From Sphingosinicella sp. LHD-64 (lineage in GTDB: Bacteria; Pseudomonadota; Alphaproteobacteria; Sphingomonadales; Sphingomonadaceae), in NCBI RefSeq assembly GCF_031157375.1, contig NZ_JAVIFV010000001.1:372001-436000 (forward strand): 64,000 nucleotides of DNA, given 5' to 3'. Positions 1-64,000 of this stretch are shown here, piece by piece. The position numbers were made by a program, and so were the translations under genes. Under the pieces are notes generated by a model, which was given only the letters and a program-made list of their open reading frames with translations, searched no databases and was not told the origin of the DNA. The stretch's first letter is position 1. The number at the start of each line of letters is the position of its first letter.

Positions 1-191
1 TCGTCGCCCGGCATCATCACATCGAGCACGACGGCGTCAAAGCGATACTGGACGACGAGCTCGCTCATCTGCCCCCCGTCGGCCGCGGTGGTCACGCGCA
101 GGCCGTTGTCGCCGAGATAGCGCGCCAGCATGGTGCGTATCTGCCGGTCGTCGTCGACGATCAGGACGTGCGGCGTCTCCTGTCGGGCCAT
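1..191 (-). CDS. Response regulator, receiver domain (partial, runs off window start)
   Basis: The N-terminal 63 residues read MARQETPHVLIVDDDRQIR..., followed by a VVLDVMMPGD stretch. This is the classic CheY-like receiver fold: an acidic pair near residues 12-14 and the phospho-acceptor Asp in LDVMMPG. The ATG lies at 191. The C-terminal output domain is outside the window, so OmpR or another class cannot be decided. It diverges from the MipA/OmpV gene, leaving 137 bases between them. Recognition as a receiver domain is secure; regulator identity is not. Confidence 0.85.
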   Translation of the reverse strand, partial: MARQETPHVLIVDDDRQIRTMLARYLGDNGLRVTTAADGGQMSELVVQYRFDAVVLDVMMPGD

Positions 192-328
192 GGCCGCCGG
201 ATAGCGCGCCCGGCAGGCCGAGTCTGTATCCGTAACATTCCGCAATATTTCGACACCGGGCGGAAATCCCAAGGTGGCGGCCGGGGCGTATAGGCGCCGA
301 GCCCATCCTGAATCCCCGGAGCCCCGCA

Positions 329-1150
329 ATGCATGCCATTTCCTCGCCGCGTCTCGTCCAATCCCGCCCCGGCTGGCGCCACGCCTTCCTGCTGCTCGTT
401 CTGCCGTTGGCTGCCATGTCGACCAAAGCCCGGGCGCAAGAAGCGGATTGGCAGGTGTCGATCGGCGGCGGCGGGTTGTACACGCCCGACTATGAGGGGT
501 CGGACGACTATCAACTCCTCCCCTTTCCGTTCGTCTCGGTCGGCTATCGCGACCTCTTCTACCTGCGCGGGCCGGAGGCGGGTTTCAATCTGCTGCGCCT
601 GCGCCCGAGCGACGATGTCCGGATCAACCTCGGCCCGGTGGCGCGCTTCCGTCGCGACCGGCCGGAGGACCGCAATGACGACCTGATCGGACTGGGCGAC
701 GTCGATGTCGCGATCGAGCTCGGCGGCGCGCTGTCGATCGAGTATCGCGATGCCTGGCTGCGCGTCAGCGTGGCGCAGGATGTCGCGGGCGGCCATGAAG
801 GGCTGGTCGGCGAGGGCGAGGCTGGCATCCGTTTCGATCTCGCGGATCGCCTGAACGCCTCGGTCAGCGCCCGCGCGAGCTGGGCCGACCGCGACTATAT
901 GGGTGCCTATTTCAGCGTGACGCCCACACAATCCGCCGCCAGTGGCCTTCCCGTCTATCAGGCCGGCAGCGGCATCAAGGATGCCGGCGCCGGCCTCAGC
1001 CTCAGCTACCAGCTGGGCCGCCATTGGACGATCTCCGCCATCGGCGGCTACACCCGCCTGCTCGGCGATGCCGCCGACGCGCCGCTGGTCACGCTGCGGG
1101 GATCGCGGGACCAATGGCAGGGCGGCCTGTTCCTGGCCTACCGTTTCTGA
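329..1150 (+). CDS. MipA/OmpV family outer-membrane protein
   Basis: This 273-residue protein has a signal peptide ending near residue 36 (hydrophobic LLLVLPLAAM, then ARA|QEA). The mature part is beta-rich with aromatic and Gly alternation, opens with a GGGGLYTPDYEGSDDY segment and ends in a terminal Phe (LFLAYRF) typical of BamA substrates. These are features of the MipA/OmpV family, outer-membrane proteins first linked to murein scaffolding (MltA-interacting) and osmotic response. It starts divergently from a response regulator, which could control it, though no operator is evident. The family call is good; the physiological role is unknown. Confidence 0.8.
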   Translation: MHAISSPRLVQSRPGWRHAFLLLVLPLAAMSTKARAQEADWQVSIGGGGLYTPDYEGSDDYQLLPFPFVSVGYRDLFYLRGPEAGFNLLRLRPSDDVRINLGPVARFRRDRPEDRNDDLIGLGDVDVAIELGGALSIEYRDAWLRVSVAQDVAGGHEGLVGEGEAGIRFDLADRLNASVSARASWADRDYMGAYFSVTPTQSAASGLPVYQAGSGIKDAGAGLSLSYQLGRHWTISAIGGYTRLLGDAADAPLVTLRGSRDQWQGGLFLAYRF

Positions 1151-1160
1151 GCGCCGCCTC

Positions 1161-2099
1161 TCAGCGGCCGGCGGGCCCCGGCAGGCTCAAATAGTGCAGG
1201 CGCCGGATCTCGCGGCGGCCGCGGACGACCGTGTCGAGGATGAGCCCGGCGAAAAAGCCGAGGGCGGCGAGGATCATCAGGCCGGTCGCCAGAATTGCGG
1301 TCGGAAAGCGAGGGACGAGCCCGGTCTTGGCGAAGGTGACGGCGAGGGGGATGGCGAGGATGATTGCGGCCACCGCGAGCGCGAGGCTGAAGCAGCCGTA
1401 GAACAAAACGGGCCGCTCGATCCGGTAGAGATGCAGGATCGTCCTCGCGATCCGCCAGCCGTCGCGCCAGGTGGAGAGCTTCGATTCCGAGCCTTCCGGT
1501 CGCGCGCCATAGGCGGTCGCCACCTCGCCCACCGGCATCGCCAGCTCGAGCGCGTGGACGGAGATTTCGGTTTCGGTCTCGAAGCCGCGCGACAAAGCGG
1601 GAAAGCTCTTCACGAAGCGGCGCGAGAAGACGCGATAGCCCGAGAAGACGTCGCTGAACGTGCGCCCGAAGAGCCCGGCGAGCAGGCCGGTGAACAGCTT
1701 GTTGCCGAGCACATGGCCGCGCCGATAGGCCTCGGTCTCCACTTCGGACCTGCGCGCGCCGACGACCATGTCGAGCTGCTCGTCGAGGAGCTTCCGGACC
1801 AGCGCCGGAGCGGCCGAGGCGTCGTAGGTCGCATCTCCGTCGGCCATGACATAGATGTCCGCCTCGACGTCCGCGAACATGCGGCGGACGACATTGCCCT
1901 TGCCCTGCATCTTCTCGGACCGGACGACGGCGCCCGCCGCTTCGGCGACCTCGCGGGTGCGGTCGGTCGAATTGTTGTCGTAGACGTAGACGGTGGCGTC
2001 CGGCAGCGCGGCGCGGAAGGCGATCACGGTGCGCGCGATCGCCGCCTCCTCATTGTAGCAGGGGAGCAGGACGGCGATGCGCGGTGCGTCGTTTGCCAA
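1161..2099 (-). CDS. GT2 family glycosyltransferase with two C-terminal membrane helices
   Basis: This 312-residue protein begins with the GT-A nucleotide-binding motif VLLPCYNEE (residues 10-18) and has a DxD-type ADGDATYD near 86-93. Two hydrophobic helices lie near 228-252 and 262-288. This layout matches dolichol/polyprenyl-phosphate glycosyltransferases (DPM1/GtrB-like), which move a sugar from a nucleotide donor to an undecaprenyl phosphate carrier at the inner membrane. No ATG precedes the conserved motif. The only sensible start is TTG at 2099, with a GGGGGAG ribosome site 6 bases upstream. It follows trigger factor by 53 bases on the same strand. Donor sugar is unknown. Confidence 0.8.
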   Translation of the reverse strand: MANDAPRIAVLLPCYNEEAAIARTVIAFRAALPDATVYVYDNNSTDRTREVAEAAGAVVRSEKMQGKGNVVRRMFADVEADIYVMADGDATYDASAAPALVRKLLDEQLDMVVGARRSEVETEAYRRGHVLGNKLFTGLLAGLFGRTFSDVFSGYRVFSRRFVKSFPALSRGFETETEISVHALELAMPVGEVATAYGARPEGSESKLSTWRDGWRIARTILHLYRIERPVLFYGCFSLALAVAAIILAIPLAVTFAKTGLVPRFPTAILATGLMILAALGFFAGLILDTVVRGRREIRRLHYLSLPGPAGR

Positions 2100-2115
2100 T
2101 GCTGCTCCCCCGGGA

Positions 2116-2141
2116 AATCCCCTCCCCCTAGCGGGAGAGAG
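2116..2141. repeat. Short C/G-rich imperfect inverted repeat after trigger factor
   Basis: Between the trigger factor stop and the glycosyltransferase start is CCTCCCCCTAGCGGGAGAG, an imperfect palindrome with CTCCC/GGGAG arms. It resembles short intergenic palindromes common in alphaproteobacteria and may act as a weak terminator or mRNA-end structure. No U-tract follows, so the terminator role is uncertain. Confidence 0.3.
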
Positions 2142-2152
2142 TTAAGCCCTGA

Positions 2153-3742
2153 TTAGGCCTTCTTGGCCGGGGCCTTCTTCGCCGCCGGCTTCTTGGCCGG
2201 AGCGTCGGCCTTCTCGGACGCATCCGCCTTCTTTGCGGCGACCTTCTTCGTCGGCTTCTCGGCCGGCGCTTCGACGGCATCCGCCTTGGCGGCAGGCTTC
2301 TTGGCCGCGTCCTTCTTCGGCCCTTCGACGCCGCCTGCGGCGTCGCTCAGGACAGGCTTGGCACCGTGGTCATGATCATGGTGATCGTGACCGCAGCCCG
2401 GGCCGTGGACATGGCCTTCCTCGGACTCGATCGCCTCCTGCAGCGCGTCGCGGGTCACCTCGCGGTCGCCGATCTCGGCCTTGCCGAACAGGAAGTCGAC
2501 GACCTTGTCCTCGTAGAGCGGCGCGCGGAGCTGCGCGGCGGCCATCGGTTCGCTGCGGATATATTCGACGAAGCGCTGGCGGTCCTCCGGCCGGTACTGC
2601 TGCGCCGCCTGCATGACGAGCGCGTTCATTTCCTGCTGGTTGACTTCGACGCCGTTCTTCTGGCCGATCTCGGAGAGCAGCAGGCCGAGGCGGACACGGC
2701 GCTCGGCGATCGCGCGATAGTCGCCGCGCTCGCTCTCCATCTCGGCGCGGGCGGCCGCGGGGTCCTCCTCGTGGCTCGCCTCATGCTCGAGCTGGCGCCA
2801 GATCTGATCGAACTCGGCATCGACCATCGACTGGGGCACCGGGAAATCGTGCGCGGCCGCGAGCTGGTCGAGCAGCTGGCGCTTCATATGGGTGCGGGTG
2901 AGGCCGTTCAATTCCTGCTCGACCTGATTCTTGAGCAGGTCCCGGAGCTGGGCGATCCCCTCCAGGCCCATCGACTGGGCGAAGGAATCGTCCGCCTTCA
3001 CGTCGCGCGCGGTCTGCACCTCGTTGACGACGACCTCGAACACCGCATCGCGGCCTTTCAGATAGGCGACCGGATATTCCTGCGGGAAGGTCACCTTGAC
3101 CTGCTTCTCGTCATTGGCCTTCACGCCGACGAGCTGGTCCTCGAAGCCCGGGATCAGGCGACCCGAGCCGAGCTCGATCGACATGCCCTCGCCCTTGCCG
3201 CCCTCGAACGGCTCGCCGTCGACCTTGCCCTCGAAATCCATGACGACGAGATCGCCCATCGCGGCCTTGTGGGCGGCGGGAGCGGGATCGAAGCTCTTCT
3301 GGCCCTGGGCGAGGCGCTGGGCGGCCTCGTCGAGCATGTCGTCGGAGACGGGAACGGTCAGCCGCTCGAGCTTCAGGCCCTCGATGCTCGCCGCCGGCAC
3401 GTCGGGGAGGGTCTCGACCTCGACGGTGACGATGGCGTCCTTGCCCTGGCCGGCTTCCTCGAGCGCGACGCTCGGAGTCATGGCCGGGCGCAGGTTCTGC
3501 TCGGCGAGCAGCTTCTGCACACCCTCCTGAACCGCGCTCTCCAGCGCCTGCTGCTCCAGCGCGGGGCCGTGCATCTTGCGGACGAGATTGGCCGGAACCT
3601 TGCCGGGACGGAAACCGGGCATGCGCACCTGCGGCGCGACCGACTTCAGCTCGGCATCGACCCGCGCGCTGATGTCCTTGGCGGGGATGGTGAGCCGATA
3701 GGCGCGCTTCAGGCCCTCGTTCAACGTCTCGACAGTCTGCAT
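2153..3742 (-). CDS. tig: Trigger factor, ribosome-associated chaperone/prolyl isomerase, with extended His-rich and Lys/Ala tail
   Basis: The ribosome-docking signature GFRPGKVP is at residues 43-50. An FKBP-type PPIase domain follows at about 155-245 (GDLVVMDFEGKVDG...), then the helical chaperone domain. The start chosen is ATG 3742 (MQTVET), the family's usual N-terminus with AAGG upstream; an in-frame ATG at 3757 would add five residues. Typical trigger factors are 430-450 residues and this one is about 529. The extra tail contains a His-rich patch (443-460, GHVHGPGCGHDHHDHDHG), then a Lys/Ala/Pro-rich disordered stretch. Residues 465-474 (LSDAAGGVEG) are encoded by a 31-bp dispersed palindromic repeat (2321-2351). 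Chaperone function is certain; the tail's role is unknown. Confidence 0.95.
   Translation of the reverse strand: MQTVETLNEGLKRAYRLTIPAKDISARVDAELKSVAPQVRMPGFRPGKVPANLVRKMHGPALEQQALESAVQEGVQKLLAEQNLRPAMTPSVALEEAGQGKDAIVTVEVETLPDVPAASIEGLKLERLTVPVSDDMLDEAAQRLAQGQKSFDPAPAAHKAAMGDLVVMDFEGKVDGEPFEGGKGEGMSIELGSGRLIPGFEDQLVGVKANDEKQVKVTFPQEYPVAYLKGRDAVFEVVVNEVQTARDVKADDSFAQSMGLEGIAQLRDLLKNQVEQELNGLTRTHMKRQLLDQLAAAHDFPVPQSMVDAEFDQIWRQLEHEASHEEDPAAARAEMESERGDYRAIAERRVRLGLLLSEIGQKNGVEVNQQEMNALVMQAAQQYRPEDRQRFVEYIRSEPMAAAQLRAPLYEDKVVDFLFGKAEIGDREVTRDALQEAIESEEGHVHGPGCGHDHHDHDHGAKPVLSDAAGGVEGPKKDAAKKPAAKADAVEAPAEKPTKKVAAKKADASEKADAPAKKPAAKKAPAKKA
2321..2351 (-). repeat. Dispersed 31-bp palindromic repeat inside the trigger factor gene
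   Basis: Read on the minus strand this begins CCTGAGCGACGCCGC and ends GGCGTCGAAGGG, with a central perfect stem GACGCCGC-AG-GCGGCGTC. All 31 bases are identical to 48501-48531. The outer halves CCTGAGC and TCGAAGG are also found in a shorter variant at 43634-43655. Here the unit is read in frame as LSDAAGGVEG. Confidence 0.85.
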
Positions 3743-3803
3743 TGCGAAAACCTTCATGTCAGCAAAAGATGCGGGCGCCTATGCGTGGGCGTTTCGGGCG
3801 GAC

Positions 3804-3888
3804 TGGTGCGGGCGAAGGGACTCGAACCCCCACATCTTTCGATACTGGAACCTAAATCCAGCGCGTCTACCAGTTCCGCCACGCCCGC
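3804..3888 (-). tRNA. tRNA-Leu, anticodon UAG
   Basis: The minus strand folds as a class II tRNA. The acceptor stem is GCGGGCG/CGCCCGC. The D-arm is followed by anticodon stem CTGGA/TCCAG enclosing loop TTTAGGT, which gives anticodon TAG (CUA/CUN codons). A long variable arm and a GGGTTCGAGTCCC T-arm follow. The 3' end is A plus an encoded CCA (3804-3806). The long variable arm supports leucine. It stands alone, between ppx and trigger factor. Confidence 0.95.
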
Positions 3889-3957
3889 TTAGGCCGGCAA
3901 AGGCGGCGTCTATAGCAGTGCTGACATGAAGGGCAAGCGCGGCATGCCACCGGACCG

Positions 3958-5424
3958 TCATCTGCCGATCTGGAGCTCCGATCTCAGGTTCAGCTCGATC
4001 GCGAGGGTCTTGAGGCGCCGTTCCACCGGCTCGCCGGCCAGCGCCGCATCGTCTTGCGCGATCCGCAGGCGCAGCGCGCCGTCGCGGCGGCTGAGTCGGC
4101 TGTTCTCCAGCCCCGTCGCCACGCCGCCGCTGAACCGCTGGCCGAGGCGCATCGCGAAGCCCCAAAGCTGCGCGCGCTTCAGTTCCTCCGGCGTGCAGAG
4201 CGCGGCGATCGCCGGGTAAGGCAGGTCGCGGCCGCCGCCGAAAGCGCAGAACAGGGCCTGGGCCAGCATCACCCGGCCCGGCGCGTCGATTGCGACCCAA
4301 TTGCCGTGCAGCGCCATGTCGATGCCCCGCTCGGCGCGGAAATCGGGATGGGCCGCCCAGGCGATGTCGGAGAGGAGGCAGGCCGCCAGCCGAAGCCGCG
4401 CCTGGCGCGGCGTATCGTCGAATACCGGGGCGATCCAGGCGTCGAGCAGGTCGCCATGCTGGGCGAAGCGCCCCAAGCCCGCGCCGGCCTCGCGCGCCGC
4501 CTCGATCAGCGGATCGAGCTTGCGGGTCTCCCGGTCGAGCTCGTCGTAGAGCAGGCCCTCGCGAATGCCGAAGCTGGAGACGACCAGCGCCGACGGCTGG
4601 AGGGTTTCCACCAGCGCCACGAGGAGCTGATTGGCGCGCGGCAGGCTGGGCACGCGCGAGGGCGACACCGGGGTGATCTCGCGGACCAGATCCTTGTCGA
4701 GCTTGCGCAGGGGCTCGCGCAGCGCCGCCGGGCGATTGGCGGGCATCGCATGCTGCTGGGTGATCGGCAGCGGATGATCGGTCAGCGCCATGTCGAGCTG
4801 TGCCAGCGCGCGCCAGCTGCCGCCCACCATGTAGAAGGGCCGCCCCTTGCCGGCGTCGGCGAAACCGGTCGCCTCGACCGCCTTGACGACCTTCCTGGCG
4901 AAGGCGGCATCCCCCTCCCTGGCCAGTGCGTCGAGCCGGAGCACGCCGAGCGGGAGCGAGACGTTGCGCTTCACCGCCCGCCTCGAGAGCTCGACCAGCT
5001 CCAGGCTGCCACCGCCGAGATCGCCGACCAGGCCTTCGGCATCGGGAATGGCGGAGAGGACGCCGAGGCCGGCCATCCTCGCCTCCTCCTTGCCGGAAAG
5101 GATGTGGGGGTCGAGGCCGATGGCGCGCACCTGATCGAGGAATGCATCGCCGTTCGAAGCCTCCCGCACTGCGGCGGTCGCCACTGTCCGGGTCAGCACG
5201 ACGCCCATCTGCTGTGTGAGCAGATGGAACCGGGCGAGCGCGGCCAAGGCCCGCGCCTGCGCTTCTGTGCCCAAGGCCCCGGTGTCAGGGATTTCACGGC
5301 CCAACCCGGCCATGATCTTCTCGTTGAAGATCACCGAGGGGCTGCGCTTCGCGCCCGAATAGACGACGAGGCGGACCGAATTCGATCCAATGTCGATGAT
5401 GGCGACCGGCGCTTCCGCAAACAT
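3958..5424 (-). CDS. ppx: Ppx/GppA exopolyphosphatase
   Basis: This 488-residue protein has the ASKHA phosphate-binding motifs DIGSNSVRLVVY (11-22) and GDLGGGSLELVE (about 140-151). Exopolyphosphatase releases terminal phosphate from long-chain polyphosphate; GppA-type members also hydrolyse pppGpp. The gene lies 12 bases downstream of polyphosphate kinase on the same strand, a common ppk-ppx operon that supports the polyphosphate role. Length and motifs are normal. The choice between Ppx and GppA rests on context. Confidence 0.92.
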   Translation of the reverse strand: MFAEAPVAIIDIGSNSVRLVVYSGAKRSPSVIFNEKIMAGLGREIPDTGALGTEAQARALAALARFHLLTQQMGVVLTRTVATAAVREASNGDAFLDQVRAIGLDPHILSGKEEARMAGLGVLSAIPDAEGLVGDLGGGSLELVELSRRAVKRNVSLPLGVLRLDALAREGDAAFARKVVKAVEATGFADAGKGRPFYMVGGSWRALAQLDMALTDHPLPITQQHAMPANRPAALREPLRKLDKDLVREITPVSPSRVPSLPRANQLLVALVETLQPSALVVSSFGIREGLLYDELDRETRKLDPLIEAAREAGAGLGRFAQHGDLLDAWIAPVFDDTPRQARLRLAACLLSDIAWAAHPDFRAERGIDMALHGNWVAIDAPGRVMLAQALFCAFGGGRDLPYPAIAALCTPEELKRAQLWGFAMRLGQRFSGGVATGLENSRLSRRDGALRLRIAQDDAALAGEPVERRLKTLAIELNLRSELQIGR

Positions 5425-5436
5425 ATGGGAGACGCC

Positions 5437-7602
5437 CTAGTGCGTCCCGCGGGGCAATCGCAACTTCTTGGGCAGCGCGCCGCCGCCATGAAGGGCCGCG
5501 CCGCGGCCGGATAGCGACGGGTTGGTCATGAAATAATGGTGCAGGTTAAACGGCTTCTCGCCGTTTGTTGAGTGCAGGCGCTCATAGCTGCCGTCAGGCA
5601 GCATCCGCCAGCTCTGCTCGTTGTCGATGATGTTCGCCACCATCACCTGGTCGAGAATCTGGGCGTGGACGGTGGGATTCTCCAGCGGCAGCGCATATTC
5701 GACGCGGCGATCGAAGTTGCGCGGCATCCAGTCGGCCGAGGAGATGTAGACCCCGGCATGACGATTCGGCAGCGCATCGCCGTTGCCGAAGCACCAGATC
5801 CGGCTGTGCTCGAGAAAGCGGCCGACGATCGACTTCACCCGGATGTTCTCGGAGAGGCCCGGGACTCCCGGCCGCAGGCAGCAGATGCCGCGGATGACGA
5901 GGTCGATCTCGACGCCCGCCTGACTGGCTTCGTAGAGCTTGTCGATGATCGCCGCGTCGACGATCGAGTTCATCTTCGCCCAGATCGCGCCATGCCTGCC
6001 GGCGCGTGCATGGGCGATTTCGCGGTCGATCAGGTCCGAAAGACGGCGGCGCATGTCGCTCGGCGACATGACGATCAGCTCCAGTCCCGTCGGCTCGATA
6101 TAGCCGGTGATGTAGTTGAAGACGTGGGCAACGTCGCGGCCGACCCGCGGGTCGGCGGTGAAGAAGCTGAGGTCCGTGTAGATCTTGGCCGTGATCGGAT
6201 GGTAGTTGCCGGTGCCGAGATGGCAGTAGGTACGGTAGCTCCCCTCCTCGCGGCGCACGACCATCGACATCTTGGCGTGGGTCTTCCACTCGATGAAGCC
6301 GTAGACCACCTGGACGCCGGCTCGCTCCAGGGCGCTCGCCCAGAGCAAATTCTGCTCCTCGTCGAACCGGGCTTTCAGCTCCACAACCGCCGTGACCGAC
6401 TTGCCGGCCTCGGCCGCCGCGATGAGCGCGTTGATGACGGCCGACTGTTTTCCGGCGCGATAGAGCGTCTGCTTGATCGCGACGACGTCCGGATCCTCGG
6501 CCGCCTGACGCAGGAAGGCAAGCACGACGTCGAAGCTCTCGTACGGGTGATGGACGACGATGTCCTTGGCCCTGATCGCGGCGAAGCAGTCGCCGTCATA
6601 TTCGCGGATGCGCTCGGGAAAGCGGGCCGAGAAAGCGGGGAATTTGAGGTCGGGACGATCCTCGTCGACCAGCAACTCGAGGTCCGCGATGCCGAGGAAA
6701 CCGGTCGATTCCGACACCAATGCCTCGCTGGCATCGAGACCCTCGCGGACCAGCGCGACAAGGTCGTCCGGCATGTCGGCGGCGAGCTTGAGGCGGATGA
6801 CGCGGCCGCGGCGCCGGCGCTTGATCGCGCTCCGGTAATAGCGGACGAGGTCCTCGGCCTCCTCCTCGATCTCGATGTCGCTGTCGCGGATGATCCGGAA
6901 GGCGCCGCCGCCGAGCAGCTCGTAGCCCGGGAACATCACGCCGATCTGGCGGCGGATCAGATGCTCGATGGCGACATAGTGCGCCGCCTCGCCCGGGATG
7001 CGGACGAAGCGCGGCAGAGTCGAGGGGACCATCAGCAGCTCGCGGATCGGCTCGCCGTCCGAGATGCGCTTGAGGTCGAAGATCAAAGAGAAACCCTTGT
7101 TCGGGATGAACGGGAACGGGTGCGCCGGGTCGATCGCCTGCGGAGTCAGGACCGGGAAAATATGGTCTTGGAAATGCTGGTCGAGCCAAGCGCCGTCCTC
7201 GGCACCGATCTCGTGATGGCTGAGCACGACGAGGCCCGCCTCCCGCAGCATTTCGCGCAGGTCCGCCCAGACTCCCTGCTGCGCGGCGGTGAGCCCATCC
7301 GCCTCGGTGGCGATCGCGGAGAGTTGCTGTGCCGGCGTCAGGCCGTCGGCGGACGTTTCCTCCACTCCGAGCAGCTGCTGCGCCTTGAGGCCCGCGACGC
7401 GGACCATGAAGAATTCGTCGAGATTGTTGCCGGAGATCGACAGGAAGCGCACCCGCTCGAGCAGCGGATGGGCGGGATTGCAGGCTTCCTCGAGCACCCG
7501 CCGGTTGAAGCTCAGCCAGGAAAGCTCGCGGTTGAAATAGCGCCGCGTATCGGCTTCGGCCGCAGGAGCGGCGTCGTTGGCGGGCTTGGCGGCGGGTTCC
7601 AT
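5437..7602 (-). CDS. ppk1: Polyphosphate kinase 1
   Basis: At 721 residues this matches PPK1. The N-terminus has [20 protein letters not shown]. The phospholipase-D-like catalytic domains include [19 protein letters not shown], where the His before LGTGN is the autophosphorylated residue of the family. A second conserved block, [16 protein letters not shown], lies towards the C-terminus. PPK1 reversibly polymerises the ATP gamma-phosphate into inorganic polyphosphate. The ATG overlaps the hda stop by one base, so hda-ppk-ppx form a tight unit and are probably co-transcribed. Confidence 0.97.
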
Positions 7603-8219
7603 CAGCGGCCTTTCGCTCGTCCGATCAGTCCGGCCTCGTCGAGGGCCTTTCTGGCCATAGGCACGGTCATGCGGCGATGATGTGACAGCATCGCCTGATC
7701 GAGGATGTCGACGACATTGAGCACCGAAACATAGCTGCGTTCGATCCGCGGAACCAGATATTCGGACAAATCGGGCGGCGCGGCGATGCCGCGGTCGCCG
7801 AGCAGCTTCAGGATCAGGTCGGCGAGCAGCGCGTCGTCGGGCGCGCCGATCTCGACTTGGGGCGTCGCCGCGAGCCGCGACCTCAGATCCGGCAGCGCGA
7901 CCTCCCAGCGCGGCGGCGGCGCATCGGCGATGATGAGCAGCGGCTTGCGGCTGGCCTGGGCCTGGTTCCAGGCGTGGAACAGCGCCTCCTCGTCATGGCT
8001 CTCGGCATTGTCGAACAGCCGCCCGCCGGTCTTGCGGACGAAGATGCGTCCCAGGAGGCTGCGGCCGGACTTGCGCGGGCCGGTGAGCAGCGTCGCCATC
8101 ACCGGCCACAACGCCCATCGGCGGAAATGATCGAATGCGGCCCGATTGGAGGCGGAGAGGAGAAAGTCCTCTTCGCGATCCGCCACCGGCCAGTCGAGCG
8201 GCAGCGCGATCTGGTTCAT
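7602..8219 (-). CDS. hdaA: DnaA-related regulator of replication initiation, Hda/HdaA type
   Basis: This 205-residue protein opens with QIALPLDW, a beta-clamp binding peptide of the Q-x-x-L-P-L kind seen in Hda. A reduced DnaA-like AAA+ fold follows: [17 protein letters not shown] is a Walker-A equivalent, and [13 protein letters not shown] sits in the Walker-B position. Such proteins bind the DNA polymerase clamp and stimulate ATP hydrolysis by DnaA, limiting re-initiation. The divergent purMN genes and the adjacent DUF2066-like gene match the neighbourhood of Hda homologues in other proteobacteria. The short length and lack of DnaA domain IV rule out DnaA itself. Confidence 0.88.
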
Positions 8220-8229
8220 CGCCCGGCGC

Positions 8230-9450
8230 CTACCGGGTGATCCTGAGCGTGTTGCCGCCCAGCACCTGCACCCGCCATCCCTGCGCCGACAGGGCCGCCT
8301 GTAGCGCCGCGGCGTCGCCCGAATAGGTCACCCGCATGATCGAGGTGCCGCCCAGCGCCAGGCTGGTGGTGATCGCCGACGCGACGCCGCCGACCCGGCT
8401 CACCGACAGCTCGGCATTCTGCACCGACGCGGCATCGGGCGTGTCGACCTGGATGCTGAAGCTCTGGAGCGCCCCGGTCGGGGCCGTCTGCACGGGGGCG
8501 AGCTCCGGCAGCTCCTCGACGACCTCGGCGATCTCCTGCTGCACCTCCGGCGCGATGATGACCAGGCTCGGATCGGGCCGCAGCAGTCCTCGGTTGAGCG
8601 CCTGGGTGTAGATCATGTCCAGCCGCCGCACGCCCTCATCGAGCATCGCCCCGATCTGGGCGCTGCCGTCGGCGCGCAGCTGAAAGCGGCCGAGCACCTG
8701 CCCATCGGGACCAAAGCGCGCCGTGAAGATGCCGAGCGCCGGCCCGCCCGGATAGAGCCGGCGCAACTCGAGCTCGGCAACGACGATGTCGGCCGCGCCA
8801 TATTGATCGAGGATCATCCGCCACCAGCCGCGGCCGCGCCGGCGCGCCTGGGCGAGGTTGAGCAGCAAGGGGTCCATGCCCGTGCCGGAGGTCCGGACAT
8901 AGTCGATCGGGCTGTTGACCGTGCGGAACTGCGCCCAGGCCCGCTGCCAGGGATTCTGGAACTCGAAGCTGTAGGCGGTCGACCCCGTCTTCAACACCGG
9001 AATGACCAGCACCGGCGCGGAACGGCGGACGAGACCCTGGACACCGAGCATCTGGCCCGTCCGCGCGCGATCGAAGAGGACGCCGAGCCGGGCAATGTAG
9101 CGGGTCGGGCCGATCTGCTCGGAATCGATGACCACGCCGGAGACGATGGAGTTCAGCACGGAATCGGGCAGGTTCGGCGCCTGCGCAGCCGGGCGGCCCG
9201 TGGTGCGTGACCAGAGCATCCGCCAGCCGTCGCGCTGGGCCCGGCGCCAGCCTTCGACCCGCGCCTCCTCGCCCGTGCGGGCGGTGACGTCGATGTCGAT
9301 GCCCGTCACTTCGAAATTGCTGGTCGAATCGATCGGCGGGATGCCGCGCTCGGACCCATCCAATTGGGCATAAATCAGGCCCGCGCCGGCCAAGAGGGCA
9401 GCGGCGCCAACGGGAATCGCGAACCAGGGGAGACGGCGAAGACGCTTCAC
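8230..9450 (-). CDS. Membrane-anchored/exported protein, DUF2066-like
   Basis: I place the start at GTG 9450 (VKRLRRLPWF), which gives 406 residues. Upstream codons would run into the divergent purM start region. An N-terminal hydrophobic helix (residues 8-28) acts as a signal or anchor. A globular part follows with EEARVEGWRRAQRDGWRMLWSR, then a long second half with a ferredoxin-like C-terminal unit. Position beside hda and divergent from purM is the known neighbourhood of the DUF2066 family (for example in Pseudomonas), which I use for the assignment. No enzymatic motif is visible. Function is unknown. Confidence 0.62.
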   Translation of the reverse strand: MKRLRRLPWFAIPVGAAALLAGAGLIYAQLDGSERGIPPIDSTSNFEVTGIDIDVTARTGEEARVEGWRRAQRDGWRMLWSRTTGRPAAQAPNLPDSVLNSIVSGVVIDSEQIGPTRYIARLGVLFDRARTGQMLGVQGLVRRSAPVLVIPVLKTGSTAYSFEFQNPWQRAWAQFRTVNSPIDYVRTSGTGMDPLLLNLAQARRRGRGWWRMILDQYGAADIVVAELELRRLYPGGPALGIFTARFGPDGQVLGRFQLRADGSAQIGAMLDEGVRRLDMIYTQALNRGLLRPDPSLVIIAPEVQQEIAEVVEELPELAPVQTAPTGALQSFSIQVDTPDAASVQNAELSVSRVGGVASAITTSLALGGTSIMRVTYSGDAAALQAALSAQGWRVQVLGGNTLRITR

Positions 9451-9467
9451 GCGCGTCTTTTGGCGAG

Positions 9468-9496
9468 TTGAGCGTGGAAATCCAAGCGCGTTATGT
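9468..9496 (+). promoter_or_regulatory. Candidate sigma-70 promoter of purM
   Basis: TTGAGC at 9468-9473 and TTATGT at 9491-9496 are separated by 17 bases. The predicted transcript start, about 9502-9504, falls only 6-8 bases before the purM ATG at 9510, so the mRNA would be almost leaderless. No ribosome-binding sequence is visible in that stretch. Confidence 0.4.
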
Positions 9497-9509
9497 CTAG
9501 GCCGCCCGG

Positions 9510-10604
9510 ATGAGCGAGGAAGAGAGCTACACATACGCCAAGGCGGGCGTCGACATCGCCGCAGGCAATGCGCTGGTGAAGGCGATCGCGCCGCTGGCCA
9601 AGGCGACCGCGCGGCCCGGCGCCGACGCATCGCTGGGCGGCTTCGGCGGATTCTTCGACCCGAAGGCTGCCGGCTACGCCGACCCGTTGCTGGTCGCCGC
9701 CAATGACGGGGTCGGCACGAAGCTCAAGCTCGCCATCGACAGCGGCAAGCATGACGGCGTCGGCATTGATCTCGTCGCGATGTGCGCCAACGACCTGATC
9801 GTTCAGGGTGCCGAACCTCTCTTCTTCCTCGACTATTTCGCGACCGGCAAGCTCGAGCCGGGCGTCGCCGAAGCCGTGATCGCCTCGATCGCCGCCGGCT
9901 GCCGCCAGGCGGGATGCGCCCTGATCGGCGGCGAAACGGCGGAGATGCCGGGCATGTACGCGTCGGGCGATTACGACCTTGCCGGCTTCTGCGTCGGCGC
10001 GGTCGAGCGGGGCGAAGCGCTGACCGGCGACCGGGTCAAGGCCGGCGACGTGATCCTCGGTCTCGCCTCCTCTGGCGTCCATTCCAACGGCTTTTCGCTC
10101 GTCCGCCGGCTCGCCGCGGACAGGGGTTGGAAGCTCGACCGCCCTGCCCTGTTCGATCAGGAGGTGCTGCTGATCGATGCCTTGCTGGCGCCGACGCGCA
10201 TCTATGTGAAGCCGCTGCTGCCGGTGATCCGCGCCGGCCGGATCGCGGCGCTCGCCCACATCACCGGCGGCGGTCTGCTGGAGAACATCCCGCGCGTGCT
10301 CCCCGAAGGCCTGCACGCGCATATTGATGCCGGTGCCTGGCCGCAGCCGCGGCTGATGGCCTTCCTGCAGGCGCAGGGCCATATCGAGCCGGGCGAGATG
10401 GCGCGCACCTTCAACTGCGGCGTCGGCATGGCGCTGGTCGTCGCCGAGGCCGACGTCGCCGAGGTGACCACCACCCTCGAAGCCGCAGGCGAGACGGTGT
10501 TCGCCATCGGCCGGATCGCGCCGGGACCCAAGGGGTGCACAGTGAGCGGCGATGCGGGAATCTGGAGCGGCAAGGACGCCTGGACGGCCACGCACCATGG
10601 CTGA
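9510..10604 (+). CDS. purM: Phosphoribosylformylglycinamidine cyclo-ligase (AIR synthetase)
   Basis: This 364-residue protein has PurM hallmarks: LGGFGGFFD near the N-terminus, [13 protein letters not shown], and the ATP-binding loop region [14 protein letters not shown], plus [13 protein letters not shown] and [11 protein letters not shown] towards the C-terminus. It catalyses ATP-dependent ring closure of FGAM to aminoimidazole ribotide, step five of purine biosynthesis in the cytoplasm. It overlaps purN by 8 bases, the usual purMN operon. Its upstream region is very short and shared with a divergent gene. Confidence 0.97.
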
Positions 10605-11190
10605 TCGCGTCCGGGTCGGGGTCCTGATCTCGGGCCGCGGCTCCAACATGGTGGCGCTCTCCGAATATAAGCGCCGCGATCCCGGCCGTGCTTATGACAT
10701 CGCCCTGGTCGCCTCCAACGTACCGGAGGCGCGCGGGCTGGTCGCCGCGAAACGCTTCGGCATCAAGACATGGGCGCTGAGTCACAAGGGCCTGGACCGC
10801 GTCGCTTATGACATGGAGGTCGATGGGGCCCTGCGCGCCCATAAGGTCGAGCTGGTCGTGCTCGCCGGCTACATGCGGCTGTTGTCGAGCGACTTCGTCG
10901 CGCGCTGGCCGGAGCGGATCCTCAACGTCCACCCGTCCCTGCTCCCGCTCTACAAGGGTCTGGACACGCACCGCCGCGCGCTGCTGGCCGGCGACGACTA
11001 TGCCGGCTGTTCGGTCCACGTCGTCACCGACGACCTCGATTCCGGACCGGTCGTCGCCCAGGCCAAGGTGCGGATCCACCCGCGCGACGATGCGGAAAGC
11101 GTCGCCGCACGCGTCCTCGCTGCGGAGCATGCCCTCTATCCGGTCGCGCTCGACGATTATTGCCGCTGGCTGCGCGATATGGCGGCGTAG
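10597..11190 (+). CDS. purN: Phosphoribosylglycinamide formyltransferase
   Basis: The start is ATG 10597 inside the last codons of purM, giving 197 residues ([18 protein letters not shown]). Motifs are the N-terminal VLISGRGSN phosphate loop, LAGYMRLLS, the formyl-transfer signature [18 protein letters not shown] with catalytic Asn-His, and the conserved catalytic Asp in the [11 protein letters not shown] region. It transfers a formyl group from 10-formyl-tetrahydrofolate to GAR in purine synthesis. An upstream in-frame ATG at 10552 lies well inside purM and adds a non-homologous leader. Confidence 0.97.
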
Positions 11191-11205
11191 GCGCGCGACG
11201 CCGAG

Positions 11206-12468
11206 TCAGTTCATCGACCGGTAGCGATCGCGCAGGTCCAGCGGACGCGCCGACAGGGGCTGCTCCACCCCGCGGACCAGGATCGCGCGCGGCTGTGACA
11301 ATGGCTCGAACGGATCGCCGGTCCACAACACCAGATCCGCGTCCTTGCCGGGCTCGATCGATCCGATCCGCTCGGCGACGCCGAAGGTTCGGGCCGGGTT
11401 GATCGTGATCGCAGCCAGCGCAGCCTCGTAAGGAAGGCCATAAGCGACGGCATTGCCGGCGCCGTAGCGCAACTCGCGGGCGCGATGGGCGACGCCGCTG
11501 CCGGTCTTGAGGATGATGGTGACGCCGGCGGTATGAAGCCGCGCGGCATTCTCCATCGTCGCACCCAGTTCGGCAAAGCTGTGGGGCAGGTTCGACATTG
11601 GATCGAGGATCACGGGAATGCCGGCGCGCGAAATCTCGTCGGCGACACGCCAGCCTTCCGCGGCGCCGTCGAGGATGATCCGCAGGCGCTCCGCGCGCGC
11701 GAAGGCGATCGCCTCCCGGATGTCGGCGGCGCGGTCGACCCTGACGATCAGCGGCATGCGCCCCTCGACGACCGGGATCAGCGCTTCGAGATCGGTCCGC
11801 GACAGCGTCTGCGGCCGACCGGCACCGCGGTCGTAGAGGGCAAGGTTGCGCGCGAAATGGCGGACGTCGTCGATGAGGGCGCGCAGCGCGGCGATTTCCG
11901 CGCCGCGGGCGCCGCCGCCGCGCTCGGCCCCGCTTTCCCCCATTTCCAGCACCATCGCGACGCGCGGCCGCGTCACCATGTCGGGGCGTTGGCCGAGATC
12001 GATGACCGCCGCCTGGCCGGCGAAGAGCAGCCGGCGGTTGCCCCGGTCGTCGTAGAGCGGCGTCACGACCGCACGGGTGATGCCGGCGAGGCGCGCGACG
12101 GGCAGCAGGATCGAATCCGGATTGAGGCCCAAGGAGATGTCGAAGGCGGCGCTGATCGAATCGTGATGGGTCGCCCGGTCGGCGCTCGCCGGCACCTGGC
12201 TCACCTCGACCGTGCCCAATGTGCTGTCCGCCTGGATGAAGCCGGGAGTCAGAATGCCGCCATTGCCGTCGATGACCCGCGCGCCGGTGGGGATGGCGAC
12301 ATTCGCGCCGACCGCGGCGATCCGCCCGTCGCGCACCACGACGGTCCCGCGCTCGATCTCGCCCTGCGGCCCCATGGTCAGCAGGCGGGCATTCACGATC
12401 GCGATCGTCTCGGCCCGAGCTGGCAGCGCGGCGAGGAGCAGAAACACCGTCGCAAGCAGCCGGATCAT
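11206..12468 (-). CDS. Amidohydrolase-fold protein lacking the metal-binding HxH (copy 1 of pseudo-enzyme partner)
   Basis: The start is ATG 12468, overlapping the upstream stop as ATGA; length is 420 residues. A signal peptide (MIRLLATVFLLLAALPARAE) precedes an amidohydrolase beta-sandwich (IVNARLLTMGPQGEIERG) and TIM-barrel. Where active relatives have D-A-H-S-H after TPG, this protein reads Q-A-D-S-T (about 79-83). The later barrel His residues are also absent, while the C-terminal NPARTFGVAERIGSIEPGKDADLVLW is intact. The fold is clear, but metal binding in the usual way looks impossible. It is probably a non-catalytic partner of the gene immediately upstream. Confidence 0.8.
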   Translation of the reverse strand: MIRLLATVFLLLAALPARAETIAIVNARLLTMGPQGEIERGTVVVRDGRIAAVGANVAIPTGARVIDGNGGILTPGFIQADSTLGTVEVSQVPASADRATHHDSISAAFDISLGLNPDSILLPVARLAGITRAVVTPLYDDRGNRRLLFAGQAAVIDLGQRPDMVTRPRVAMVLEMGESGAERGGGARGAEIAALRALIDDVRHFARNLALYDRGAGRPQTLSRTDLEALIPVVEGRMPLIVRVDRAADIREAIAFARAERLRIILDGAAEGWRVADEISRAGIPVILDPMSNLPHSFAELGATMENAARLHTAGVTIILKTGSGVAHRARELRYGAGNAVAYGLPYEAALAAITINPARTFGVAERIGSIEPGKDADLVLWTGDPFEPLSQPRAILVRGVEQPLSARPLDLRDRYRSMN

Positions 12469-13874
12469 GGCCGAAGCTCCTGCCCCGGCTGGCCGACCAG
12501 GAAGTCGGAATGGCGGCGATAGCCGGGGTCGCGGCGGTCGAACACCGAAGCGCCGTCGATCCAGACCCGTTCGGCGCGTGCGTAGATGCTGAACGGATTG
12601 GCGCTCCACAGCACGACGTCGGCGCGCTTGCCCGGCTCCAGCGTGCCGGTGGTTTCGGAGATGCCGAGGGCGCGCGCCGGATTGGCCGTGATCCAGCGGA
12701 TCGCCTCGGCCTCGTCGATGTCGAGCCCGGCGCGGCGCCCGGCCGAGAGCGCGGCCGCCGCCTCCTGGTTGAGATGCTGGATCACCGTCGGGTCGTCGGA
12801 ATGGATGATCGCGCAGCCGCCGGCCTCATGAACGAGCGCGGCATTCTCCTCGATCGCGTCGAACACCTCCATCTTGTAGCCCCACCAGTTCGTCCAGGTG
12901 GCAACGCAGATGTCCTCGCGCGCGAGCAGCGGCGCGATCTTGTACGCCTCGTTGGCATGATGGAAGGTGCGGATGCGGAAGCCGAACTCGCGCGCGACAT
13001 CGATCATGATCGCCATCTCGTCGGCGCGGTAGCAATGGTTCTGAACGAGGATCTCGCCGCCCAGCACACCGGCCAGCGTTTCCAGCTCCAGATCGCGGCG
13101 CGGTGGATCGCCGGTGCCGCTCGCCCGCCAACTGTCCCAGCGCCGGCGGTAATCGGCCGCATCGATCCAGGCGCGGCGATAGCCGGCGACATTGCCCATT
13201 CCGGAGGCCGGCGATCGGCCGCGGCCGCCATAGACCCGCTTGGGATTTTCGCCGCAGGCGACCTTGAGCCCATAGGGCGCGCCGGGAAACTTCATCTCCT
13301 GGACGCTCATCGCCGGCACGTTGCGCAGAGTGACGGTGCGGCCGCCGAACAGGTTGCCGGAGCCGGGAAGGATCTGGAGCGTCGTGATCCCCGCCTCCCG
13401 CGCGGTGTCGAAGCCCGGGTCCTGCGGCCAGACCGAATGCTCCGCCCATACCTCGGCGGTGTTGGGCTCGGTCAGCTCGTTGACGTCGTTGTGCGCCTCC
13501 ACGGAATCGGGCTGCGACCAGATGCCGACATGGGAATGGGCGTCGATGACGCCGGGGGTCACCCACCGACCGGCGCCGTCGATCCGCTGATAGCCGTCCG
13601 GCACCGGCAGGCCGGCACCCACCGCCTCGATCCGACCGTCTGCGAGCAGCACCGTGCCGTTGGCGATCTCGGCGCCGGTGCCGGTGAGCACGGTCGCGCC
13701 GACGATCGCCAGCCTCTGGCTCGGGCCCGGACGATAGGTGCTCGGATACGGGTCCGGCGACGCGTCCAGCCCTGCGCGCAGCGGGGCAGGCGCGGAGGGC
13801 GCGGCCACCGGCCGTTCGCCCGCCGCGCATCCCACGAGCGCGCCCAGGAACAGGAGAGCCGCGGCGCGGCGCAT
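12465..13874 (-). CDS. Exported amidohydrolase, lipoprotein-type, HxH present (copy 1 of enzyme partner)
   Basis: This 469-residue protein has a lipobox (LGALVGC, Cys16), so it is probably membrane-anchored in the periplasm. The amidohydrolase core has TPGVIDAHSH with metal ligands His113/His115, NHCYRADEM, FHHANEAYK and HSDDPTVI, which supply the later His and Asp ligands, plus the C-terminal NPARALGISETTGTLEPGKRADVVLW. The closest functional group is the imidazolonepropionase-like/M38 branch, several members of which cleave dipeptides. It shares one base (TGATG) with the upstream gene and four with the downstream one. The substrate is not predictable from sequence alone. Confidence 0.85.
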   Translation of the reverse strand: MRRAAALLFLGALVGCAAGERPVAAPSAPAPLRAGLDASPDPYPSTYRPGPSQRLAIVGATVLTGTGAEIANGTVLLADGRIEAVGAGLPVPDGYQRIDGAGRWVTPGVIDAHSHVGIWSQPDSVEAHNDVNELTEPNTAEVWAEHSVWPQDPGFDTAREAGITTLQILPGSGNLFGGRTVTLRNVPAMSVQEMKFPGAPYGLKVACGENPKRVYGGRGRSPASGMGNVAGYRRAWIDAADYRRRWDSWRASGTGDPPRRDLELETLAGVLGGEILVQNHCYRADEMAIMIDVAREFGFRIRTFHHANEAYKIAPLLAREDICVATWTNWWGYKMEVFDAIEENAALVHEAGGCAIIHSDDPTVIQHLNQEAAAALSAGRRAGLDIDEAEAIRWITANPARALGISETTGTLEPGKRADVVLWSANPFSIYARAERVWIDGASVFDRRDPGYRRHSDFLVGQPGQELRP

Positions 13875-14599
13875 CAGCTCTGCGGCGTCAGCGAGCGAAG
13901 CACCTGGCCGTTCTCGTCGAGGAAATCGATCGCCGAGGCGCCGTCGGGCGCCACCCGCATGCGGATGCGCGGCCGGCCCATCGCGTCGCTCAGCAGCACC
14001 GCCGACTCGCGGTCGCGGGTCTTGCCGACATAGACACGTTGGCGGCCGAACGTGCCCTCGGCCTGGACGCGCTGGATGGCCGCGGTCCGCTCCGGCCCCT
14101 CGGGCAGTTGCGTGATGCGCTGGGCGAGGTCGAAGTCGAGCGGCGCATCAGGCACATCGCGCACGATCATCGCCGCCCAGCGTCGGCCCGCCTGCTCGTT
14201 CTGGGTGAGCTGGATGACCTGGTCCTGCTCATATTGATCAAAGCTGATATGCCCGCCGCCGACAGCGCTGCCGTCCGGCAGCCGCCGCCCGCTAAACGAG
14301 AGACCGCCATTTTCCGTGCCCTCGTCGTTGAAGAAGAGCATGCCGGCGCTGCGGCGTCCGCTCGGGTGCGGGCGCTCGACATTGCGCCAGTAGATGCCGG
14401 GCGACTGGGCGGTGTTGGACAGCACCATGCGGATCGTCCCGTCCGGCTCGCGGATGTTGATCCGCTGCACGTCGATCTCGCCGAACTTGGCCTTCTCGTT
14501 GCCCGGCGCCTGGTTGGCGACCGCGCCGGTCCCGAGGCCAATGGCACAGGCGGCGGTGAGCACGGCGGAATAGACGATCAGCAGCTTGTTCCCGTTCAT
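13874..14599 (-). CDS. Exported protein of unknown function, 240-aa paralogous family (copy 1)
   Basis: This 241-residue protein has one N-terminal hydrophobic segment (signal or anchor, residues 5-27), then repeated short beta-like motifs: INIREPDGTIRMVLSN, GMLFFNDEGTENGGLSF, FDQYEQDQVIQL and IDFLDENGQVLRSL. The recurrent pattern D-x-x-G-x-x-R-x-x-L looks like repeated beta-hairpins. It is clearly homologous to the gene at 36232-36951 with the same motif order. It sits between the two amidohydrolase pairs, coupled to both by overlapping stop/start codons, so a joint role is likely. I recognise no named domain. Confidence 0.7.
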   Translation of the reverse strand: MNGNKLLIVYSAVLTAACAIGLGTGAVANQAPGNEKAKFGEIDVQRINIREPDGTIRMVLSNTAQSPGIYWRNVERPHPSGRRSAGMLFFNDEGTENGGLSFSGRRLPDGSAVGGGHISFDQYEQDQVIQLTQNEQAGRRWAAMIVRDVPDAPLDFDLAQRITQLPEGPERTAAIQRVQAEGTFGRQRVYVGKTRDRESAVLLSDAMGRPRIRMRVAPDGASAIDFLDENGQVLRSLTPQS

Positions 14600-15855
14600 G
14601 GCTGGTTCCCTCCTGAAGGCATGTAGCGGTCGCGCAGCAGCGTCTGGCGCGAGGTCATCGGCTGCGGTTCGCCGCGAATGAAGATGGCGGTCGGGCGCCC
14701 CAAAGTGTCGAGCGGGTCGCCATCCCAGATCACGAGATCGGCGTCCTTACCTGTTTCCAACGAGCCGACCCGGTCGGCCAGACCGAAGATGCGCGCGGGA
14801 TTGATCGTGATCGCGGCCAGCCCCTGCTCCCAGGGCAGGCCGACGGCGACGGCGTTGCCGGCATTGTAGCGCAGCTCCCGCTCGCGGTGATTGCCGTTGC
14901 CCTGGAAGGCGACGAGCACGCCAGCCGCCTGCAGGCGCCGGGCATTGTCGAGCGTCGCGCCGAGCGTTTCGAAGGATATCGGGATGTTGTCGACCGGCGT
15001 CAGCAGCACGGGCACGTTGGCGCGGACCAGCTCGTCGGCAACGCGCCAGCCCTCGGCCGCGCCTTCGAGGACGATCCTGAGCCGCTCCTCGCGGGCAAGG
15101 GTCAGGATGGCGCGGATGTCGGACGCGCGGCTCGCGCTGACGAGCAGCGGCATCCGGCCTTCGACCACGGGGACGAGCGCTTCGAGATCGGCGCGAGACA
15201 GCGAATAGTCGCGCGTCTCGCCGCGATCATAGGCGGCGCGGCGGCGCGCATAGTCGCGCACCTCGGCAAGGTTGGCGCGCAGCGCGACCAGCTCTGCCGC
15301 GCGCGCGCCGCCGGCGCGCTCGGCGCCGGCATCTCCCATTTCCAGAACCATGGCGACGCCGCGCCGCACCAGCATCGGCCCGCCGAGCGCGACCGCTGCG
15401 GCCTGGCCGGCGAACAGCATCTCGCGGCCCGGACTGTCGTCATAGGCCGGCGTGGTGATGGCGCGGGTGATCCCGCCGAGGCGGGCGACGGGGATCAGCA
15501 GCGAATCCGGATTGAGCCCGTCGCCGGCATCGAAGGCGGCGCTGATTCCGGTCATGTCGGCGGCGCGATCATTGGCCGCCTCGACCGAACGGACCGCGAT
15601 GAGGCCGAGGCCGGTATTGGCGGCGATGAGGCCCGGCGTCACGATCCGGCCGCCGGCATCGATGACGCGCGCATCGGCTGGCGCGGCGACATTCGCGCCG
15701 ACGGCCGCGATACGCCCGTCGCGCAGCACGATCGTGCCGCGCTCGATCGTCCCGTCCGGCCCCATCGTGACGAGACGCGCATTGGTCACCGCGACGGTTT
15801 CCGCAGCGGCGGGCGCGGCGGCCAGCGCCAGCAAGGCGAGCAGCCGGGCGATCAT
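14596..15855 (-). CDS. Amidohydrolase-fold protein lacking the metal-binding HxH (copy 2 of pseudo-enzyme partner)
   Basis: The start is ATG 15855, in an ATGA overlap with the upstream gene; length is 419 residues with a signal peptide (MIARLLALLALAAAPAAAE). It aligns along its length with the 420-residue protein at 11206-12468: same N-terminal sandwich, same GLNPDSLLIPVARLGGITRA block and same C-terminal ITINPARIFGLADRVGSLETGKDADLVIW. In the place of D-A-H-x-H it reads A-A-N-T-G (about 78-82), so both metal His are missing, by different substitutions from copy 1. Loss of metal binding therefore looks tolerated or selected in both copies. Confidence 0.8.
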   Translation of the reverse strand: MIARLLALLALAAAPAAAETVAVTNARLVTMGPDGTIERGTIVLRDGRIAAVGANVAAPADARVIDAGGRIVTPGLIAANTGLGLIAVRSVEAANDRAADMTGISAAFDAGDGLNPDSLLIPVARLGGITRAITTPAYDDSPGREMLFAGQAAAVALGGPMLVRRGVAMVLEMGDAGAERAGGARAAELVALRANLAEVRDYARRRAAYDRGETRDYSLSRADLEALVPVVEGRMPLLVSASRASDIRAILTLAREERLRIVLEGAAEGWRVADELVRANVPVLLTPVDNIPISFETLGATLDNARRLQAAGVLVAFQGNGNHRERELRYNAGNAVAVGLPWEQGLAAITINPARIFGLADRVGSLETGKDADLVIWDGDPLDTLGRPTAIFIRGEPQPMTSRQTLLRDRYMPSGGNQP

Positions 15856-17219
15856 CGCGCTGCCTCCTGCCCCGGCTGGCCGAGCAGGAAATCGGACGGG
15901 CGCTGATAGGCTGGATCGGCGCGGTCCCAGACCGGCGCGCCGTCGATCCACACCCGCTCGGCGAGCGCATAGACGCTGAACGGATTGGCGCTCCACAACA
16001 CGACATCGGCCATCCGCCCCGGCTCCAGCGTGCCGACCCGATGCTCGATGCCGAGCGCACGCGCCGGGTTGGAGGTGATCCAGCGGATCGCCTCGCCATC
16101 GCTGATGTTGATGCCGGCGTTCCGGCCGGCGGTGAGCGCGATGCCAGCCTCCTGGTTGAGCCGCTGGCCGAGCGTCGCGTCGTCGGAATGGATGATCGCG
16201 CAGCCGCCGGCCTGATGGATGATCGGCGCATTCTCCTCGACGGCGTCGAGCGCCTCCATCTTCGAGCCCCAGCTGCTCGCCCAGGTCGCGACGCATACCC
16301 CTTCGCGGGCGAGCTGGGGCGCAAGCTTGTAGGCCTCCGTTCCATGATGGAAGGCGCGGATGCGGAAGCCGAACTCGCGCGCCATGTCGAGCATCACCGC
16401 CATCTCGTCGGCACGGTAGCAATGGTTGTGGATCAGGATCTCGCCATTGAGCGCGCCCGCCAGCGTCTCCAGCTGAAGGTCGCGCCGCGGCGGCTCACCG
16501 CCGTTCGTCCGGGCGCGCTCGACCCGGCGCGCATAATCGGCGGCTTCGATCCAGCCACGGCGGAAGCCGGCGACATTGCCCATCCGCGTGGCGGGCGAGC
16601 GGCCGCGGCTGCCATAGGTGCGCTTCGGATTCTCGCCGCAGGCGACCTTGAGGCCGTAGGGCGCGCGCGGGAACTTCATTTCCTGCACCGTCGTCGCCGG
16701 CACGTTGCGCAGCGTCACGGAGCGGCCGCCGAACAGGTTCGCCGAGCCGGGCAGGATCAGCAGCGTCGTCACCCCGCCCGCGCGGGCGAGGCGGAATTGC
16801 GGGTCCTGCGGCCAGACCGAATGCTCGACCCAGACCTCCGCCGTGTTGGGGGCGACGCCCTCGTTCGCCTCGCTGCTGAGCGGCGTACTGGGCGCGGAGT
16901 TCGCGCCCAGATGGGAATGGGCGTCGATGATGCCCGGCGTCACCCAGCGCCCGCGCGCGTCGATTACCTGATAGCCGTGGGGGACCGCGAGGCCTTCCCC
17001 GACCGCCTCGACCAGGCCATCGCGAACCAGCAGCGTCCCGTTGGCGATCTCGGCGCCGGTGCCGGTCAGGATGCGCGCGCCGGTGATCGCCAGCGGCGCG
17101 CTTTGCGGGCGCTGGTAGGTGCTCGGAAACGGATCGGCGGGATCGGGCGCCGCAGTCTGCGCCTGCGCCTGTGCCGTAGAAGCGAAAACAAAAAGGAACG
17201 CGCACGCAATCCGCTTCAT
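15852..17219 (-). CDS. Exported amidohydrolase, HxH present (copy 2 of enzyme partner), first gene of the operon
   Basis: The start is ATG 17219 (MKRIACAFLFVFAS), giving 455 residues and a Sec signal ending at AQA. Metal ligands His101 and His103 lie in TPGIIDAHSH; NHCYRADEMAVM, FHHGTEAYKLA and HSDDATLGQ follow. The protein aligns closely with the lipoprotein-type copy at 12465-13874, including the ENPKR(V/T)YGGRGRSPA-like stretch, but lacks its lipobox. This is the promoter-proximal gene of a five-gene coupled operon that faces the aminotransferase/Pot operon across a 235-base gap. Substrate unknown; an M38-type dipeptidase is plausible. Confidence 0.85.
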   Translation of the reverse strand: MKRIACAFLFVFASTAQAQAQTAAPDPADPFPSTYQRPQSAPLAITGARILTGTGAEIANGTLLVRDGLVEAVGEGLAVPHGYQVIDARGRWVTPGIIDAHSHLGANSAPSTPLSSEANEGVAPNTAEVWVEHSVWPQDPQFRLARAGGVTTLLILPGSANLFGGRSVTLRNVPATTVQEMKFPRAPYGLKVACGENPKRTYGSRGRSPATRMGNVAGFRRGWIEAADYARRVERARTNGGEPPRRDLQLETLAGALNGEILIHNHCYRADEMAVMLDMAREFGFRIRAFHHGTEAYKLAPQLAREGVCVATWASSWGSKMEALDAVEENAPIIHQAGGCAIIHSDDATLGQRLNQEAGIALTAGRNAGINISDGEAIRWITSNPARALGIEHRVGTLEPGRMADVVLWSANPFSVYALAERVWIDGAPVWDRADPAYQRPSDFLLGQPGQEAAR

Positions 17220-17326
17220 TCCGCTTTGCGACCCCCATTGCTCGACACCGGCGTACACACCGCCCGATGACGACGATGCGCGGCGCCGGACAATCCGCCA
17301 CCTCGCGTTCTACTTTCCTAAAACAC

Positions 17327-17344
17327 CGATGGATCGATCCATCG
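17327..17344. promoter_or_regulatory. 18-bp perfect palindrome in divergent intergenic region (candidate operator)
   Basis: CGATGGATCGATCCATCG is a perfect, gapless 18-bp palindrome. It sits about 108 bases before the amidohydrolase operon start (17219) and about 110 before the aminotransferase start (17455), almost exactly midway between two divergent operons. An AT-richer stretch (TTCTACTTTCCTAAAACAC) lies immediately before it. The symmetry suits a homodimeric regulator, but no regulator gene is adjacent. Confidence 0.45.
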
Positions 17345-17454
17345 CGATACCCGATTTTTGCCGCGTCGGGATGGCGGATGCGGGCGCCACGCGCATCGTT
17401 TCGTGCAGAGCGGCCCAATGTTCCGGGCCCGTTTCAGCGGGGGTGTGTAAGAAC

Positions 17455-18669
17455 GTGATCGAGAACCGGTTTGCCCGTCGCGCGGCGGCTCTGTCCCCGA
17501 ATTTCCCGGCGTCGCATTTTCCGGGCGAGCTCGACGAAGGCGTCATCCCCTTCGATTCCGGTTTCGCCGCCCCGCAACTGCTGCCGGACCTCACCGGCTT
17601 CGCGGACGATGCGCTCACCACTTGGCGTGAGGAGACGCTGCAATATTCACCACCACAGGGGCAGCCCGAGCTGCGCGGCTGGCTCGCCGGCATGATGAAC
17701 GCGGACGGCTGCGCGCTCAGTGCGGAGAACATCCTGATCGTCAACGGGGCCAAGCACGGGCTGGAGCTGGTCTGCCGGCTGCTGATCGACGAGGGCGATG
17801 CGGTCGTGGTGACGGCGCCGACCTATTTCACAGCGATCCCGATCTTCCGCAGCTTCGGCGTCGAGTTCGTCGAGATCGGCCAGGATGCGGACGGTCTGCT
17901 GGTCGATGACCTGGAACGGGCGCTCGCCGAGCGTCGCGCCGAGGGCAAGCCGGCACCGAAGCTGATCTACAATGTCGCCGATTTCCACAATCCGTCGGGC
18001 GCGACCATGCCCGAAGATCGCCGCCGCAAGCTGCTCGAGATCGCGGTGCGCGAGGGCATTCCGGTTGTCGAGGACACTCCCTATCGCCGCGTCCGCTTCG
18101 AGGGCGATCATGTGCCCTCGCTGAAGGCGCTCGATACCACCGGGATTGTCTTCCACCTCGGCACCTTCTCCAAGCTGGTCGCCCCGGGCCTCCGGATCGG
18201 CTGGGTCGCGGCGGAGGCGCCGCTGATCGCGCGGCTGATTCAGCTGAAATCCGACGGCGGCTCCTCGCCGCTGGTGCAGCGGATCATCTACGAATTCGCC
18301 CGCTCCGGTGCCTTTCCTGCCCATGTCGAACGGGTCCGTGCTCTCTATCGCGAGCGGCGCGACGCGATGGTGGCGGCGGTGCGGCGCGAGCTGCCGGGGG
18401 CCACGCTCCATGTCCCCGAGGGCGGCTATTATGTCTGGGTCACCCTGCCCTCCCATGTCGATGGCGACGGCTTCGCGGCGCGGGCGGCGGCAGCGGGAGT
18501 CAACATCATCGCCGGCAGCAAATTCTTCGCGACGCCGGGGCGGGAGTGGCCGGCGAATATGTCGAGCCCGCGCAACCACGTCCGCCTGTCCTACAGCTAC
18601 GCCACCGTCGCGCAGATCGAGGAAGGCGTGAAACGGTTGGCCGCGGTCTACGCGCCCGTCGAGGCCTGA
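17455..18669 (+). CDS. PLP-dependent aminotransferase, class I fold (2-aminoadipate/aromatic aminotransferase-like)
   Basis: This is about 404 residues from GTG 17455 (VIENRFARRAA), with GTG 17443 an equally legal start; no ATG lies in frame nearby. Motifs include ILIVNGAKHGLELVCRLL (cofactor phosphate region), YNVADFHNPSG, VVEDTPYRRV and GTFSKLVAPGLRIGWV, in which Lys of TFSKL forms the Schiff base with PLP. It lacks the winged-helix domain of MocR regulators, so it is an enzyme. The last base of its stop is the first of the potA-like ATG (TGATG), which links amino-group transfer to import of an amine or amino-acid-like solute. Exact substrate unknown. Confidence 0.88.
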   Translation: MIENRFARRAAALSPNFPASHFPGELDEGVIPFDSGFAAPQLLPDLTGFADDALTTWREETLQYSPPQGQPELRGWLAGMMNADGCALSAENILIVNGAKHGLELVCRLLIDEGDAVVVTAPTYFTAIPIFRSFGVEFVEIGQDADGLLVDDLERALAERRAEGKPAPKLIYNVADFHNPSGATMPEDRRRKLLEIAVREGIPVVEDTPYRRVRFEGDHVPSLKALDTTGIVFHLGTFSKLVAPGLRIGWVAAEAPLIARLIQLKSDGGSSPLVQRIIYEFARSGAFPAHVERVRALYRERRDAMVAAVRRELPGATLHVPEGGYYVWVTLPSHVDGDGFAARAAAAGVNIIAGSKFFATPGREWPANMSSPRNHVRLSYSYATVAQIEEGVKRLAAVYAPVEA

Positions 18670-19790
18670 TGCTCTCGACGTCATCCGATCCCGATTGTCC
18701 GCTCGTCGAGTTCGTCGGCGTCGAGAAAGTCTATGACGGCGGCCGACCGGCGGTCGCGAATCTCGATCTCGCGGTCCGCAAAGGCGAGTTCCTGACCCTG
18801 CTCGGCCCCTCGGGATCGGGCAAGACGACGACGCTGATGATGCTCGCCGGTTTCGAGGCGCCGACCGGCGGCGACATCCGCCTCGGCGGCCGGTCGATCG
18901 CCGGCACGCCGCCGCACCGGCGCAACATGGGTGTGGTCTTCCAGAGCTACGCCCTCTTCCCGCATATGACCGTGGGACAGAACATCAAATTTCCCCTGGA
19001 CGTCCGCGGTATCCGCGGACTGGAGGCCGAGGCGCGCCTCGCCGAGGTGCTCGCGCTGGTCCATCTCGAAGGTCTCGCCGACCGCCGGCCCGACCAGCTT
19101 TCCGGCGGCCAGCGCCAGCGCGTCGCGCTGGCCCGGGCGCTGATCTTCCGCCCCGACATCGTGTTGATGGACGAGCCGCTGGGCGCGCTCGACCGGCAGC
19201 TGCGCGAGCGGCTGCAGAGCGAGATCAAGCAGATCCAGCACCGGATCGGCGCCACCGTGGTCTATGTGACCCACGACCAGACCGAGGCGCTCACCATGTC
19301 GGACCGGATCGCGGTGTTCTCCGGAGGGCTTGTCCAGCAGGTCGACACGCCGCAGAACATCTACGATCGGCCGGCCAACGCCTTCGTGGCGGGGTTCATC
19401 GGGGAGAATAACGGTATCCCGGGGGTGGTGACAGCACGTGGCGAGGCAACCTGCGAGATCCGGATCGCGGGCGATCTCGTCGTGCAGGCGACGCCGGTCG
19501 GATCGATCGCGCCGGGCGACGCCGTGCTGGCAACGGTCCGGCCCGAACATGTGCTGACCGAGATCGGCGGCGACATACCCTGCAACCGTTTCTCCGCGGC
19601 GATCGAGGAGCTCGTCTATCATGGCGACCACAGCCGCATCCGCGCCATCCTCCCCGGCGGCGCGACGCTGACCATGCGTGCGCCCGGCCGGGCAGCGCTC
19701 TCGCAGTCCCAGCCGCTGACTGTCAGCTGGTGCGCCGACCGCTGCCTCGCCTTTCCTGCCGAGCCGGCGCTGGCGGAGGCGGCGGAATGA
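18669..19790 (+). CDS. ABC transporter ATP-binding protein, PotA-type (spermidine/putrescine family)
   Basis: The start is ATG 18669, giving 373 residues. Walker [12 protein letters not shown]-loop [17 protein letters not shown], signature [15 protein letters not shown] and Walker [13 protein letters not shown] with switch His in VTHDQTEAL are all present, and a C-terminal TOBE-like domain follows. This is a complete type I importer ATPase. Downstream genes supply a binding protein and two permeases, each overlapping the previous gene, so one transporter is encoded. Family members carry polyamines, but also other small cations and amino acids. Confidence 0.92.
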
Positions 19791-20839
19791 GAGGCTTCTT
19801 CCGGCTCCTCGCACTCGCCGGTCTGCTGGTCGCCACTGCGAGTTGCTCGCGCGAGAATGATGGGCGCCCGCTGACCGTCGTCGGCTGGGGCGGATCGTCG
19901 CAGGAGGCGCATCGCCGGGCCTATTGGGATTCCTTCACCCGTACGACCGGCGTCCGGCTGCAGGAGGACACCTGGCATGGCGGCGTCGGCGTGATCCGCA
20001 CGCGCGTGGTCGGCGGCGACACGAGCTGGGACGTCGTCCAGGTCGAAACCGAGGACCTGATCCTCGGCTGCGAGGAAGGACTGTTCGAGCCGCTCGAATG
20101 GTCGTCGCTCGGCGGGCGCGAAGCGTTCATTCCGACCGCAGTGCACAATTGCGGCGTCGGCGCGATGCTGTGGTCCTACCTGATCGGCTGGGACGGCGAC
20201 CGTATCCAAGGGGAGGGGCCGCGGACCTGGGCGGATTTCTGGGACGTGCGTCGCTTCCCTGGCCGGCGCGGCATGCGCCGCACGCCCAAATATACGCTGG
20301 AGTTTGCGCTGATGGCGGACGGCGTGCCGGCAAACCAGGTCTATGCGGTGCTGCGCACGCCCGCCGGCATCGACCGCGCCTTCCGCAAGCTCGACGAACT
20401 GAAGCCCCATATCGTCTGGTGGTCGTCCATCTCGCAGGTGCCGGACCTCTTGGGATCGGGTGAGGTCGCGATGTCGGTAACCAGCCCCGGCCGGCTGATC
20501 GTCGCCAACCGCACGGAAGGGCGCAACTTCCGGACGAGCTGGGACGGCAACATCTATGCGGTCGACTATTGGGTGGTGCTCGCCAACAGCCCGCACAAGG
20601 CCGAGGCGATGCAGCTGCTGCGCTACATGACCCGCCCGGAAAACCAGGTACGGCTGCCGCAGTTCATCCCGACTGGGCTCACCAGCCGGCGCGCCAACGA
20701 GATCGTCGATCCGCGGCTCAAGCTCGATACGCCGTCGGACCCGCGCAACATGACCAACGCGCTCGAGCTCGATGCGAATTTCTGGGTGGAATATGGCGAC
20801 CAGCTCACGCAGCGCTTCAACGCCTGGCTGGCCCGTTAG
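19787..20839 (+). CDS. Extracellular solute-binding lipoprotein, PotD/PotF-like
   Basis: The start is ATG 19787 (ATGA overlap), giving 350 residues. The lipobox TASC (Cys near residue 20) predicts anchoring to the membrane facing the periplasm. The LTVVGWGGSSQEAHRRAYWDSF segment and the WDVVQVE, GWDGDRI and ADFWDVRRFPGRRGM blocks fit the PotD-type periplasmic binding fold, which uses an ordered Asp/Trp/Glu cage for amines. It is the substrate receptor of the importer. Selectivity is not readable here. Confidence 0.88.
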   Translation: MRGFFRLLALAGLLVATASCSRENDGRPLTVVGWGGSSQEAHRRAYWDSFTRTTGVRLQEDTWHGGVGVIRTRVVGGDTSWDVVQVETEDLILGCEEGLFEPLEWSSLGGREAFIPTAVHNCGVGAMLWSYLIGWDGDRIQGEGPRTWADFWDVRRFPGRRGMRRTPKYTLEFALMADGVPANQVYAVLRTPAGIDRAFRKLDELKPHIVWWSSISQVPDLLGSGEVAMSVTSPGRLIVANRTEGRNFRTSWDGNIYAVDYWVVLANSPHKAEAMQLLRYMTRPENQVRLPQFIPTGLTSRRANEIVDPRLKLDTPSDPRNMTNALELDANFWVEYGDQLTQRFNAWLAR

Positions 20840-22034
20840 CGGGGCGCAGAGCCGGCCGCCGGCCGCGCAGGGCGCGGGCGGCTGGACGTGGGCGCTGACC
20901 GCGCCCTTGCTCGTCTTCCTCGCCATCGCCTTCCTGGGGCCGGTGCTGCTGATGCTTGCCCGGGCGGTGAGCGATGCCGAGCTGCCGTCGGCCTGGCCGC
21001 AGACGGCGCAGCTGCTGCGGGACTGGGACGGGAACGGGCCTCCGGACGACCGGCTCGCTGCGGCGCTCGGCACCGAGATCCTGGCCGCGCGCCGCGCCGG
21101 AACGCTGAACCGCGTCGCCAACCGCCTCAACTATGACTTGGTCGGCTCGCGCAGCCTGGTCTACGCGACCGGTGACGCGCTGGAGCGCGGGGCTTCGGTG
21201 CGCGGGTTCGCCGATCTGGCGCGGATCGACCGGCGCTGGATCAACCCCGCCGTCTGGACCGCGATGCGCCATGCCGCGGGGCCGAGAACCAGCTTCTACC
21301 TGCTCGCCTCGGTGGATCGCCGGCTCGATGGCGACGGTCGGATTGTACAAGTGGAACGCGAGCAGGCGGTGTTTGTCGACATCCTGCTCCGGACCTTCCT
21401 GATCAGCGCCGTCGTGGCCCTGCTCTGCGCCTTGCTCGGCTATCCGGTCGCCTATCTGCTCGCGACCCTGCCGTCGCGCTGGGCCAATCCGTTGCTGATC
21501 CTGGTGCTGCTGCCCTTCTGGACCTCGGCTTTGGTGCGGACCACCGCCTGGGTGGTGCTGCTCCAGACCCATGGCGTGCTCAACGAGGCGCTGATCGGGA
21601 TGGGGCTGATCGAGACGCCGCTGGCGCTCATCTATAACCGGCTCGGCGTCTATATTGCGATGACGCACGTGCTGCTGCCCTTCCTCGTGCTGCCGCTCTA
21701 CGGGGTGATGAAGGGCATTTCGGCAGCCGAGATGCGCGCAGCGACCTCGCTTGGCGCCGGGCCGCTCACCGTATTCCTGCGCATCTATCTGCCGCAGACC
21801 CTGCCCGGCCTACTCGCCGGCATGATCATCGTGTTCACGCTGGCGCTCGGCTACTACATCACGCCGGCGCTGGTCGGCGGCGGGGCGGACCAGATGGTGA
21901 GCGGGTCGATCGCCTTCTACACCAATCAGTCGCTGAACTGGGGCATGGCGGCGGCGCTCAGCCTGCTGCTGCTCGTGCCGCTGACCTTGATGCTGTTCGC
22001 CGGACGCTATCTCACCAAGTCGGTGCCCGTATGA
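20793..22034 (+). CDS. ABC transporter permease, PotB-like, with a large periplasmic loop
   Basis: I set the start at ATG 20793 (MATSSRSAST), which overlaps the binding-protein gene by 47 bases. No later ATG or GTG lies in frame before the first membrane helix (LTAPLLVFLAIAFLGPVLLML), so the start is uncertain. About 413 residues. Between helix 1 and the ABC-permease core is an insertion of about 125 residues rich in charged residues (SDAELPSAW to EREQAVF), predicted periplasmic. The EAA loop EMRAATSLGAGPLTVFLRIYLP is intact. It forms the channel with the next gene. Confidence 0.85.
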   Translation: MATSSRSASTPGWPVSGAQSRPPAAQGAGGWTWALTAPLLVFLAIAFLGPVLLMLARAVSDAELPSAWPQTAQLLRDWDGNGPPDDRLAAALGTEILAARRAGTLNRVANRLNYDLVGSRSLVYATGDALERGASVRGFADLARIDRRWINPAVWTAMRHAAGPRTSFYLLASVDRRLDGDGRIVQVEREQAVFVDILLRTFLISAVVALLCALLGYPVAYLLATLPSRWANPLLILVLLPFWTSALVRTTAWVVLLQTHGVLNEALIGMGLIETPLALIYNRLGVYIAMTHVLLPFLVLPLYGVMKGISAAEMRAATSLGAGPLTVFLRIYLPQTLPGLLAGMIIVFTLALGYYITPALVGGGADQMVSGSIAFYTNQSLNWGMAAALSLLLLVPLTLMLFAGRYLTKSVPV

Positions 22035-22864
22035 GCGTGGTGACGCCCTACCGCACGCGGGCGCAGCGCATCGGGCGCGGTGTCCTGATCGGCTTCTGCG
22101 CTTTGGTCTTCGCCTTTCTCGTCCTGCCGACCCTGGCGGTGATCCCGATCTCCCTGAACCCGAGCGCGTTCCTGGTCTTCCCGACCGAAGGGCTGTCGCT
22201 GCGCTGGTATGCGGCGCTGTTCGAGTCCCCGGCCTGGACACAGGCCTTTCGCAACAGCCTTATGGTGGCGGTTGCGACAACTTTGATCGCGACGCCGCTC
22301 GGCACGCTCGCCGCGATCGGGTTGGCGCGGATGCGCTCCAGGCTGAAGCCGCTGCTGATCGGCCTGTTCGCGGCGCCGATGGTGGTGCCGGTGATCATCG
22401 TCGCGATCGCCTTCTACTTCCTGTTCGCGCCGATGGGACTGGTGAACAGCTTCGTGGGATTGGTGCTTGCCCACACGGTCCTCGCGATCCCGTTCGTCGT
22501 GGTGGTGGTCCATGCCTCGCTGCAGGGTTTCGATTTCGAGGTGCTGCGCGCCGCCTCGAGCCTCGGCGCGCGACCGCACACGGTGCTGCTGCGCGTGCTG
22601 GCGCCATTGATCGCCCCGGGCATCGCCGCCGGGGCGGTGTTCGCGTTCATGACCTCGTTCGACGAGACGGTGGTGGCGCTGTTCGTCGCGGGGCCGGACC
22701 AGCGGACCATCCCGCTGCAGATGTTCGAAGGCGTGCGCGAGCAGATCAGCCCGACGATCACCGCCGCAGCGACCCTGCTGGTGCTGCTCTCGACCTTGCT
22801 GCTCGGCACCGCCGAGCTGCTGCGCCGCCGCAGCGAACGGATGAACCGTCCGCCGGCGGTCTAG
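22031..22864 (+). CDS. ABC transporter permease, PotC-like
   Basis: This 277-residue protein, with ATG overlapping the previous stop as ATGA, has about six membrane helices. The cytoplasmic EAA motif LRAASSLGARPHTVLLRVLAPLIAPG contacts the ATPase. It is the second half of the heterodimeric permease. Its TAG stop interlocks with the TAG stop of the opposite-strand gene in a shared CTAG at 22861-22864. Confidence 0.92.
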   Translation: MSVVTPYRTRAQRIGRGVLIGFCALVFAFLVLPTLAVIPISLNPSAFLVFPTEGLSLRWYAALFESPAWTQAFRNSLMVAVATTLIATPLGTLAAIGLARMRSRLKPLLIGLFAAPMVVPVIIVAIAFYFLFAPMGLVNSFVGLVLAHTVLAIPFVVVVVHASLQGFDFEVLRAASSLGARPHTVLLRVLAPLIAPGIAAGAVFAFMTSFDETVVALFVAGPDQRTIPLQMFEGVREQISPTITAAATLLVLLSTLLLGTAELLRRRSERMNRPPAV

Positions 22865-24057
22865 GCGTGCAGCGCCCGCTCGAATTCCGCCGCGGCATCG
22901 GCGCCGGCGATGTTGGTCAGCAAGCGCAGGAAGACCGCAGTGGTGTGATCGGCCTCGCGCGACATCTCGACCATCAGCCGGTCCATTGCCGGGCGGCCGA
23001 TGCGGCGCTCGAGATCGACGAGCAGCAGCGGCCCCTTCTGGTAGAGCTGGACGCGGTTGGGGCGGCCGTGGCCCATGACCGGGCCGGCCTCGGCCGAGAC
23101 GCGGCGCTTTTCGGCGAGGAAGCGCTCCGCCTCCTCGGCACCCATGGTCGCCTCGATATAGCGGACCGCGCAATATTCGGCGGCGGATTCGACCAGCCAG
23201 AAATCGTCGGTGAGCGGGCTCGCCAGCATCCACCAGGCATGGGCGACCTCGTGTGCGGCATGGCGGGCGGCGGCGACCTCGGTCGGCGGCGTCTCGCCGG
23301 GGCGCTCGGGGAAGACGGTGTAGGCGGTGCGGGCATAGGCCATCGTCCGCTCGCGGCGAACCAGCGCCATGCGCACCGTATGGTGCAGCGGACCGAACCA
23401 CTGGCCGAAGAAGCGCGCGGCCTGCTCGGAGTGGCGGACATAATAGGTGGCGCGCGGCGTCGTGAGATCGGGCGCGAAGAACTCCACCCCCTCGGCCTGC
23501 GCCCTCTGGAGCCCGCGCATGGCGACAAGCGGCACATCGATGTCGATGAAGTCGCGACGGATGCGGACGCCGGTGGGCGTGCGCGTCACCTCGCCCTGCC
23601 CCACCGGCACGAGATCCGGCGCCAGCCCCTCGAACTCGGCGTCGAGGGTGAAACGCGTCTGGATGTCGGCGCCGACCGGGAACCACATATGGTCGATGAA
23701 GAGCTCGTAGCCCTGCGGACGGAAGGCCGTGACGCCGTTGTCGTCGGGATAGTTGATCGGCCCCGAATAGCGGAAGCCGAGACGCATCGGGCCCTGGTAA
23801 CCGGGCAGCGCCTGGAAGCGGTAGCGGTAGAGGCCGTCGACCGGCGTGTCGCTGGGCTCGGCGGCGGCCAGGATCACGCCCGGCGGCAGATCGAGCCCCT
23901 CGAGCATGAAGCGGCGCGAGAGGATGAAGCTCTTGTCGCGCACATCCTCCGGCAGGGTGATCGTCACCTCGGCATCGAGCCTTCCCTGCGGGTCGAAGCG
24001 GGCATGGAGATCATAGTGCGGCGCGCTGGCCGCCGCGGCGAGGGCGAGGAAAAACAT
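22861..24057 (-). CDS. Exported M1-like (gluzincin) metallopeptidase
   Basis: This 398-residue protein has a short signal (MFFLALAAAASAP). A zinc motif HEVAHAWW is followed, 16 residues after the second His, by the Glu of LVESAAEY. That is the M1 HExxH...E arrangement, but the canonical spacing is 18. An N-terminal beta-sandwich, part of the M1 layout, precedes it. It is the last gene of the tight DUF885-DUF885-M38-M1 run, 2 bases after the M38 stop, so it probably processes the same substrates. Whether the shorter spacing keeps activity is unknown. Confidence 0.75.
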   Translation of the reverse strand: MFFLALAAAASAPHYDLHARFDPQGRLDAEVTITLPEDVRDKSFILSRRFMLEGLDLPPGVILAAAEPSDTPVDGLYRYRFQALPGYQGPMRLGFRYSGPINYPDDNGVTAFRPQGYELFIDHMWFPVGADIQTRFTLDAEFEGLAPDLVPVGQGEVTRTPTGVRIRRDFIDIDVPLVAMRGLQRAQAEGVEFFAPDLTTPRATYYVRHSEQAARFFGQWFGPLHHTVRMALVRRERTMAYARTAYTVFPERPGETPPTEVAAARHAAHEVAHAWWMLASPLTDDFWLVESAAEYCAVRYIEATMGAEEAERFLAEKRRVSAEAGPVMGHGRPNRVQLYQKGPLLLVDLERRIGRPAMDRLMVEMSREADHTTAVFLRLLTNIAGADAAAEFERALHA

Positions 24058-24059
24058 CG

Positions 24060-25346
24060 CTATCTCCGGTAGATGCGCCCGTCGCGCATGACGAAGGACA
24101 CGCGCTCCAGGACACGGACGTCGGCCAGCGGGTCGCCGCGCACCGCGACGATGTCGGCCGCGCGGCCAGCGGCGATCGTGCCAGCCTGATCGGCGATGCC
24201 GAGATGGTCGGCAGCGTTGACGGTCGCGGCCTGGATCGCCTCCAGCGGGGTCAGGCCGGCCTGGACGAGCAGGCCGAACTCGCGCGCATTCTCGCCATGG
24301 CGGCTGACGCTGGAATCGGTGCCGAAGGCGATGCGCACGCCGCCCGCATGGGCGCGGCGGGTGGAGTCGATCATGCGCGGGCCGACCAGCAGCGCCTTTT
24401 CGCGGATCGCGGCGGAGAAGCCACTGTTGGGGTCATTGCCCCAGCGGGTGACGGTATCGCCGGCGAGCAGGGTGGGCACGAGCCAGGCGTTGTTCGCACG
24501 GAACAGCCGGATCGACTCCGCATCGAGGTTGGTGCCGTGCTCGATCGAATCGCCACCGGCGCGCAGGAAAGCGTTGATCGCGCCCGCCTCGTGACCGTGG
24601 GCAGTAACGCGGCGGCCGAGCGCATGGGCGGTCTCGACGATCGCGCGCATCTCTTCGTCGGTGAACACCTGGCCGAGGCCCTGCGCGGTGTCGGAGAGGA
24701 CCGAGCCGGTGGCGACGATCTTGATGAGATCGGCGCCGCGGTGGATCGTCTCGCGCGTCACCCGGCGACAGTCGTCGGCGCCCGAGCACAGGCTCGGCCG
24801 GCGCAGCACATGGCCGACGTCGTCGCGATAGCCGGCCGGATCGCCGGGGCCGCCATGCGGGCTCAGCGCATTGCCGGCGGCGAGGATGCGCGGGCCGACG
24901 ATCCGGCCGCGGGCGATGCCGTTGCGGAGCGCGAAGATCGCGTCATTCTCCTCGCCGACATCGGCGACGATGGTGAAGCCGGCCTCCAGCGTGATCCGGG
25001 CATAGTGAACCCCGTCGATGGCGAGGTCCGCCGGGGTCTGGCGGACGCGGCGGAGCGCGTCGTCCGGCCCGTTCTCGTGGCAAATGTGGACGTGGGAATC
25101 GATGAGGCCGGGGAGGACGAAGCTGTCGCTGAGATCGACCACGTCGCCCTCGCCGACGAAGCCGTCGCGGAGTTCGACGATCCGGCCGCCGCGCACGGCG
25201 ATCGTGTGGTTGGTGAGGACGCGCCCGGTCGCAGGATCGGCGAGCAGGCGGCCGGCGTGGATATAGGTGGTCTGAGGCTCCTGCGCGGGCGCGGCGGCGG
25301 GCATCAGCCAGGCCAGAGCCGCCGCGAGGATCGTCCAGCCTTTCAT
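24060..25346 (-). CDS. Exported M38/imidazolonepropionase-like amidohydrolase, full metal site
   Basis: This 428-residue protein has a Sec signal ending near AQE. Metal-site motifs are complete: LPGLIDSHVHICH (His85, His87), DLIKIVATGSVLS (the Lys is a candidate for carboxylation), TAHGHEAGAI, IEHGTNLD and FGTDSSVSRHGEN (catalytic Asp). In this branch, studied members hydrolyse Xaa-Pro or Xaa-Arg/Lys dipeptides, so a periplasmic dipeptidase is the best guess. It starts inside the stop of the upstream DUF885 gene (ATGA). In contrast to the pseudo-enzymes at 11-16 kb, all ligands are present. Confidence 0.85.
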   Translation of the reverse strand: MKGWTILAAALAWLMPAAAPAQEPQTTYIHAGRLLADPATGRVLTNHTIAVRGGRIVELRDGFVGEGDVVDLSDSFVLPGLIDSHVHICHENGPDDALRRVRQTPADLAIDGVHYARITLEAGFTIVADVGEENDAIFALRNGIARGRIVGPRILAAGNALSPHGGPGDPAGYRDDVGHVLRRPSLCSGADDCRRVTRETIHRGADLIKIVATGSVLSDTAQGLGQVFTDEEMRAIVETAHALGRRVTAHGHEAGAINAFLRAGGDSIEHGTNLDAESIRLFRANNAWLVPTLLAGDTVTRWGNDPNSGFSAAIREKALLVGPRMIDSTRRAHAGGVRIAFGTDSSVSRHGENAREFGLLVQAGLTPLEAIQAATVNAADHLGIADQAGTIAAGRAADIVAVRGDPLADVRVLERVSFVMRDGRIYRR

Positions 25347-27139
25347 GCCGCGGCGATCCAGGCGTCAATCTGTTCTTCGAGCATGGGGAGCGGCAGCGGG
25401 CCGCTGCCGAGCACCTGATCGTGGAACGCGCGGAGGTCGAAGCGCTGCCCGAGGCGCTGGCGCGCGCGCTGCCTCAGCTCGAGGATCTTCTGCATGCCGA
25501 TAAAATAGGAGCAGGCCTGCCCCGGCAGGACGATGTAGCGGTCGATCTCACGGACATTGTCGGCGTGGCTGCTCGGCATGTTGCGATCAAGGTACTCGGT
25601 GGCCTGCGTCCGCGTCCAGCGCATCGCGTGGATGCCGGTGTCGACGACCAGGCGGCAGGCACGCATCAGCGACATCGAGAGCCGGCCGAAATCGGCATAG
25701 GGATCGGCGTAGAGGCCCATCTCCTTGGGCAGGAGCTCGGAATAGAGGCCCCAGCCCTCGCTGAACGCGGCGACGCCGGCGAAGCGGCGAAAGCGCGGCA
25801 GATCAGTCAGCTCGTGCGCGACCACCGTCTCGACATGATGCCCGGGGATCGCCTCGTGATAGAGGATCGCGGCGAGCTGATAGCGGGGCTGGGCGCTCAT
25901 GTCGGCGAGGTTGACGTAGAAGATGCCGGGCCGCGAGCCGTCCTGCGGCGGATTGGTATAGGAGGCCTTCGGCGCGGAACGCTCGCGCCACGCCTCGACC
26001 GCACGGACCTCGACCTCCTTGGTCGGCAGGCGGCCGAACAATTCCCCCTGCCGCGCGCGGATTTCGGCGAGCAGCACATTGGCCTCGGCGAGATAGGCGG
26101 CGCGCCCCTCGGCGGTGTCGGGATGGTAGAAGCGCCGTTCGGTGCGCATGAACTCGAAGAAATCCTGCAGCGATCCGGTGAAGCCGGTGCGCACCATGAT
26201 CGCACGCATCTCCTCGTGGATGCGCGCCACTTCGCGCAGGCCCAGCGCATGGACGTCGGCCGGGTCGAGCGGGAGCGTCGTATAGCCTTCGAGCTGCGTG
26301 CGATAGAAAGCGGCGCCATCCGGCAGCTTCCAGACGCCGTCGACGTCGTCGGCGCGGCTTTCGGCGCCACGCAGATAGGCGAGGAGATTGCGGTAGCCGG
26401 TGGCGAAGCCGCCGCGCAACGCCGACTCGGCGCGCTGAACCAAAGCCGCCCGTTCGCTCGCCGGCACTTCAGAGCCGTTCAGTTTGGTCTTGAAGTCGGC
26501 CAGCATCGGGCTGTCCGCGCCGGTCTCGAACGGCGCGCCGCGCAGCAAATTCTCGCACGGGCCGATGACCAGCGGATAGACGAAGCGCGGCGGCCGGATT
26601 CCGGCCGCTTCCTCCCGCTCAAGATTGGCGATCACCTGGCCCATCAGCGGGCCGACGCGCTCGAGGCGCAGGATATAGGCGTCCGCGTCGCCACGGCTCT
26701 GAATCGGGTGGGAGTTGATAAGGGTTGTGGCCACGCGGGTATGCATGCCGCCCATCTGGGTCATGCCATAGCCATGATCGCGCCAGCGCCAGTCGCGCAA
26801 GCTTTCCTCCAGCCCGCGCTCGAACATGCGGTAGCTGAGCCGCGATTGCGGCGAGAGGCGCGCGATGTCGAATTCGCGCAGGCGCGCCAGATCCTGCTGG
26901 CGCAGGGCGTGGCCCTCCAGCTGCCGCGCTTCGCTGAGATCGTCCCACTTGTCCTGGTTGGTCTTGAGGCCCTGGCGCGACTGGGCGATCGGGCTGCGAT
27001 CGAGCCCGCGTTGGTAGATCGCGTCGAAGAAGGCGTTGAGCCGTGCGTCCTCGTCGCTCTGGATCGCGAACAGGGGCGTCGCCCAGAACTGGGTCGCGAA
27101 GGCCCCGCCCAGTAGCCCGAACTCACGCCGCGTGATCAT
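25343..27139 (-). CDS. DUF885 family protein, Tat-exported, putative metallopeptidase (second of tandem pair)
   Basis: The start is ATG 27139, giving 598 residues. The twin-arginine signal TRREFGLLGG suggests export of a folded, possibly metal-loaded protein. The DUF885 hallmark HEAIPGHHVE is present, with FSEGWGLYSELLPKEMG and the C-terminal DRYIVLPGQACSYFIG block. DUF885 proteins resemble zinc carboxypeptidases of the M32-like fold; few have been studied. It aligns along its length with the upstream gene (HEGVPGHHLE), so the pair arose by tandem duplication. It lies in an ATGA-coupled chain with its neighbours. Confidence 0.85.
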   Translation of the reverse strand: MITRREFGLLGGAFATQFWATPLFAIQSDEDARLNAFFDAIYQRGLDRSPIAQSRQGLKTNQDKWDDLSEARQLEGHALRQQDLARLREFDIARLSPQSRLSYRMFERGLEESLRDWRWRDHGYGMTQMGGMHTRVATTLINSHPIQSRGDADAYILRLERVGPLMGQVIANLEREEAAGIRPPRFVYPLVIGPCENLLRGAPFETGADSPMLADFKTKLNGSEVPASERAALVQRAESALRGGFATGYRNLLAYLRGAESRADDVDGVWKLPDGAAFYRTQLEGYTTLPLDPADVHALGLREVARIHEEMRAIMVRTGFTGSLQDFFEFMRTERRFYHPDTAEGRAAYLAEANVLLAEIRARQGELFGRLPTKEVEVRAVEAWRERSAPKASYTNPPQDGSRPGIFYVNLADMSAQPRYQLAAILYHEAIPGHHVETVVAHELTDLPRFRRFAGVAAFSEGWGLYSELLPKEMGLYADPYADFGRLSMSLMRACRLVVDTGIHAMRWTRTQATEYLDRNMPSSHADNVREIDRYIVLPGQACSYFIGMQKILELRQRARQRLGQRFDLRAFHDQVLGSGPLPLPMLEEQIDAWIAAA

Positions 27140-28953
27140 GCCGCCCTGCCTCCGCCCTCGATCCAGCGGGTCACGATCTCGTCGAGGATCGGCAGCGGCA
27201 CCGGTCCGCCGCCGAGCAAGGTGTCGTTGAACCGCCGGACGTCGAAGCGTGCGCCAAGCCGCGACCGGGCGCGGGCCTGCAGCTCCATCATCTTCAGCTT
27301 GCCCATCTCGTAGGCGCAGGCCTGGCCGGGCGTGACGATGTAGCGCTGGGCGGCCGTGATGTTGTCGGCGTGGTTGGAAGGCGTGTTCTCGTCGAGCCAC
27401 TGGATAGCCTGTTCGCGCGACCAGCGCAGGTGATGAAGGCCGGTGTCGACGACAAGGCGGCCGGCACGCATCAGCTCCATCGAGAGCTGGCCGAACTCCT
27501 GCCAGGCATCGCTGTAGAGGCCCATTTCCAGCGGCAGCTGCTCGGCATAGAGTGCCCAGCCCTCGCTGAACGCGGTGTAGCCGCCAAACTGGCGGAACTT
27601 GGGGAGACCGGTCAGCTCGCGCGACACCGCCCGCTCGAGATGATGGCCGGGCACCCCTTCGTGATAGGCGAGCGCGGACAGTTCGTAGACCGGCAGGTTG
27701 CGCATGTCGCGCTGGTTGACGAGCAGGAGGCCGGGGCGCGACCCGTCGGCCGACGGCGCGAAATAGCCGGCGGTGGCGGCCGAGACTTCCAACCAGGCCG
27801 GCACCCGCTGGACCTCGACCCGCGCCTGCGGGCGGCGGGTCATGACCTCGCCGAGACGCGCCATCACCTCGTCGATCTTGGCACGCATCTCATTGAGGAA
27901 GCGGGCCCGGCCCTCGTCGGTGTCGGGATAGTAGAAGCGGTCGTCCGCGCGGGTGTAGGCGTAAAGCTCCGGCAGGGTACCGGAGAAGCCGAGCCGCGGC
28001 ATCAGCGCGCGCATGGCACCGTGGATGCGCGCTACCTCCTGATGGCCGAGCCGGTGGACCTCGGCGGCGCTGGTCGCCAGCGTCGTCTCCATCTCCAGCG
28101 CCGCGGCATAATAGGCGTCGCCTTCGGGCAGCGCCCAGACGCCGTCATTGCGGTCGAAGCTGCGCTCGCCGGCGCGCAACCAGTCGATGAGCTGGCGGAA
28201 GCCCGGGCCGAAGCCTTCGGTGAGGCCCGCTTCGGCATCGCGGGTCAGGCGGGCCTTGTCCGCCTCCGGCAGGTCGGCGCGGCCGAGCTTGGCCTTGAAA
28301 TCGGCGAGGATCGGGCTGTCCGCGCCGGAACTATCGAATGGCGCGCCGCGGACCAGATTCTCGCTGTTTGCGACGACCAGCCGATAGGAGAAATTGGGCG
28401 GGCGGACGCCGTGGCGCGCCTGCGCGTCGAGGCGCTCGACGATCGCCGCCATATAGGGCTTCACCCGGTGGAGCCGGGTAACATAGGCCTCGGCATCCTC
28501 GAGCGAGGCGATCGGATGATTGTCGATCAGCGTCTGCGGGATCGAGCGCTGCGGCCCGCGCATCTGGCAGACCGGATAGCGGTTGAGCCGCCAGCGGTGG
28601 GCGGTCAACGACTGCTCGTTGCTATGTTCGAACAGGCGATAGCTGAGCTCGGCCTCGGGCGTCAGTGCCCGCCGGTCGAAGCGGCGCAGCGCCGCCAGGT
28701 CCTCGCGGGTGCGCGCCGCATTCTGCTCGGCGCGCGCCTCGCTGACGTCGGGCCAGGAGTCGCGCCCCGATCGCAGGCCGAGGCCCGACTGCATCGCGGG
28801 ATCGCCGGCGAGATCGCGCTGCCAGACCTCCTCGAAGAAGGCGTACAGGCGCTCGCTTTCGTTCCCGGCCTGCAGCGCCCATGCGGGCCGTGCGGCGAGG
28901 AGCAGGCTGCCGGCGATCAATTCGCGCCGGCCGATCGTGAGACTTGCTTTCAT
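27136..28953 (-). CDS. DUF885 family protein, Tat-exported, putative metallopeptidase (first of tandem pair)
   Basis: The start is ATG 28953 (MKASLTIGRRELIAG), giving 605 residues. It has a twin-arginine type leader, the catalytic motif HEGVPGHHLE, FSEGWALYAEQLPLEMG and the AQRYIVTPGQACAYEMG segment. Upstream 106 bases contain a 13-bp perfect inverted repeat, and the G-rich candidate ribosome site lies within its 5'-proximal arm on the mRNA. That suggests structured control of the downstream four-gene run. Function inferred from family only: cleavage of peptides in the periplasm. Confidence 0.85.
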   Translation of the reverse strand: MKASLTIGRRELIAGSLLLAARPAWALQAGNESERLYAFFEEVWQRDLAGDPAMQSGLGLRSGRDSWPDVSEARAEQNAARTREDLAALRRFDRRALTPEAELSYRLFEHSNEQSLTAHRWRLNRYPVCQMRGPQRSIPQTLIDNHPIASLEDAEAYVTRLHRVKPYMAAIVERLDAQARHGVRPPNFSYRLVVANSENLVRGAPFDSSGADSPILADFKAKLGRADLPEADKARLTRDAEAGLTEGFGPGFRQLIDWLRAGERSFDRNDGVWALPEGDAYYAAALEMETTLATSAAEVHRLGHQEVARIHGAMRALMPRLGFSGTLPELYAYTRADDRFYYPDTDEGRARFLNEMRAKIDEVMARLGEVMTRRPQARVEVQRVPAWLEVSAATAGYFAPSADGSRPGLLLVNQRDMRNLPVYELSALAYHEGVPGHHLERAVSRELTGLPKFRQFGGYTAFSEGWALYAEQLPLEMGLYSDAWQEFGQLSMELMRAGRLVVDTGLHHLRWSREQAIQWLDENTPSNHADNITAAQRYIVTPGQACAYEMGKLKMMELQARARSRLGARFDVRRFNDTLLGGGPVPLPILDEIVTRWIEGGGRAA

Positions 28954-28964
28954 GACTTCGGAAA

Positions 28965-29046
28965 CACCCCCGCGAGAACGGACACTTGGCTGGCTTCGCT
29001 TCGGGGACCTTGAAGGGGAAGCTGGCACATCGCTCTCGCGGGGGTG
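28965..29046 (-). promoter_or_regulatory. 13-bp perfect inverted repeat between S9 peptidase and DUF885 genes
   Basis: Arms CACCCCCGCGAGA (28965-28977) and TCTCGCGGGGGTG (29034-29046) are exact reverse complements separated by 56 bases. On the minus-strand mRNA the second arm ends 11 bases before the DUF885 ATG and includes its only G-rich stretch. It could be an attenuator, an RNase-protecting mRNA processing hairpin, or a mobile palindromic element. Confidence 0.6.
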
Positions 29047-29059
29047 GCGACGGGGCGGC

Positions 29060-30955
29060 TCACTGGGAGGTGCCGCCCCGCAGGTGCTGATCGAGAAATC
29101 GCAAGATCGTCCGGTAGGCGGTGATCTGGTTCGCCTTCTTGCGGAAGCCGTGGCCCTCGTCGGGGAAGACGACATATTCCACGGGCACGTTGTTGGCGCG
29201 CACCCGGGCGACGATGTCCTCGCTCTCGTTCGGCTGCACGCGCGGGTCGTTCTGACCCTGGAGGACGAGCAGCGGCCGGCGGATGCGGTCGGCATGGAAG
29301 AGCGGCGAGATGCTGCGGAGATACTCCGCGTCACGCTCGGGATCGCCGACCTCGGTGAACAGCAGGCGGCGCAGATCCTCCCACCAGGCCGGGGTGGCGG
29401 CGAGCAGGCGCGGCCAGTTCGAGACGCCGTAGATATCGACGCCCGCGGCGAACTCTTCCGGCCGGAAGGTGAGGCCGGCAAGGGTCATGTAGCCGCCGTA
29501 GCTCTGGCCCTGGATCGCGACCCGGGCCGGATCGACATTGTATTCGCGCGCCAGCCATCCCTTGGCCGCGACGACGTCGTCCAGGTCTGCGCTGCCGTGG
29601 CGGCGGTCGTCGAGATGGTAGAAGGTACGGCCCGAACCTGAGCTGCCGCGGTTGTTGATCTCGAACACGACATAGCCGTGGTTGACGAGATACTGGACGA
29701 GCGGGCGGTAGCCGATCCGGCTCTCGTCGCCCGGCCCGCCATGGACGTGGATCACCGCCGGGCGCCGCTCGCCGCGGCGGGCGCCGCGGGGGAGATACAG
29801 CACGCCGGGCACCTCGAGCCCGTCATAGGAGCGGAAGCGCACGACCTCGCCAGCGACGAGATCGGCCTGGTTCACCTCGGGCGCCTGCGAACGGAGCAGC
29901 AGGCGGCGTTCGCCGCTCTGGAGGTTCAGCAGGTAGATGTCTCCCGGCGTCGCCCCGTTCGACATCGTCATCAGCGCCATCGGCGAGTTGTTCGCGATCA
30001 TCAGGCCGACGCTGGCATCGGGCGCCGGATTCTCGATCCGCACCGGCTGCAGCGTTGCCGCGTCGAACAGATAGGGGCGGCTGCGGGCGTCCTCGTTGAC
30101 CGAGACCATGAGATAGCGCTCGTCGCGGGTGAAGCCGGCGCCGGAGACGTCCCAGCGCTCCGGACGGAATACGGTGCTGCGCTGGCCACTGTCGAGGTCC
30201 TGGCGGACGAGGAAGGTGAATTCGCCGCCGTCGTCGGTGGTGTAGAAGAGGGTGTGGCCAGTGGCGGCGAAGGCCTGCGGCTCGCAGGCGACGGGCTGGC
30301 CCTCGGTGGTGAGCTGGCGGAGCTGCCGCGCCTGCCGGTCGTAGACGTAGCAATGCTTGGTCTGATTATCGACGATCCGGCTCAGGCCGACGAAGCGGCG
30401 GTCCGGGCTGACCGCGCGGATCTGGTAGGCGCGGTCGTTCTCGAAGATGCGTTCCGAGCCGTAGGCGCCGTTGTCGTCGACCCGGATCTCGTAGAGATCG
30501 AAATAGCGCGGATCGCGGCTGTTCATCTGGACGAAGAAGGAACGGCCGTCATGCGCCCAGTCGACGAAGCGGGCGACGTGGCGCTCGCCGGGCGTCGTGT
30601 CGCGGATCGTGCCGTCGATCTCGCGCACATAGATATGGGCGCGCTCGTTGCCGCCCTGATCGCTCGAATAGAGGATGCGCTCGTCAGCCGGAAAATAGCC
30701 GAGCGATCCGACCGTCTCGACCGTCGAGTTGGTGAGCGGCCGCATTTCGCCGCCCGTCGCCGGCATCACATAGATGTTGGCGATGCCGGTGCGGTTGCTG
30801 GTGACGAGCAGCTTGCTGTTGTCCGGCGAGAAGGAGAAGCCGCCGAGCGAGTCCGCCGCCATGAGCTGCTCGATCGTGTAGGTGCGGCTGGGCTGGGCCC
30901 ACGCTCCGGACGGGAGCGTGAGCATCAGCAGGGCGATCAACACAATACGCAACAT
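29060..30955 (-). CDS. Exported S9 family (prolyl oligopeptidase-type) serine peptidase
   Basis: The start is ATG 30955 with a strong GGGAGGGGG ribosome site; length is 631 residues, with a signal peptide (LIALLMLTLPSGAWA). An N-terminal beta-propeller (repeated strand blocks such as YTIEQLMAADSLGGFSFSPDNSKLLVTSNR) covers a C-terminal alpha/beta-hydrolase domain. The nucleophile is in GQSYGGYM, the Asp in QGQNDPRVQP and the His in DEGHGF. S9 enzymes cleave short peptides, often after Pro. The gene follows the TonB receptor by only 22 bases. That layout is also known for sphingomonad lasso-peptide isopeptidases, but no lasso precursor or maturation gene is here. Confidence 0.9.
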   Translation of the reverse strand: MLRIVLIALLMLTLPSGAWAQPSRTYTIEQLMAADSLGGFSFSPDNSKLLVTSNRTGIANIYVMPATGGEMRPLTNSTVETVGSLGYFPADERILYSSDQGGNERAHIYVREIDGTIRDTTPGERHVARFVDWAHDGRSFFVQMNSRDPRYFDLYEIRVDDNGAYGSERIFENDRAYQIRAVSPDRRFVGLSRIVDNQTKHCYVYDRQARQLRQLTTEGQPVACEPQAFAATGHTLFYTTDDGGEFTFLVRQDLDSGQRSTVFRPERWDVSGAGFTRDERYLMVSVNEDARSRPYLFDAATLQPVRIENPAPDASVGLMIANNSPMALMTMSNGATPGDIYLLNLQSGERRLLLRSQAPEVNQADLVAGEVVRFRSYDGLEVPGVLYLPRGARRGERRPAVIHVHGGPGDESRIGYRPLVQYLVNHGYVVFEINNRGSSGSGRTFYHLDDRRHGSADLDDVVAAKGWLAREYNVDPARVAIQGQSYGGYMTLAGLTFRPEEFAAGVDIYGVSNWPRLLAATPAWWEDLRRLLFTEVGDPERDAEYLRSISPLFHADRIRRPLLVLQGQNDPRVQPNESEDIVARVRANNVPVEYVVFPDEGHGFRKKANQITAYRTILRFLDQHLRGGTSQ

Positions 30956-30977
30956 TCCAACCCCCTCCCGGCTTCTC

Positions 30978-33900
30978 CTAGAACCGCATCGTCGCGGTCG
31001 CAGTGTAGGTGCGGCCGATCGGATCGAAGATTCCGAACGCGCGCTGGACGACCCCCGGGAAAGGCACGTCGCGGTCGAACAGGTTGCGCACGCTGAACTG
31101 CAGGAAGTAGTTCTCGCCGAGCCTGAAACCGAGCGACGTATTGACCAGCGTGTAGGACGGCACGTTGAGGATGTCGGCCGCGATGTCTTCGGTCGTCGCA
31201 TTCAGGTCGAGCACGGTTCCTTCCGTCCAGATGACATTGACGTCGAAATCGACCGGATCGAGGGCGAAGCCGATGCGGCCGTTGATCCGCCATTGCGGGG
31301 TCCCCAGCGTTCCGGCCGACTCGATGATTGGCGAGACGCTTGAAGTCTGGTTGCGGAAGCGCCGGATGTGAAAGGCTTTGACGTTGAGGCGGATCGCTCC
31401 CGGCTCGCCGTCGGACGAAACGAAGTTCGTGATCGGGATCCGATAGTCCACCTCGCCAATGATGCCCGCGAAATCGAGCTCCTGGGTGTTGAAATAGGTC
31501 TCGCGATAGCCGTTGGCGATGTCGCCGAGATTGCGTTGGACGCCCGTTGCCGCGAACTGGGCGGCGAGCTCGGCCGCATCCAGGCGATCGAAATCGGCGC
31601 AGAACGGCTCGTTCGGGAAATTCGGGCTGTCGTAACAAGACGACTGCGCGGTCAGCAGAGTGAAGCGGGTGATCGCGCCGGTCACCTTGATTTCACTATA
31701 GTCGACATTGATGCGCAGCCGCGGAATCGCGGGCGGCATCCAGACGAAACCGACCGACCAGCTGTTTGCTTTCTCGTTGTCGAGGTCGGGATTGCCGAGG
31801 AGCTGACCCTCGGGGGACCGCGTACTCGTGGTCGGGTTGAACGTCGCCGGCGTCAGTCCGAACTCGGCGAGCGCGGTCGTGCAGTTGGCGCGGCGCACCG
31901 TCGGGTTCGGCCCCGCATCGATGCGGGCCGGCGCGCACACGTCGAGAGCGTTCCGCAAGACCGGCGTCGGATTGAGGAACAATTCGATGATGTTCGGCGC
32001 GCGGATCGAGCGGGTGAAGACGCCGCGGATCGTCAGGCCGTCGACGATGCCGCCGATGCGCGGCTCGAGCCTGCCGCCCGCCGACCAGGTGATGTCTCCG
32101 CCCGCGGTCGAGTGGTCGACGTAGCGGATGGCACCCTCGAACTCGAGGCGGCGGATGGCCGGCAAGCCCAATTCCTCGTCGATCAGCGGAATGACCGCCT
32201 CGCCATAGACCTCGTCGGTGTTGAAGCCGCGCTTGGGCGCATCGGGAAAGGCGGACGGCCAGGGCGGCGGCGTGGTCGGCGTCGCGGCAAGCAGGAACAA
32301 GCCGTTGTTGATGACATCGTTGCCTTCGAACGACCCGGTTTCGGTCCGATGGGCATAGCCGATGCTGAACGAGATCGGCTCGACGATCCCGAACGGAAGG
32401 CGGCCGCCGATATTGGCAGTGATCTCTTCGAGCGCGTTGCGGCTGATGCCGACACCCTGATCGAGGACAGCCGCAGCAGCTTCGGGGTCGAAAGCACCCT
32501 GGCCGAAGAGGTTGAGCGGGATGCAGGTCCCTCCGGACCGGCATTGCGGTTGGCCGTTGACGGAAATCACGTCGATCGCGGCGTTGAAGCGGTTCAGGTT
32601 GATCTGGTTGAGCTCGGAGCGGTTGCGGCTGTGGCCATAATTATAGGCGATATCCCAATTGAGGTTGCTGCCCCAGATATCGAAATCGCCTCGTGCTCCG
32701 ACGACGATCCGCCAGACATCGAGCTCGGTGACCGTCGGTTGGCTGTCGGCAATGTCGTTGAGGTTGCGGTTGAGGCGAAACGTCGTCTGACCGGCCGGCA
32801 GGTTTCGGACGATGATGTCGCGGGCCTCCGGGGACAGGAACGGATTGTCGATGCTGAAGGTCAGCAACGGACCGCCGATCCCCGGTGCGGCGAACTGGAA
32901 AAGCTCGCTGATCTCGACCGCTTCCGTGTGGGCGTAGGAACCCTCGAAAAAGATGTTGATGTTGGGAGTGACGTCGAAATTGCCCAACGCGTTCAGGAGA
33001 TAGCGCTCGTTGGGCGCGACGAGGTTCAGGTGATCGGCCGGGTTGACGCCCTCCCCGCCGTTGCGCAGCAGACCGCCCGAGTCGTTGAAATACCGGGCAC
33101 CACGGCTGAACGGGACGAGGCTCCCGTCCCCACCGAACTGAAGCGGCAGGTTGGTAGCCGATGCATCCGCTCCGTTGATCGTGATGAGGGTCGCGTCATT
33201 CGGGGTCGCGCCGCTGACGAACGGCAAGCCGCCCTCGGTCATCAGGGCGAAGACCTGCTCGATCGGAATCAGGGCCGGAATGCCGTCGGTGCGGTCCGTG
33301 TTGCCCGACGCAAGCAGGGTCAGGGCTGGGAAACGATCGGAGAGGATGATCGATTCCCGCCGCACATATTCCGCGCCGAGGACGATATTGCCCCGGCCAT
33401 CCATGAAATTCGTGCCCCAGAGGCCGCGGATGACCTGGCTCGGCGCGTCGCCCCGTTCGCTGATCGAGGCCTGGCCGGTGATTTCGAGCCCTTCATAATC
33501 GTCTTTGAGAATGACGTTGACCGTGCCCGCGATCGCATCGGAACCGTAGATCGGCGCACCGCCGATTGCGACCGTCTCCGTCCGGGCGATCAGGCCGACC
33601 GGGAGGAGATTGAGGTCGACCTGCGAGCCCGGCGACGCGGCCCCGCCGATCCCCGAAACGGTATTCGAAGAGACGAAACGACGCCCGTTGACCAACGTCA
33701 ACGTCCGCTGCGAGCCCAAACCGAAGAAGTTCGAGAAGCTCTGCGCCACGCCGAGCGTGGACTGGGTCGATTGAACCTCGCTGTTCGCCGGCGCCGCGAA
33801 GCCCGGCGTATCCGATAGAGCCTGGATCACGTTGGTATAGGCGCGCCGCTCGAATTCCGCCTCGTCGGTCACGGTGGCCGCTCGGATCGTGTCGACGCCT

Positions 33901-34358
33901 TCGCGGATGATTCGCGTGCCGGTGACAATGATCTCCCGGTCGCGCTCGGCCTGCGCCTGGGCGGACTCCTGCCCACCGGCCTCGCTCCCCTGCCCTTCGC
34001 TCGGCAGGTCGGCGGCGAGCGCCACCTGCTGCGAGGCGCGGCGTATCACAAGCGTGTTCCCGTTGCTGGGCGCCGCTTCAAGGCCCGACCCCGCGAGCAT
34101 GATGCGCAGCGCTTCCGCCGGCGTATACTCGCCGTTCACGGGCCGCGTGGTCACGCCGGCCAGATCCGCATTCGGCGCGATCACCTGGACGCGCGACTGG
34201 ATCGCGAGCGTCTGGACGCGCTGCGCGGCATTGCCTGCCGCAAGATTGAACCGCTGCCGTTCCTGCGCGATCGCTGGACTGGCGAAGAGAATGGCCGCTG
34301 CCACGCCCGCCAGCAAACCCGCACGCACAGCTTGTCTGTTGTATCCCGCCCTGATCAT
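30978..34358 (-). CDS. TonB-dependent receptor with N-terminal STN signalling domain
   Basis: The start is ATG 34358, backed by GGGAGGG 8 bases upstream; an earlier ATG (34403) would add 15 residues before the signal peptide. About 1126 residues: a signal peptide, then an STN domain (FNLAAGNAAQRVQTLAIQSRVQVIAPNADLAGVTTRPVNG...), a TonB-box/plug region (VTGTRIIREGVDTIRAATV, VNGRRFV) and a long beta-barrel ending in ATATMRF. STN domains in FecA-type receptors contact a FecR anti-sigma factor, which is encoded directly upstream with its sigma factor. The loops give no hint whether the ligand is a siderophore, peptide or glycan. The downstream peptidases favour a peptide. Confidence 0.93.
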   Translation of the reverse strand: MIRAGYNRQAVRAGLLAGVAAAILFASPAIAQERQRFNLAAGNAAQRVQTLAIQSRVQVIAPNADLAGVTTRPVNGEYTPAEALRIMLAGSGLEAAPSNGNTLVIRRASQQVALAADLPSEGQGSEAGGQESAQAQAERDREIIVTGTRIIREGVDTIRAATVTDEAEFERRAYTNVIQALSDTPGFAAPANSEVQSTQSTLGVAQSFSNFFGLGSQRTLTLVNGRRFVSSNTVSGIGGAASPGSQVDLNLLPVGLIARTETVAIGGAPIYGSDAIAGTVNVILKDDYEGLEITGQASISERGDAPSQVIRGLWGTNFMDGRGNIVLGAEYVRRESIILSDRFPALTLLASGNTDRTDGIPALIPIEQVFALMTEGGLPFVSGATPNDATLITINGADASATNLPLQFGGDGSLVPFSRGARYFNDSGGLLRNGGEGVNPADHLNLVAPNERYLLNALGNFDVTPNINIFFEGSYAHTEAVEISELFQFAAPGIGGPLLTFSIDNPFLSPEARDIIVRNLPAGQTTFRLNRNLNDIADSQPTVTELDVWRIVVGARGDFDIWGSNLNWDIAYNYGHSRNRSELNQINLNRFNAAIDVISVNGQPQCRSGGTCIPLNLFGQGAFDPEAAAAVLDQGVGISRNALEEITANIGGRLPFGIVEPISFSIGYAHRTETGSFEGNDVINNGLFLLAATPTTPPPWPSAFPDAPKRGFNTDEVYGEAVIPLIDEELGLPAIRRLEFEGAIRYVDHSTAGGDITWSAGGRLEPRIGGIVDGLTIRGVFTRSIRAPNIIELFLNPTPVLRNALDVCAPARIDAGPNPTVRRANCTTALAEFGLTPATFNPTTSTRSPEGQLLGNPDLDNEKANSWSVGFVWMPPAIPRLRINVDYSEIKVTGAITRFTLLTAQSSCYDSPNFPNEPFCADFDRLDAAELAAQFAATGVQRNLGDIANGYRETYFNTQELDFAGIIGEVDYRIPITNFVSSDGEPGAIRLNVKAFHIRRFRNQTSSVSPIIESAGTLGTPQWRINGRIGFALDPVDFDVNVIWTEGTVLDLNATTEDIAADILNVPSYTLVNTSLGFRLGENYFLQFSVRNLFDRDVPFPGVVQRAFGIFDPIGRTYTATATMRF

Positions 34359-34521
34359 TCGACGCCCTCCCGTCGGACGCGGACGTTGTTTTTTGTCCGC
34401 CACCGGGAACGAGCGACGGCCGCCTACATTCCGCTACTCTTTTGCGACAATTTCACAGAAAGTCCGCCGAGGACGCGGATCGCGTCGCGCGCGGCCGTCC
34501 GGATCCGCCGCTAATGTACGA

Positions 34522-35496
34522 TCAGTGCGAGGGCGAATTCTGCTGCCGCATGAGGTGCAGGCGGCCCTCGCGTTCATGGACCTCGCCGTTGAACGCCTGG
34601 GCCGCGGCATGGGCGAAGGCGCGGCCGTCGCCTATGCGAAAGACGCCGACGAATTCGGCCCGCGCCAGCGTCGGATCGTCGATCGTGACGGGCACGCGCG
34701 AATAGCGGTTCACTTCCTCGGCGGCGCGGCCGAGCGACTGGCCGTCGAACACGAGCAGACCCTGCCGCCAGGCAAGCCGGCGCTCGACCTCGTCGGGCTC
34801 GAGCATCGCCCGGCGCGCGCCAGCAGCGGCGGCAACGAGTTGCTCGTTGCGCCGCACGAGCCGCGGCGCGGCGGTTGCCGGACCGCCGGCGACCGCGACC
34901 TCGCCTTCCTCGACGGTGACCTCGACGTCACCGTCCTCGAAACCGACCGCGAATTTGGTGCCGACGGCGCGCACGGTGACGTCTTCCGCAGAGACCAGGA
35001 AGGGCCGAGGATCGCCATGACGGACTTCGAACAAGGCCTCGCCGCGCCGAAGCACGACACGCCGTGCGCTGCCGTCGTAGCGCACCTGGAGGGCGGAATC
35101 GCCATTGAGCACCGCGACCGATCCGTCGTCGAGCACCAGCCGGCGAACCTCGTCGCGCGAGGTGGTCACCCGACCGGCGAGCTGATCATAGCCGACGCCC
35201 CCGCCGATCAGCGCGACAGCGACCGAAGCCGCCATGGCGAAACGGCCCCAGCGGATCGGTGGACGCACGTCCGGCAGATCGTTGCGGGACACCTCGTCGA
35301 GCGCCGCGACCCGGTCCGTATCGCTCCAGATCGCCTGCGCGCGCACATAGGCGCCGAGATGCCGGCTGGAACCGGCAAGCCAATGATCGAGCTGCTGCTG
35401 TTCGTCCTGGGTTAGCTCGCGTGTGGCCGTACGCACGGCCCAGGCCGCGGCTGCGGCCTCAATGTCGTCCCCACTTCCAGAACTTACTGTCATCAA
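34522..35496 (-). CDS. fecR: FecR-like anti-sigma factor
   Basis: This 324-residue protein has an N-terminal cytoplasmic DUF4880-type segment (WAVRTATRELTQDEQQQLDHWLAGSSRHLGAY), a membrane helix (FAMAASVAVALIGGGVGY) and a periplasmic FecR domain (RRLVLDDGSVAVLNGDSALQV...GTKFAVGFEDG). It ends in a short C-terminal signalling domain. It overlaps the sigma gene by 38 bases. In the Fec paradigm it passes the signal from receptor to ECF sigma. A 163-base gap to the receptor may hold a sigma-dependent promoter. Confidence 0.93.
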   Translation of the reverse strand: MMTVSSGSGDDIEAAAAAWAVRTATRELTQDEQQQLDHWLAGSSRHLGAYVRAQAIWSDTDRVAALDEVSRNDLPDVRPPIRWGRFAMAASVAVALIGGGVGYDQLAGRVTTSRDEVRRLVLDDGSVAVLNGDSALQVRYDGSARRVVLRRGEALFEVRHGDPRPFLVSAEDVTVRAVGTKFAVGFEDGDVEVTVEEGEVAVAGGPATAAPRLVRRNEQLVAAAAGARRAMLEPDEVERRLAWRQGLLVFDGQSLGRAAEEVNRYSRVPVTIDDPTLARAEFVGVFRIGDGRAFAHAAAQAFNGEVHEREGRLHLMRQQNSPSH

Positions 35497-36046
35497 CGTC
35501 CGAAACCTCCGCCTCGTCAGCGGTCGTTTTCATTTCCTGGCCGAGGATGCGCAGAGCCTTGGCCAGATGCTTTTCCACCGTGCTCTCCGCGACACCCATC
35601 CGCTGGGCGATCTCCCGCTGCGAGAGCTCCCCGAACTTTTTCAGCTGAAACGCCTGGCGGCATTTCGGGGGAAGTCTTGAGATGATTTCATTCAACCGCT
35701 CGATTTCTTGCTTTCCACTGAGGCGGCGATGCGCGTTTACCTCATCATCCACGATGTTCAAGACTTCGAGGTCCGCCATCAGCTCGATCGAAACGATGCG
35801 CGAGCGGCGCAGATGCTCGCCGACGATGTGGCGGGCGGTGACGAAGAGATAGGCGCGTGCATTGACGACCTTGTCGAGATCCGCCGCCCACATCCGGGCG
35901 TAGGCCTCCTGGATCACCTCGTCGACGTCGCAGGATTCGAGGCCGCGGAGGCGCGCGACCAGCCAGCGGCGAACGTCCGGCTCGTGCGGGAGGACCTCCC
36001 GAGCGAACCAGCGGACTCGATGGCTATGGTCCATAAGGCATCGCAT
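35459..36046 (-). CDS. fecI: ECF sigma factor, FecI-like
   Basis: This protein is about 195 residues. Region 2 (CDVDEVIQEAYARMWAADLDKVVNARAYLFVTARHIV) and region 4 (IISRLPPKCRQAFQLKKFGELSQREIAQRMGVAESTVEKHLAKAL) are intact; there is no region 3. The start is uncertain: GTG 36049, ATG 36046 or ATG 36034 (MDHSHRV), none with a clear ribosome site. It is the first gene of the cluster and its promoter region also holds a long palindromic repeat. Known members of this family control the downstream TonB receptor operon. Confidence 0.9.
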   Translation of the reverse strand: MRCLMDHSHRVRWFAREVLPHEPDVRRWLVARLRGLESCDVDEVIQEAYARMWAADLDKVVNARAYLFVTARHIVGEHLRRSRIVSIELMADLEVLNIVDDEVNAHRRLSGKQEIERLNEIISRLPPKCRQAFQLKKFGELSQREIAQRMGVAESTVEKHLAKALRILGQEMKTTADEAEVSDVDDSKFWKWGRH

Positions 36047-36127
36047 CACTGATCGGCGGACCCGTCAAGCCTTGCGTGGCGGAAAGGTGAAAATTGCGCG
36101 TCGTCGGCGTGACTCCTCTCGCTAAGC

Positions 36128-36211
36128 CGTCATTGCGAGGAGCGAAGCGACGAAGCAATCCAGCCTGACTCAAAGGCTGCACTGGATTGCTTCGCTGCGC
36201 TCGCAATGACG
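36128..36211. repeat. Long imperfect palindromic repeat (ATTGCGAG...CAATCCAG type)
   Basis: Arm 1 (36128-36163) begins CGTCATTGCGAGGAGCGAAG and ends CGAAGCAATCCAG. Arm 2 (36182-36211) begins CTGGATTGCTTCGCTGCGCT and ends CGCAATGACG. A short loop joins them. A related element lies at 48416-48546. The predicted RNA hairpin is long and would sit in the leader of the ECF sigma gene on the minus strand, or at the 3' end of the preceding transcript. Confidence 0.8.
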
Positions 36212-36231
36212 TCCATTCTTCATGCCCGAGC

Positions 36232-36951
36232 CTATTGCGTGATCCGGCGCACGACCGCGCCATTTTCGTCCAGGAACTGGATGCTGGGCGCGCCGCTCGC
36301 ATCGACCTGCAGCACGAGTCGCGGCCGGCCCTGCGGATCTGCGAGGCGGACGATCGCGTCGCCCTGCACCTTGCCGGCGAACATCCGCTCCGCGCCGACG
36401 CCGCCATTGGCCATGGCATGGGCGCGCATTTCCTCGCGAATGCGCTGGCGCTCGGCATCGGTGGGCGCGCGGGCGGCGCGGTCGCTCATCTCCATCAGCG
36501 GCTCGATCGAATTGTCGGGACGGTCCCAGACGCGCATGCCCGCTTCGCGGCGGCCGTTCGACTCGCCGTAGAGCATCGAGACGGTCTGATCCTGCTTGTA
36601 CTGATCGAAGGTGATCCCGGCGCTCGCCGACCGGTTCGCCGCGTTGCTGCGATAGGTGAGCCCACCGACCTCGTCGCCGTCGTCATTGTAGAACCACATG
36701 CCACCGCCGCTGCGGCTGTGATGGCGATATTCCCGCCCGTTCATGAACAGGCCGGGAAAGCGGTCGCTGTTGGCGAGCACCAGCCGGTAGCGGCCGTTGG
36801 GCTCGACGATGTTCAGCCGATTGACGCTGATCTCGTCGAAACGGGTGACCTTGGGTTCGGTGTCGGCGGCGGCGAAGCCGAGCGGGATGAGCGCGCCCGC
36901 CCCGACCGCAACCGCCAGCGCGGCGACAAGCTTGAGACGGAGCACGCCCAT
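36232..36951 (-). CDS. Exported protein of unknown function, 240-aa paralogous family (copy 2)
   Basis: This 239-residue protein has a hydrophobic N-terminus (LKLVAALAVAVGAGALIPLGFAAA) and GGAAGGATC before the ATG. Motifs shared in order with the protein at 13874-14599 include LNIVEPNGRYRLVL, GGMWFYNDDGDEVGGL, FDQYKQDQ and IQFLDENGAVVRRI. It follows the esterase gene by 15 bases and should be co-expressed with it. No named domain is recognised; repeated short beta-hairpins are likely. Confidence 0.7.
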   Translation of the reverse strand: MGVLRLKLVAALAVAVGAGALIPLGFAAADTEPKVTRFDEISVNRLNIVEPNGRYRLVLANSDRFPGLFMNGREYRHHSRSGGGMWFYNDDGDEVGGLTYRSNAANRSASAGITFDQYKQDQTVSMLYGESNGRREAGMRVWDRPDNSIEPLMEMSDRAARAPTDAERQRIREEMRAHAMANGGVGAERMFAGKVQGDAIVRLADPQGRPRLVLQVDASGAPSIQFLDENGAVVRRITQ

Positions 36952-36966
36952 GATCCTTCCTTCCGG

Positions 36967-38655
36967 TCAGTAATTCCAACTTGCGGTGTCGGCGCCGGCC
37001 GGCGCGTTGCGGCGGACATGCTCCGCCATTTCGCGCACCACCCCGGCCCAGTCGGTATGGTGCCAGTTGTGGCCCTTCTTCGGCCGGCCCCATTCGAAGC
37101 GGATCGGATAGCCGGCGCCGCCGACCTCGCGGATCATGTCCTGGAACTGGTAGACGGCGAGGTTCAGATAGAAATCGTCCATCTCGCCGGCGAAGAAGTT
37201 GAGCCGGCCGCGAAGCTGCGGCCCCAGGCGTGCCCAGTTGTTGCGGACATGGGCGCTGAGATCATAGCCGTTGTCGCGCATGTAATTGGCGACCTCGCGG
37301 TTGATCGCGCCGGTGCGCGGATCGAACAGCGGCACCGGATAGCCGTCCGGCCCGACCGGCCCGTGCGTCGCCTGCCAGATGCCGAGCTGGTAGAAGGAAC
37401 GGCCGCGCGAGCCGAGCACGGATTCGAGCTGCGAAAGCTGGCGCATGGACAGCAGCGGATGGCCTTCGCGGGTGCGACGGAACGGCGTCTCCTCATTGAG
37501 CCAGTCGTTGATCCTGAGGTTGAACATGTTGTCGCGCTCGTAGATGTTCACGAGCTGGTAGCGGGAAAAGTCGATCGGATCGGGATTGAACACCCAGGCG
37601 CCGCCGAACAGCTCCGGATAGTGGACCTGCATGGCGAGCGCCTCCCAGCCTCCGGTCGAGGCGCCCTCGACGATCCGGGCATAAGGCTCGCGGATCAGCC
37701 GGAACTCGCGCTCCAGATGGGGGATGAGCTCCCGCGTGATCGCGTCGCCATAGGGGCCGTTATTGGCCGAGTTCAGCGAATAGGACTCGATGAAATAAGG
37801 GCTCGGATGGTCGAGCGTGATCGCGACGAAGCGCGGGAAATTGTCGCTCAGCCATTCCTGCGAGAATTCGTAGCCGGTGCGGACATTGGCGTCGCGGGCA
37901 TTGGCCTGCGCCCGTTCGGTGTTGGTCGCCGGATCGGTCGTGAAGTTGAACGGCCCGCCGAAATGGCCGAAGGTATAGACCGACGGGTAGCGGACGTTCG
38001 GATGCTCGTCGAAGCCGCGGGGCAGCAGCACCTCGGCGCCGATGTACATCGGCACGCCCCAGAAGCGCGACAGGATCTCGCTGCGGATGCGCACGCGCTT
38101 CAGATACTGCGTGTCGGGCTCCGCCGCCGGCACCGGGATGGTCTCGGTGAGCGCCAGCTCGACCTGCTGGTTTGCGTTGGCGGCAACGGTGAGCTGGACC
38201 GGGCGGCTGTAGAGATTGCCGGCCATCATCGTCGAGAAGCTACGCGGCCCGTTCGGGATCGGCACCCAGATGGTGTGGCCGTCCGAGCGAGTGACGCGGG
38301 TGTATTTGATGAGGACCGCCTGCGCCCAGTATTCGCCTGCGGGAAGCGCGCCGAGATTCTCGACCGGATAGGCATCGGCGCGGCCGTCCACGACCGCGGC
38401 GGCGCCGGGCCTCAGCCCCTCGACATCGGTGCCGAACGCGGGCGGGCCGTTGATCGCGATCGAGAGGCGCGGCTCGGGACTCTGGGCGCGCGAGACGACG
38501 ACGATCAGGCGGCCGGTGACGGGACCCTCGGCGCTCGCCGGCAGCGTCACAGCGAAATTGACCTCCGCCGCGGCGGGACCGGCCAGCCCCAGCCCGAACA
38601 CTCCGAACACAAGGAGCAGCAGCAGCAGCGCCCAAAGCCTCGACACCACGCGCAT
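36967..38655 (-). CDS. Exported esterase-like alpha/beta hydrolase (esterase/feruloyl-esterase-like fold)
   Basis: The start is ATG 38655, preceded by GGGAGGGG; an upstream in-frame start would add a non-signal leader. 562 residues with a signal peptide (LWALLLLLLVFGVFGLGLAGPAAA). After an N-terminal beta-rich region comes an esterase-type domain with nucleophile elbow EGASTGGWEAL, an Asp-containing NPDPID segment and KKGHNWHHTDW near the C-terminus as the His-bearing region. The Ser motif G-x-S-x-G is exact. Substrate unknown; the gene is divergent from the sulfurtransferase and upstream of the 240-aa unknown protein. Confidence 0.75.
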   Translation of the reverse strand: MRVVSRLWALLLLLLVFGVFGLGLAGPAAAEVNFAVTLPASAEGPVTGRLIVVVSRAQSPEPRLSIAINGPPAFGTDVEGLRPGAAAVVDGRADAYPVENLGALPAGEYWAQAVLIKYTRVTRSDGHTIWVPIPNGPRSFSTMMAGNLYSRPVQLTVAANANQQVELALTETIPVPAAEPDTQYLKRVRIRSEILSRFWGVPMYIGAEVLLPRGFDEHPNVRYPSVYTFGHFGGPFNFTTDPATNTERAQANARDANVRTGYEFSQEWLSDNFPRFVAITLDHPSPYFIESYSLNSANNGPYGDAITRELIPHLEREFRLIREPYARIVEGASTGGWEALAMQVHYPELFGGAWVFNPDPIDFSRYQLVNIYERDNMFNLRINDWLNEETPFRRTREGHPLLSMRQLSQLESVLGSRGRSFYQLGIWQATHGPVGPDGYPVPLFDPRTGAINREVANYMRDNGYDLSAHVRNNWARLGPQLRGRLNFFAGEMDDFYLNLAVYQFQDMIREVGGAGYPIRFEWGRPKKGHNWHHTDWAGVVREMAEHVRRNAPAGADTASWNY

Positions 38656-38795
38656 GCACCCCTCCCCCTGATTCGTCATTCTCATCATGAGACGATGCGC
38701 GACGGCGGGCGATCCGCCATCCGGTTTCGGGCGACGGCGGAAAGCCACTCTTCGACCATCGTGTCCGGCAATCACCCTGTAGCAGGAGCCCGCTT

Positions 38796-39659
38796 GTGCC
38801 CGATCCGATGATCTCGACCGAAGACCTCGCCACCCGCATGCGCCGGCCGGGCCTCAGCATCGTCGATGCGAGCTGGCATCTCGGCGACCGGGACGGCGCG
38901 GCGGAGTATCGGGCGCGCCATATCCCCGGCGCGGTCTTCTTCGACATCGATGCGATCGCGGACCCGGCGACCGACCTGCCGCACATGCTTCCGGACCCGG
39001 CGGCATTCGCCGAGGCGGTGGGAGCGCTCGGCATCTCCGATACCGACGACATCGTCGTCTACGACAGCGTCGGCATGTTCTCGGCGGCGCGGGTGTGGTG
39101 GACGTTCCGGATCATGGGCGCCGGGAACGTGTGGGTGCTCGACGGCGGGCTGCCGAAATGGGAGGCCGAGGGCCGCCCGGTCGCCGACGGCGACCCCGAT
39201 CCGGCGCCAGCGCGGTTCGCGGCGCGCTTCCGGCCGGAGCTGGTCCGCGGCCTCGCCGGCGTGCAGGGCGATCTTGCGTCGGAAGGGGTTCAGGTTGCGG
39301 ACGCCCGGCCGGCCCCGCGCTTCACCGGTGACGCGCCCGAGCTCAGGCCGGGGCTACGCAGCGGCCACATGCCGGGCGCACGCAGCCTGCCGCTGGCGAG
39401 CCTGCTCAACCCCGACGGCACGCTGAAATCGGCCGAGACGCTGAAGGCGGTGGTGGCGGACGCGGGCGTCGATCCCCAGCGTGCCGTCACCGCCACCTGC
39501 GGCTCCGGCATCACTGCCGCCGGCATCGCCCTCGCGCTGGCGCGGCTCGGCAACGAGGGCGTCGCCGTCTATGACGGCAGCTGGGCCGAATGGGGCGCCC
39601 GCGACGACCTGCCGGTGGCCGCCGGTCCCCCTAGCTGGCGGGCACACCGTCGACGGTGA
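38796..39659 (+). CDS. sseA: 3-mercaptopyruvate sulfurtransferase (tandem rhodanese)
   Basis: The start is GTG 38796, with AGGAG 7 bases upstream; an ATG at 38808 is the alternative. 287 residues form two rhodanese domains. The active cysteine is in TCGSGITA, the MST-type loop (CGSGVTA family) rather than the rhodanese loop. It transfers sulfur from 3-mercaptopyruvate to acceptors such as cyanide or thioredoxin. Its last 29 bases overlap the convergent M16 peptidase gene, and the C-terminal tail (PSWRAHRRR) looks extended. Confidence 0.88.
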   Translation: MPDPMISTEDLATRMRRPGLSIVDASWHLGDRDGAAEYRARHIPGAVFFDIDAIADPATDLPHMLPDPAAFAEAVGALGISDTDDIVVYDSVGMFSAARVWWTFRIMGAGNVWVLDGGLPKWEAEGRPVADGDPDPAPARFAARFRPELVRGLAGVQGDLASEGVQVADARPAPRFTGDAPELRPGLRSGHMPGARSLPLASLLNPDGTLKSAETLKAVVADAGVDPQRAVTATCGSGITAAGIALALARLGNEGVAVYDGSWAEWGARDDLPVAAGPPSWRAHRRR

Positions 39660-42399
39660 CCTGGCGGAGGCCGGGGAAGCGCTGCCGGAGCGCTTCGATC
39701 CAGACCTGCGAGTCCCCGGCCACGACGATCGTCGCCGCCTCGGGCCGCACATAGCGCGCGGCGAAGCGGGTGATGTCGGCCGAATCCGGCCCATCGCCGC
39801 CGGCCAGTTCGATGCGCGCCATGGTGAGCGGGGCGCCGGCGGTCACCAGCCGGGCCAGATAGTCGGCAAGCCCCGACGTGCGTTCGGTCTGGGAGCCGAG
39901 CCCATTGGTCAGCGCGGCGGCGCGGAGCGCGAGGTCGGGCGCGGTCATCGGCTCGGCGGACAGGCGGCGCATCTGCTCGAGCACCAGCCCGACGACCTGA
40001 TCGGCCGCATCGTTGCGCGTCTGGGTCGCGGCGAAGACGAAGCTGCCGCCGCGCCGCTCGTCGATGATGCTGCCGGCGCCGTAGCTGAGGCCGCGCCGGA
40101 CCCTGATTTCCTCGTTGAGCAGGCTCTGCCGTCCGGAGCCGAGGCGGGCATTGGCGAGGCGGAACTCGGGCCAGGCGGGATCATCGCGACCGACGGCCGG
40201 CAGGCCGGCAAGGACGGCGGTCTGGCCCGCGGACGGGATGTCCACGACCAGCACTTGCGGGGCAGAGGCCGCGCGGCGGGCCGGCGTGAACGCGGTCCCG
40301 CCCTGCCAGTCGCCGAACAATCGCCCGGCCAGCGCGAAGGCCTGGTCGCCGGTCAACGCGCCGGTGACGATGAGGGTGGCGTTGCGTGGTCCCCAGCCGC
40401 TCCGGTAGACGCCGGCGACATCTTCCGGGCGGATCGCAGTCAGGGTCGTGGCGGCCGGGACGCCATTCGTCATCGCTCCCATCAGCACGCGAAGTGCCGC
40501 CTGCATCGGCTGGCGGGCGGACACGGCTAGCGCATCGGCCTGCTGCCGGCGCGCGCGCTCCAGCTCTTCGGTGGCGAAGGCCGGGCGGCGAGCGATGTCG
40601 GCGAGGAGGTCGCCGGCCGCCGCGGCATTGGCGGCGGGGACGGTCAGCGAAATGCTGGTCGCGTCGGCATCGGCGCTCGATGCGATCGACCCGCCGAGCG
40701 CGGCGACGGCCTGAGCGAGCTGTCCGGCGTCACGTCCGCCGGCGCCGCGCAGCGCCAGCGCCGCCATGACGTCGGCGAGCCCGGCGCGTCCCCCGGGATC
40801 GGCCGCGTCGCCGCCGCCGATCACCAGCCGCAGCGTGACGAGCGGAATGTCCGAGGACCGGGCCGCGACGACGCGCAGGCCGTTCGGCAGGGTTCGTTCG
40901 GCGATGGCCGGAATTGCACGCGCCACTTCGGCGCCCGCCGCCGGCCGCGCCACACGATCGCCCTCCGCGGCCAGAGTGACCGGTGGGCGGCTCGCAGGCG
41001 GCACGATCGTGCCGAGCGTCGCGACATCCGGCGCGGCATCGCCGGTGTAGCCGGCCGGTCGCGCGGTCTCGTCGCGGTAGCGGATCGTCACGCGGCGCGC
41101 GTCGGCGAGCCAGTGCCGCGCGATGCGCTGCAGGTCCTCGGCGGTCACGTCGCGGATCGCGGCGAGGCGGCGGTCCGCCGCATCGGGATCGCCGGTCAGC
41201 GAAACGGCATCGCCCAGTTCGAACGCCCGGCCCCGCGCCACTTCGCGCCCGGTCAGCGCGTCGCCGAGCATGGCGTTCTTGACTGCGTCCAGCTCCGCCG
41301 CATCGATCGGCGTGTCGCGCAGCCGCGCGATCTCGCGGCCGAACGCCGCCTCTGCCTCGGCCAGGTCCCGGCCCTGGGCGAGGGTCGCCGTGAACGAGAA
41401 AGCATGGCCGTCACGCGTCGCGAAGTTGAAGGAAGTGACGTTGGAGGCGAGCTGCTGCGCATCGACCAGCTGCCGCCTCAGGCGCCCGGACCGGCCACGC
41501 GTGAGGATCGCCTCGATCACCGAAAGGCCCGCGACGTCGGCATTGTCGGCCGGTGGCGCGCGCCAGGAGAAGACGAGCGCGGGCAGCGGCACGTTCGGCG
41601 CATAGGTGTCGATGGTCAGCGCGCGGCGCTCCGTCCCCGTCGCACGGTCGCGCGGCATCGGCGTCGTGGGGCGCGGGATCGAGCCGATATAGCGGTCGAC
41701 CCATGTATCGAGCTCGGCCGGATCGAAATTGCCCGAGATCACGAAGATCGCATTGTCCGGCCGATAGTAGGTCTCGTGGAAGGCGCGCACGTCCGCCAGC
41801 GTCGCCTGGTCGAGATCGGTGATCGTGCCGCCGATGGGGCGCTGATAGGGATGGCCGTCGAACGTGTAGGCGGGCAGCAGCAGGTGCAGGATGCGGCCGT
41901 AGGGCTGGGCGAAGATGCGCTGGCGCAGCTCCTCCTTGACCACGTCGCGCTCAGACCGGAACGCGGCCTCGTCGACGACGAGGTTGCTGAGCCGCTCGCC
42001 CTCCATCCAGAGCAAGGCCTCGAGCCGGTTGGCCGGGACGGTGACATAATAGAGCGTCGTGTCGAACAGGGTGGTCGCGTTGCTCTCGCCGCCGATCTCG
42101 GTGAGGAAGCCCATGACGCCCTGCGGCAGGTTGCGCGTCGTCTTGAACATGAGATGCTCGAACAGGTGCGCGAACCCGCCCCGCCCGCGCGGGTCGTCGC
42201 GCTGCCCGACATCGTACCAGATGTTGACCGAGGCGGTCGCCGAGGAGGTGTCGCGGATCGCATAGACCCGCGCACCGTTGGCCAGCGTCCGGCCGGCATA
42301 ATGGAGCGGCGGCACGGAAACCGCGGATTGCGCCACGGCCACGGCCTGGCCGGAAAACCAGAACGTCAAAAACAGCAATGCAGTGACGGCGATCCGCAT
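39631..42399 (-). CDS. Exported M16 family zinc peptidase, two-domain (pitrilysin/PqqL-like)
   Basis: The start is ATG 42399 with GGAGGGG 8 bases upstream, giving 922 residues and a signal peptide (VTALLFLTFWFSGQAVAVAQ). The inverted zinc motif HLFEH (His78/Glu81/His82) is in the first half, and the third ligand Glu is in the ERDVVKEELRQR segment. The second half is a non-catalytic M16 repeat. Such periplasmic enzymes degrade peptides or cleave imported ones. The gene is divergent from the PstS-like gene. Confidence 0.9.
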   Translation of the reverse strand: MRIAVTALLFLTFWFSGQAVAVAQSAVSVPPLHYAGRTLANGARVYAIRDTSSATASVNIWYDVGQRDDPRGRGGFAHLFEHLMFKTTRNLPQGVMGFLTEIGGESNATTLFDTTLYYVTVPANRLEALLWMEGERLSNLVVDEAAFRSERDVVKEELRQRIFAQPYGRILHLLLPAYTFDGHPYQRPIGGTITDLDQATLADVRAFHETYYRPDNAIFVISGNFDPAELDTWVDRYIGSIPRPTTPMPRDRATGTERRALTIDTYAPNVPLPALVFSWRAPPADNADVAGLSVIEAILTRGRSGRLRRQLVDAQQLASNVTSFNFATRDGHAFSFTATLAQGRDLAEAEAAFGREIARLRDTPIDAAELDAVKNAMLGDALTGREVARGRAFELGDAVSLTGDPDAADRRLAAIRDVTAEDLQRIARHWLADARRVTIRYRDETARPAGYTGDAAPDVATLGTIVPPASRPPVTLAAEGDRVARPAAGAEVARAIPAIAERTLPNGLRVVAARSSDIPLVTLRLVIGGGDAADPGGRAGLADVMAALALRGAGGRDAGQLAQAVAALGGSIASSADADATSISLTVPAANAAAAGDLLADIARRPAFATEELERARRQQADALAVSARQPMQAALRVLMGAMTNGVPAATTLTAIRPEDVAGVYRSGWGPRNATLIVTGALTGDQAFALAGRLFGDWQGGTAFTPARRAASAPQVLVVDIPSAGQTAVLAGLPAVGRDDPAWPEFRLANARLGSGRQSLLNEEIRVRRGLSYGAGSIIDERRGGSFVFAATQTRNDAADQVVGLVLEQMRRLSAEPMTAPDLALRAAALTNGLGSQTERTSGLADYLARLVTAGAPLTMARIELAGGDGPDSADITRFAARYVRPEAATIVVAGDSQVWIEALRQRFPGLRQVTVDGVPAS

Positions 42400-42415
42400 G
42401 TCCGGCCCCTCCCTG

Positions 42416-42440
42416 AAGCAGGATGGGCGCCACCCTGCTT
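42416..42440. repeat. 7-bp perfect inverted repeat upstream of the M16 gene
   Basis: AAGCAGG (42416-42422) and CCTGCTT (42434-42440) enclose an 11-base loop containing GGGCGCC. It sits in the 148-base divergent gap, next to the ribosome site of the M16 gene. Its role as operator or mRNA hairpin is open. Confidence 0.35.
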
Positions 42441-42547
42441 TCCGCCATCTGCGCCGGTCCGGGCCCGGAGCGCAGCGCATCTTCGTCCTGACCCCGTAAC
42501 GTCACACAAGACGCGTAGGCTTGCCACGTCCCAGGAAGAGGTGCGCC

Positions 42548-43591
42548 ATGAGAAAGCAGCTCCTGCCGGCCCTCGGGTTCCTCTTCGCGCTGGCCGCGTG
42601 CGGTCAATCGTCGGCGAGCGTCGAGGAACAACGCGACCATATCCTCGCGGCCGGATCCTCCACCGTCTATCCGTTCACCCGCGCCGTCGCCGAGGAATTC
42701 CAGCGCAAGAACGCCGGCATGGCCGCGCCGGTCATCCAGTCGACCGGCACCGGCGCCGGCTTCGAGGCCTTCTGCGGCGGGCTCGGCGCGCGCTTCCCGG
42801 ATCTGGTCGACGCCTCGCGGCGCATCCATCCCGACGAGCTGGCCCAATGCCGCACCAACGGCGTCGTCAACATCACCGAGCTCCAGATCGGCATGGACGG
42901 CGTCGCCCTCGCCCAGAGCCCGGCCGCGCCGCCGATCCGGCTGACCCGCATCGAGCTCTACGAAGCACTCGCCGCCAATCCCTATGGCGAGCCCAACCAG
43001 AAGACGCGCTGGAACCAGGTCAACCCGAACCTGCCGGACATCCCGATCCTGGTCTACGGCCCGCCGGCGACCAGCGGCACGCGCGAATCGCTCGCCGAGC
43101 TGCTGCTGATCGGCGGCTGCCAAGCGGACGCCCGCATGCGTGCGCTGAAAGCGCAGGACGAGGCCGGCTTTCACCGCCTGTGCACCGAAATCCGCGGCGA
43201 CGGCCTCTATCAGGAAAGCGGCGAGGACGACGAGCGCTTGTCGCAGATGCTGGTGGTGAATCCGGGAGCGATCGGCATTTTCGGCTACGGCACGCTCGAA
43301 CGGGCCGGCAGCCGGCTGCGCGCGGTTCCGATCGACGGCATCATGCCCGATGCGACGACCATCGCGGCAGGACGCTATTCCGGGGCACGGCCGCTCTACA
43401 TCTACGTGAAGGGCGACCGGGTCGACAGCGTGCCTGGCCTCAGGATGTTCCTCAGCGAATATGCCGCGGCGATCGGGCCCGGCAGCTATCTCACGCAGCG
43501 CGGACTCATTCCGGCCGATCAGGCCGTGCGGCGGCGGACGGCGGAGAGCGCGACACGGCTGATTCCGCTGACGCCAGCGGCGTTGCGCTGA
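42548..43591 (+). CDS. PstS-like phosphate-binding lipoprotein, orphan
   Basis: The start is ATG 42548, with AGGAAGAGG upstream; 347 residues. A lipobox (LAAC, Cys near 19) is followed by HILAAGSSTVYPFTRAVAEEF, the anion-binding start of PstS-type proteins, and a STGTGAGFEAFCGG and TSGTRESLAEL region. These Ser/Thr-rich loops bind phosphate. No pstCAB or phoU genes are adjacent, so it may serve another transporter or be an extracytoplasmic sensor. Confidence 0.85.
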   Translation: MRKQLLPALGFLFALAACGQSSASVEEQRDHILAAGSSTVYPFTRAVAEEFQRKNAGMAAPVIQSTGTGAGFEAFCGGLGARFPDLVDASRRIHPDELAQCRTNGVVNITELQIGMDGVALAQSPAAPPIRLTRIELYEALAANPYGEPNQKTRWNQVNPNLPDIPILVYGPPATSGTRESLAELLLIGGCQADARMRALKAQDEAGFHRLCTEIRGDGLYQESGEDDERLSQMLVVNPGAIGIFGYGTLERAGSRLRAVPIDGIMPDATTIAAGRYSGARPLYIYVKGDRVDSVPGLRMFLSEYAAAIGPGSYLTQRGLIPADQAVRRRTAESATRLIPLTPAALR

Positions 43592-43633
43592 AGTGGAAGA
43601 GCGTCGCGGCGAAGCCGCGCCGTCGGTCCCGTC

Positions 43634-43655
43634 GTCCTTCGACTTCGCTCAGGAC
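43634..43655 (+). repeat. Short palindromic repeat, CCTTCGAC...GCTCAGG type
   Basis: GTCCTTCGACTTCGCTCAGG (extended by AC) has arms GTCCT/AGGAC and shares its outer parts with the longer 31-bp repeats at 2321-2351 and 48501-48531. It lies downstream of the PstS-like gene and of the oppositely transcribed 4.5S RNA, and may act as a bidirectional terminator. Confidence 0.6.
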
Positions 43656-43684
43656 GCAGGCCGCCCGCCATTGGCCGGCTCTTT

Positions 43685-43701
43685 GCCCAGCTGCGCTGGG
43701 C
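43685..43701. repeat. GC-rich hairpin, candidate 3' end of the 4.5S RNA transcript
   Basis: GCCCAGC (43685-43691) and GCTGGGC (43695-43701) are perfect complements around a 3-base loop. It lies about 13 bases downstream of the 4.5S RNA closing stem on the minus strand. There is no T-tract, so an intrinsic terminator is only possible. Confidence 0.35.
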
Positions 43702-43713
43702 CCGGCGGCTCAT

Positions 43714-43810
43714 GGGTGGGAGCCGGAACGACCCGAAGCGAAATCGTTACGGCTGCTTCCTTCCGGACCTGACCGGGTTGGCGACGACTCCGTCCGCCCG
43801 ACTCCCGCGC
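43714..43810 (-). ncRNA. ffs: Signal recognition particle RNA (4.5S, small bacterial type)
   Basis: The minus strand carries the invariant apical motif GGTCAGGTCCGGAAGGAAGC, followed by AGCC, which binds Ffh. Flanks pair: GGGAGTCGG at 43806-43798 with CCGGCTCCC at 43726-43718, closing the long hairpin. The size of about 95-100 bases fits bacterial 4.5S RNA. Exact ends are estimated from the stem. It is convergent to the PstS-like gene. Confidence 0.88.
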
Positions 43811-43850
43811 GCCATATGGCGGTGCCCGCCACTCAATGCAAGGCGACGCC

Positions 43851-44720
43851 TCAGGCGAACGTCCGGGCGACGAGGCGGCCGATCTCGGCGTGGATCGTGT
43901 TGCGCATCTCCGCCGGCGCATCTCCGCCACTGATATAGCAGGTGACGAGGACCGGCGGCAGGCCGGGGCGCAGGGCGAACGCGATGTCGTTGTGGGCACC
44001 GTTGGCGCCGGTCCCGGTCTTGTCGCCTGCCCGCCAATCCGGCGGGAAGCCGGCGCGCAGCCGCTCGCGGCCGGTCGAGGAGCGCGCCATCCAGCGGGCG
44101 AGCCGGCGCCGCGACTCCAGGCTCAGCACCTCGCCGAAGACGAGCGTGTAGGTGAGCGCCAGCATCGCCGCCGGGGTGGTGGTGTCGCGCCCGTCGTCGG
44201 GGAAATTGGTGTTGAGGTCGGGCTCGGTGCGGTCGAGGCGGGTGACACGGTCGGCGCAGCGGCGGATGAAGCCGGTCAGCGCTTCCGGGCCGCCGAGCTT
44301 GGCCAGCAGGAGGTTGGCGGCGGTATTGTCGCTGACCTCCAGGATCGCGCCGCACAGCGCCTCGATCGTCATCCGGCCCTGCGCGACGTTCGCCCGCGTC
44401 ACAGGGGCGTAGTCGAGCAAGTCCTCCTCGCCGAACGGGAGCTCCTCGGTCAGCGGCCAGCGCTCCAGCTCGGCACCGGCCAGCATCGCCGCGGCGAGCG
44501 GCAGCTTGAAGGTCGAGCACAGGGCATAGCGCCCGTTCGCATCGAATTCGATCCGGCGCTCGCCGCCGTCCCAGGCCGCGACGCCGAGACGGCCGCCCGC
44601 ACCCAGGCGCTCGCGCAGGCCGAGCAGGGCGGCATTGGGATCGTCGGGCTCCTGCGCCCGAAGCCCTGCGGCAACCGAGAGAGCTGCACATCCGAGCAGC
44701 ACCCCGCGACGATCTATCAT
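43851..44720 (-). CDS. Class A beta-lactamase, all active-site motifs present
   Basis: The start is ATG 44720, sharing one base with the ferredoxin stop (TGATG); 289 residues with a Tat/Sec-like leader (DRRGVLLGCAALSVAAG). Motifs in order: STFK with catalytic Ser69 and Lys72 (window numbering), SDN in EVSDNTAAN, the omega-loop Glu in RTEPDLN, and KTG in GDKTGTG. A Cys directly precedes the catalytic Ser, as in some carbapenem-hydrolysing class A enzymes, but the residue after KTGT is not Cys, so that disulfide is unlikely. No mobile element surrounds it; it is likely chromosomal. Spectrum cannot be predicted. Confidence 0.92.
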   Translation of the reverse strand: MIDRRGVLLGCAALSVAAGLRAQEPDDPNAALLGLRERLGAGGRLGVAAWDGGERRIEFDANGRYALCSTFKLPLAAAMLAGAELERWPLTEELPFGEEDLLDYAPVTRANVAQGRMTIEALCGAILEVSDNTAANLLLAKLGGPEALTGFIRRCADRVTRLDRTEPDLNTNFPDDGRDTTTPAAMLALTYTLVFGEVLSLESRRRLARWMARSSTGRERLRAGFPPDWRAGDKTGTGANGAHNDIAFALRPGLPPVLVTCYISGGDAPAEMRNTIHAEIGRLVARTFA

Positions 44721-45055
44721 CAACGCCCCTGCATGTTGTGGACCCCGCCGGGGATACGCACGGTGAGGCTGTCCAGTTCCTCGGTCAGCCAGATCTGGCA
44801 GGACAGGCGCGAGCAGCGGGTGACGTGGCTGGCGAGGTCGAGCATGTCCTCCTCCTCCTCGCTGGCGCGCGGCAGCTTGGCGAAATCCTCGGCGTCGACG
44901 ATGACGTGGCAGGTCGAGCAGGCCATCTGCCCCTCGCAGGTGCCCTCGAGCGGCTGGCCGGCATTCTGGCCGACGTCGAGCAGGCGTTCACCCGCAGGCG
45001 CGTCGATGTCCTGCACCGACGCGCCGTCGGTGGAGATGAAGCGGACCTTCGTCAT
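44720..45055 (-). CDS. fdx: Adrenodoxin-type 2Fe-2S ferredoxin
   Basis: The start is ATG 45055, giving 111 residues. Cluster ligands are Cys40, Cys46, Cys49 and Cys86 (CEGQMACSTC ... RLSCQI), with the adrenodoxin spacing of 36 residues before the last ligand. It probably carries electrons in iron-sulfur cluster assembly, given the cysteine desulfurase 7 bases upstream on the same strand; electron donation to a P450 is the other common role. Confidence 0.92.
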   Translation of the reverse strand: MTKVRFISTDGASVQDIDAPAGERLLDVGQNAGQPLEGTCEGQMACSTCHVIVDAEDFAKLPRASEEEEDMLDLASHVTRCSRLSCQIWLTEELDSLTVRIPGGVHNMQGR

Positions 45056-45062
45056 TTCGAGG

Positions 45063-46157
45063 TCATGCGGCGAAGCGGAGCTGGCGGTCGGCGGCTTCGG
45101 TGATGAGGCCCAGAGCTTCCCGGAGCTCCGCCTCGGTCGTGTAGCGGCCGAAACCCAAGCGGATGCTGGCATGCGCCTCGGCCTCGGTGAGCCCCATCGC
45201 CCGCAGCACATGGCTGGTCTTGCCCGATCCGCTGCCGCAGGCGCTGCCCAGGCTGAAGGCGACCTGGCGCACGTCCGACAGCAGCCGCACCCCGGTCACG
45301 CCCGCCCGCCGCACGTTGAGATTGCCGCGATAGCGCTGCGCGACCGACCCGTTCACGGTCCAGCCGTCGAGCAGCTCCAGCGCCATGTCCCAGAGACGGG
45401 CGACATGCGCCGCGTCGGCTTCCCTTCGCTCGGCCGCCAGACGGGCGGCGGCGCCGAAGCCTGCGACCAAAGCCGGCGACACCGTGCCCGAGCGCATCCC
45501 GTGCTCCTGTCCGCCGCCGAGCAGCAGCGGGGGCAGGCGCACGCCGTCGCGCACCCACAGCGCGCCGATCCCCTTGGGGCCGTGGATCTTGTGCGCGCTG
45601 ATCGCGATCAGGTCCGGCCCCTCGGGAATCGCGATCCGGCCATAGCCCTGCACGGCGTCGCACAGCAGCAGGCTCCCGCGCGCATGCGCCGCGACGGCAT
45701 AGTCGGCCACCGGCTGGACCGTCCCGACCTCGTTGTTGACCAGCATGAGCGCCACGATCCCGCCCTCGAGGAGCGCCACCTCGTCCACCGGCGGCACCAG
45801 CCCGTCCGGGCCGACCGGAATGAGGGTCGCGCCCATGCTTTCGAGACATTGCAGCGCCGCATGATGCTCGATCGCGCTGCCCGCCACGCCGCCCGGCGCG
45901 AGGCGCGTGCCGCACATCAACGCCCAGTTGAGCGCTTCCGTCGCGCCCGAGGTGAAATGGACCTGTCCGCCGGCCGGCAGCAGCGCGGCCACCTGGTCGC
46001 GCGCCACCTCCACTGCCGCCGCCGCGGCGCGGCCGGCGCGATACTGGCTCGACGGATTGGCATAGCCGTCGCTGCCCGGGCCGCCGAGCCAGGGCAGCAT
46101 CGCCTCCAGCGCCTCGGGCGCGAGGGACGTGGTCGCCTGATAGTCCAGATACAGCAT
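45063..46157 (-). CDS. Cysteine desulfurase, class V aminotransferase fold
   Basis: This 364-residue protein opens with LYLDYQATTSLAPEALEAM. The PLP lysine is in SAHKIHGPKG, and the sulfur-carrying Cys is in GSACGSGSGKTSHVL, a group I-like loop. It removes sulfur from cysteine for cluster or thio-modification. The context with ferredoxin and an upstream Fur-like palindrome suggests a second, iron-controlled Fe-S assembly unit; other isc or suf genes are not in the window. Confidence 0.92.
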   Translation of the reverse strand: MLYLDYQATTSLAPEALEAMLPWLGGPGSDGYANPSSQYRAGRAAAAAVEVARDQVAALLPAGGQVHFTSGATEALNWALMCGTRLAPGGVAGSAIEHHAALQCLESMGATLIPVGPDGLVPPVDEVALLEGGIVALMLVNNEVGTVQPVADYAVAAHARGSLLLCDAVQGYGRIAIPEGPDLIAISAHKIHGPKGIGALWVRDGVRLPPLLLGGGQEHGMRSGTVSPALVAGFGAAARLAAERREADAAHVARLWDMALELLDGWTVNGSVAQRYRGNLNVRRAGVTGVRLLSDVRQVAFSLGSACGSGSGKTSHVLRAMGLTEAEAHASIRLGFGRYTTEAELREALGLITEAADRQLRFAA

Positions 46158-46184
46158 TCGATGGGCCAGAGTCCTCGAAGCTTA

Positions 46185-46201
46185 TTGCGAACGATTCGCA
46201 A
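46185..46201. promoter_or_regulatory. Fur-like 7-3-7 palindrome upstream of the cysteine desulfurase
   Basis: TTGCGAACGATTCGCAA is a perfect inverted repeat with a three-base centre. It is 28 bases upstream of the desulfurase ATG (46157), where a repressor would block transcription. The GCGAA/TTCGC arms resemble alphaproteobacterial Fur boxes. It may also affect the divergent hydrolase at 46293, whose candidate promoter is TTGCGA-17-TATAGG at 46205-46233. The assignment to Fur is inferred from pattern and context. Confidence 0.5.
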
Positions 46202-46292
46202 AAGTTGCGATTTGAAACCAGCACCTATATAGGGCGCACCGCCCGGCCGCCAGCATCCCGCGCGGCGCCGAACAGTCCGGAACCTGTCGTCT

Positions 46293-46949
46293 ATGCCCGA
46301 AGTCATCTTTCCTGGCCCCGAAGGCCGCCTCGAGGGTCGTTTCAATCCGGGTCCGCGCCCGCGCGCGCCCGTCGCCATGATCCTTCACCCGCACCCGCAG
46401 GGCGGCGGCACGATGAACAACGCGATCGTGCTCGCGCTCTACAAGACCTTCGTGCGGCGCGGCTTCGCGACGTTGCGCTTCAACTTCCGCGGCGTCGGCA
46501 AGAGCCAGGGCATTTTCGACAACGGCATCGGCGAATTGAGCGACGCGGCGAGCGCGCTCGACTGGGTGCAGTCGATCCATCCGGAGGCGGAAACGACCTG
46601 GATCGCCGGCTTCTCGTTCGGTGCCTGGATCGGCATGCAGCTCCTGATGCGTCGCCCGGAAGCCCGCGGCTTCATCTCGATCGCGCCGCCGGCGAACATG
46701 TACGATTTCAGCTTCCTCGCCCCGTGCCCCGCGAGCGGCATCATCATCCAGGGCGAGGCCGACGAGGTGGTGACGCCGATCGCGACCCAGAAGCTCGTCG
46801 ACAAGCTCAGGACCCAGCGGCACATCACGATCGAGCACAAGACCGTCCCGGGCGCGAACCACTTCTTCGCGAACGAGATGGATCAGCTGATGAAGGCGGT
46901 CGACGACTATCTCGATTTCCGGCTGGATCCGGGCTGCCCCATTCGCTGA
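46293..46949 (+). CDS. Alpha/beta hydrolase
   Basis: This 218-residue cytoplasmic protein has no signal peptide. It has HPHPQGGGTMNN near the N-terminus, a nucleophile elbow GFSFGAW (G-x-S-x-G) and a late GANHFF His motif. The compact length, the HPHP.GG and the GVGKSQG loop match a widespread family of small bacterial alpha/beta hydrolases. Natural substrate unknown. It is divergent from the cysteine desulfurase. Confidence 0.82.
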   Translation: MPEVIFPGPEGRLEGRFNPGPRPRAPVAMILHPHPQGGGTMNNAIVLALYKTFVRRGFATLRFNFRGVGKSQGIFDNGIGELSDAASALDWVQSIHPEAETTWIAGFSFGAWIGMQLLMRRPEARGFISIAPPANMYDFSFLAPCPASGIIIQGEADEVVTPIATQKLVDKLRTQRHITIEHKTVPGANHFFANEMDQLMKAVDDYLDFRLDPGCPIR

Positions 46950-46952
46950 GGC

Positions 46953-47729
46953 TCAGAGCGCCTTCCAGCGCAGCGACATGCAGGAAAGGCCCGCGTCGAT
47001 CTTCGCGATCTCGCGCGTGTCGAGCGCGACGAGATCGAGGCCGCGCGCCGCGAGGAGGTCGATCGTGCGCGGGAAGGCGGCGGACACCAGCACCCGATCG
47101 TTGACGCGGACGAGATTCGCGGCGGCCTCTTCGCCTTCCGGCGTCACCAGCACGTCATAGCCCGCAAAACATGGGGCGAGGACGGGCGTTGCGATCACCG
47201 TCTCCTCGTCGACGAGGGCCGAGGCGGTCTTGAAATGGAGGATGCCGCGCGGCGTCTCGACAATGCGTGCGGTGCGGCCGAGCTCTGCGGCCAGGGCCAC
47301 GAATCGTTCGGCGCCGGCACGATCGGTGCGCGCGGAGAGGCCGATCAGGATCTCGTCCGGCAGGATCAGGATGTCGCCGCCGTCGGCATGGCCCTCGTCC
47401 AGCTCCAGCACCCGCGCGAACCGGCGCCGCAGTGCCGGCGCGATCCCGGCCGCCTCGCCGATCCGGGTCGGCGCGCCCGGCCGCAGGACGATCGCGCCTT
47501 CGGGCACAACGAAGGCCTGATCCTCGACGAAGACGGAATCGGGGAAGGCGTCGAGCGGCGGCAGGATCTCGACCGAAACGCCGGCGGCTTCGAGCGCGGC
47601 GATATAGGCGCGGTGCTCGGCCAGCACGCCTTCGTGGGACGGATCGTCACGATCGCCGTCGCGCAGGCCGTTGACGACGCTCGGCGCCGGCATACGAACG
47701 ATCGCCGCATCGAAATCGAAAACGCGCAT
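46953..47729 (-). CDS. ddaH: Dimethylarginine dimethylaminohydrolase / arginine-deiminase-fold hydrolase
   Basis: This 258-residue protein of the guanidino-modifying fold has FVEDQAFVV (Glu/Asp), HADGGDIL, a later His in LHFKTASAL and the nucleophile Cys in GLSCMSLRW near the C-terminus. DDAH converts methylated arginines to citrulline and methylamines. Size and motifs match bacterial DDAH rather than the longer arginine deiminase. Three bases separate its start from the neighbouring 46949 stop on the other strand and six from the upstream small membrane protein. Confidence 0.85.
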   Translation of the reverse strand: MRVFDFDAAIVRMPAPSVVNGLRDGDRDDPSHEGVLAEHRAYIAALEAAGVSVEILPPLDAFPDSVFVEDQAFVVPEGAIVLRPGAPTRIGEAAGIAPALRRRFARVLELDEGHADGGDILILPDEILIGLSARTDRAGAERFVALAAELGRTARIVETPRGILHFKTASALVDEETVIATPVLAPCFAGYDVLVTPEGEEAAANLVRVNDRVLVSAAFPRTIDLLAARGLDLVALDTREIAKIDAGLSCMSLRWKAL

Positions 47730-47735
47730 GAGCGG

Positions 47736-47903
47736 TCAGACCGTCCAGACCAGCACGTTGCCGAGCATGACGATCGCCGCGACCAGCATCAGCGCGCCCT
47801 TGCGGCGATCGCGCCCCTTGAGGATCAGCCATGCGCCGCCGCCGGCGAGCGCGAAGGCGGCGAGCATCAGGATCGAGAGCATGAGCGCAGGCAGGCCGGA
47901 CAT
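47736..47903 (-). CDS. Small two-helix membrane protein
   Basis: This 55-residue protein starts at ATG 47903 (MSGLPALMLSILML). Two hydrophobic helices (about 5-27 and 37-54) are separated by a basic loop LKGRDRRKG, a typical small inner-membrane protein. It lies 6 bases upstream of ddaH on the same strand, so the two are probably co-transcribed. Function unknown. Confidence 0.6.
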   Translation of the reverse strand: MSGLPALMLSILMLAAFALAGGGAWLILKGRDRRKGALMLVAAIVMLGNVLVWTV

Positions 47904-48029
47904 GGCGGCGTGATGCCATGAACCCGCGCGCGACACAAAGACCGCCTGCGTGACCGCTGACGGGTCGACTGCCTCGACATATTCATCGGAAGCAGTGACG
48001 CCGGGGCCGACCGGCGCTAGACTATCGCC

Positions 48030-48407
48030 ATGAGTCCGGACCCGGATGGCTGTCTCGAACGCCTGCGCGCGATCGCGCTGGCGCTGCCGCGAACGGTGGA
48101 GAAAATCTCGCACGGCATGCCGGTCTTCTTCATCGAGAAGGGCAAGACCTTCGCCTGGTTCCTCCACGACCATCATGGCAGCGGCATCACCGCGGTCGCG
48201 GTGAAGACCTCGGGCGCGGAGGAGCAGGAGATGCTGGTCGAGGCCGATCCTGACCTCTACTACCGGCCGCCCTATCTCGCGCCGTCCGGATGGATCGGCG
48301 TGCGGCTCGACGGCGAGGCGGTCGACTGGGACCATGTCGCCGACCGGATCGCGACCAGCTGGGAGCTGGTCGCGCCGGCGAAGCTGCTGGAGATGGGCGG
48401 GCGTTAG
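48030..48407 (+). CDS. MmcQ/YjbR family protein
   Basis: This 125-residue protein has LALPRTVEKISHGMPVFFIEKGKTFAWF and ends in WDHVADRIATSWELVAPAKLLE, the MmcQ/YjbR fold related to CyaY-like proteins. Proposed DNA-binding roles for the family are not well established. The gene stands alone between two minus-strand units. Confidence 0.82.
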   Translation: MSPDPDGCLERLRAIALALPRTVEKISHGMPVFFIEKGKTFAWFLHDHHGSGITAVAVKTSGAEEQEMLVEADPDLYYRPPYLAPSGWIGVRLDGEAVDWDHVADRIATSWELVAPAKLLEMGGR

Positions 48408-48415
48408 CCCATCAC

Positions 48416-48546
48416 CGTCATTGCGAGCGGAGCGAAGCAATCCAGTAGCGCGCGGAGGCCCGCTGGATTGCTTCGTCGCTGCCGCGAAGCGGCAGTTTAT
48501 CCTGAGCGACGCCGCAGGCGGCGTCGAAGGGCTCCTCGCAATGACG
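48416..48546. repeat. Composite repeat: ATTGCGAG-type palindrome interrupted by a CCTGAGC-type repeat
   Basis: Arm 1 is 48416-48445 (CGTCATTGCGAGCGGAGCGA... CAATCCAG). Arm 2 starts at 48463 (CTGGATTGCTTCGTCGCT) but breaks at 48480. A 51-base insert (48481-48531) follows, then arm 2 resumes as CTCCTCGCAATGACG to 48546. The insert carries a small hairpin (GCCGC-GAA-GCGGC) and the 31-bp unit found in trigger factor. It lies between mmcQ and ndk, which are convergent. Confidence 0.85.
48501..48531 (+). repeat. 31-bp palindromic repeat, second copy (nested)
   Basis: It starts CCTGAGCGACGCCGC and ends GGCGTCGAAGGG, identical over 31 bases to the copy inside the trigger factor gene at 2321-2351 (opposite strand). 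The central stem is GACGCCGC-AG-GCGGCGTC. Confidence 0.85.
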
Positions 48547-48556
48547 AGCTCAGGTA

Positions 48557-48979
48557 CTACCCGACGATCTCTTCGGGCTTGAAGAAGAAACGGATCTCGA
48601 TCTCGGCGTTCTCCGGGCTGTCGGAGCCGTGGACGCTGTTGGCCTCGATCGATTCCGCATAGGTCTTGCGGATCGTGCCTTCCTCGGCATTGGCCGGATT
48701 GGTCGCCCCCATGACCTCGCGGTTCTTCGCGACTGCGTTCTCGCCTTCGAGCACCTGCACGACGACCGGGCCGGAGGTCATGAAGGCGACGAGATCGTTG
48801 AAGAAGGGCCGCTCCCGGTGGACGCCGTAGAAGCCCTCGGCCTGGTCCTTCGTCATGTGGATGCGCTTGGACGCGACGACGCGCAGGCCGGCATCCTCCA
48901 GCATCTTGGTGACGGCGCCGGTGAGATTGCGCCGGGTCGCGTCCGGCTTGATGATCGAAAAGGTGCGTGTCGCGGCCAT
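48557..48979 (-). CDS. ndk: Nucleoside diphosphate kinase
   Basis: This 140-residue protein has [13 protein letters not shown] at the N-terminus and the active-site block [18 protein letters not shown] with the phospho-His in NSVHGSD. It equilibrates nucleoside triphosphates. Normal length and motifs. It lies downstream of pepA on the same strand, with 73 bases between. Confidence 0.97.
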
Positions 48980-49052
48980 GGCCGATGAAGCTCCATCTTT
49001 GGGTGGAAATTGGCGGGCTCTCTAGTCGGGCGGCGGCCCGAGGGCAAGCGCC

Positions 49053-50531
49053 CTACCCTTCGTGATTGTCGGCGATGAAGCGGTCGAGCAGCGCCACGCC
49101 ATAGCCGGTCGCACCCTTGTCGTAGAGCGCGCCGGCCTTGTCCGCCCAGACCATGCCGGCGATGTCGAGATGGGCCCATTTCACGCCTTCCTCGACGAAC
49201 CGATGGAGGAAGCAGGCGGCGGTGATCGATCCGGCGTCGCGCACGCCGGCATTCTTCATGTCGGCGATCGCCGAATCCATCATCTTGTCGTAGGCGTCGT
49301 TGATCGGGAAGCGCCACAGCTTGTCGCCGCTGGCGAGGCCGGCATCATAGAGCTTGCCGGCCAGCCCGTCGTCGTTCGAGAACAGGCCGCCATATTCGTG
49401 ACCGAGGCTGATGATCATCGCGCCGGTGAGGGTCGCGAGATCGACCATCACCTCCGGCCCGAATTCGCGCTGCGCCCAGGTCATCGCGTCGGCGAGGACG
49501 AGGCGGCCTTCAGCGTCGGTGTTGATCACCTCGATCGTCTGACCGGACATCGAGGTGACGACGTCGCCGGGGCGCTGGGCGTTGCCGTCCGGCATGTTCT
49601 CGGCGAGCGCGCAGACGCCGATCACGTTCGCCTTCGCCTTGCGGGCGGCGAGCGCCTTCAGCGCGCCGACGACGGCGCCGGCGCCGCCCATGTCCCACTT
49701 CATCGCCTCCATGCCCTGGGCGGGCTTGATCGAGATGCCGCCGGTGTCGAAGGTGATGCCCTTGCCAACGAAGACGACCGGCTTGGCCGATCCGCCGCCA
49801 TTCCATTTGAGCACGAGCAGCCGCGGCGGCCGCACCGAGCCCTGGCCGACGCCGAGCAGGGCGCCCATGCCGAGCGTGGCCATCTGCGTCTCGTCGAGCA
49901 CCTCGATCTCGATGCCGAGGCCGTCGATCGAGGCGCTGACGCGCTCGATGAAGGTTTCCGGATAGATGATGTTGGAGGGCTCGGTGACCAGGCCGCGGGT
50001 CAGATCGAGACCGTTCAGAACGGCGGCGAGGTGCGCCCATTCCGCCTCGCTGCCCTCCGGCGCACCGACGATCACCGCCTCCTCGAGCGTCGGGCGCTGC
50101 TTGCGGCCGAGCTTGGTGCGGTAGATGTCGTAGCGCCAGGAACGCGCCGCCGCGCCGAAGGCGAGCCGTGCCGCCTGGCGGGCATCGAACGGCAGACCGG
50201 TCAGATCGATCACCAATCTCGTCTCGCCCGAGGTCAGCAGCCGCGCGGTCAGGGCGCCGCCGGCCTTCTCGTAGAGGCCTGCCTCGTCCGCCTTCCCGCC
50301 GAGCCCGACCAGCAGCAACCGGCGTGCGGCATCCTTCTCGTCGATGAAGGTCTCGGCGATCGCCGCCGGCTCGCGCTCGAAGCGCTGCGCCTCGGCCGAG
50401 CGGACGGCGAGCGTGCGGGCGGCCTCGCCGAAACCCTGCAGCCGGTCGTGCAGCATGTCCTCGCCCCGTACCGGAATGGCGAGCGCATGGGCGCCGTCTG
50501 GGCGCGTCGCGGCGAAACTGACCTTGATCAC
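49053..50531 (-). CDS. pepA: Leucyl aminopeptidase (M17)
   Basis: The start is GTG 50531 (VIKVSFAATRPDG), with AGGAG 10 bases upstream; 492 residues. The metal-binding and catalytic block VGKGITFDTGGISIKPAQGMEAMKWDMGG and the signature NTDAEGRLVLADA are present. The hexameric cytoplasmic enzyme releases N-terminal residues from short peptides, completing peptide breakdown. It is divergent from lptD. Confidence 0.96.
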   Translation of the reverse strand: MIKVSFAATRPDGAHALAIPVRGEDMLHDRLQGFGEAARTLAVRSAEAQRFEREPAAIAETFIDEKDAARRLLLVGLGGKADEAGLYEKAGGALTARLLTSGETRLVIDLTGLPFDARQAARLAFGAAARSWRYDIYRTKLGRKQRPTLEEAVIVGAPEGSEAEWAHLAAVLNGLDLTRGLVTEPSNIIYPETFIERVSASIDGLGIEIEVLDETQMATLGMGALLGVGQGSVRPPRLLVLKWNGGGSAKPVVFVGKGITFDTGGISIKPAQGMEAMKWDMGGAGAVVGALKALAARKAKANVIGVCALAENMPDGNAQRPGDVVTSMSGQTIEVINTDAEGRLVLADAMTWAQREFGPEVMVDLATLTGAMIISLGHEYGGLFSNDDGLAGKLYDAGLASGDKLWRFPINDAYDKMMDSAIADMKNAGVRDAGSITAACFLHRFVEEGVKWAHLDIAGMVWADKAGALYDKGATGYGVALLDRFIADNHEG

Positions 50532-50658
50532 GAAACAAATCTCCTCGATCGGCCGTTTGCGGCGGCCGGAAGCCCTCGCCATTGCAGGGAGCGGCGTCAG
50601 GTGCAATAGGCTGGCCCGTCTTGGTGCAGTTGGTTCAGGGGCCAGGGCGCGGGGATTT

Positions 50659-52866
50659 GTGACGACGCTTCGAACGATCTGCCGGACCGCTTTGCCACTG
50701 CTGCTGAGCCTGCCCTGCGCCGCGCTGGCGCAGACACCGGTCGCGCCCGCGGACCAGGCACCGGACCAGGTGGCCTTCAGCGCCGATCAGCTCGCCTATG
50801 ACGAGAATACCGAGATCGTGACCGCGACCGGCGAGGTCCGGATGACCCGCGAGGGCTACAACCTGCGCGCCGACACGTTGAACTGGAACCGGATCACGGG
50901 CGAGGTGCGGGCCGAGGGGAACGTGCGCGTCGTCAGCCCGGCGGGCGACGTCGCCTATGGCGACAGCGTCCAGCTTCAGGACACGCTGCGCGACGGCGTG
51001 ATCCAGAACCTGCTGCTCGTCCTCGCCGATGGCGGGCGCCTCGCCGCGATCGAGGCGCGGCGGGACAATGGCGTCACCACCTTGAACCAGGCCGCCTACA
51101 CGCCCTGTTCGGTGGTGGACGAGAATGGCTGCCCCAAGGCGCCGACCTGGCAGATCACGGCGGTGCGCGTCGTCCACGATCCGGTCCGGCACCGGATCAG
51201 CTATCGCGGCGCGACCCTCAACCTGTTCGGCCGCCCGATCATCGGCCTGCCCGGCCTGTCACATCCGGACGGAAGCGACGGGGCCGGCGGCAGCGGCGTG
51301 CTCGTCCCCGAGCTGCGCTACGACCGGATCAACGGCTTCGAGATCGCCGTCCCCTATTATCTCCGGCTGGCGGAGAACCGCGATCTCACCCTGACGCCCC
51401 ATGTCTATACCGATGTGGCGCCGATGCTGGAGGCGGAATATCGCCAGCTGACGGCGCGCGGCGCCTTCCAGATCCGCGGCTATGCGACCTACAGCCGCAG
51501 GGTCGGCGTGAACGAGGAGCCGCTGCCCGGCGCGGACCGGGCCTTCCGCGGCTATATCGAGGGCAATGGCCGCTGGCAGCTGACGCCCGAATGGAGCGTC
51601 ACCGCGTCGGGTCGCTACGTCACCGACCGCACGTTCCTGCGCCGCTACGACATCTCCCGCGACGACCGGTTGCGATCGGTGATCGAAGTGGAGCGGATCG
51701 GCGCCGACAGCTATATCTCGATCGCCGGCTGGGCCTTCCAGGGGTTGCGTGTCACCGATGTCGAGGGGCAGCAGCCGATCGTGCTTCCCGCCATCGACGC
51801 CCGCTTTCGGCTCGACGACCCCTGGCTGGGCGGCACCTTCAACCTGCAGGCCAACAGTCTCGCGATCCTGCGCACCGAGGGCCAGGACACCCAGCGCGCC
51901 TTCGCCAGCGCCCAGTGGGACCGGCGGATGATCACGCCCTGGGGACAGGAGCTGGTGCTGACCGCCTTCGCCCGCGGCGACGTCTATCACGCCAGCGATA
52001 CGTTGCTCACCCAGCCGCTCTACCGCGGCACCGAAGGCTGGAGCGGACGGGTCATCGGCGCGCTCGCGGCGGACATCAAATGGCCGTTCATCGGCGAGTT
52101 CCTGGGCGGGACCCAGCGCCTCACGCCGCGCGTCCAGTTCGTCGCCGCGCCGGTTTCCGACAATCTCGATATCCCCAACGAGGACGCCCGCGCGATCGAG
52201 CTCGAGGATTCGAACCTGTTCGCCCTCAACCGCTTCCCCGGCTACGACCGCTGGGAGGACGGCGCGCGCGTCACCTATGGCGCCGACTGGGCGTTCGATC
52301 TGCCCGGCATCCGGGTCCGCACCAATGTCGGCCAGAGCTATCGCCTCAGCACCCGCGAGGCGATCCTGCCGCCCGGCACGGGGCTGTCGGGCCGCTTCTC
52401 CGATATCGTCGGGCGCACATCGATCCAGGTCGGCCGGCGGCTCAGCTTCACGCACCGCTTCCGGCTCGACAAGGACAGTTTCGCGGTGCGTCGCAACGAG
52501 ATCGACGCGACGGTGGGCGGCCGCCAGACCTATGCGACGATCGGCTATCTGCGCCTCAACCGCAACGTCGATCCGTCGATCGAGGACCTGCGCGACCGCG
52601 AGGAGGTCCGCGTCGGCGGCCGCGTCGCCTTCGCCCGCTACTGGTCGATCTTCGGCTCGGCGGTCGTCGACCTGACGGACCGGCGCGAGGACCCGCTGTC
52701 GCAATCCGATGGCTTCGATCCGATCCGGCATCGCATCGGCATCCTCTATGACGACGAGTGCCTGGAGCTCGGTGTGACCTGGCGGCGCGACTACGAAACC
52801 ACCGGCGATGCACGCCGCGGCAACACCTTCCTCATCCGGGTGGCGCTCAAGAACTTAGGGCGCTAG
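50659..52866 (+). CDS. lptD: LPS-assembly outer-membrane protein LptD
   Basis: The start is GTG 50659 with GGGGA close upstream; 735 residues. A signal peptide (TALPLLLSLPCAALAQ) is followed by an LptA-like OstA domain (FSADQLAYDENTEIVTATGEVRMTREGYNLRADTL...) and a long C-terminal beta-barrel. It inserts lipopolysaccharide into the outer leaflet together with LptE. It starts the typical lptD-surA-pdxA-rsmA operon. Length is normal for alphaproteobacteria. Confidence 0.95.
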   Translation: MTTLRTICRTALPLLLSLPCAALAQTPVAPADQAPDQVAFSADQLAYDENTEIVTATGEVRMTREGYNLRADTLNWNRITGEVRAEGNVRVVSPAGDVAYGDSVQLQDTLRDGVIQNLLLVLADGGRLAAIEARRDNGVTTLNQAAYTPCSVVDENGCPKAPTWQITAVRVVHDPVRHRISYRGATLNLFGRPIIGLPGLSHPDGSDGAGGSGVLVPELRYDRINGFEIAVPYYLRLAENRDLTLTPHVYTDVAPMLEAEYRQLTARGAFQIRGYATYSRRVGVNEEPLPGADRAFRGYIEGNGRWQLTPEWSVTASGRYVTDRTFLRRYDISRDDRLRSVIEVERIGADSYISIAGWAFQGLRVTDVEGQQPIVLPAIDARFRLDDPWLGGTFNLQANSLAILRTEGQDTQRAFASAQWDRRMITPWGQELVLTAFARGDVYHASDTLLTQPLYRGTEGWSGRVIGALAADIKWPFIGEFLGGTQRLTPRVQFVAAPVSDNLDIPNEDARAIELEDSNLFALNRFPGYDRWEDGARVTYGADWAFDLPGIRVRTNVGQSYRLSTREAILPPGTGLSGRFSDIVGRTSIQVGRRLSFTHRFRLDKDSFAVRRNEIDATVGGRQTYATIGYLRLNRNVDPSIEDLRDREEVRVGGRVAFARYWSIFGSAVVDLTDRREDPLSQSDGFDPIRHRIGILYDDECLELGVTWRRDYETTGDARRGNTFLIRVALKNLGR

Positions 52867-52935
52867 GAAGGGCGCGCTAAGCTGCGGTTCAGCATGTTTC
52901 GGGCACGTTCGGGGCCTGCATCCATTGGAGGAATG

Positions 52936-54276
52936 ATGAAGCTCGGTTGGTTTTCAAGGGCGGCGGTCGCATTGGCGGCGTCCTTGCTTTCGGTGTTCGC
53001 GGCCGCGCAGACCCAGCCGGAGGCCCAGACCGAGGGCACCGGCAACCTCAACATCCCGATCGACGTCCGCTTCGTCGGCAACACCCAGCCGGGTGTGCGC
53101 AAGGCCACCGCGATCGTGAACGGCTATGTCATCACCGAGAGCGACATCGATCACCGGCTGGCCCTGATCGTGGCCTCAAACCGCATCGAGCTTCCGCCCG
53201 AGGAACTGCAGCGTGTGCGCGCCCAGGTGCTGCGCAACCTGATTGACGAGACGCTGCAGATCCAGGCTGCGACGCAGCAGGAAATCTCGGTCTCCGACAA
53301 TGACGTGAACCAATATTACTCCCGCTTCGCGCAGGGCTCGAACCGCACCGCCGAGGAGATGTCCGCCTATCTGCGCTCGATCGGCTCGTCGGACGAATCG
53401 TTGAAGCGCCAGATCCGCGGCGAACTGTCCTGGCAGCGGGTGCAGCGGCGCCAGATCGAGCCGTTCGTGACCGTCGGCGACGAGGAGGTCCAGGCGGTCA
53501 TCGACCGGCTCAACGCGTCGCGCGGCACCTCCGAATTCCATGTCGCGGAAATCTATCTCTCCGCCACGCCCGAAACCGCGACCGAGGCGCGTGCCAATGC
53601 GACACGCATCGTCCAACAGGTCCGGGCCGGCGCCTCCTTCGCCGCCTATGCCCGCCAGTTCTCCGAGGCGACGACCGCGGCTGTCGGCGGCGATCTCGGC
53701 TGGGTGCGCGGCGAGCAGCTTCCCCAGGAACTGTCCGCGGTCGTTCAGGAGATGCCGGTCGGCGCGATCAGCGACCCGATCCAGGTGTCCGGTGGCTATT
53801 CGGTCGTCGCGCTGGTCGACAAGCGCCAGATCCTGGTCGCCGACCCGCGCGACGCCGTGCTGAGCCTCATGCAGATGTCGATCGCCATGCCGGCTGGCAC
53901 GAGCGCTGACCAGGCCCAGGGCCGCGCCCAGCAGCTTGCCCAGGCCACCCAGTCGATGGGCGGCTGCGGCAATGCGGCGCAAACGGCGCAGACGATCGGT
54001 GCCGAGCTCATCTCCAACGATCAGGTGCGGGTCCGCGAGCTGCCGCCGGCGCTGCAGCAGACCCTGCTCAATCTCAGCATCGGTCAGGCCTCGCCGCCGT
54101 TCGGCTCTGCGGAGCGGATCAGCGTTCTCGTGCTGTGCGGTCGCGATGATCCGCAGCAGGCTAGCGGGCCGAGCTTCGACCAGGTCTATGCCCAGCTCAA
54201 CGAGGAACGCGTCAGCCGCCGCGCGCAACGCTACCTGCGCGACCTGCGGCGCGACGCAGTCGTCGACTATCGCTGA
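52936..54276 (+). CDS. surA: Periplasmic chaperone/peptidyl-prolyl isomerase SurA
   Basis: The start is ATG 52936 with GGAGG four bases upstream (ATG 52933 also possible); 446 residues. A signal peptide (FSRAAVALAASLLSVFAAAQ), then a SurA N-terminal domain (IVNGYVITESDIDHRLALIVASN...) and one recognisable parvulin domain (EFHVAEIYLSA...ATTAAVGGDLGWVRGEQLPQEL). The second parvulin-like region is degenerate. It escorts outer-membrane proteins, including LptD encoded just upstream. Confidence 0.93.
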   Translation: MKLGWFSRAAVALAASLLSVFAAAQTQPEAQTEGTGNLNIPIDVRFVGNTQPGVRKATAIVNGYVITESDIDHRLALIVASNRIELPPEELQRVRAQVLRNLIDETLQIQAATQQEISVSDNDVNQYYSRFAQGSNRTAEEMSAYLRSIGSSDESLKRQIRGELSWQRVQRRQIEPFVTVGDEEVQAVIDRLNASRGTSEFHVAEIYLSATPETATEARANATRIVQQVRAGASFAAYARQFSEATTAAVGGDLGWVRGEQLPQELSAVVQEMPVGAISDPIQVSGGYSVVALVDKRQILVADPRDAVLSLMQMSIAMPAGTSADQAQGRAQQLAQATQSMGGCGNAAQTAQTIGAELISNDQVRVRELPPALQQTLLNLSIGQASPPFGSAERISVLVLCGRDDPQQASGPSFDQVYAQLNEERVSRRAQRYLRDLRRDAVVDYR

Positions 54277-54277
54277 G

Positions 54278-55267
54278 ATGCCCGCCGCCCCGCTCGCCGT
54301 TTCGCTGGGAGACCCGGCCGGCATCGGCGCGGAGGTGATCGCCAAGAGCTGGGAGCGCCGCGTCGAGGCTGCGCTGCCGTCCTTTTTCGCGGTCGGCGAT
54401 GTCGGTGCGATCGAGGCCGTGTGGAGCGGCCCGGTCTCGGTCATTGCCGAGCCGAGCGAAGCGCTTGGCCTCTTCGACAACAGCCTCCCTGTCATCCGCG
54501 TCGCCGATTCGACGGTGCCGCCCGGCAGCCTCGATCTGATCGGCGCGCGCAATTCGCTCGATGCGCTGGAGCTGGCAGTCGGGTTGACCCGCTCCGGCGC
54601 CGCCTCCGGCCTCGTCACCGGGCCGGTCTCCAAGGCGCGGCTCTATGCGGTCGGTTTTGTCCACCCGGGCCAGACCGAATTTGTTGCCGAGCGCTGCGGT
54701 GTTTCCAGCGAGCTGGTGGCGATGATGCTTGCCGGCCCGACGCTGCGCGTCGTCCCGGTCACCACCCATATCCCCCTTGCCGACGTCCCGCACGCGCTGT
54801 CGGTCGACCGCATCGTGGCCAAGGGCCGCGCGGCCGCCCGCGGCCTCCAGCGCCAGTTCGGCATCGAATCCCCGCGCATCGCGGTGGCAGGGCTCAATCC
54901 CCATGCCGGCGAGAACGGCGCGCTCGGCCGCGAGGAAATCGACCTGATCATGCCTGCGATCGATCGGCTGCGCGGGGAAGGCTATGACGTCACCGGCCCG
55001 CATCCGCCCGACGTCATGTTCCATAACCATTGCCGTCGCAGCTACGATCTCGCGCTCTGCATGTATCACGATCAAGCGCTGATCCCCTTGAAGACGCTGC
55101 ATTTCGACGAGGGGATCAACGTCACGCTCGGCCTGCCGATCGTGCGCACGTCGCCCGATCACGGGACCGCGTTCGACATCGCGGGCAAGAATCTGGCCGA
55201 TCCCGGCGCGATGATCGCCGCCATCCGTGCCGCAGGGGAGTGCGCCCGGCGCCTGGCGGCGGCGTGA
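54278..55267 (+). CDS. pdxA: 4-hydroxythreonine-4-phosphate dehydrogenase
   Basis: The start is ATG 54278, one base after the surA stop; 329 residues. Motifs LAVSLGDPAGIGAEV, VTGPVSKARL, the metal His in TTHIPLADVP and the CMYHDQALIPLKTLHF block are intact. It oxidises 4-phosphohydroxy-threonine in pyridoxal phosphate synthesis. The surA-pdxA-rsmA order is classical. Confidence 0.96.
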   Translation: MPAAPLAVSLGDPAGIGAEVIAKSWERRVEAALPSFFAVGDVGAIEAVWSGPVSVIAEPSEALGLFDNSLPVIRVADSTVPPGSLDLIGARNSLDALELAVGLTRSGAASGLVTGPVSKARLYAVGFVHPGQTEFVAERCGVSSELVAMMLAGPTLRVVPVTTHIPLADVPHALSVDRIVAKGRAAARGLQRQFGIESPRIAVAGLNPHAGENGALGREEIDLIMPAIDRLRGEGYDVTGPHPPDVMFHNHCRRSYDLALCMYHDQALIPLKTLHFDEGINVTLGLPIVRTSPDHGTAFDIAGKNLADPGAMIAAIRAAGECARRLAAA

Positions 55268-55299
55268 CGTCGCTCGCATGCAACTGAGGTTTCGGGCCG

Positions 55300-55318
55300 A
55301 TTGCTCCCCCGGAGCAAT
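55300..55318 (+). promoter_or_regulatory. 8-bp perfect hairpin between pdxA and rsmA
   Basis: ATTGCTCC-CCC-GGAGCAAT folds into a perfect 8-bp stem with a 3-base loop. It stands just before a second perfect hairpin that contains the rsmA start. It may be an attenuator, protein-binding site or transcript processing site; there is no U-tract for a plain terminator. Confidence 0.6.
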
Positions 55319-55320
55319 CT

Positions 55321-55343
55321 GCGTCATGCTGGGAGCATGACGC
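55321..55343 (+). promoter_or_regulatory. 10-bp perfect hairpin enclosing the rsmA start codon
   Basis: GCGTCATGCT (55321-55330) and AGCATGACGC (55334-55343) are exact complements around loop GGG. The rsmA ATG (55337-55339) lies in the 3' arm, and the only ribosome-site candidate, GGGAG (55331-55335), spans loop and stem. Initiation at rsmA should therefore be blocked unless the hairpin opens. Confidence 0.7.
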
Positions 55344-56176
55344 ACCCGGAACCTCTGTTGCATCTGCCACCGCTGCGCGAAGTCATCGCCGCGCACGGGC
55401 TCAGCGCCTCCAAGGCGCTCGGCCAGAACTTCATCCTCGACGAGCAGTTGCTCGGCCGGATCGCCAAGGTCCCGGGATCCCTCAAGGGCGAGCGCGTCTA
55501 TGAAGTCGGCCCCGGGCCGGGCGGTTTAACCCGCGCGCTGCTCCGCGCCGGTGCGGAGGTCGTCGCGGTCGAGCGCGATCGCCGCTGTCTCGTCCCGCTT
55601 GGCGCGCTGTGCGAAGCCTCGGGCGGCAGACTCCGCGTCATCGAGGGCGATGCGCTGGAGATCGACGAAGCGACGAGGATCGGCCCGGCCCATATCGTCG
55701 CCAACCTCCCCTACAATGTCGGCACCGCCTTGTTGGTACGCTGGCTCGGCGGCGAGGCCTGGCCGCCCTGGTGGCGGTCGCTGACGCTGATGTTCCAGCT
55801 CGAAGTGGCCGAGCGGATCGTCGCTGCGCCGAACAGCGGCGCCTATGGCCGGCTCGCCGTGCTCGCGCAGTGGCGGAGCGCGGCACGGATCGCAATGAAG
55901 GTCCACCGCTCGGCCTTCGTGCCGCCGCCCAAGGTCATGTCGGCGGTGGTCCACATCACCCCTGCCCCGGCGCCGGACGGAGTCGCGCCCGCGATGATGG
56001 AACGGCTCACCGCCGCCGCCTTCGGCCAACGCCGCAAGATGCTGCGACGCTCCCTGCAGCCCGTCCCCGGCGCGCTCGACGCGCTGGCCCGGCTGGGAAT
56101 CGATTCCGCGCGGCGTGCGGAAACGCTGGCCGTTTCCGACTTCATCGCGATCGCCCGTCTGCTGGGCTCCGCTTAG
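55337..56176 (+). CDS. rsmA: 16S rRNA dimethyladenosine transferase
   Basis: The start is ATG 55337 (MTHPEPLLHLPPLREVIAAHGLSASKALGQNF); 279 residues. S-adenosylmethionine motif YEVGPGPGGLTRALL, the catalytic NLPYNVG and GQNFILD are present. It dimethylates two adjacent adenosines near the 3' end of 16S rRNA (helix 45), the KsgA function. Start codon choice is fixed by a preceding stop in the other frame and by homology, but the site lies in a hairpin. Confidence 0.95.
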   Translation: MTHPEPLLHLPPLREVIAAHGLSASKALGQNFILDEQLLGRIAKVPGSLKGERVYEVGPGPGGLTRALLRAGAEVVAVERDRRCLVPLGALCEASGGRLRVIEGDALEIDEATRIGPAHIVANLPYNVGTALLVRWLGGEAWPPWWRSLTLMFQLEVAERIVAAPNSGAYGRLAVLAQWRSAARIAMKVHRSAFVPPPKVMSAVVHITPAPAPDGVAPAMMERLTAAAFGQRRKMLRRSLQPVPGALDALARLGIDSARRAETLAVSDFIAIARLLGSA

Positions 56177-58530
56177 GCGGCGGTCAGGATGCGTACCCCG
56201 AACACCGGGCCGCAGCGATCGCGGTCCGTCGTCGGCTTGAAGCGGATGGTGACCTGCGTCTTGCCCTGAGTCAGCGCCGGCGGGATCGGATAATCCACCT
56301 CGAAGAACTCACCCGGCCGTTCGCCATTCAGGCGCTGTGTCGCAATCTTGGTGCCGTCGACCAGGATGTCGAACAGCTTGTTCCGCTCCTCGCCCCAATA
56401 GGCCGCCCTGAGCACCAGCGGACCGGACCGGACCCGCGCACGGAATTCGAAATAGCCATGGTTGCGGGCATCGCGCCCGTGCCGGCCGCGATAGGTGACC
56501 GGATAGCTGTTGTCCGCGGTGAGACCGTGATCGCGTTCGGGCTGCATCTCGCCGAGATGGACCTCGTCCACCGTGCGGGCGGCGATCGCCTGGCGCTCCC
56601 GTTCGGCGGCGGCGAGCGCCGCCTGCTCGCGGGTCCAGCCGGCCTCGTCGAAGGCGCGGAAATAGACCGCGGTACGCCGCTGCCATTGGGCGAAGAACGG
56701 GGCGAACGCCATGTCGCCGGGACGGCCGATGCCGTTGGTGCGGAACCGCCCCTGCGCCGCGTCGACCGGCGTGAAGCCGCCGACGATGTCGGCGGCGACC
56801 AGCGCCGGCGGCAGCCCCTCATAAGGCCGGTCGGTCGGCCCCAGGTCGGCGGCGAGCACGACCGGACCGTGCAGCAGCGCGATAGTGGAAGGATCGTCCA
56901 CCGTCGCCTCGCTGCGCAGCCGCATCGGCAGGTCGAGCATGATCCGGTCGCCGACCCGCCAGCGGCGGCGCAGGACGAAATAGCCGCCGCTCGGCTCGGC
57001 CTGCTGCGCCTCGCCGTTCACCGCGACGCGGGCGCCGTCGCACCAGCCGGGCACACGGAGCGCGACGGCGAAGCGCGACGGCCCCGCCAGCGTCTCGATC
57101 GTGAAATTGACCTGCTCGCCGAACGGATAGGCCGTCTCCATCCGCACGCCGGCGCGCTGGCGCGCCCAGGTCGCGGTCGACGGGATGTAGAGATTGGCGA
57201 TCAGCGTATCGCCACTCTCCCACCAGACCGACTCGCCATGCTTGGCATGGCTCTCCATGCCGCTGCCGACGCAGCACCAGAAGCTATCGAACGGCTCGGA
57301 GAAGGTCCGGTGCGTGCCCGACATCAGCGGAACCATGTAGGCGAACATGCCCGTCGCCGGGTCCTGATGCGCCAGGATGTGGTTGAGGTGGGCACGCTCG
57401 TAATAGTCGAACAGCCGCGCCTCCGGCCGCCACGCATAGAGATGCCGGGTGAGCTTCAGCATGTTGTAGCTGTTGCAGCTCTCGCAGGTCTGCTCGGTGA
57501 TGTGCCGGGAGACAGTGCGCGCGGCCGTGAAATATTCACGATCGGCATTGCCGCCGATCACATAGGTGTAGTCGCGCACCACCGTTTCCCAGAAGAAACG
57601 GGCGGCCGCCTCATGGCGCGGGTCGCGGGTGATCTCGTGCAGCCGGGCGAGCCCGATCAGCTTGGGGATCTGGGTGTTGGCGTGGATCCAGGGGAGGACG
57701 TCGCGCCCTTCCGTCAGTGGGTCGAGGATGCGGCGATGGCGAAACCGCTCGGCGAGCCGCAGCCAGCGCGGATCGCCGGTGCGCGCATGGAGCTCGGCGA
57801 AGCTCTCGTTGATCCCGCCATGCTCGCAGTCGAGCACGAGCTGGACCTGTTCGTCGCTCAAGGCCGCGAAGACGCGGTCGATATAGCCGGCGAGGCCCAG
57901 CGCCACGTCCCGCGCTTGCCGGTTATCGCAATGACTCTCGGCATCGAACAACCCGGCGAAGGTCTTGTGCCAGTTGTAGAAAGGCACCCAGCAGCCGTTG
58001 AGGTCGAAGCCCAGCGAACGGATGTCGCCGCGCATCAGCTCGGGAAAGAGCGCCTTGCCGTCCTCGATCACGCCGTCCGGGCGGCGGCGGGTGAAGCCGG
58101 CGACATAGCCGTCGCCATGCGCCGCCTGGCATGCGGCGAGCTCGCCGACGATATAGTCGACCCGCCGGCGGCATTCCGCATCGCCGGTCTGGGCGTGCAT
58201 CAGCGACAGCGCGGTCAGATAATGGCCGAGCGTATGGCCGGCGATCGTGTCACCTTCCCACCCGCCATAGCGCTCGCCCCTGGGCTCGAGGCCGGCGCTT
58301 GTCCGGAAATTGTGGAGCAGCCGGTCCGGCTCGAGCCGATGCAGATAGGCGCGATTCGCCTCGACCGCATCCAGATAGACCGACGGCAGCAGCCGGACCG
58401 AGTCGAGCGGCAGCGGAGCGGCCGAATCGAAGGCACCGCGCGTGTGCGCCTGGGCCCTGAGGGCGTGCGGAACGAACGCGGCGAGCGCGGCGCCGGCGAG
58501 GAGCTGACGGCGGTTGAAGTGGAAGCCCAT
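56173..58530 (-). CDS. GH127-type beta-L-arabinofuranosidase, Tat-exported
   Basis: This 785-residue protein has a twin-arginine leader (FNRRQLLAGAALAAF). The alpha/alpha-barrel is followed by beta domains; Cys-rich zinc-site elements CESCNSYNMLK and FWCCVGSGMESHAKHGES match GH127 (DUF1680), where Zn-bound cysteines include the nucleophile. Studied members remove beta-L-arabinofuranose from hydroxyproline-linked arabino-oligosaccharides of plant extensins. It ends in a 4-base overlap with rsmA, and is divergent from a DUF885 gene that may share control. Confidence 0.88.
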   Translation of the reverse strand: MGFHFNRRQLLAGAALAAFVPHALRAQAHTRGAFDSAAPLPLDSVRLLPSVYLDAVEANRAYLHRLEPDRLLHNFRTSAGLEPRGERYGGWEGDTIAGHTLGHYLTALSLMHAQTGDAECRRRVDYIVGELAACQAAHGDGYVAGFTRRRPDGVIEDGKALFPELMRGDIRSLGFDLNGCWVPFYNWHKTFAGLFDAESHCDNRQARDVALGLAGYIDRVFAALSDEQVQLVLDCEHGGINESFAELHARTGDPRWLRLAERFRHRRILDPLTEGRDVLPWIHANTQIPKLIGLARLHEITRDPRHEAAARFFWETVVRDYTYVIGGNADREYFTAARTVSRHITEQTCESCNSYNMLKLTRHLYAWRPEARLFDYYERAHLNHILAHQDPATGMFAYMVPLMSGTHRTFSEPFDSFWCCVGSGMESHAKHGESVWWESGDTLIANLYIPSTATWARQRAGVRMETAYPFGEQVNFTIETLAGPSRFAVALRVPGWCDGARVAVNGEAQQAEPSGGYFVLRRRWRVGDRIMLDLPMRLRSEATVDDPSTIALLHGPVVLAADLGPTDRPYEGLPPALVAADIVGGFTPVDAAQGRFRTNGIGRPGDMAFAPFFAQWQRRTAVYFRAFDEAGWTREQAALAAAERERQAIAARTVDEVHLGEMQPERDHGLTADNSYPVTYRGRHGRDARNHGYFEFRARVRSGPLVLRAAYWGEERNKLFDILVDGTKIATQRLNGERPGEFFEVDYPIPPALTQGKTQVTIRFKPTTDRDRCGPVFGVRILTAA

Positions 58531-58565
58531 GAATGCGATGCCTCCGTTGACGGGTTGCCTCGATA

Positions 58566-58578
58566 GTATACGATATAC
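58566..58578. promoter_or_regulatory. GTATA-CGA-TATAC inverted repeat between GH127 and DUF885 genes
   Basis: GTATACGATATAC has 5-base perfect arms and embeds a GTATAC core, which resembles operators of GntR/FadR-type regulators. It lies 36 bases before the GH127 ATG and 42 before the DUF885 ATG, so one site could control both. This is a pattern-based inference; no regulator is adjacent. Confidence 0.4.
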
Positions 58579-58619
58579 GGTGATCTGTCCCGATCGAATT
58601 TGCCAAGGGGAATTTCCGG

Positions 58620-60416
58620 ATGCTGCGCTCGACGTCCTGCCGCCTCGCTCTTGCCGCCTTCTGCCTCACCGCTCCCCTGCCGGCCCTCGCGCAGCAGCCT
58701 GCGCCGGCCGCGCCCGCCCCATCAAGCGCTGACGCGCGGCTGAAGGCGCTCTACGAAGCGGAATGGGCGTGGCGGCGCGAGCAGGAAGGGACGCTGCCGG
58801 GTCAGGGGCCGGGCGCGCTGGCCGATCACCTGCCGAGCGTCACGCCGGCCGCCAATCAGGAACGGCTCGCTTACTGGGAGAATGCGCTGCGGCAGCTCGA
58901 CGCCATTCCGGCGGAACAGCTGTCGCCAGACGAAAAGATCAACGCCGCGGTCTTCCGCACGGTGCTGCAGGAGCAGATCGGCGATGCGCGCTTCCGCGCC
59001 TATGAGATGCCGTTCAACTCGGACAGCTTCTTCTGGACCTGGATCGCGCCGCGCTCGGGCTTCGCCAATGCCGACGAATATCGCCGCTATATCGGACGTC
59101 TGCGCGACGTGCCGCGCTATTTCGGCGAGAATATCGCCAACATGCGCACCGGTCTGGCGCGCGGCTTCTCGGTGCCACGCGTGACGCTGACCGGGCGCGA
59201 CGCGACCATCGTTCCGTTCACCGCCGACGGCGAGGACAATCCGCTCTTCGCGCCCTTCCGCCAGATGCCGTCGAGCATTCCGGCCGAGGAACAGGCACGG
59301 CTGCGGCAGGAAGGTCTGGCCGCGATGAACGAGGCGGCGATTCCCGCCTTTCGCGAGCTGCTGCAGTTCATCCGCACCGAGTATATGGAGCGCGCCCGAA
59401 CCACCCTCGGCGCCTCCGAGATGCCGGACGGCGAGGCCTATTACCAGGCGATGATCCGCAAATACACGACGCTCGACATCACGCCGCAGGAGATTCACCA
59501 GACCGGCCTGCGCGAGGTCGCCCGCATCCGCGCCGAGATGGAGCAGGTGATGCGGCGTGCCAACTTCACCGGCACCTTCCCGGAATTCCTCCAGTTCCTG
59601 CGCACCGATCCGCAATTCTACGCCAAGACCCCCAACGAGCTGCTCGGTTATGCCTCCTATGTCGTGATGCGGGCGCAGGGGCAGCTCCGCAACGCGTTTG
59701 GCACCCTGCCCCGCTATCGTCATGGCATCGTGCCGGTCCCAGACGACATCGCGCCGATCTACACCGGCGGCCGCGGTGGCCTGCAGAACTGCATGTTCAA
59801 CACCTACAACCTGCCGCAACGGCCGCTCTACAACCTGCCGGCCCTCGCGCTCCACGAATGTACCCCCGGCCACAGCTTCCAGGCCGCTCTGGCGCTCGAA
59901 GGCCCGAACCGGCCGGAATTCCGCCAGGAGACCTATTTCTCCGGCTACGGTGAGGGCTGGGGCCTCTACACCGAATGGCTCGGCACCGTCATGGGCATCT
60001 ACCAGACGCCCTACGAGGATTTCGGCCGCCTCACCTACGAGATGTGGCGCGCCTGCCGGCTCGTCATCGACACCGGCATCCACGCCTATGGCTGGGACCG
60101 CGACCGGGCGATCGCGTACCTCCGCGACAACAGCGCGATGTCGGAGCTGGAGATCGTCAACGAAATCGACCGCTACATCTCGTGGCCCGGCCAGGCGGTC
60201 GCCTACAAGCTCGGCGAGATCACCATCCGCCGCCTGCGCGCCGAAGCCGAGCAGCGGCTCGGCACGCGCTTCGACCAGCGCGGGTTCCATGACACCATCC
60301 TCGGCCTCGGCTCGGTGCCGCTGCCGGTGCTCGAGGAGCAGGTCCGCGCCTGGATCGCCGGCGTCGAGAACGCGCCGGCGACCCCGGCGCCCCGGACGAC
60401 GGGGTCGTCCTCCTAG
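58620..60416 (+). CDS. DUF885 family protein, Sec-exported, putative metallopeptidase
   Basis: The start is ATG 58620, giving 598 residues with a signal peptide (RLALAAFCLTAPLPALAQ). The family motif is HECTPGHSFQ; here Ser replaces the second His of the usual HExxPGHH. FSGYGEGWGLYTEWLGTVMG and EIDRYISWPGQAVAYKLG complete the core. It differs from the Tat-exported pair at 25-29 kb in leader and motif. It sits divergently beside the arabinofuranosidase. Confidence 0.85.
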   Translation: MLRSTSCRLALAAFCLTAPLPALAQQPAPAAPAPSSADARLKALYEAEWAWRREQEGTLPGQGPGALADHLPSVTPAANQERLAYWENALRQLDAIPAEQLSPDEKINAAVFRTVLQEQIGDARFRAYEMPFNSDSFFWTWIAPRSGFANADEYRRYIGRLRDVPRYFGENIANMRTGLARGFSVPRVTLTGRDATIVPFTADGEDNPLFAPFRQMPSSIPAEEQARLRQEGLAAMNEAAIPAFRELLQFIRTEYMERARTTLGASEMPDGEAYYQAMIRKYTTLDITPQEIHQTGLREVARIRAEMEQVMRRANFTGTFPEFLQFLRTDPQFYAKTPNELLGYASYVVMRAQGQLRNAFGTLPRYRHGIVPVPDDIAPIYTGGRGGLQNCMFNTYNLPQRPLYNLPALALHECTPGHSFQAALALEGPNRPEFRQETYFSGYGEGWGLYTEWLGTVMGIYQTPYEDFGRLTYEMWRACRLVIDTGIHAYGWDRDRAIAYLRDNSAMSELEIVNEIDRYISWPGQAVAYKLGEITIRRLRAEAEQRLGTRFDQRGFHDTILGLGSVPLPVLEEQVRAWIAGVENAPATPAPRTTGSSS

Positions 60417-60934
60417 TTGTTGTTGTTCTGCGGCCGTACCGGCGACGGGGCCTCGACGCGCTGCGCCGAGACGACCTCGGCGGGCGGGCCGCGGGTGATC
60501 ACCGCGGCGAGCTGATCGGCCTGCGGGCACGGCGCATTGCAGAGCTGGCGCACGCGGTCGAGATTGCCGCGTGCCCGGTCGACGGCGCCCCGCTGGACAT
60601 AGGCCTCGCCCTGCCCCGCCAGCGCGCTCACGTCATTGGGTTCGAGCCGCAGCGCATCCGCGTAGAGACGGATCGCCTTGCCGGGCAGACGCTGTGCCTG
60701 GGCGACCCGGCCGAGCTGGACATAGGCGCTGCGATTGCCGGGATCGAGGACGAGCGCGCTCTCGAGCAGGTCGATCGCCTCGTTGTAGCGGCCGGCGGTG
60801 GTCAGGGTCCGCGCCTGCTCGACCATCGCGGCGGAGCGTGGGTCGACCTGATCGTCGGCGCGCTGGCCGAAGCCGGCGCTGGCCATGGTCGCCGCCGCGA
60901 CCGCAATCGTAAGGGCAATCGGCATGAGGCGCAT
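60413..60934 (-). CDS. Exported TPR-repeat protein
   Basis: The start is ATG 60934 (MRLMPIALT) with GGAG seven bases upstream; ATG 60946 is an alternative. 173 residues: signal peptide, then at least two tetratricopeptide units (AGRYNEAIDLLESALVLDPGN; LPGKAIRLYADALRLEPND). The C-terminus ends in a short Asn run. It probably serves protein-protein contacts in the periplasm. The stop interlocks with the DUF885 stop in a CTAG. Confidence 0.8.
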   Translation of the reverse strand: MRLMPIALTIAVAAATMASAGFGQRADDQVDPRSAAMVEQARTLTTAGRYNEAIDLLESALVLDPGNRSAYVQLGRVAQAQRLPGKAIRLYADALRLEPNDVSALAGQGEAYVQRGAVDRARGNLDRVRQLCNAPCPQADQLAAVITRGPPAEVVSAQRVEAPSPVRPQNNNN

Positions 60935-60963
60935 CAGATACTCCATTCCTTCTCGCGGCCAGC

Positions 60964-62148
60964 CTAACATGCGCGCCGCCACCGCGCGATGAAAAAGCCG
61001 TCGGTCCCGTCACGTGCCGGGCTGAGCAGGCGCCCGGGCCCTGCGGCTGTTCCCGCAGTGATGGGCACGGTTTCCCGAACAAATGCTGAATGGCGTGCCT
61101 CGAAGGCTGCGGCCTGCTCGCGCCCCTCCTCGCCGAGGAGCGAGCAGACCGCATAGACCAAATGCCCATCAGGGGCTACAAGTTCCACAGCAACATCAAG
61201 AAGATGTGACTGGAGCTTCACGAACCGGGCGAGCCGCTCCGGAGTCAGGCGCCAGCGCGCCTCCGGGTTGCGCCGCCAGGTGCCGGTGCCCGAGCAGGGC
61301 GCATCGACGAGCACGAGATCGGACGCTCCGGCCAGATCGGCGAGCGCCTCCGCCTCGCGATTGGGATCGAGCAGCCGCGCCTCGATGATCGACACGCCAG
61401 CGCGATCCAGCCGCGGCGCCATCCGCGCCAGGCGGGCGCGATCGGTGTCGGACGCGACGATCCGCCCCTGGTCCGTCATGTCGGCGGCGAGCGCGAGGGT
61501 CTTGCCCCCTGCCCCGGCGCACAGATCGACGATCGTGGCGCCGGGCCTGGCGGAACAGCCGAGCGCGAGCAACTGACTCCCTTCGTCCTGCACCTCGACC
61601 AGGCCGGACGTCCACACCTCGCTCTGCTCAACCTGCGCGCCCTCGGGCAACCGGAGGCCGAGCGGCGCATGCGGTGTCTCCCGCGCTTCGGGAAACGCCG
61701 CCACCGCCTCCGCCCGCGTGCCCTTCAGCCGGTTGACCCTGAGATCGAGTGGTGCGCGGTCGAGCAGCGCTCCGAGTTCCTCGCGTTGCAGAGCGGGGTC
61801 GAAGCGCTCCAGCAACCACAGGGACGCGATCCCCGCTGTAGCCACCGGTTCGTCCACTTCCAACGGCGCAGGTCCGTGCGCCGACCCGTCGAACAGCGCA
61901 CGCAGCTCGGGCGCATCCTCGGCCAGACCCAGGAGCGCCGCACGGCCGGAGACGGGCCGCTCTCCCGCCCGGCGGATGGCGCGGAACACCAGGTCGCGCA
62001 CCGCGCGCCGGTCCTTGGAGCCGGCATACCGGCGCGTCCTGAAGTAGCGGGCGATCAAGGTATCCGCCGCCGCCCCGCCTTCGCGCGCGGCGGCGATGAT
62101 CGCGTCGAGCAGCTCGATCGCCGCCTCGGCACGCGCGGCCGGAGTCAC
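60964..62148 (-). CDS. RsmB-family RNA 5-methylcytosine methyltransferase
   Basis: The start is GTG 62148, giving 394 residues. An N-terminal helical NusB-like part is followed by the Rossmann domain: VDLCAGAGGKTLALA (SAM binding), VDAPCSGTGTWRRNPE (catalytic Cys region) and VYAVCSLLGEE (second Cys motif). Such enzymes methylate cytosine in 16S rRNA. RsmB itself is longer; the exact target is not certain. Confidence 0.85.
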   Translation of the reverse strand: MTPAARAEAAIELLDAIIAAAREGGAAADTLIARYFRTRRYAGSKDRRAVRDLVFRAIRRAGERPVSGRAALLGLAEDAPELRALFDGSAHGPAPLEVDEPVATAGIASLWLLERFDPALQREELGALLDRAPLDLRVNRLKGTRAEAVAAFPEARETPHAPLGLRLPEGAQVEQSEVWTSGLVEVQDEGSQLLALGCSARPGATIVDLCAGAGGKTLALAADMTDQGRIVASDTDRARLARMAPRLDRAGVSIIEARLLDPNREAEALADLAGASDLVLVDAPCSGTGTWRRNPEARWRLTPERLARFVKLQSHLLDVAVELVAPDGHLVYAVCSLLGEEGREQAAAFEARHSAFVRETVPITAGTAAGPGRLLSPARDGTDGFFIARWRRAC

Positions 62149-62160
62149 GCCGCCCGCTCC

Positions 62161-62460
62161 CTACGGGAACGGCCGCTCCCGATAGGCGACCTTGTCCTCA
62201 CCGTCCTCCTCATAGGCACGCAGATACAGCGTCGTGGTGCGGCCGTCGGCCAACCGCGCCTGCGCGGTGCAGCGTATGTCGGCGGGCGAACGGGCGGTCT
62301 CCTGCGGGTTGGCGATCTCGGCGACCTGGATCGGCTGCGTCCGGGAGATTTCCCGTGCCCGGTCGGCGATCTCGGCGCAGTCCATACCGGAAATGCCGCC
62401 ACAGCCCGCCAGGGCCAGCAGAAATGCGACCGGACCGCCTGCTCTCACGCGTGCGCGCAT
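62161..62460 (-). CDS. Small lipoprotein of unknown function
   Basis: This 99-residue protein has a lipobox LAGC (Cys20). The mature part has two further Cys residues (MDCAE, IRCTA) that could form a disulfide, and no known domain. It sits 12 bases upstream of the methyltransferase start and 62 after guaB, in the same direction. Confidence 0.65.
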   Translation of the reverse strand: MRARVRAGGPVAFLLALAGCGGISGMDCAEIADRAREISRTQPIQVAEIANPQETARSPADIRCTAQARLADGRTTTLYLRAYEEDGEDKVAYRERPFP

Positions 62461-62522
62461 CTTCGTTCCCCGCTGGCCGACGATCGGCGGGAAGCTTCAT
62501 CATCCGGCCCCGAAACGCAAGC

Positions 62523-63998
<1,476 letters not shown>

Positions 63999-64000
63999 GC

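Follow-up and report, generated by a model that had tools for sequence, protein, structure and literature searches.

The tail of trigger factor in Sphingosinicella sp. LHD-64 has very probably acquired, by a recent in-frame insertion at a GCC, a REP-like, non-autonomous mobile palindrome that is kept in genes where it is harmless. The 31-base repeat described in an earlier note on this DNA would be the core of this short element, which would have landed in the disordered tail so that GCC now stands at both ends and the gene is longer by 36 bp (12 codons). The window analysed is the whole stretch of 64,000 nucleotides, and its features are collected in Table 1. Comparison of sequences among species establishes the insertion relative to repeat-free species, its length, the GCC at the site and the repetition of the pattern in other genes.

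Table 1. Location of tig, the inserted element and related repeats in the window
Feature	Position	Strand	Remarks
tig (trigger factor)	2153..3757	-	534 aa; Pfam Trigger_N, FKBP_C, Trigger_C; TIGR00115 tig
36-bp net insertion in tig	2319..2354 (equivalently 2322-2357)	-	33-bp element plus one GCC; encodes PVLSDAAGGVEG
30-bp core CCTGAGCGACGCCGCAGGCGGCGTCGAAGG in tig	2322..2351	-	same as 13 other genomic copies
GCC 5' of the tig element (target copy)	2355..2357	-	
GCC 3' of the tig element (second copy)	2319..2321	-	
Hairpin stem-loop GACGCCGC-AG-GCGGCGTC	2327..2344	-	RNA folding
Short-form family member CCTGAGCGAAGTCGAAGG	43636..43653	-	different flanks; called intergenic
Element-free CGTC-type REP hairpin (ATTGCGAG...GCAATCC)	48420..48443	+	adjoins laden hairpin
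CGTC-type REP hairpin (GGATTGC...CTCGCAAT), element in loop	48465..48542	-	
Non-coding copy of the core	48501..48530	+	nested in CGTC-type REP hairpin loop

The tig copy and the tig genes of relatives

The match between tig and the non-coding repeat at 48501-48531 is exact over the 31 bases originally reported and extends to 33 bases (2320-2352 against 48500-48532). The block read from it, LSDAAGGVEG, occupies residues 465-474 when numbered from Met6, which are residues 470-479 of the 534-aa ORF, and the short relative suspected near 43634-43655 is real (Table 1). The insertion of a mobile palindrome into the tail, predicted to be disordered from its AlphaFold2 pLDDT of <50 over residues 448-534, is supported by the absence of the block from other tig ORFs, by the relative-like tail obtained on excision and by in-frame copies in other genes; the size of the inserted unit has to be corrected from a 31-mer to the 36 bp of net gain.

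tig was detected in all 60 genomes searched, and loci were taken from 30 of them together with 36 loci of named records. A set of 58 of the 66 loci (L042-L099) yielded 54 tig ORFs, the search rule giving none in L070, L094, L095 and L098; the 53 ORFs other than the present one consist of 28 from genus and family genomes and 25 from named records, those most similar to the present tig being from Sphingomonas, Rhizorhabdus and Sphingopyxis. The block is encoded, in divergent codons or otherwise, in 0 of the 53. The remaining eight loci (L100-L107), which are the most distant of the named ones, gave six tig ORFs, with LSDAAGGVEG in none.

Removal of the 36 bp leaves GGT GCC AAG CCG AAG AAG GAC GCG GCC AAG (HGAKPKKDAAK), to which the equivalent stretch of relative G024 is close (GGC GCC AAG CCG AAG AAG GGC GCG GCG AAG), and joins HGAK to PKKDAAKK in the full tail, as in relatives. 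The alternative offered earlier, that the tail grew out of repeat DNA, fails as a general account, since relatives free of the repeat already have the His/Lys/Ala tail. An ancestral or convergent protein sequence with a coincidental DNA match might be entertained because the tig tail is of low complexity and variable across relatives; however, the identity covers 33 bases with silent positions included, dinucleotide-preserving shuffles of the window (n=100) gave 0 matches to the 30-mer at ≤3 mismatches, the block is missing from every other tig ORF and the unit recurs in unrelated genes, so that this explanation is negligible.

The sister species G025 carries no copy in tig, nor in the genes of an M28 peptidase, ATP synthase b (atpF) and egtB, and has a shortened copy in tsaB. 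Its sister position is evident from a six-protein tree (FastTree local support 0.994), in which G005 and G013 come next, followed by G018 and G024; the tree is left unrooted by its two outgroups (tig only), and the local order alone was used. In G018, tig has a short form that has diverged, CCT GTC CCG AGC AAG GTC GAG GGA (PVPSKVEG), read in the same frame but four codons further on, and this tig is the only one among the other tig ORFs read to display V[LPQ]S..VEG. As G025, G005, G013 and G024 lack the element, two insertions in tig are simpler than one insertion followed by three losses, and the short form of G018 is probably a separate insertion. Five relatives (L049, L051, L052, L065 and L066) have a short family member, CCTTCGACARGCTCAGG, outside the ORF, 58-73 bp past the stop codon of tig.

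The hairpin expected in the tig mRNA does fold as a 39-nt RNA (-21.2 kcal/mol, z -2.1), but within a 63-nt tig context its z of -0.9 is unexceptional for such a GC-rich stretch. Recruitment of the repeat peptide or of the mRNA hairpin for a function, such as an effect on the tail or on the 3' end of the mRNA, would agree with the retained frame and with insertions into the same tail in two species; in other bacteria, REPs close to gene ends influence mRNA. It is nevertheless improbable: the element is absent from the sister species and the tig copy is identical to the mobile consensus, which leaves little time for selection to show, and the same peptide is found in unrelated proteins, the tail is predicted to be disordered and the in-context hairpin is unremarkable. 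No function is indicated for either the peptide or the hairpin.

The repeat family and its copies in other genes

The element is a unit of ~33 bp with the structure (T/C)GTCCTGAGC-stem-GTCGAAGG, in which the stem sequences vary among cores yet pair, as in GACGCCGC/GCGGCGTC and GCCTGC/GCAGGC. The count of genome copies called for by the earlier note gave 23 copies of the 30-mer at ≤3 mismatches in the 3.89-Mb genome, 14 of them exact; three lie in confirmed genes (tig, M28 and tsaB) and 20 do not, L010, taken as upstream of its gene, being scored among the latter. A wider pattern, CCTGAGC-N(0-30)-GTCGAAGG, matches 49 genomic places. Within the genus, the 30-mer is present at ≤1 mismatch in 13 of 26 genomes, the present one counted, and a reversed-pattern control gave 0. 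REPs range from 20 to 40 bp according to the abstract of PMC3733652, and the element is REP-like in the broad sense, being a short (20-40 bp), imperfect and mainly intergenic palindrome with many dispersed copies.

The long unit is open in two of three sense and all three antisense frames. The 18-base short form folds no better than its shuffles (z 0.1), and a tandem pair of short copies at L108:1501-1542 reads GCC-unit-GTC-unit-GCA. Cores of 17, 23, 27, 31 and 33 bases also occur, none of them found as a clean genic insertion (the uvrA copy, of core 17, has undefined boundaries), as would be expected if selection removes frameshifts. The 39-nt unit has no match at E 0.001 among 72,556 plasmid records and 20,395 E. 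coli records. The exact 30-mer was seen on one IMG/VR contig (viral_contigs; L359:1869-1898), where no gene is convincing by eye.

Genic copies were delimited from simple codon-score gene calls on 50 loci of the present genome, from Pfam and NCBIfam matches and from genus orthologues. The net gain is 36 bp in tig, tsaB and the M28 peptidase, 24 bp in atpF and egtB, and 39 bp in mtaB. In the M28 peptidase the element is antisense and adds 12 codons, CREEG[PSTPPAASLRTG]EDR, absent in all 20 aligned orthologues, five other genomes with weaker matches having been left out of the alignment; placement of this segment in a loop was abandoned because the structure model (mean pLDDT 54) was unusable. 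Both 8-codon insertions are antisense as well and absent in 24 of 24 relatives: KAA[LRQGSGQA]LANG in atpF, and GTG[PSTSLRTG]FAFD in egtB, which is also missing from PDB 8qf6.

In tsaB the 12 codons of PDAK[PVQSDAAGGVEG]PMT compare with PDAKPMT in G005, and in 21 of 25 aligned relatives the protein stops no more than a few codons from PDAK, G002 being cut off before the site. The sister species (L165) reads PVQC-GVEG, which is 12 bp fewer (one hairpin arm, the loop and two more bases) with the frame kept; it is best read, on alignment, as the same insertion less 12 bp, probably because an older insertion has decayed. In G001 (L167), tsaB has five to six extra codons (ASGAAG) at this C-terminal site, perhaps a further eroded copy and perhaps something unrelated, and G004 also has a few others.

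The linker of mtaB (UPF0004/Radical_SAM) contains an in-frame pair of CGTC-type hairpins, the first with the element in its loop, so that CGTCATTCCGGGCGAAGCC-[element]-GGCCGGAATC stands against CGTCATTCCGGCGAAAGCCGGAATC in G019. This linker (L222-L247) is a recurrent site of REP insertion throughout the genus: among 25 relatives, clear in-frame inverted repeats of REP type, of at least two classes, were recognised in 8 and a degenerate pair in G022, with none recognised in 16.

Several other candidates were rejected. The C-terminus of UvrA (L112) has a repeat-derived stretch, but the tails are too variable to delimit it; a second UvrA C-terminal match lies just downstream of uvrA at G025:C1:1178732-1178932, G005:C45:106937-107110 and G009:C1:356145-356267. 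A fragment of an IS5-type transposase (L039:1501-1518) shows eight repeat-encoded residues, HVLSFVEG, between ADK and GYDA, and was not taken as a seventh gene insertion on account of its GCA/GGG flanks and fragmentary state. In L010 (glycerate-kinase-like), L037 and L041 the element falls in an N-terminal extension that probably precedes the true start. Other overlapping ORFs, in L024, L030, L034, L040 and L110 and on the plus strand of L032 and L035, are unconfirmed or opposite a confirmed gene.

Draft assemblies can mis-join repeats, and an artefact of assembly or annotation might therefore be invoked; it is very improbable, however, for an assembly of 8 contigs (99.98% complete) with all six gene copies >40 kb from contig ends, with exact in-frame gains in separate genes, and with the shortened tsaB insertion in the assembly of another species.

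Insertion sites and the possible mode of movement

Roughly 23 of 50 copies, by a simple rule and with mtaB included, are nested in the loops of CGTC-type REP hairpins, the term 'CGTC-type' being assigned from the tag and the A-T start as described in the main text of PMC3733652 and not from a family search. Many of the long intergenic copies are so placed. At 48420-48545 an element-free hairpin stands side by side with a laden one, and another element-free hairpin of the GGATTGC...CTCGCAAT kind occurs at 36184-36207. At own-genome loci, which were selected for carrying the element, this hairpin was counted 16 times without the element and 11 times with it in the loop. A test for flanking arms (exact inverted arms ≥6 bp) gave 15 of 50 against a shuffled-partner mean of 11.9 and maximum of 20; it is uninformative because the copies share flanks, and the nesting rests on the comparison of element-free with laden hairpins.

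GCC flanks both ends of the element in tig, tsaB, M28, atpF and egtB, five of the six genes, and mtaB has GCC and G-GCC. Repeat-free relatives have a single GCC, or GGC where the element is antisense, at the sites in tig (G024), tsaB (G005), M28 (G013), atpF (G025) and egtB (several relatives, not all). Either a 3-bp target duplication or a unit ending in GCC inserted after a GCC may account for this arrangement, two readings that the data do not separate; the paired GCC could also represent microhomology instead of target duplication. It is absent at most other copies that share the left end of the gene copies, the only non-genic exceptions being L030 and L041, which have a longer flank in common. 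The loop of the CGTC-type hairpin (GGCGAAAGCCGG) has an AA-GCC context, and so do the GCC/GCC targets in genes other than M28 (four of five). This likeness suggests, short of proof, that the genic sites would be off-target landings.

The element would move in trans by a transposition-like process. Other REPs have their single-stranded hairpin handled by a Y1/HUH-type enzyme, and processing of the present hairpin by such an enzyme is a first guess. Most landings would be lost or intergenic, many of them inside CGTC-type REP loops, and landings in genes would persist only at tolerant sites, with an open frame and a gain divisible by three. Y1_Tnp (PF01797) has 0 matches in the present genome and is found in 11 of the 26 genus genomes, where the element is near it at 0 of 19 loci (flanks up to ~1.5 kb); a RAYT as demonstrated partner was rejected on both grounds.

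Insertion could instead have occurred by template switching or microhomology-mediated repair, with a hairpin already in the genome serving as the template at a break or stalled fork that bears GCC. The two-sided GCC in five genes could then be microhomology, the genome is without Y1_Tnp, and CGTC REPs likewise have no dedicated transposase as far as they are described in PMC3733652. Against this, the unit ends at identical bases in the five genes, which a dedicated reaction explains more easily, and no arm DNA of CGTC REPs was carried into these genes, though many intergenic copies have such arms. From these junctions, repair-based copying appears possible but doubtful, and an enzyme acting in trans, either lost or unrecognised, is rather the likelier agent. 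A more specific version is unlikely: the single-stranded hairpin would home through an enzyme to GCC in other REP loops, and its stray insertions into genes would serve as codon cassettes, settling again and again at tolerant sites (the tig tail, the MtaB linker) in different species. Its basis is that genic forms add 24, 36 or 39 bp and that the long form is open in five of six frames.

Relation to known repeats and significance

A close likeness is to the CGTC REPs of Alphaproteobacteria, which have no dedicated transposase according to the main text of Di Nocera et al. 2013 (PMC3733652), where in-frame GTAG/CGTC REPs are described in genes of numerous bacteria, S. alaskensis and E. lithoralis (abbreviations of that paper) among them. 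Like these, as described there, the present element is a short, imperfect and dispersed palindrome, mostly intergenic but in some ORFs, and without a dedicated transposase. The terminal tag, at the left end, is TGTC/CGTC at the six gene copies and TTAT/TTAC at many nested copies, as compared to CGTC and TGTC/CCTC in families 1-4. In those families the stem is stated in the same text to open 'almost invariably' with complementary A-T in positions 1-2, whereas the present element reads CTGAGC after the tag; and where they have an unpaired tail, most fitting CCA, CCA directly follows the core at none of the copies listed, the 3' side starting with GCC, GGC, GGG or GCT at most. Unlike the CGTC REPs, moreover, the element often lies inside CGTC-type hairpin loops and has GCC at both ends in genes.

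With the Rickettsia palindromic elements (RPEs; Ogata 2000, 2002, as presented in the review PMC10969869) the family shares in-frame insertion of a mobile palindrome into unrelated genes (tig, tsaB, M28, atpF, egtB and mtaB), most orthologues of which are without it, and a repeat-encoded peptide. RPEs are, in that account, ~150 bp long and each encode a conserved peptide, whereas the present element adds 24-39 bp and uses several reading frames and both orientations. GTAG REPs and REPINs with RAYT transposases, as outlined in PMC2817692 and PMC3116915, are similarly small dispersed hairpins spread over the genome; in contrast to them, the copies listed have no GTAG immediately next to the core, the genome has no Y1 transposase, and at the 19 Y1_Tnp loci of relatives none adjoins the element.

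The term 'trigger factor' was not found in the main text of PMC3733652, nor was any paper joining REP, trigger factor and intragenic found among open-licence texts exclusive of figures and supplements. In the same texts, the repeat core words returned no paper on bacterial repeats by title among the matches listed, and matches to longer repeat words and peptides were unrelated by title and abstract start. The present family may already figure in the figures or additional files of PMC3733652, and is set apart here by the main-text description. Since in-frame insertions of REPs and of Rickettsia palindromes are already known, the principle is not new.

The finding provides one sphingomonad-related genome in which a single family of small palindromes has six in-frame insertions with defined limits; they affect a chaperone, tRNA modification proteins (TsaB and MtaB), ATP synthase and others, and most have empty sites in the sister species. 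Two questions become testable through it: which agent mobilises REPs lacking a transposase partner, and how frequently selfish DNA turns into protein sequence. It also calls for caution, as blocks such as 'VLS..VEG' or 'PSTSLRTG' in such proteins can be repeat insertions and not conserved motifs. The family is thus an example of 'selfish' DNA adding new stretches to proteins, here in genes of an ordinary kind.
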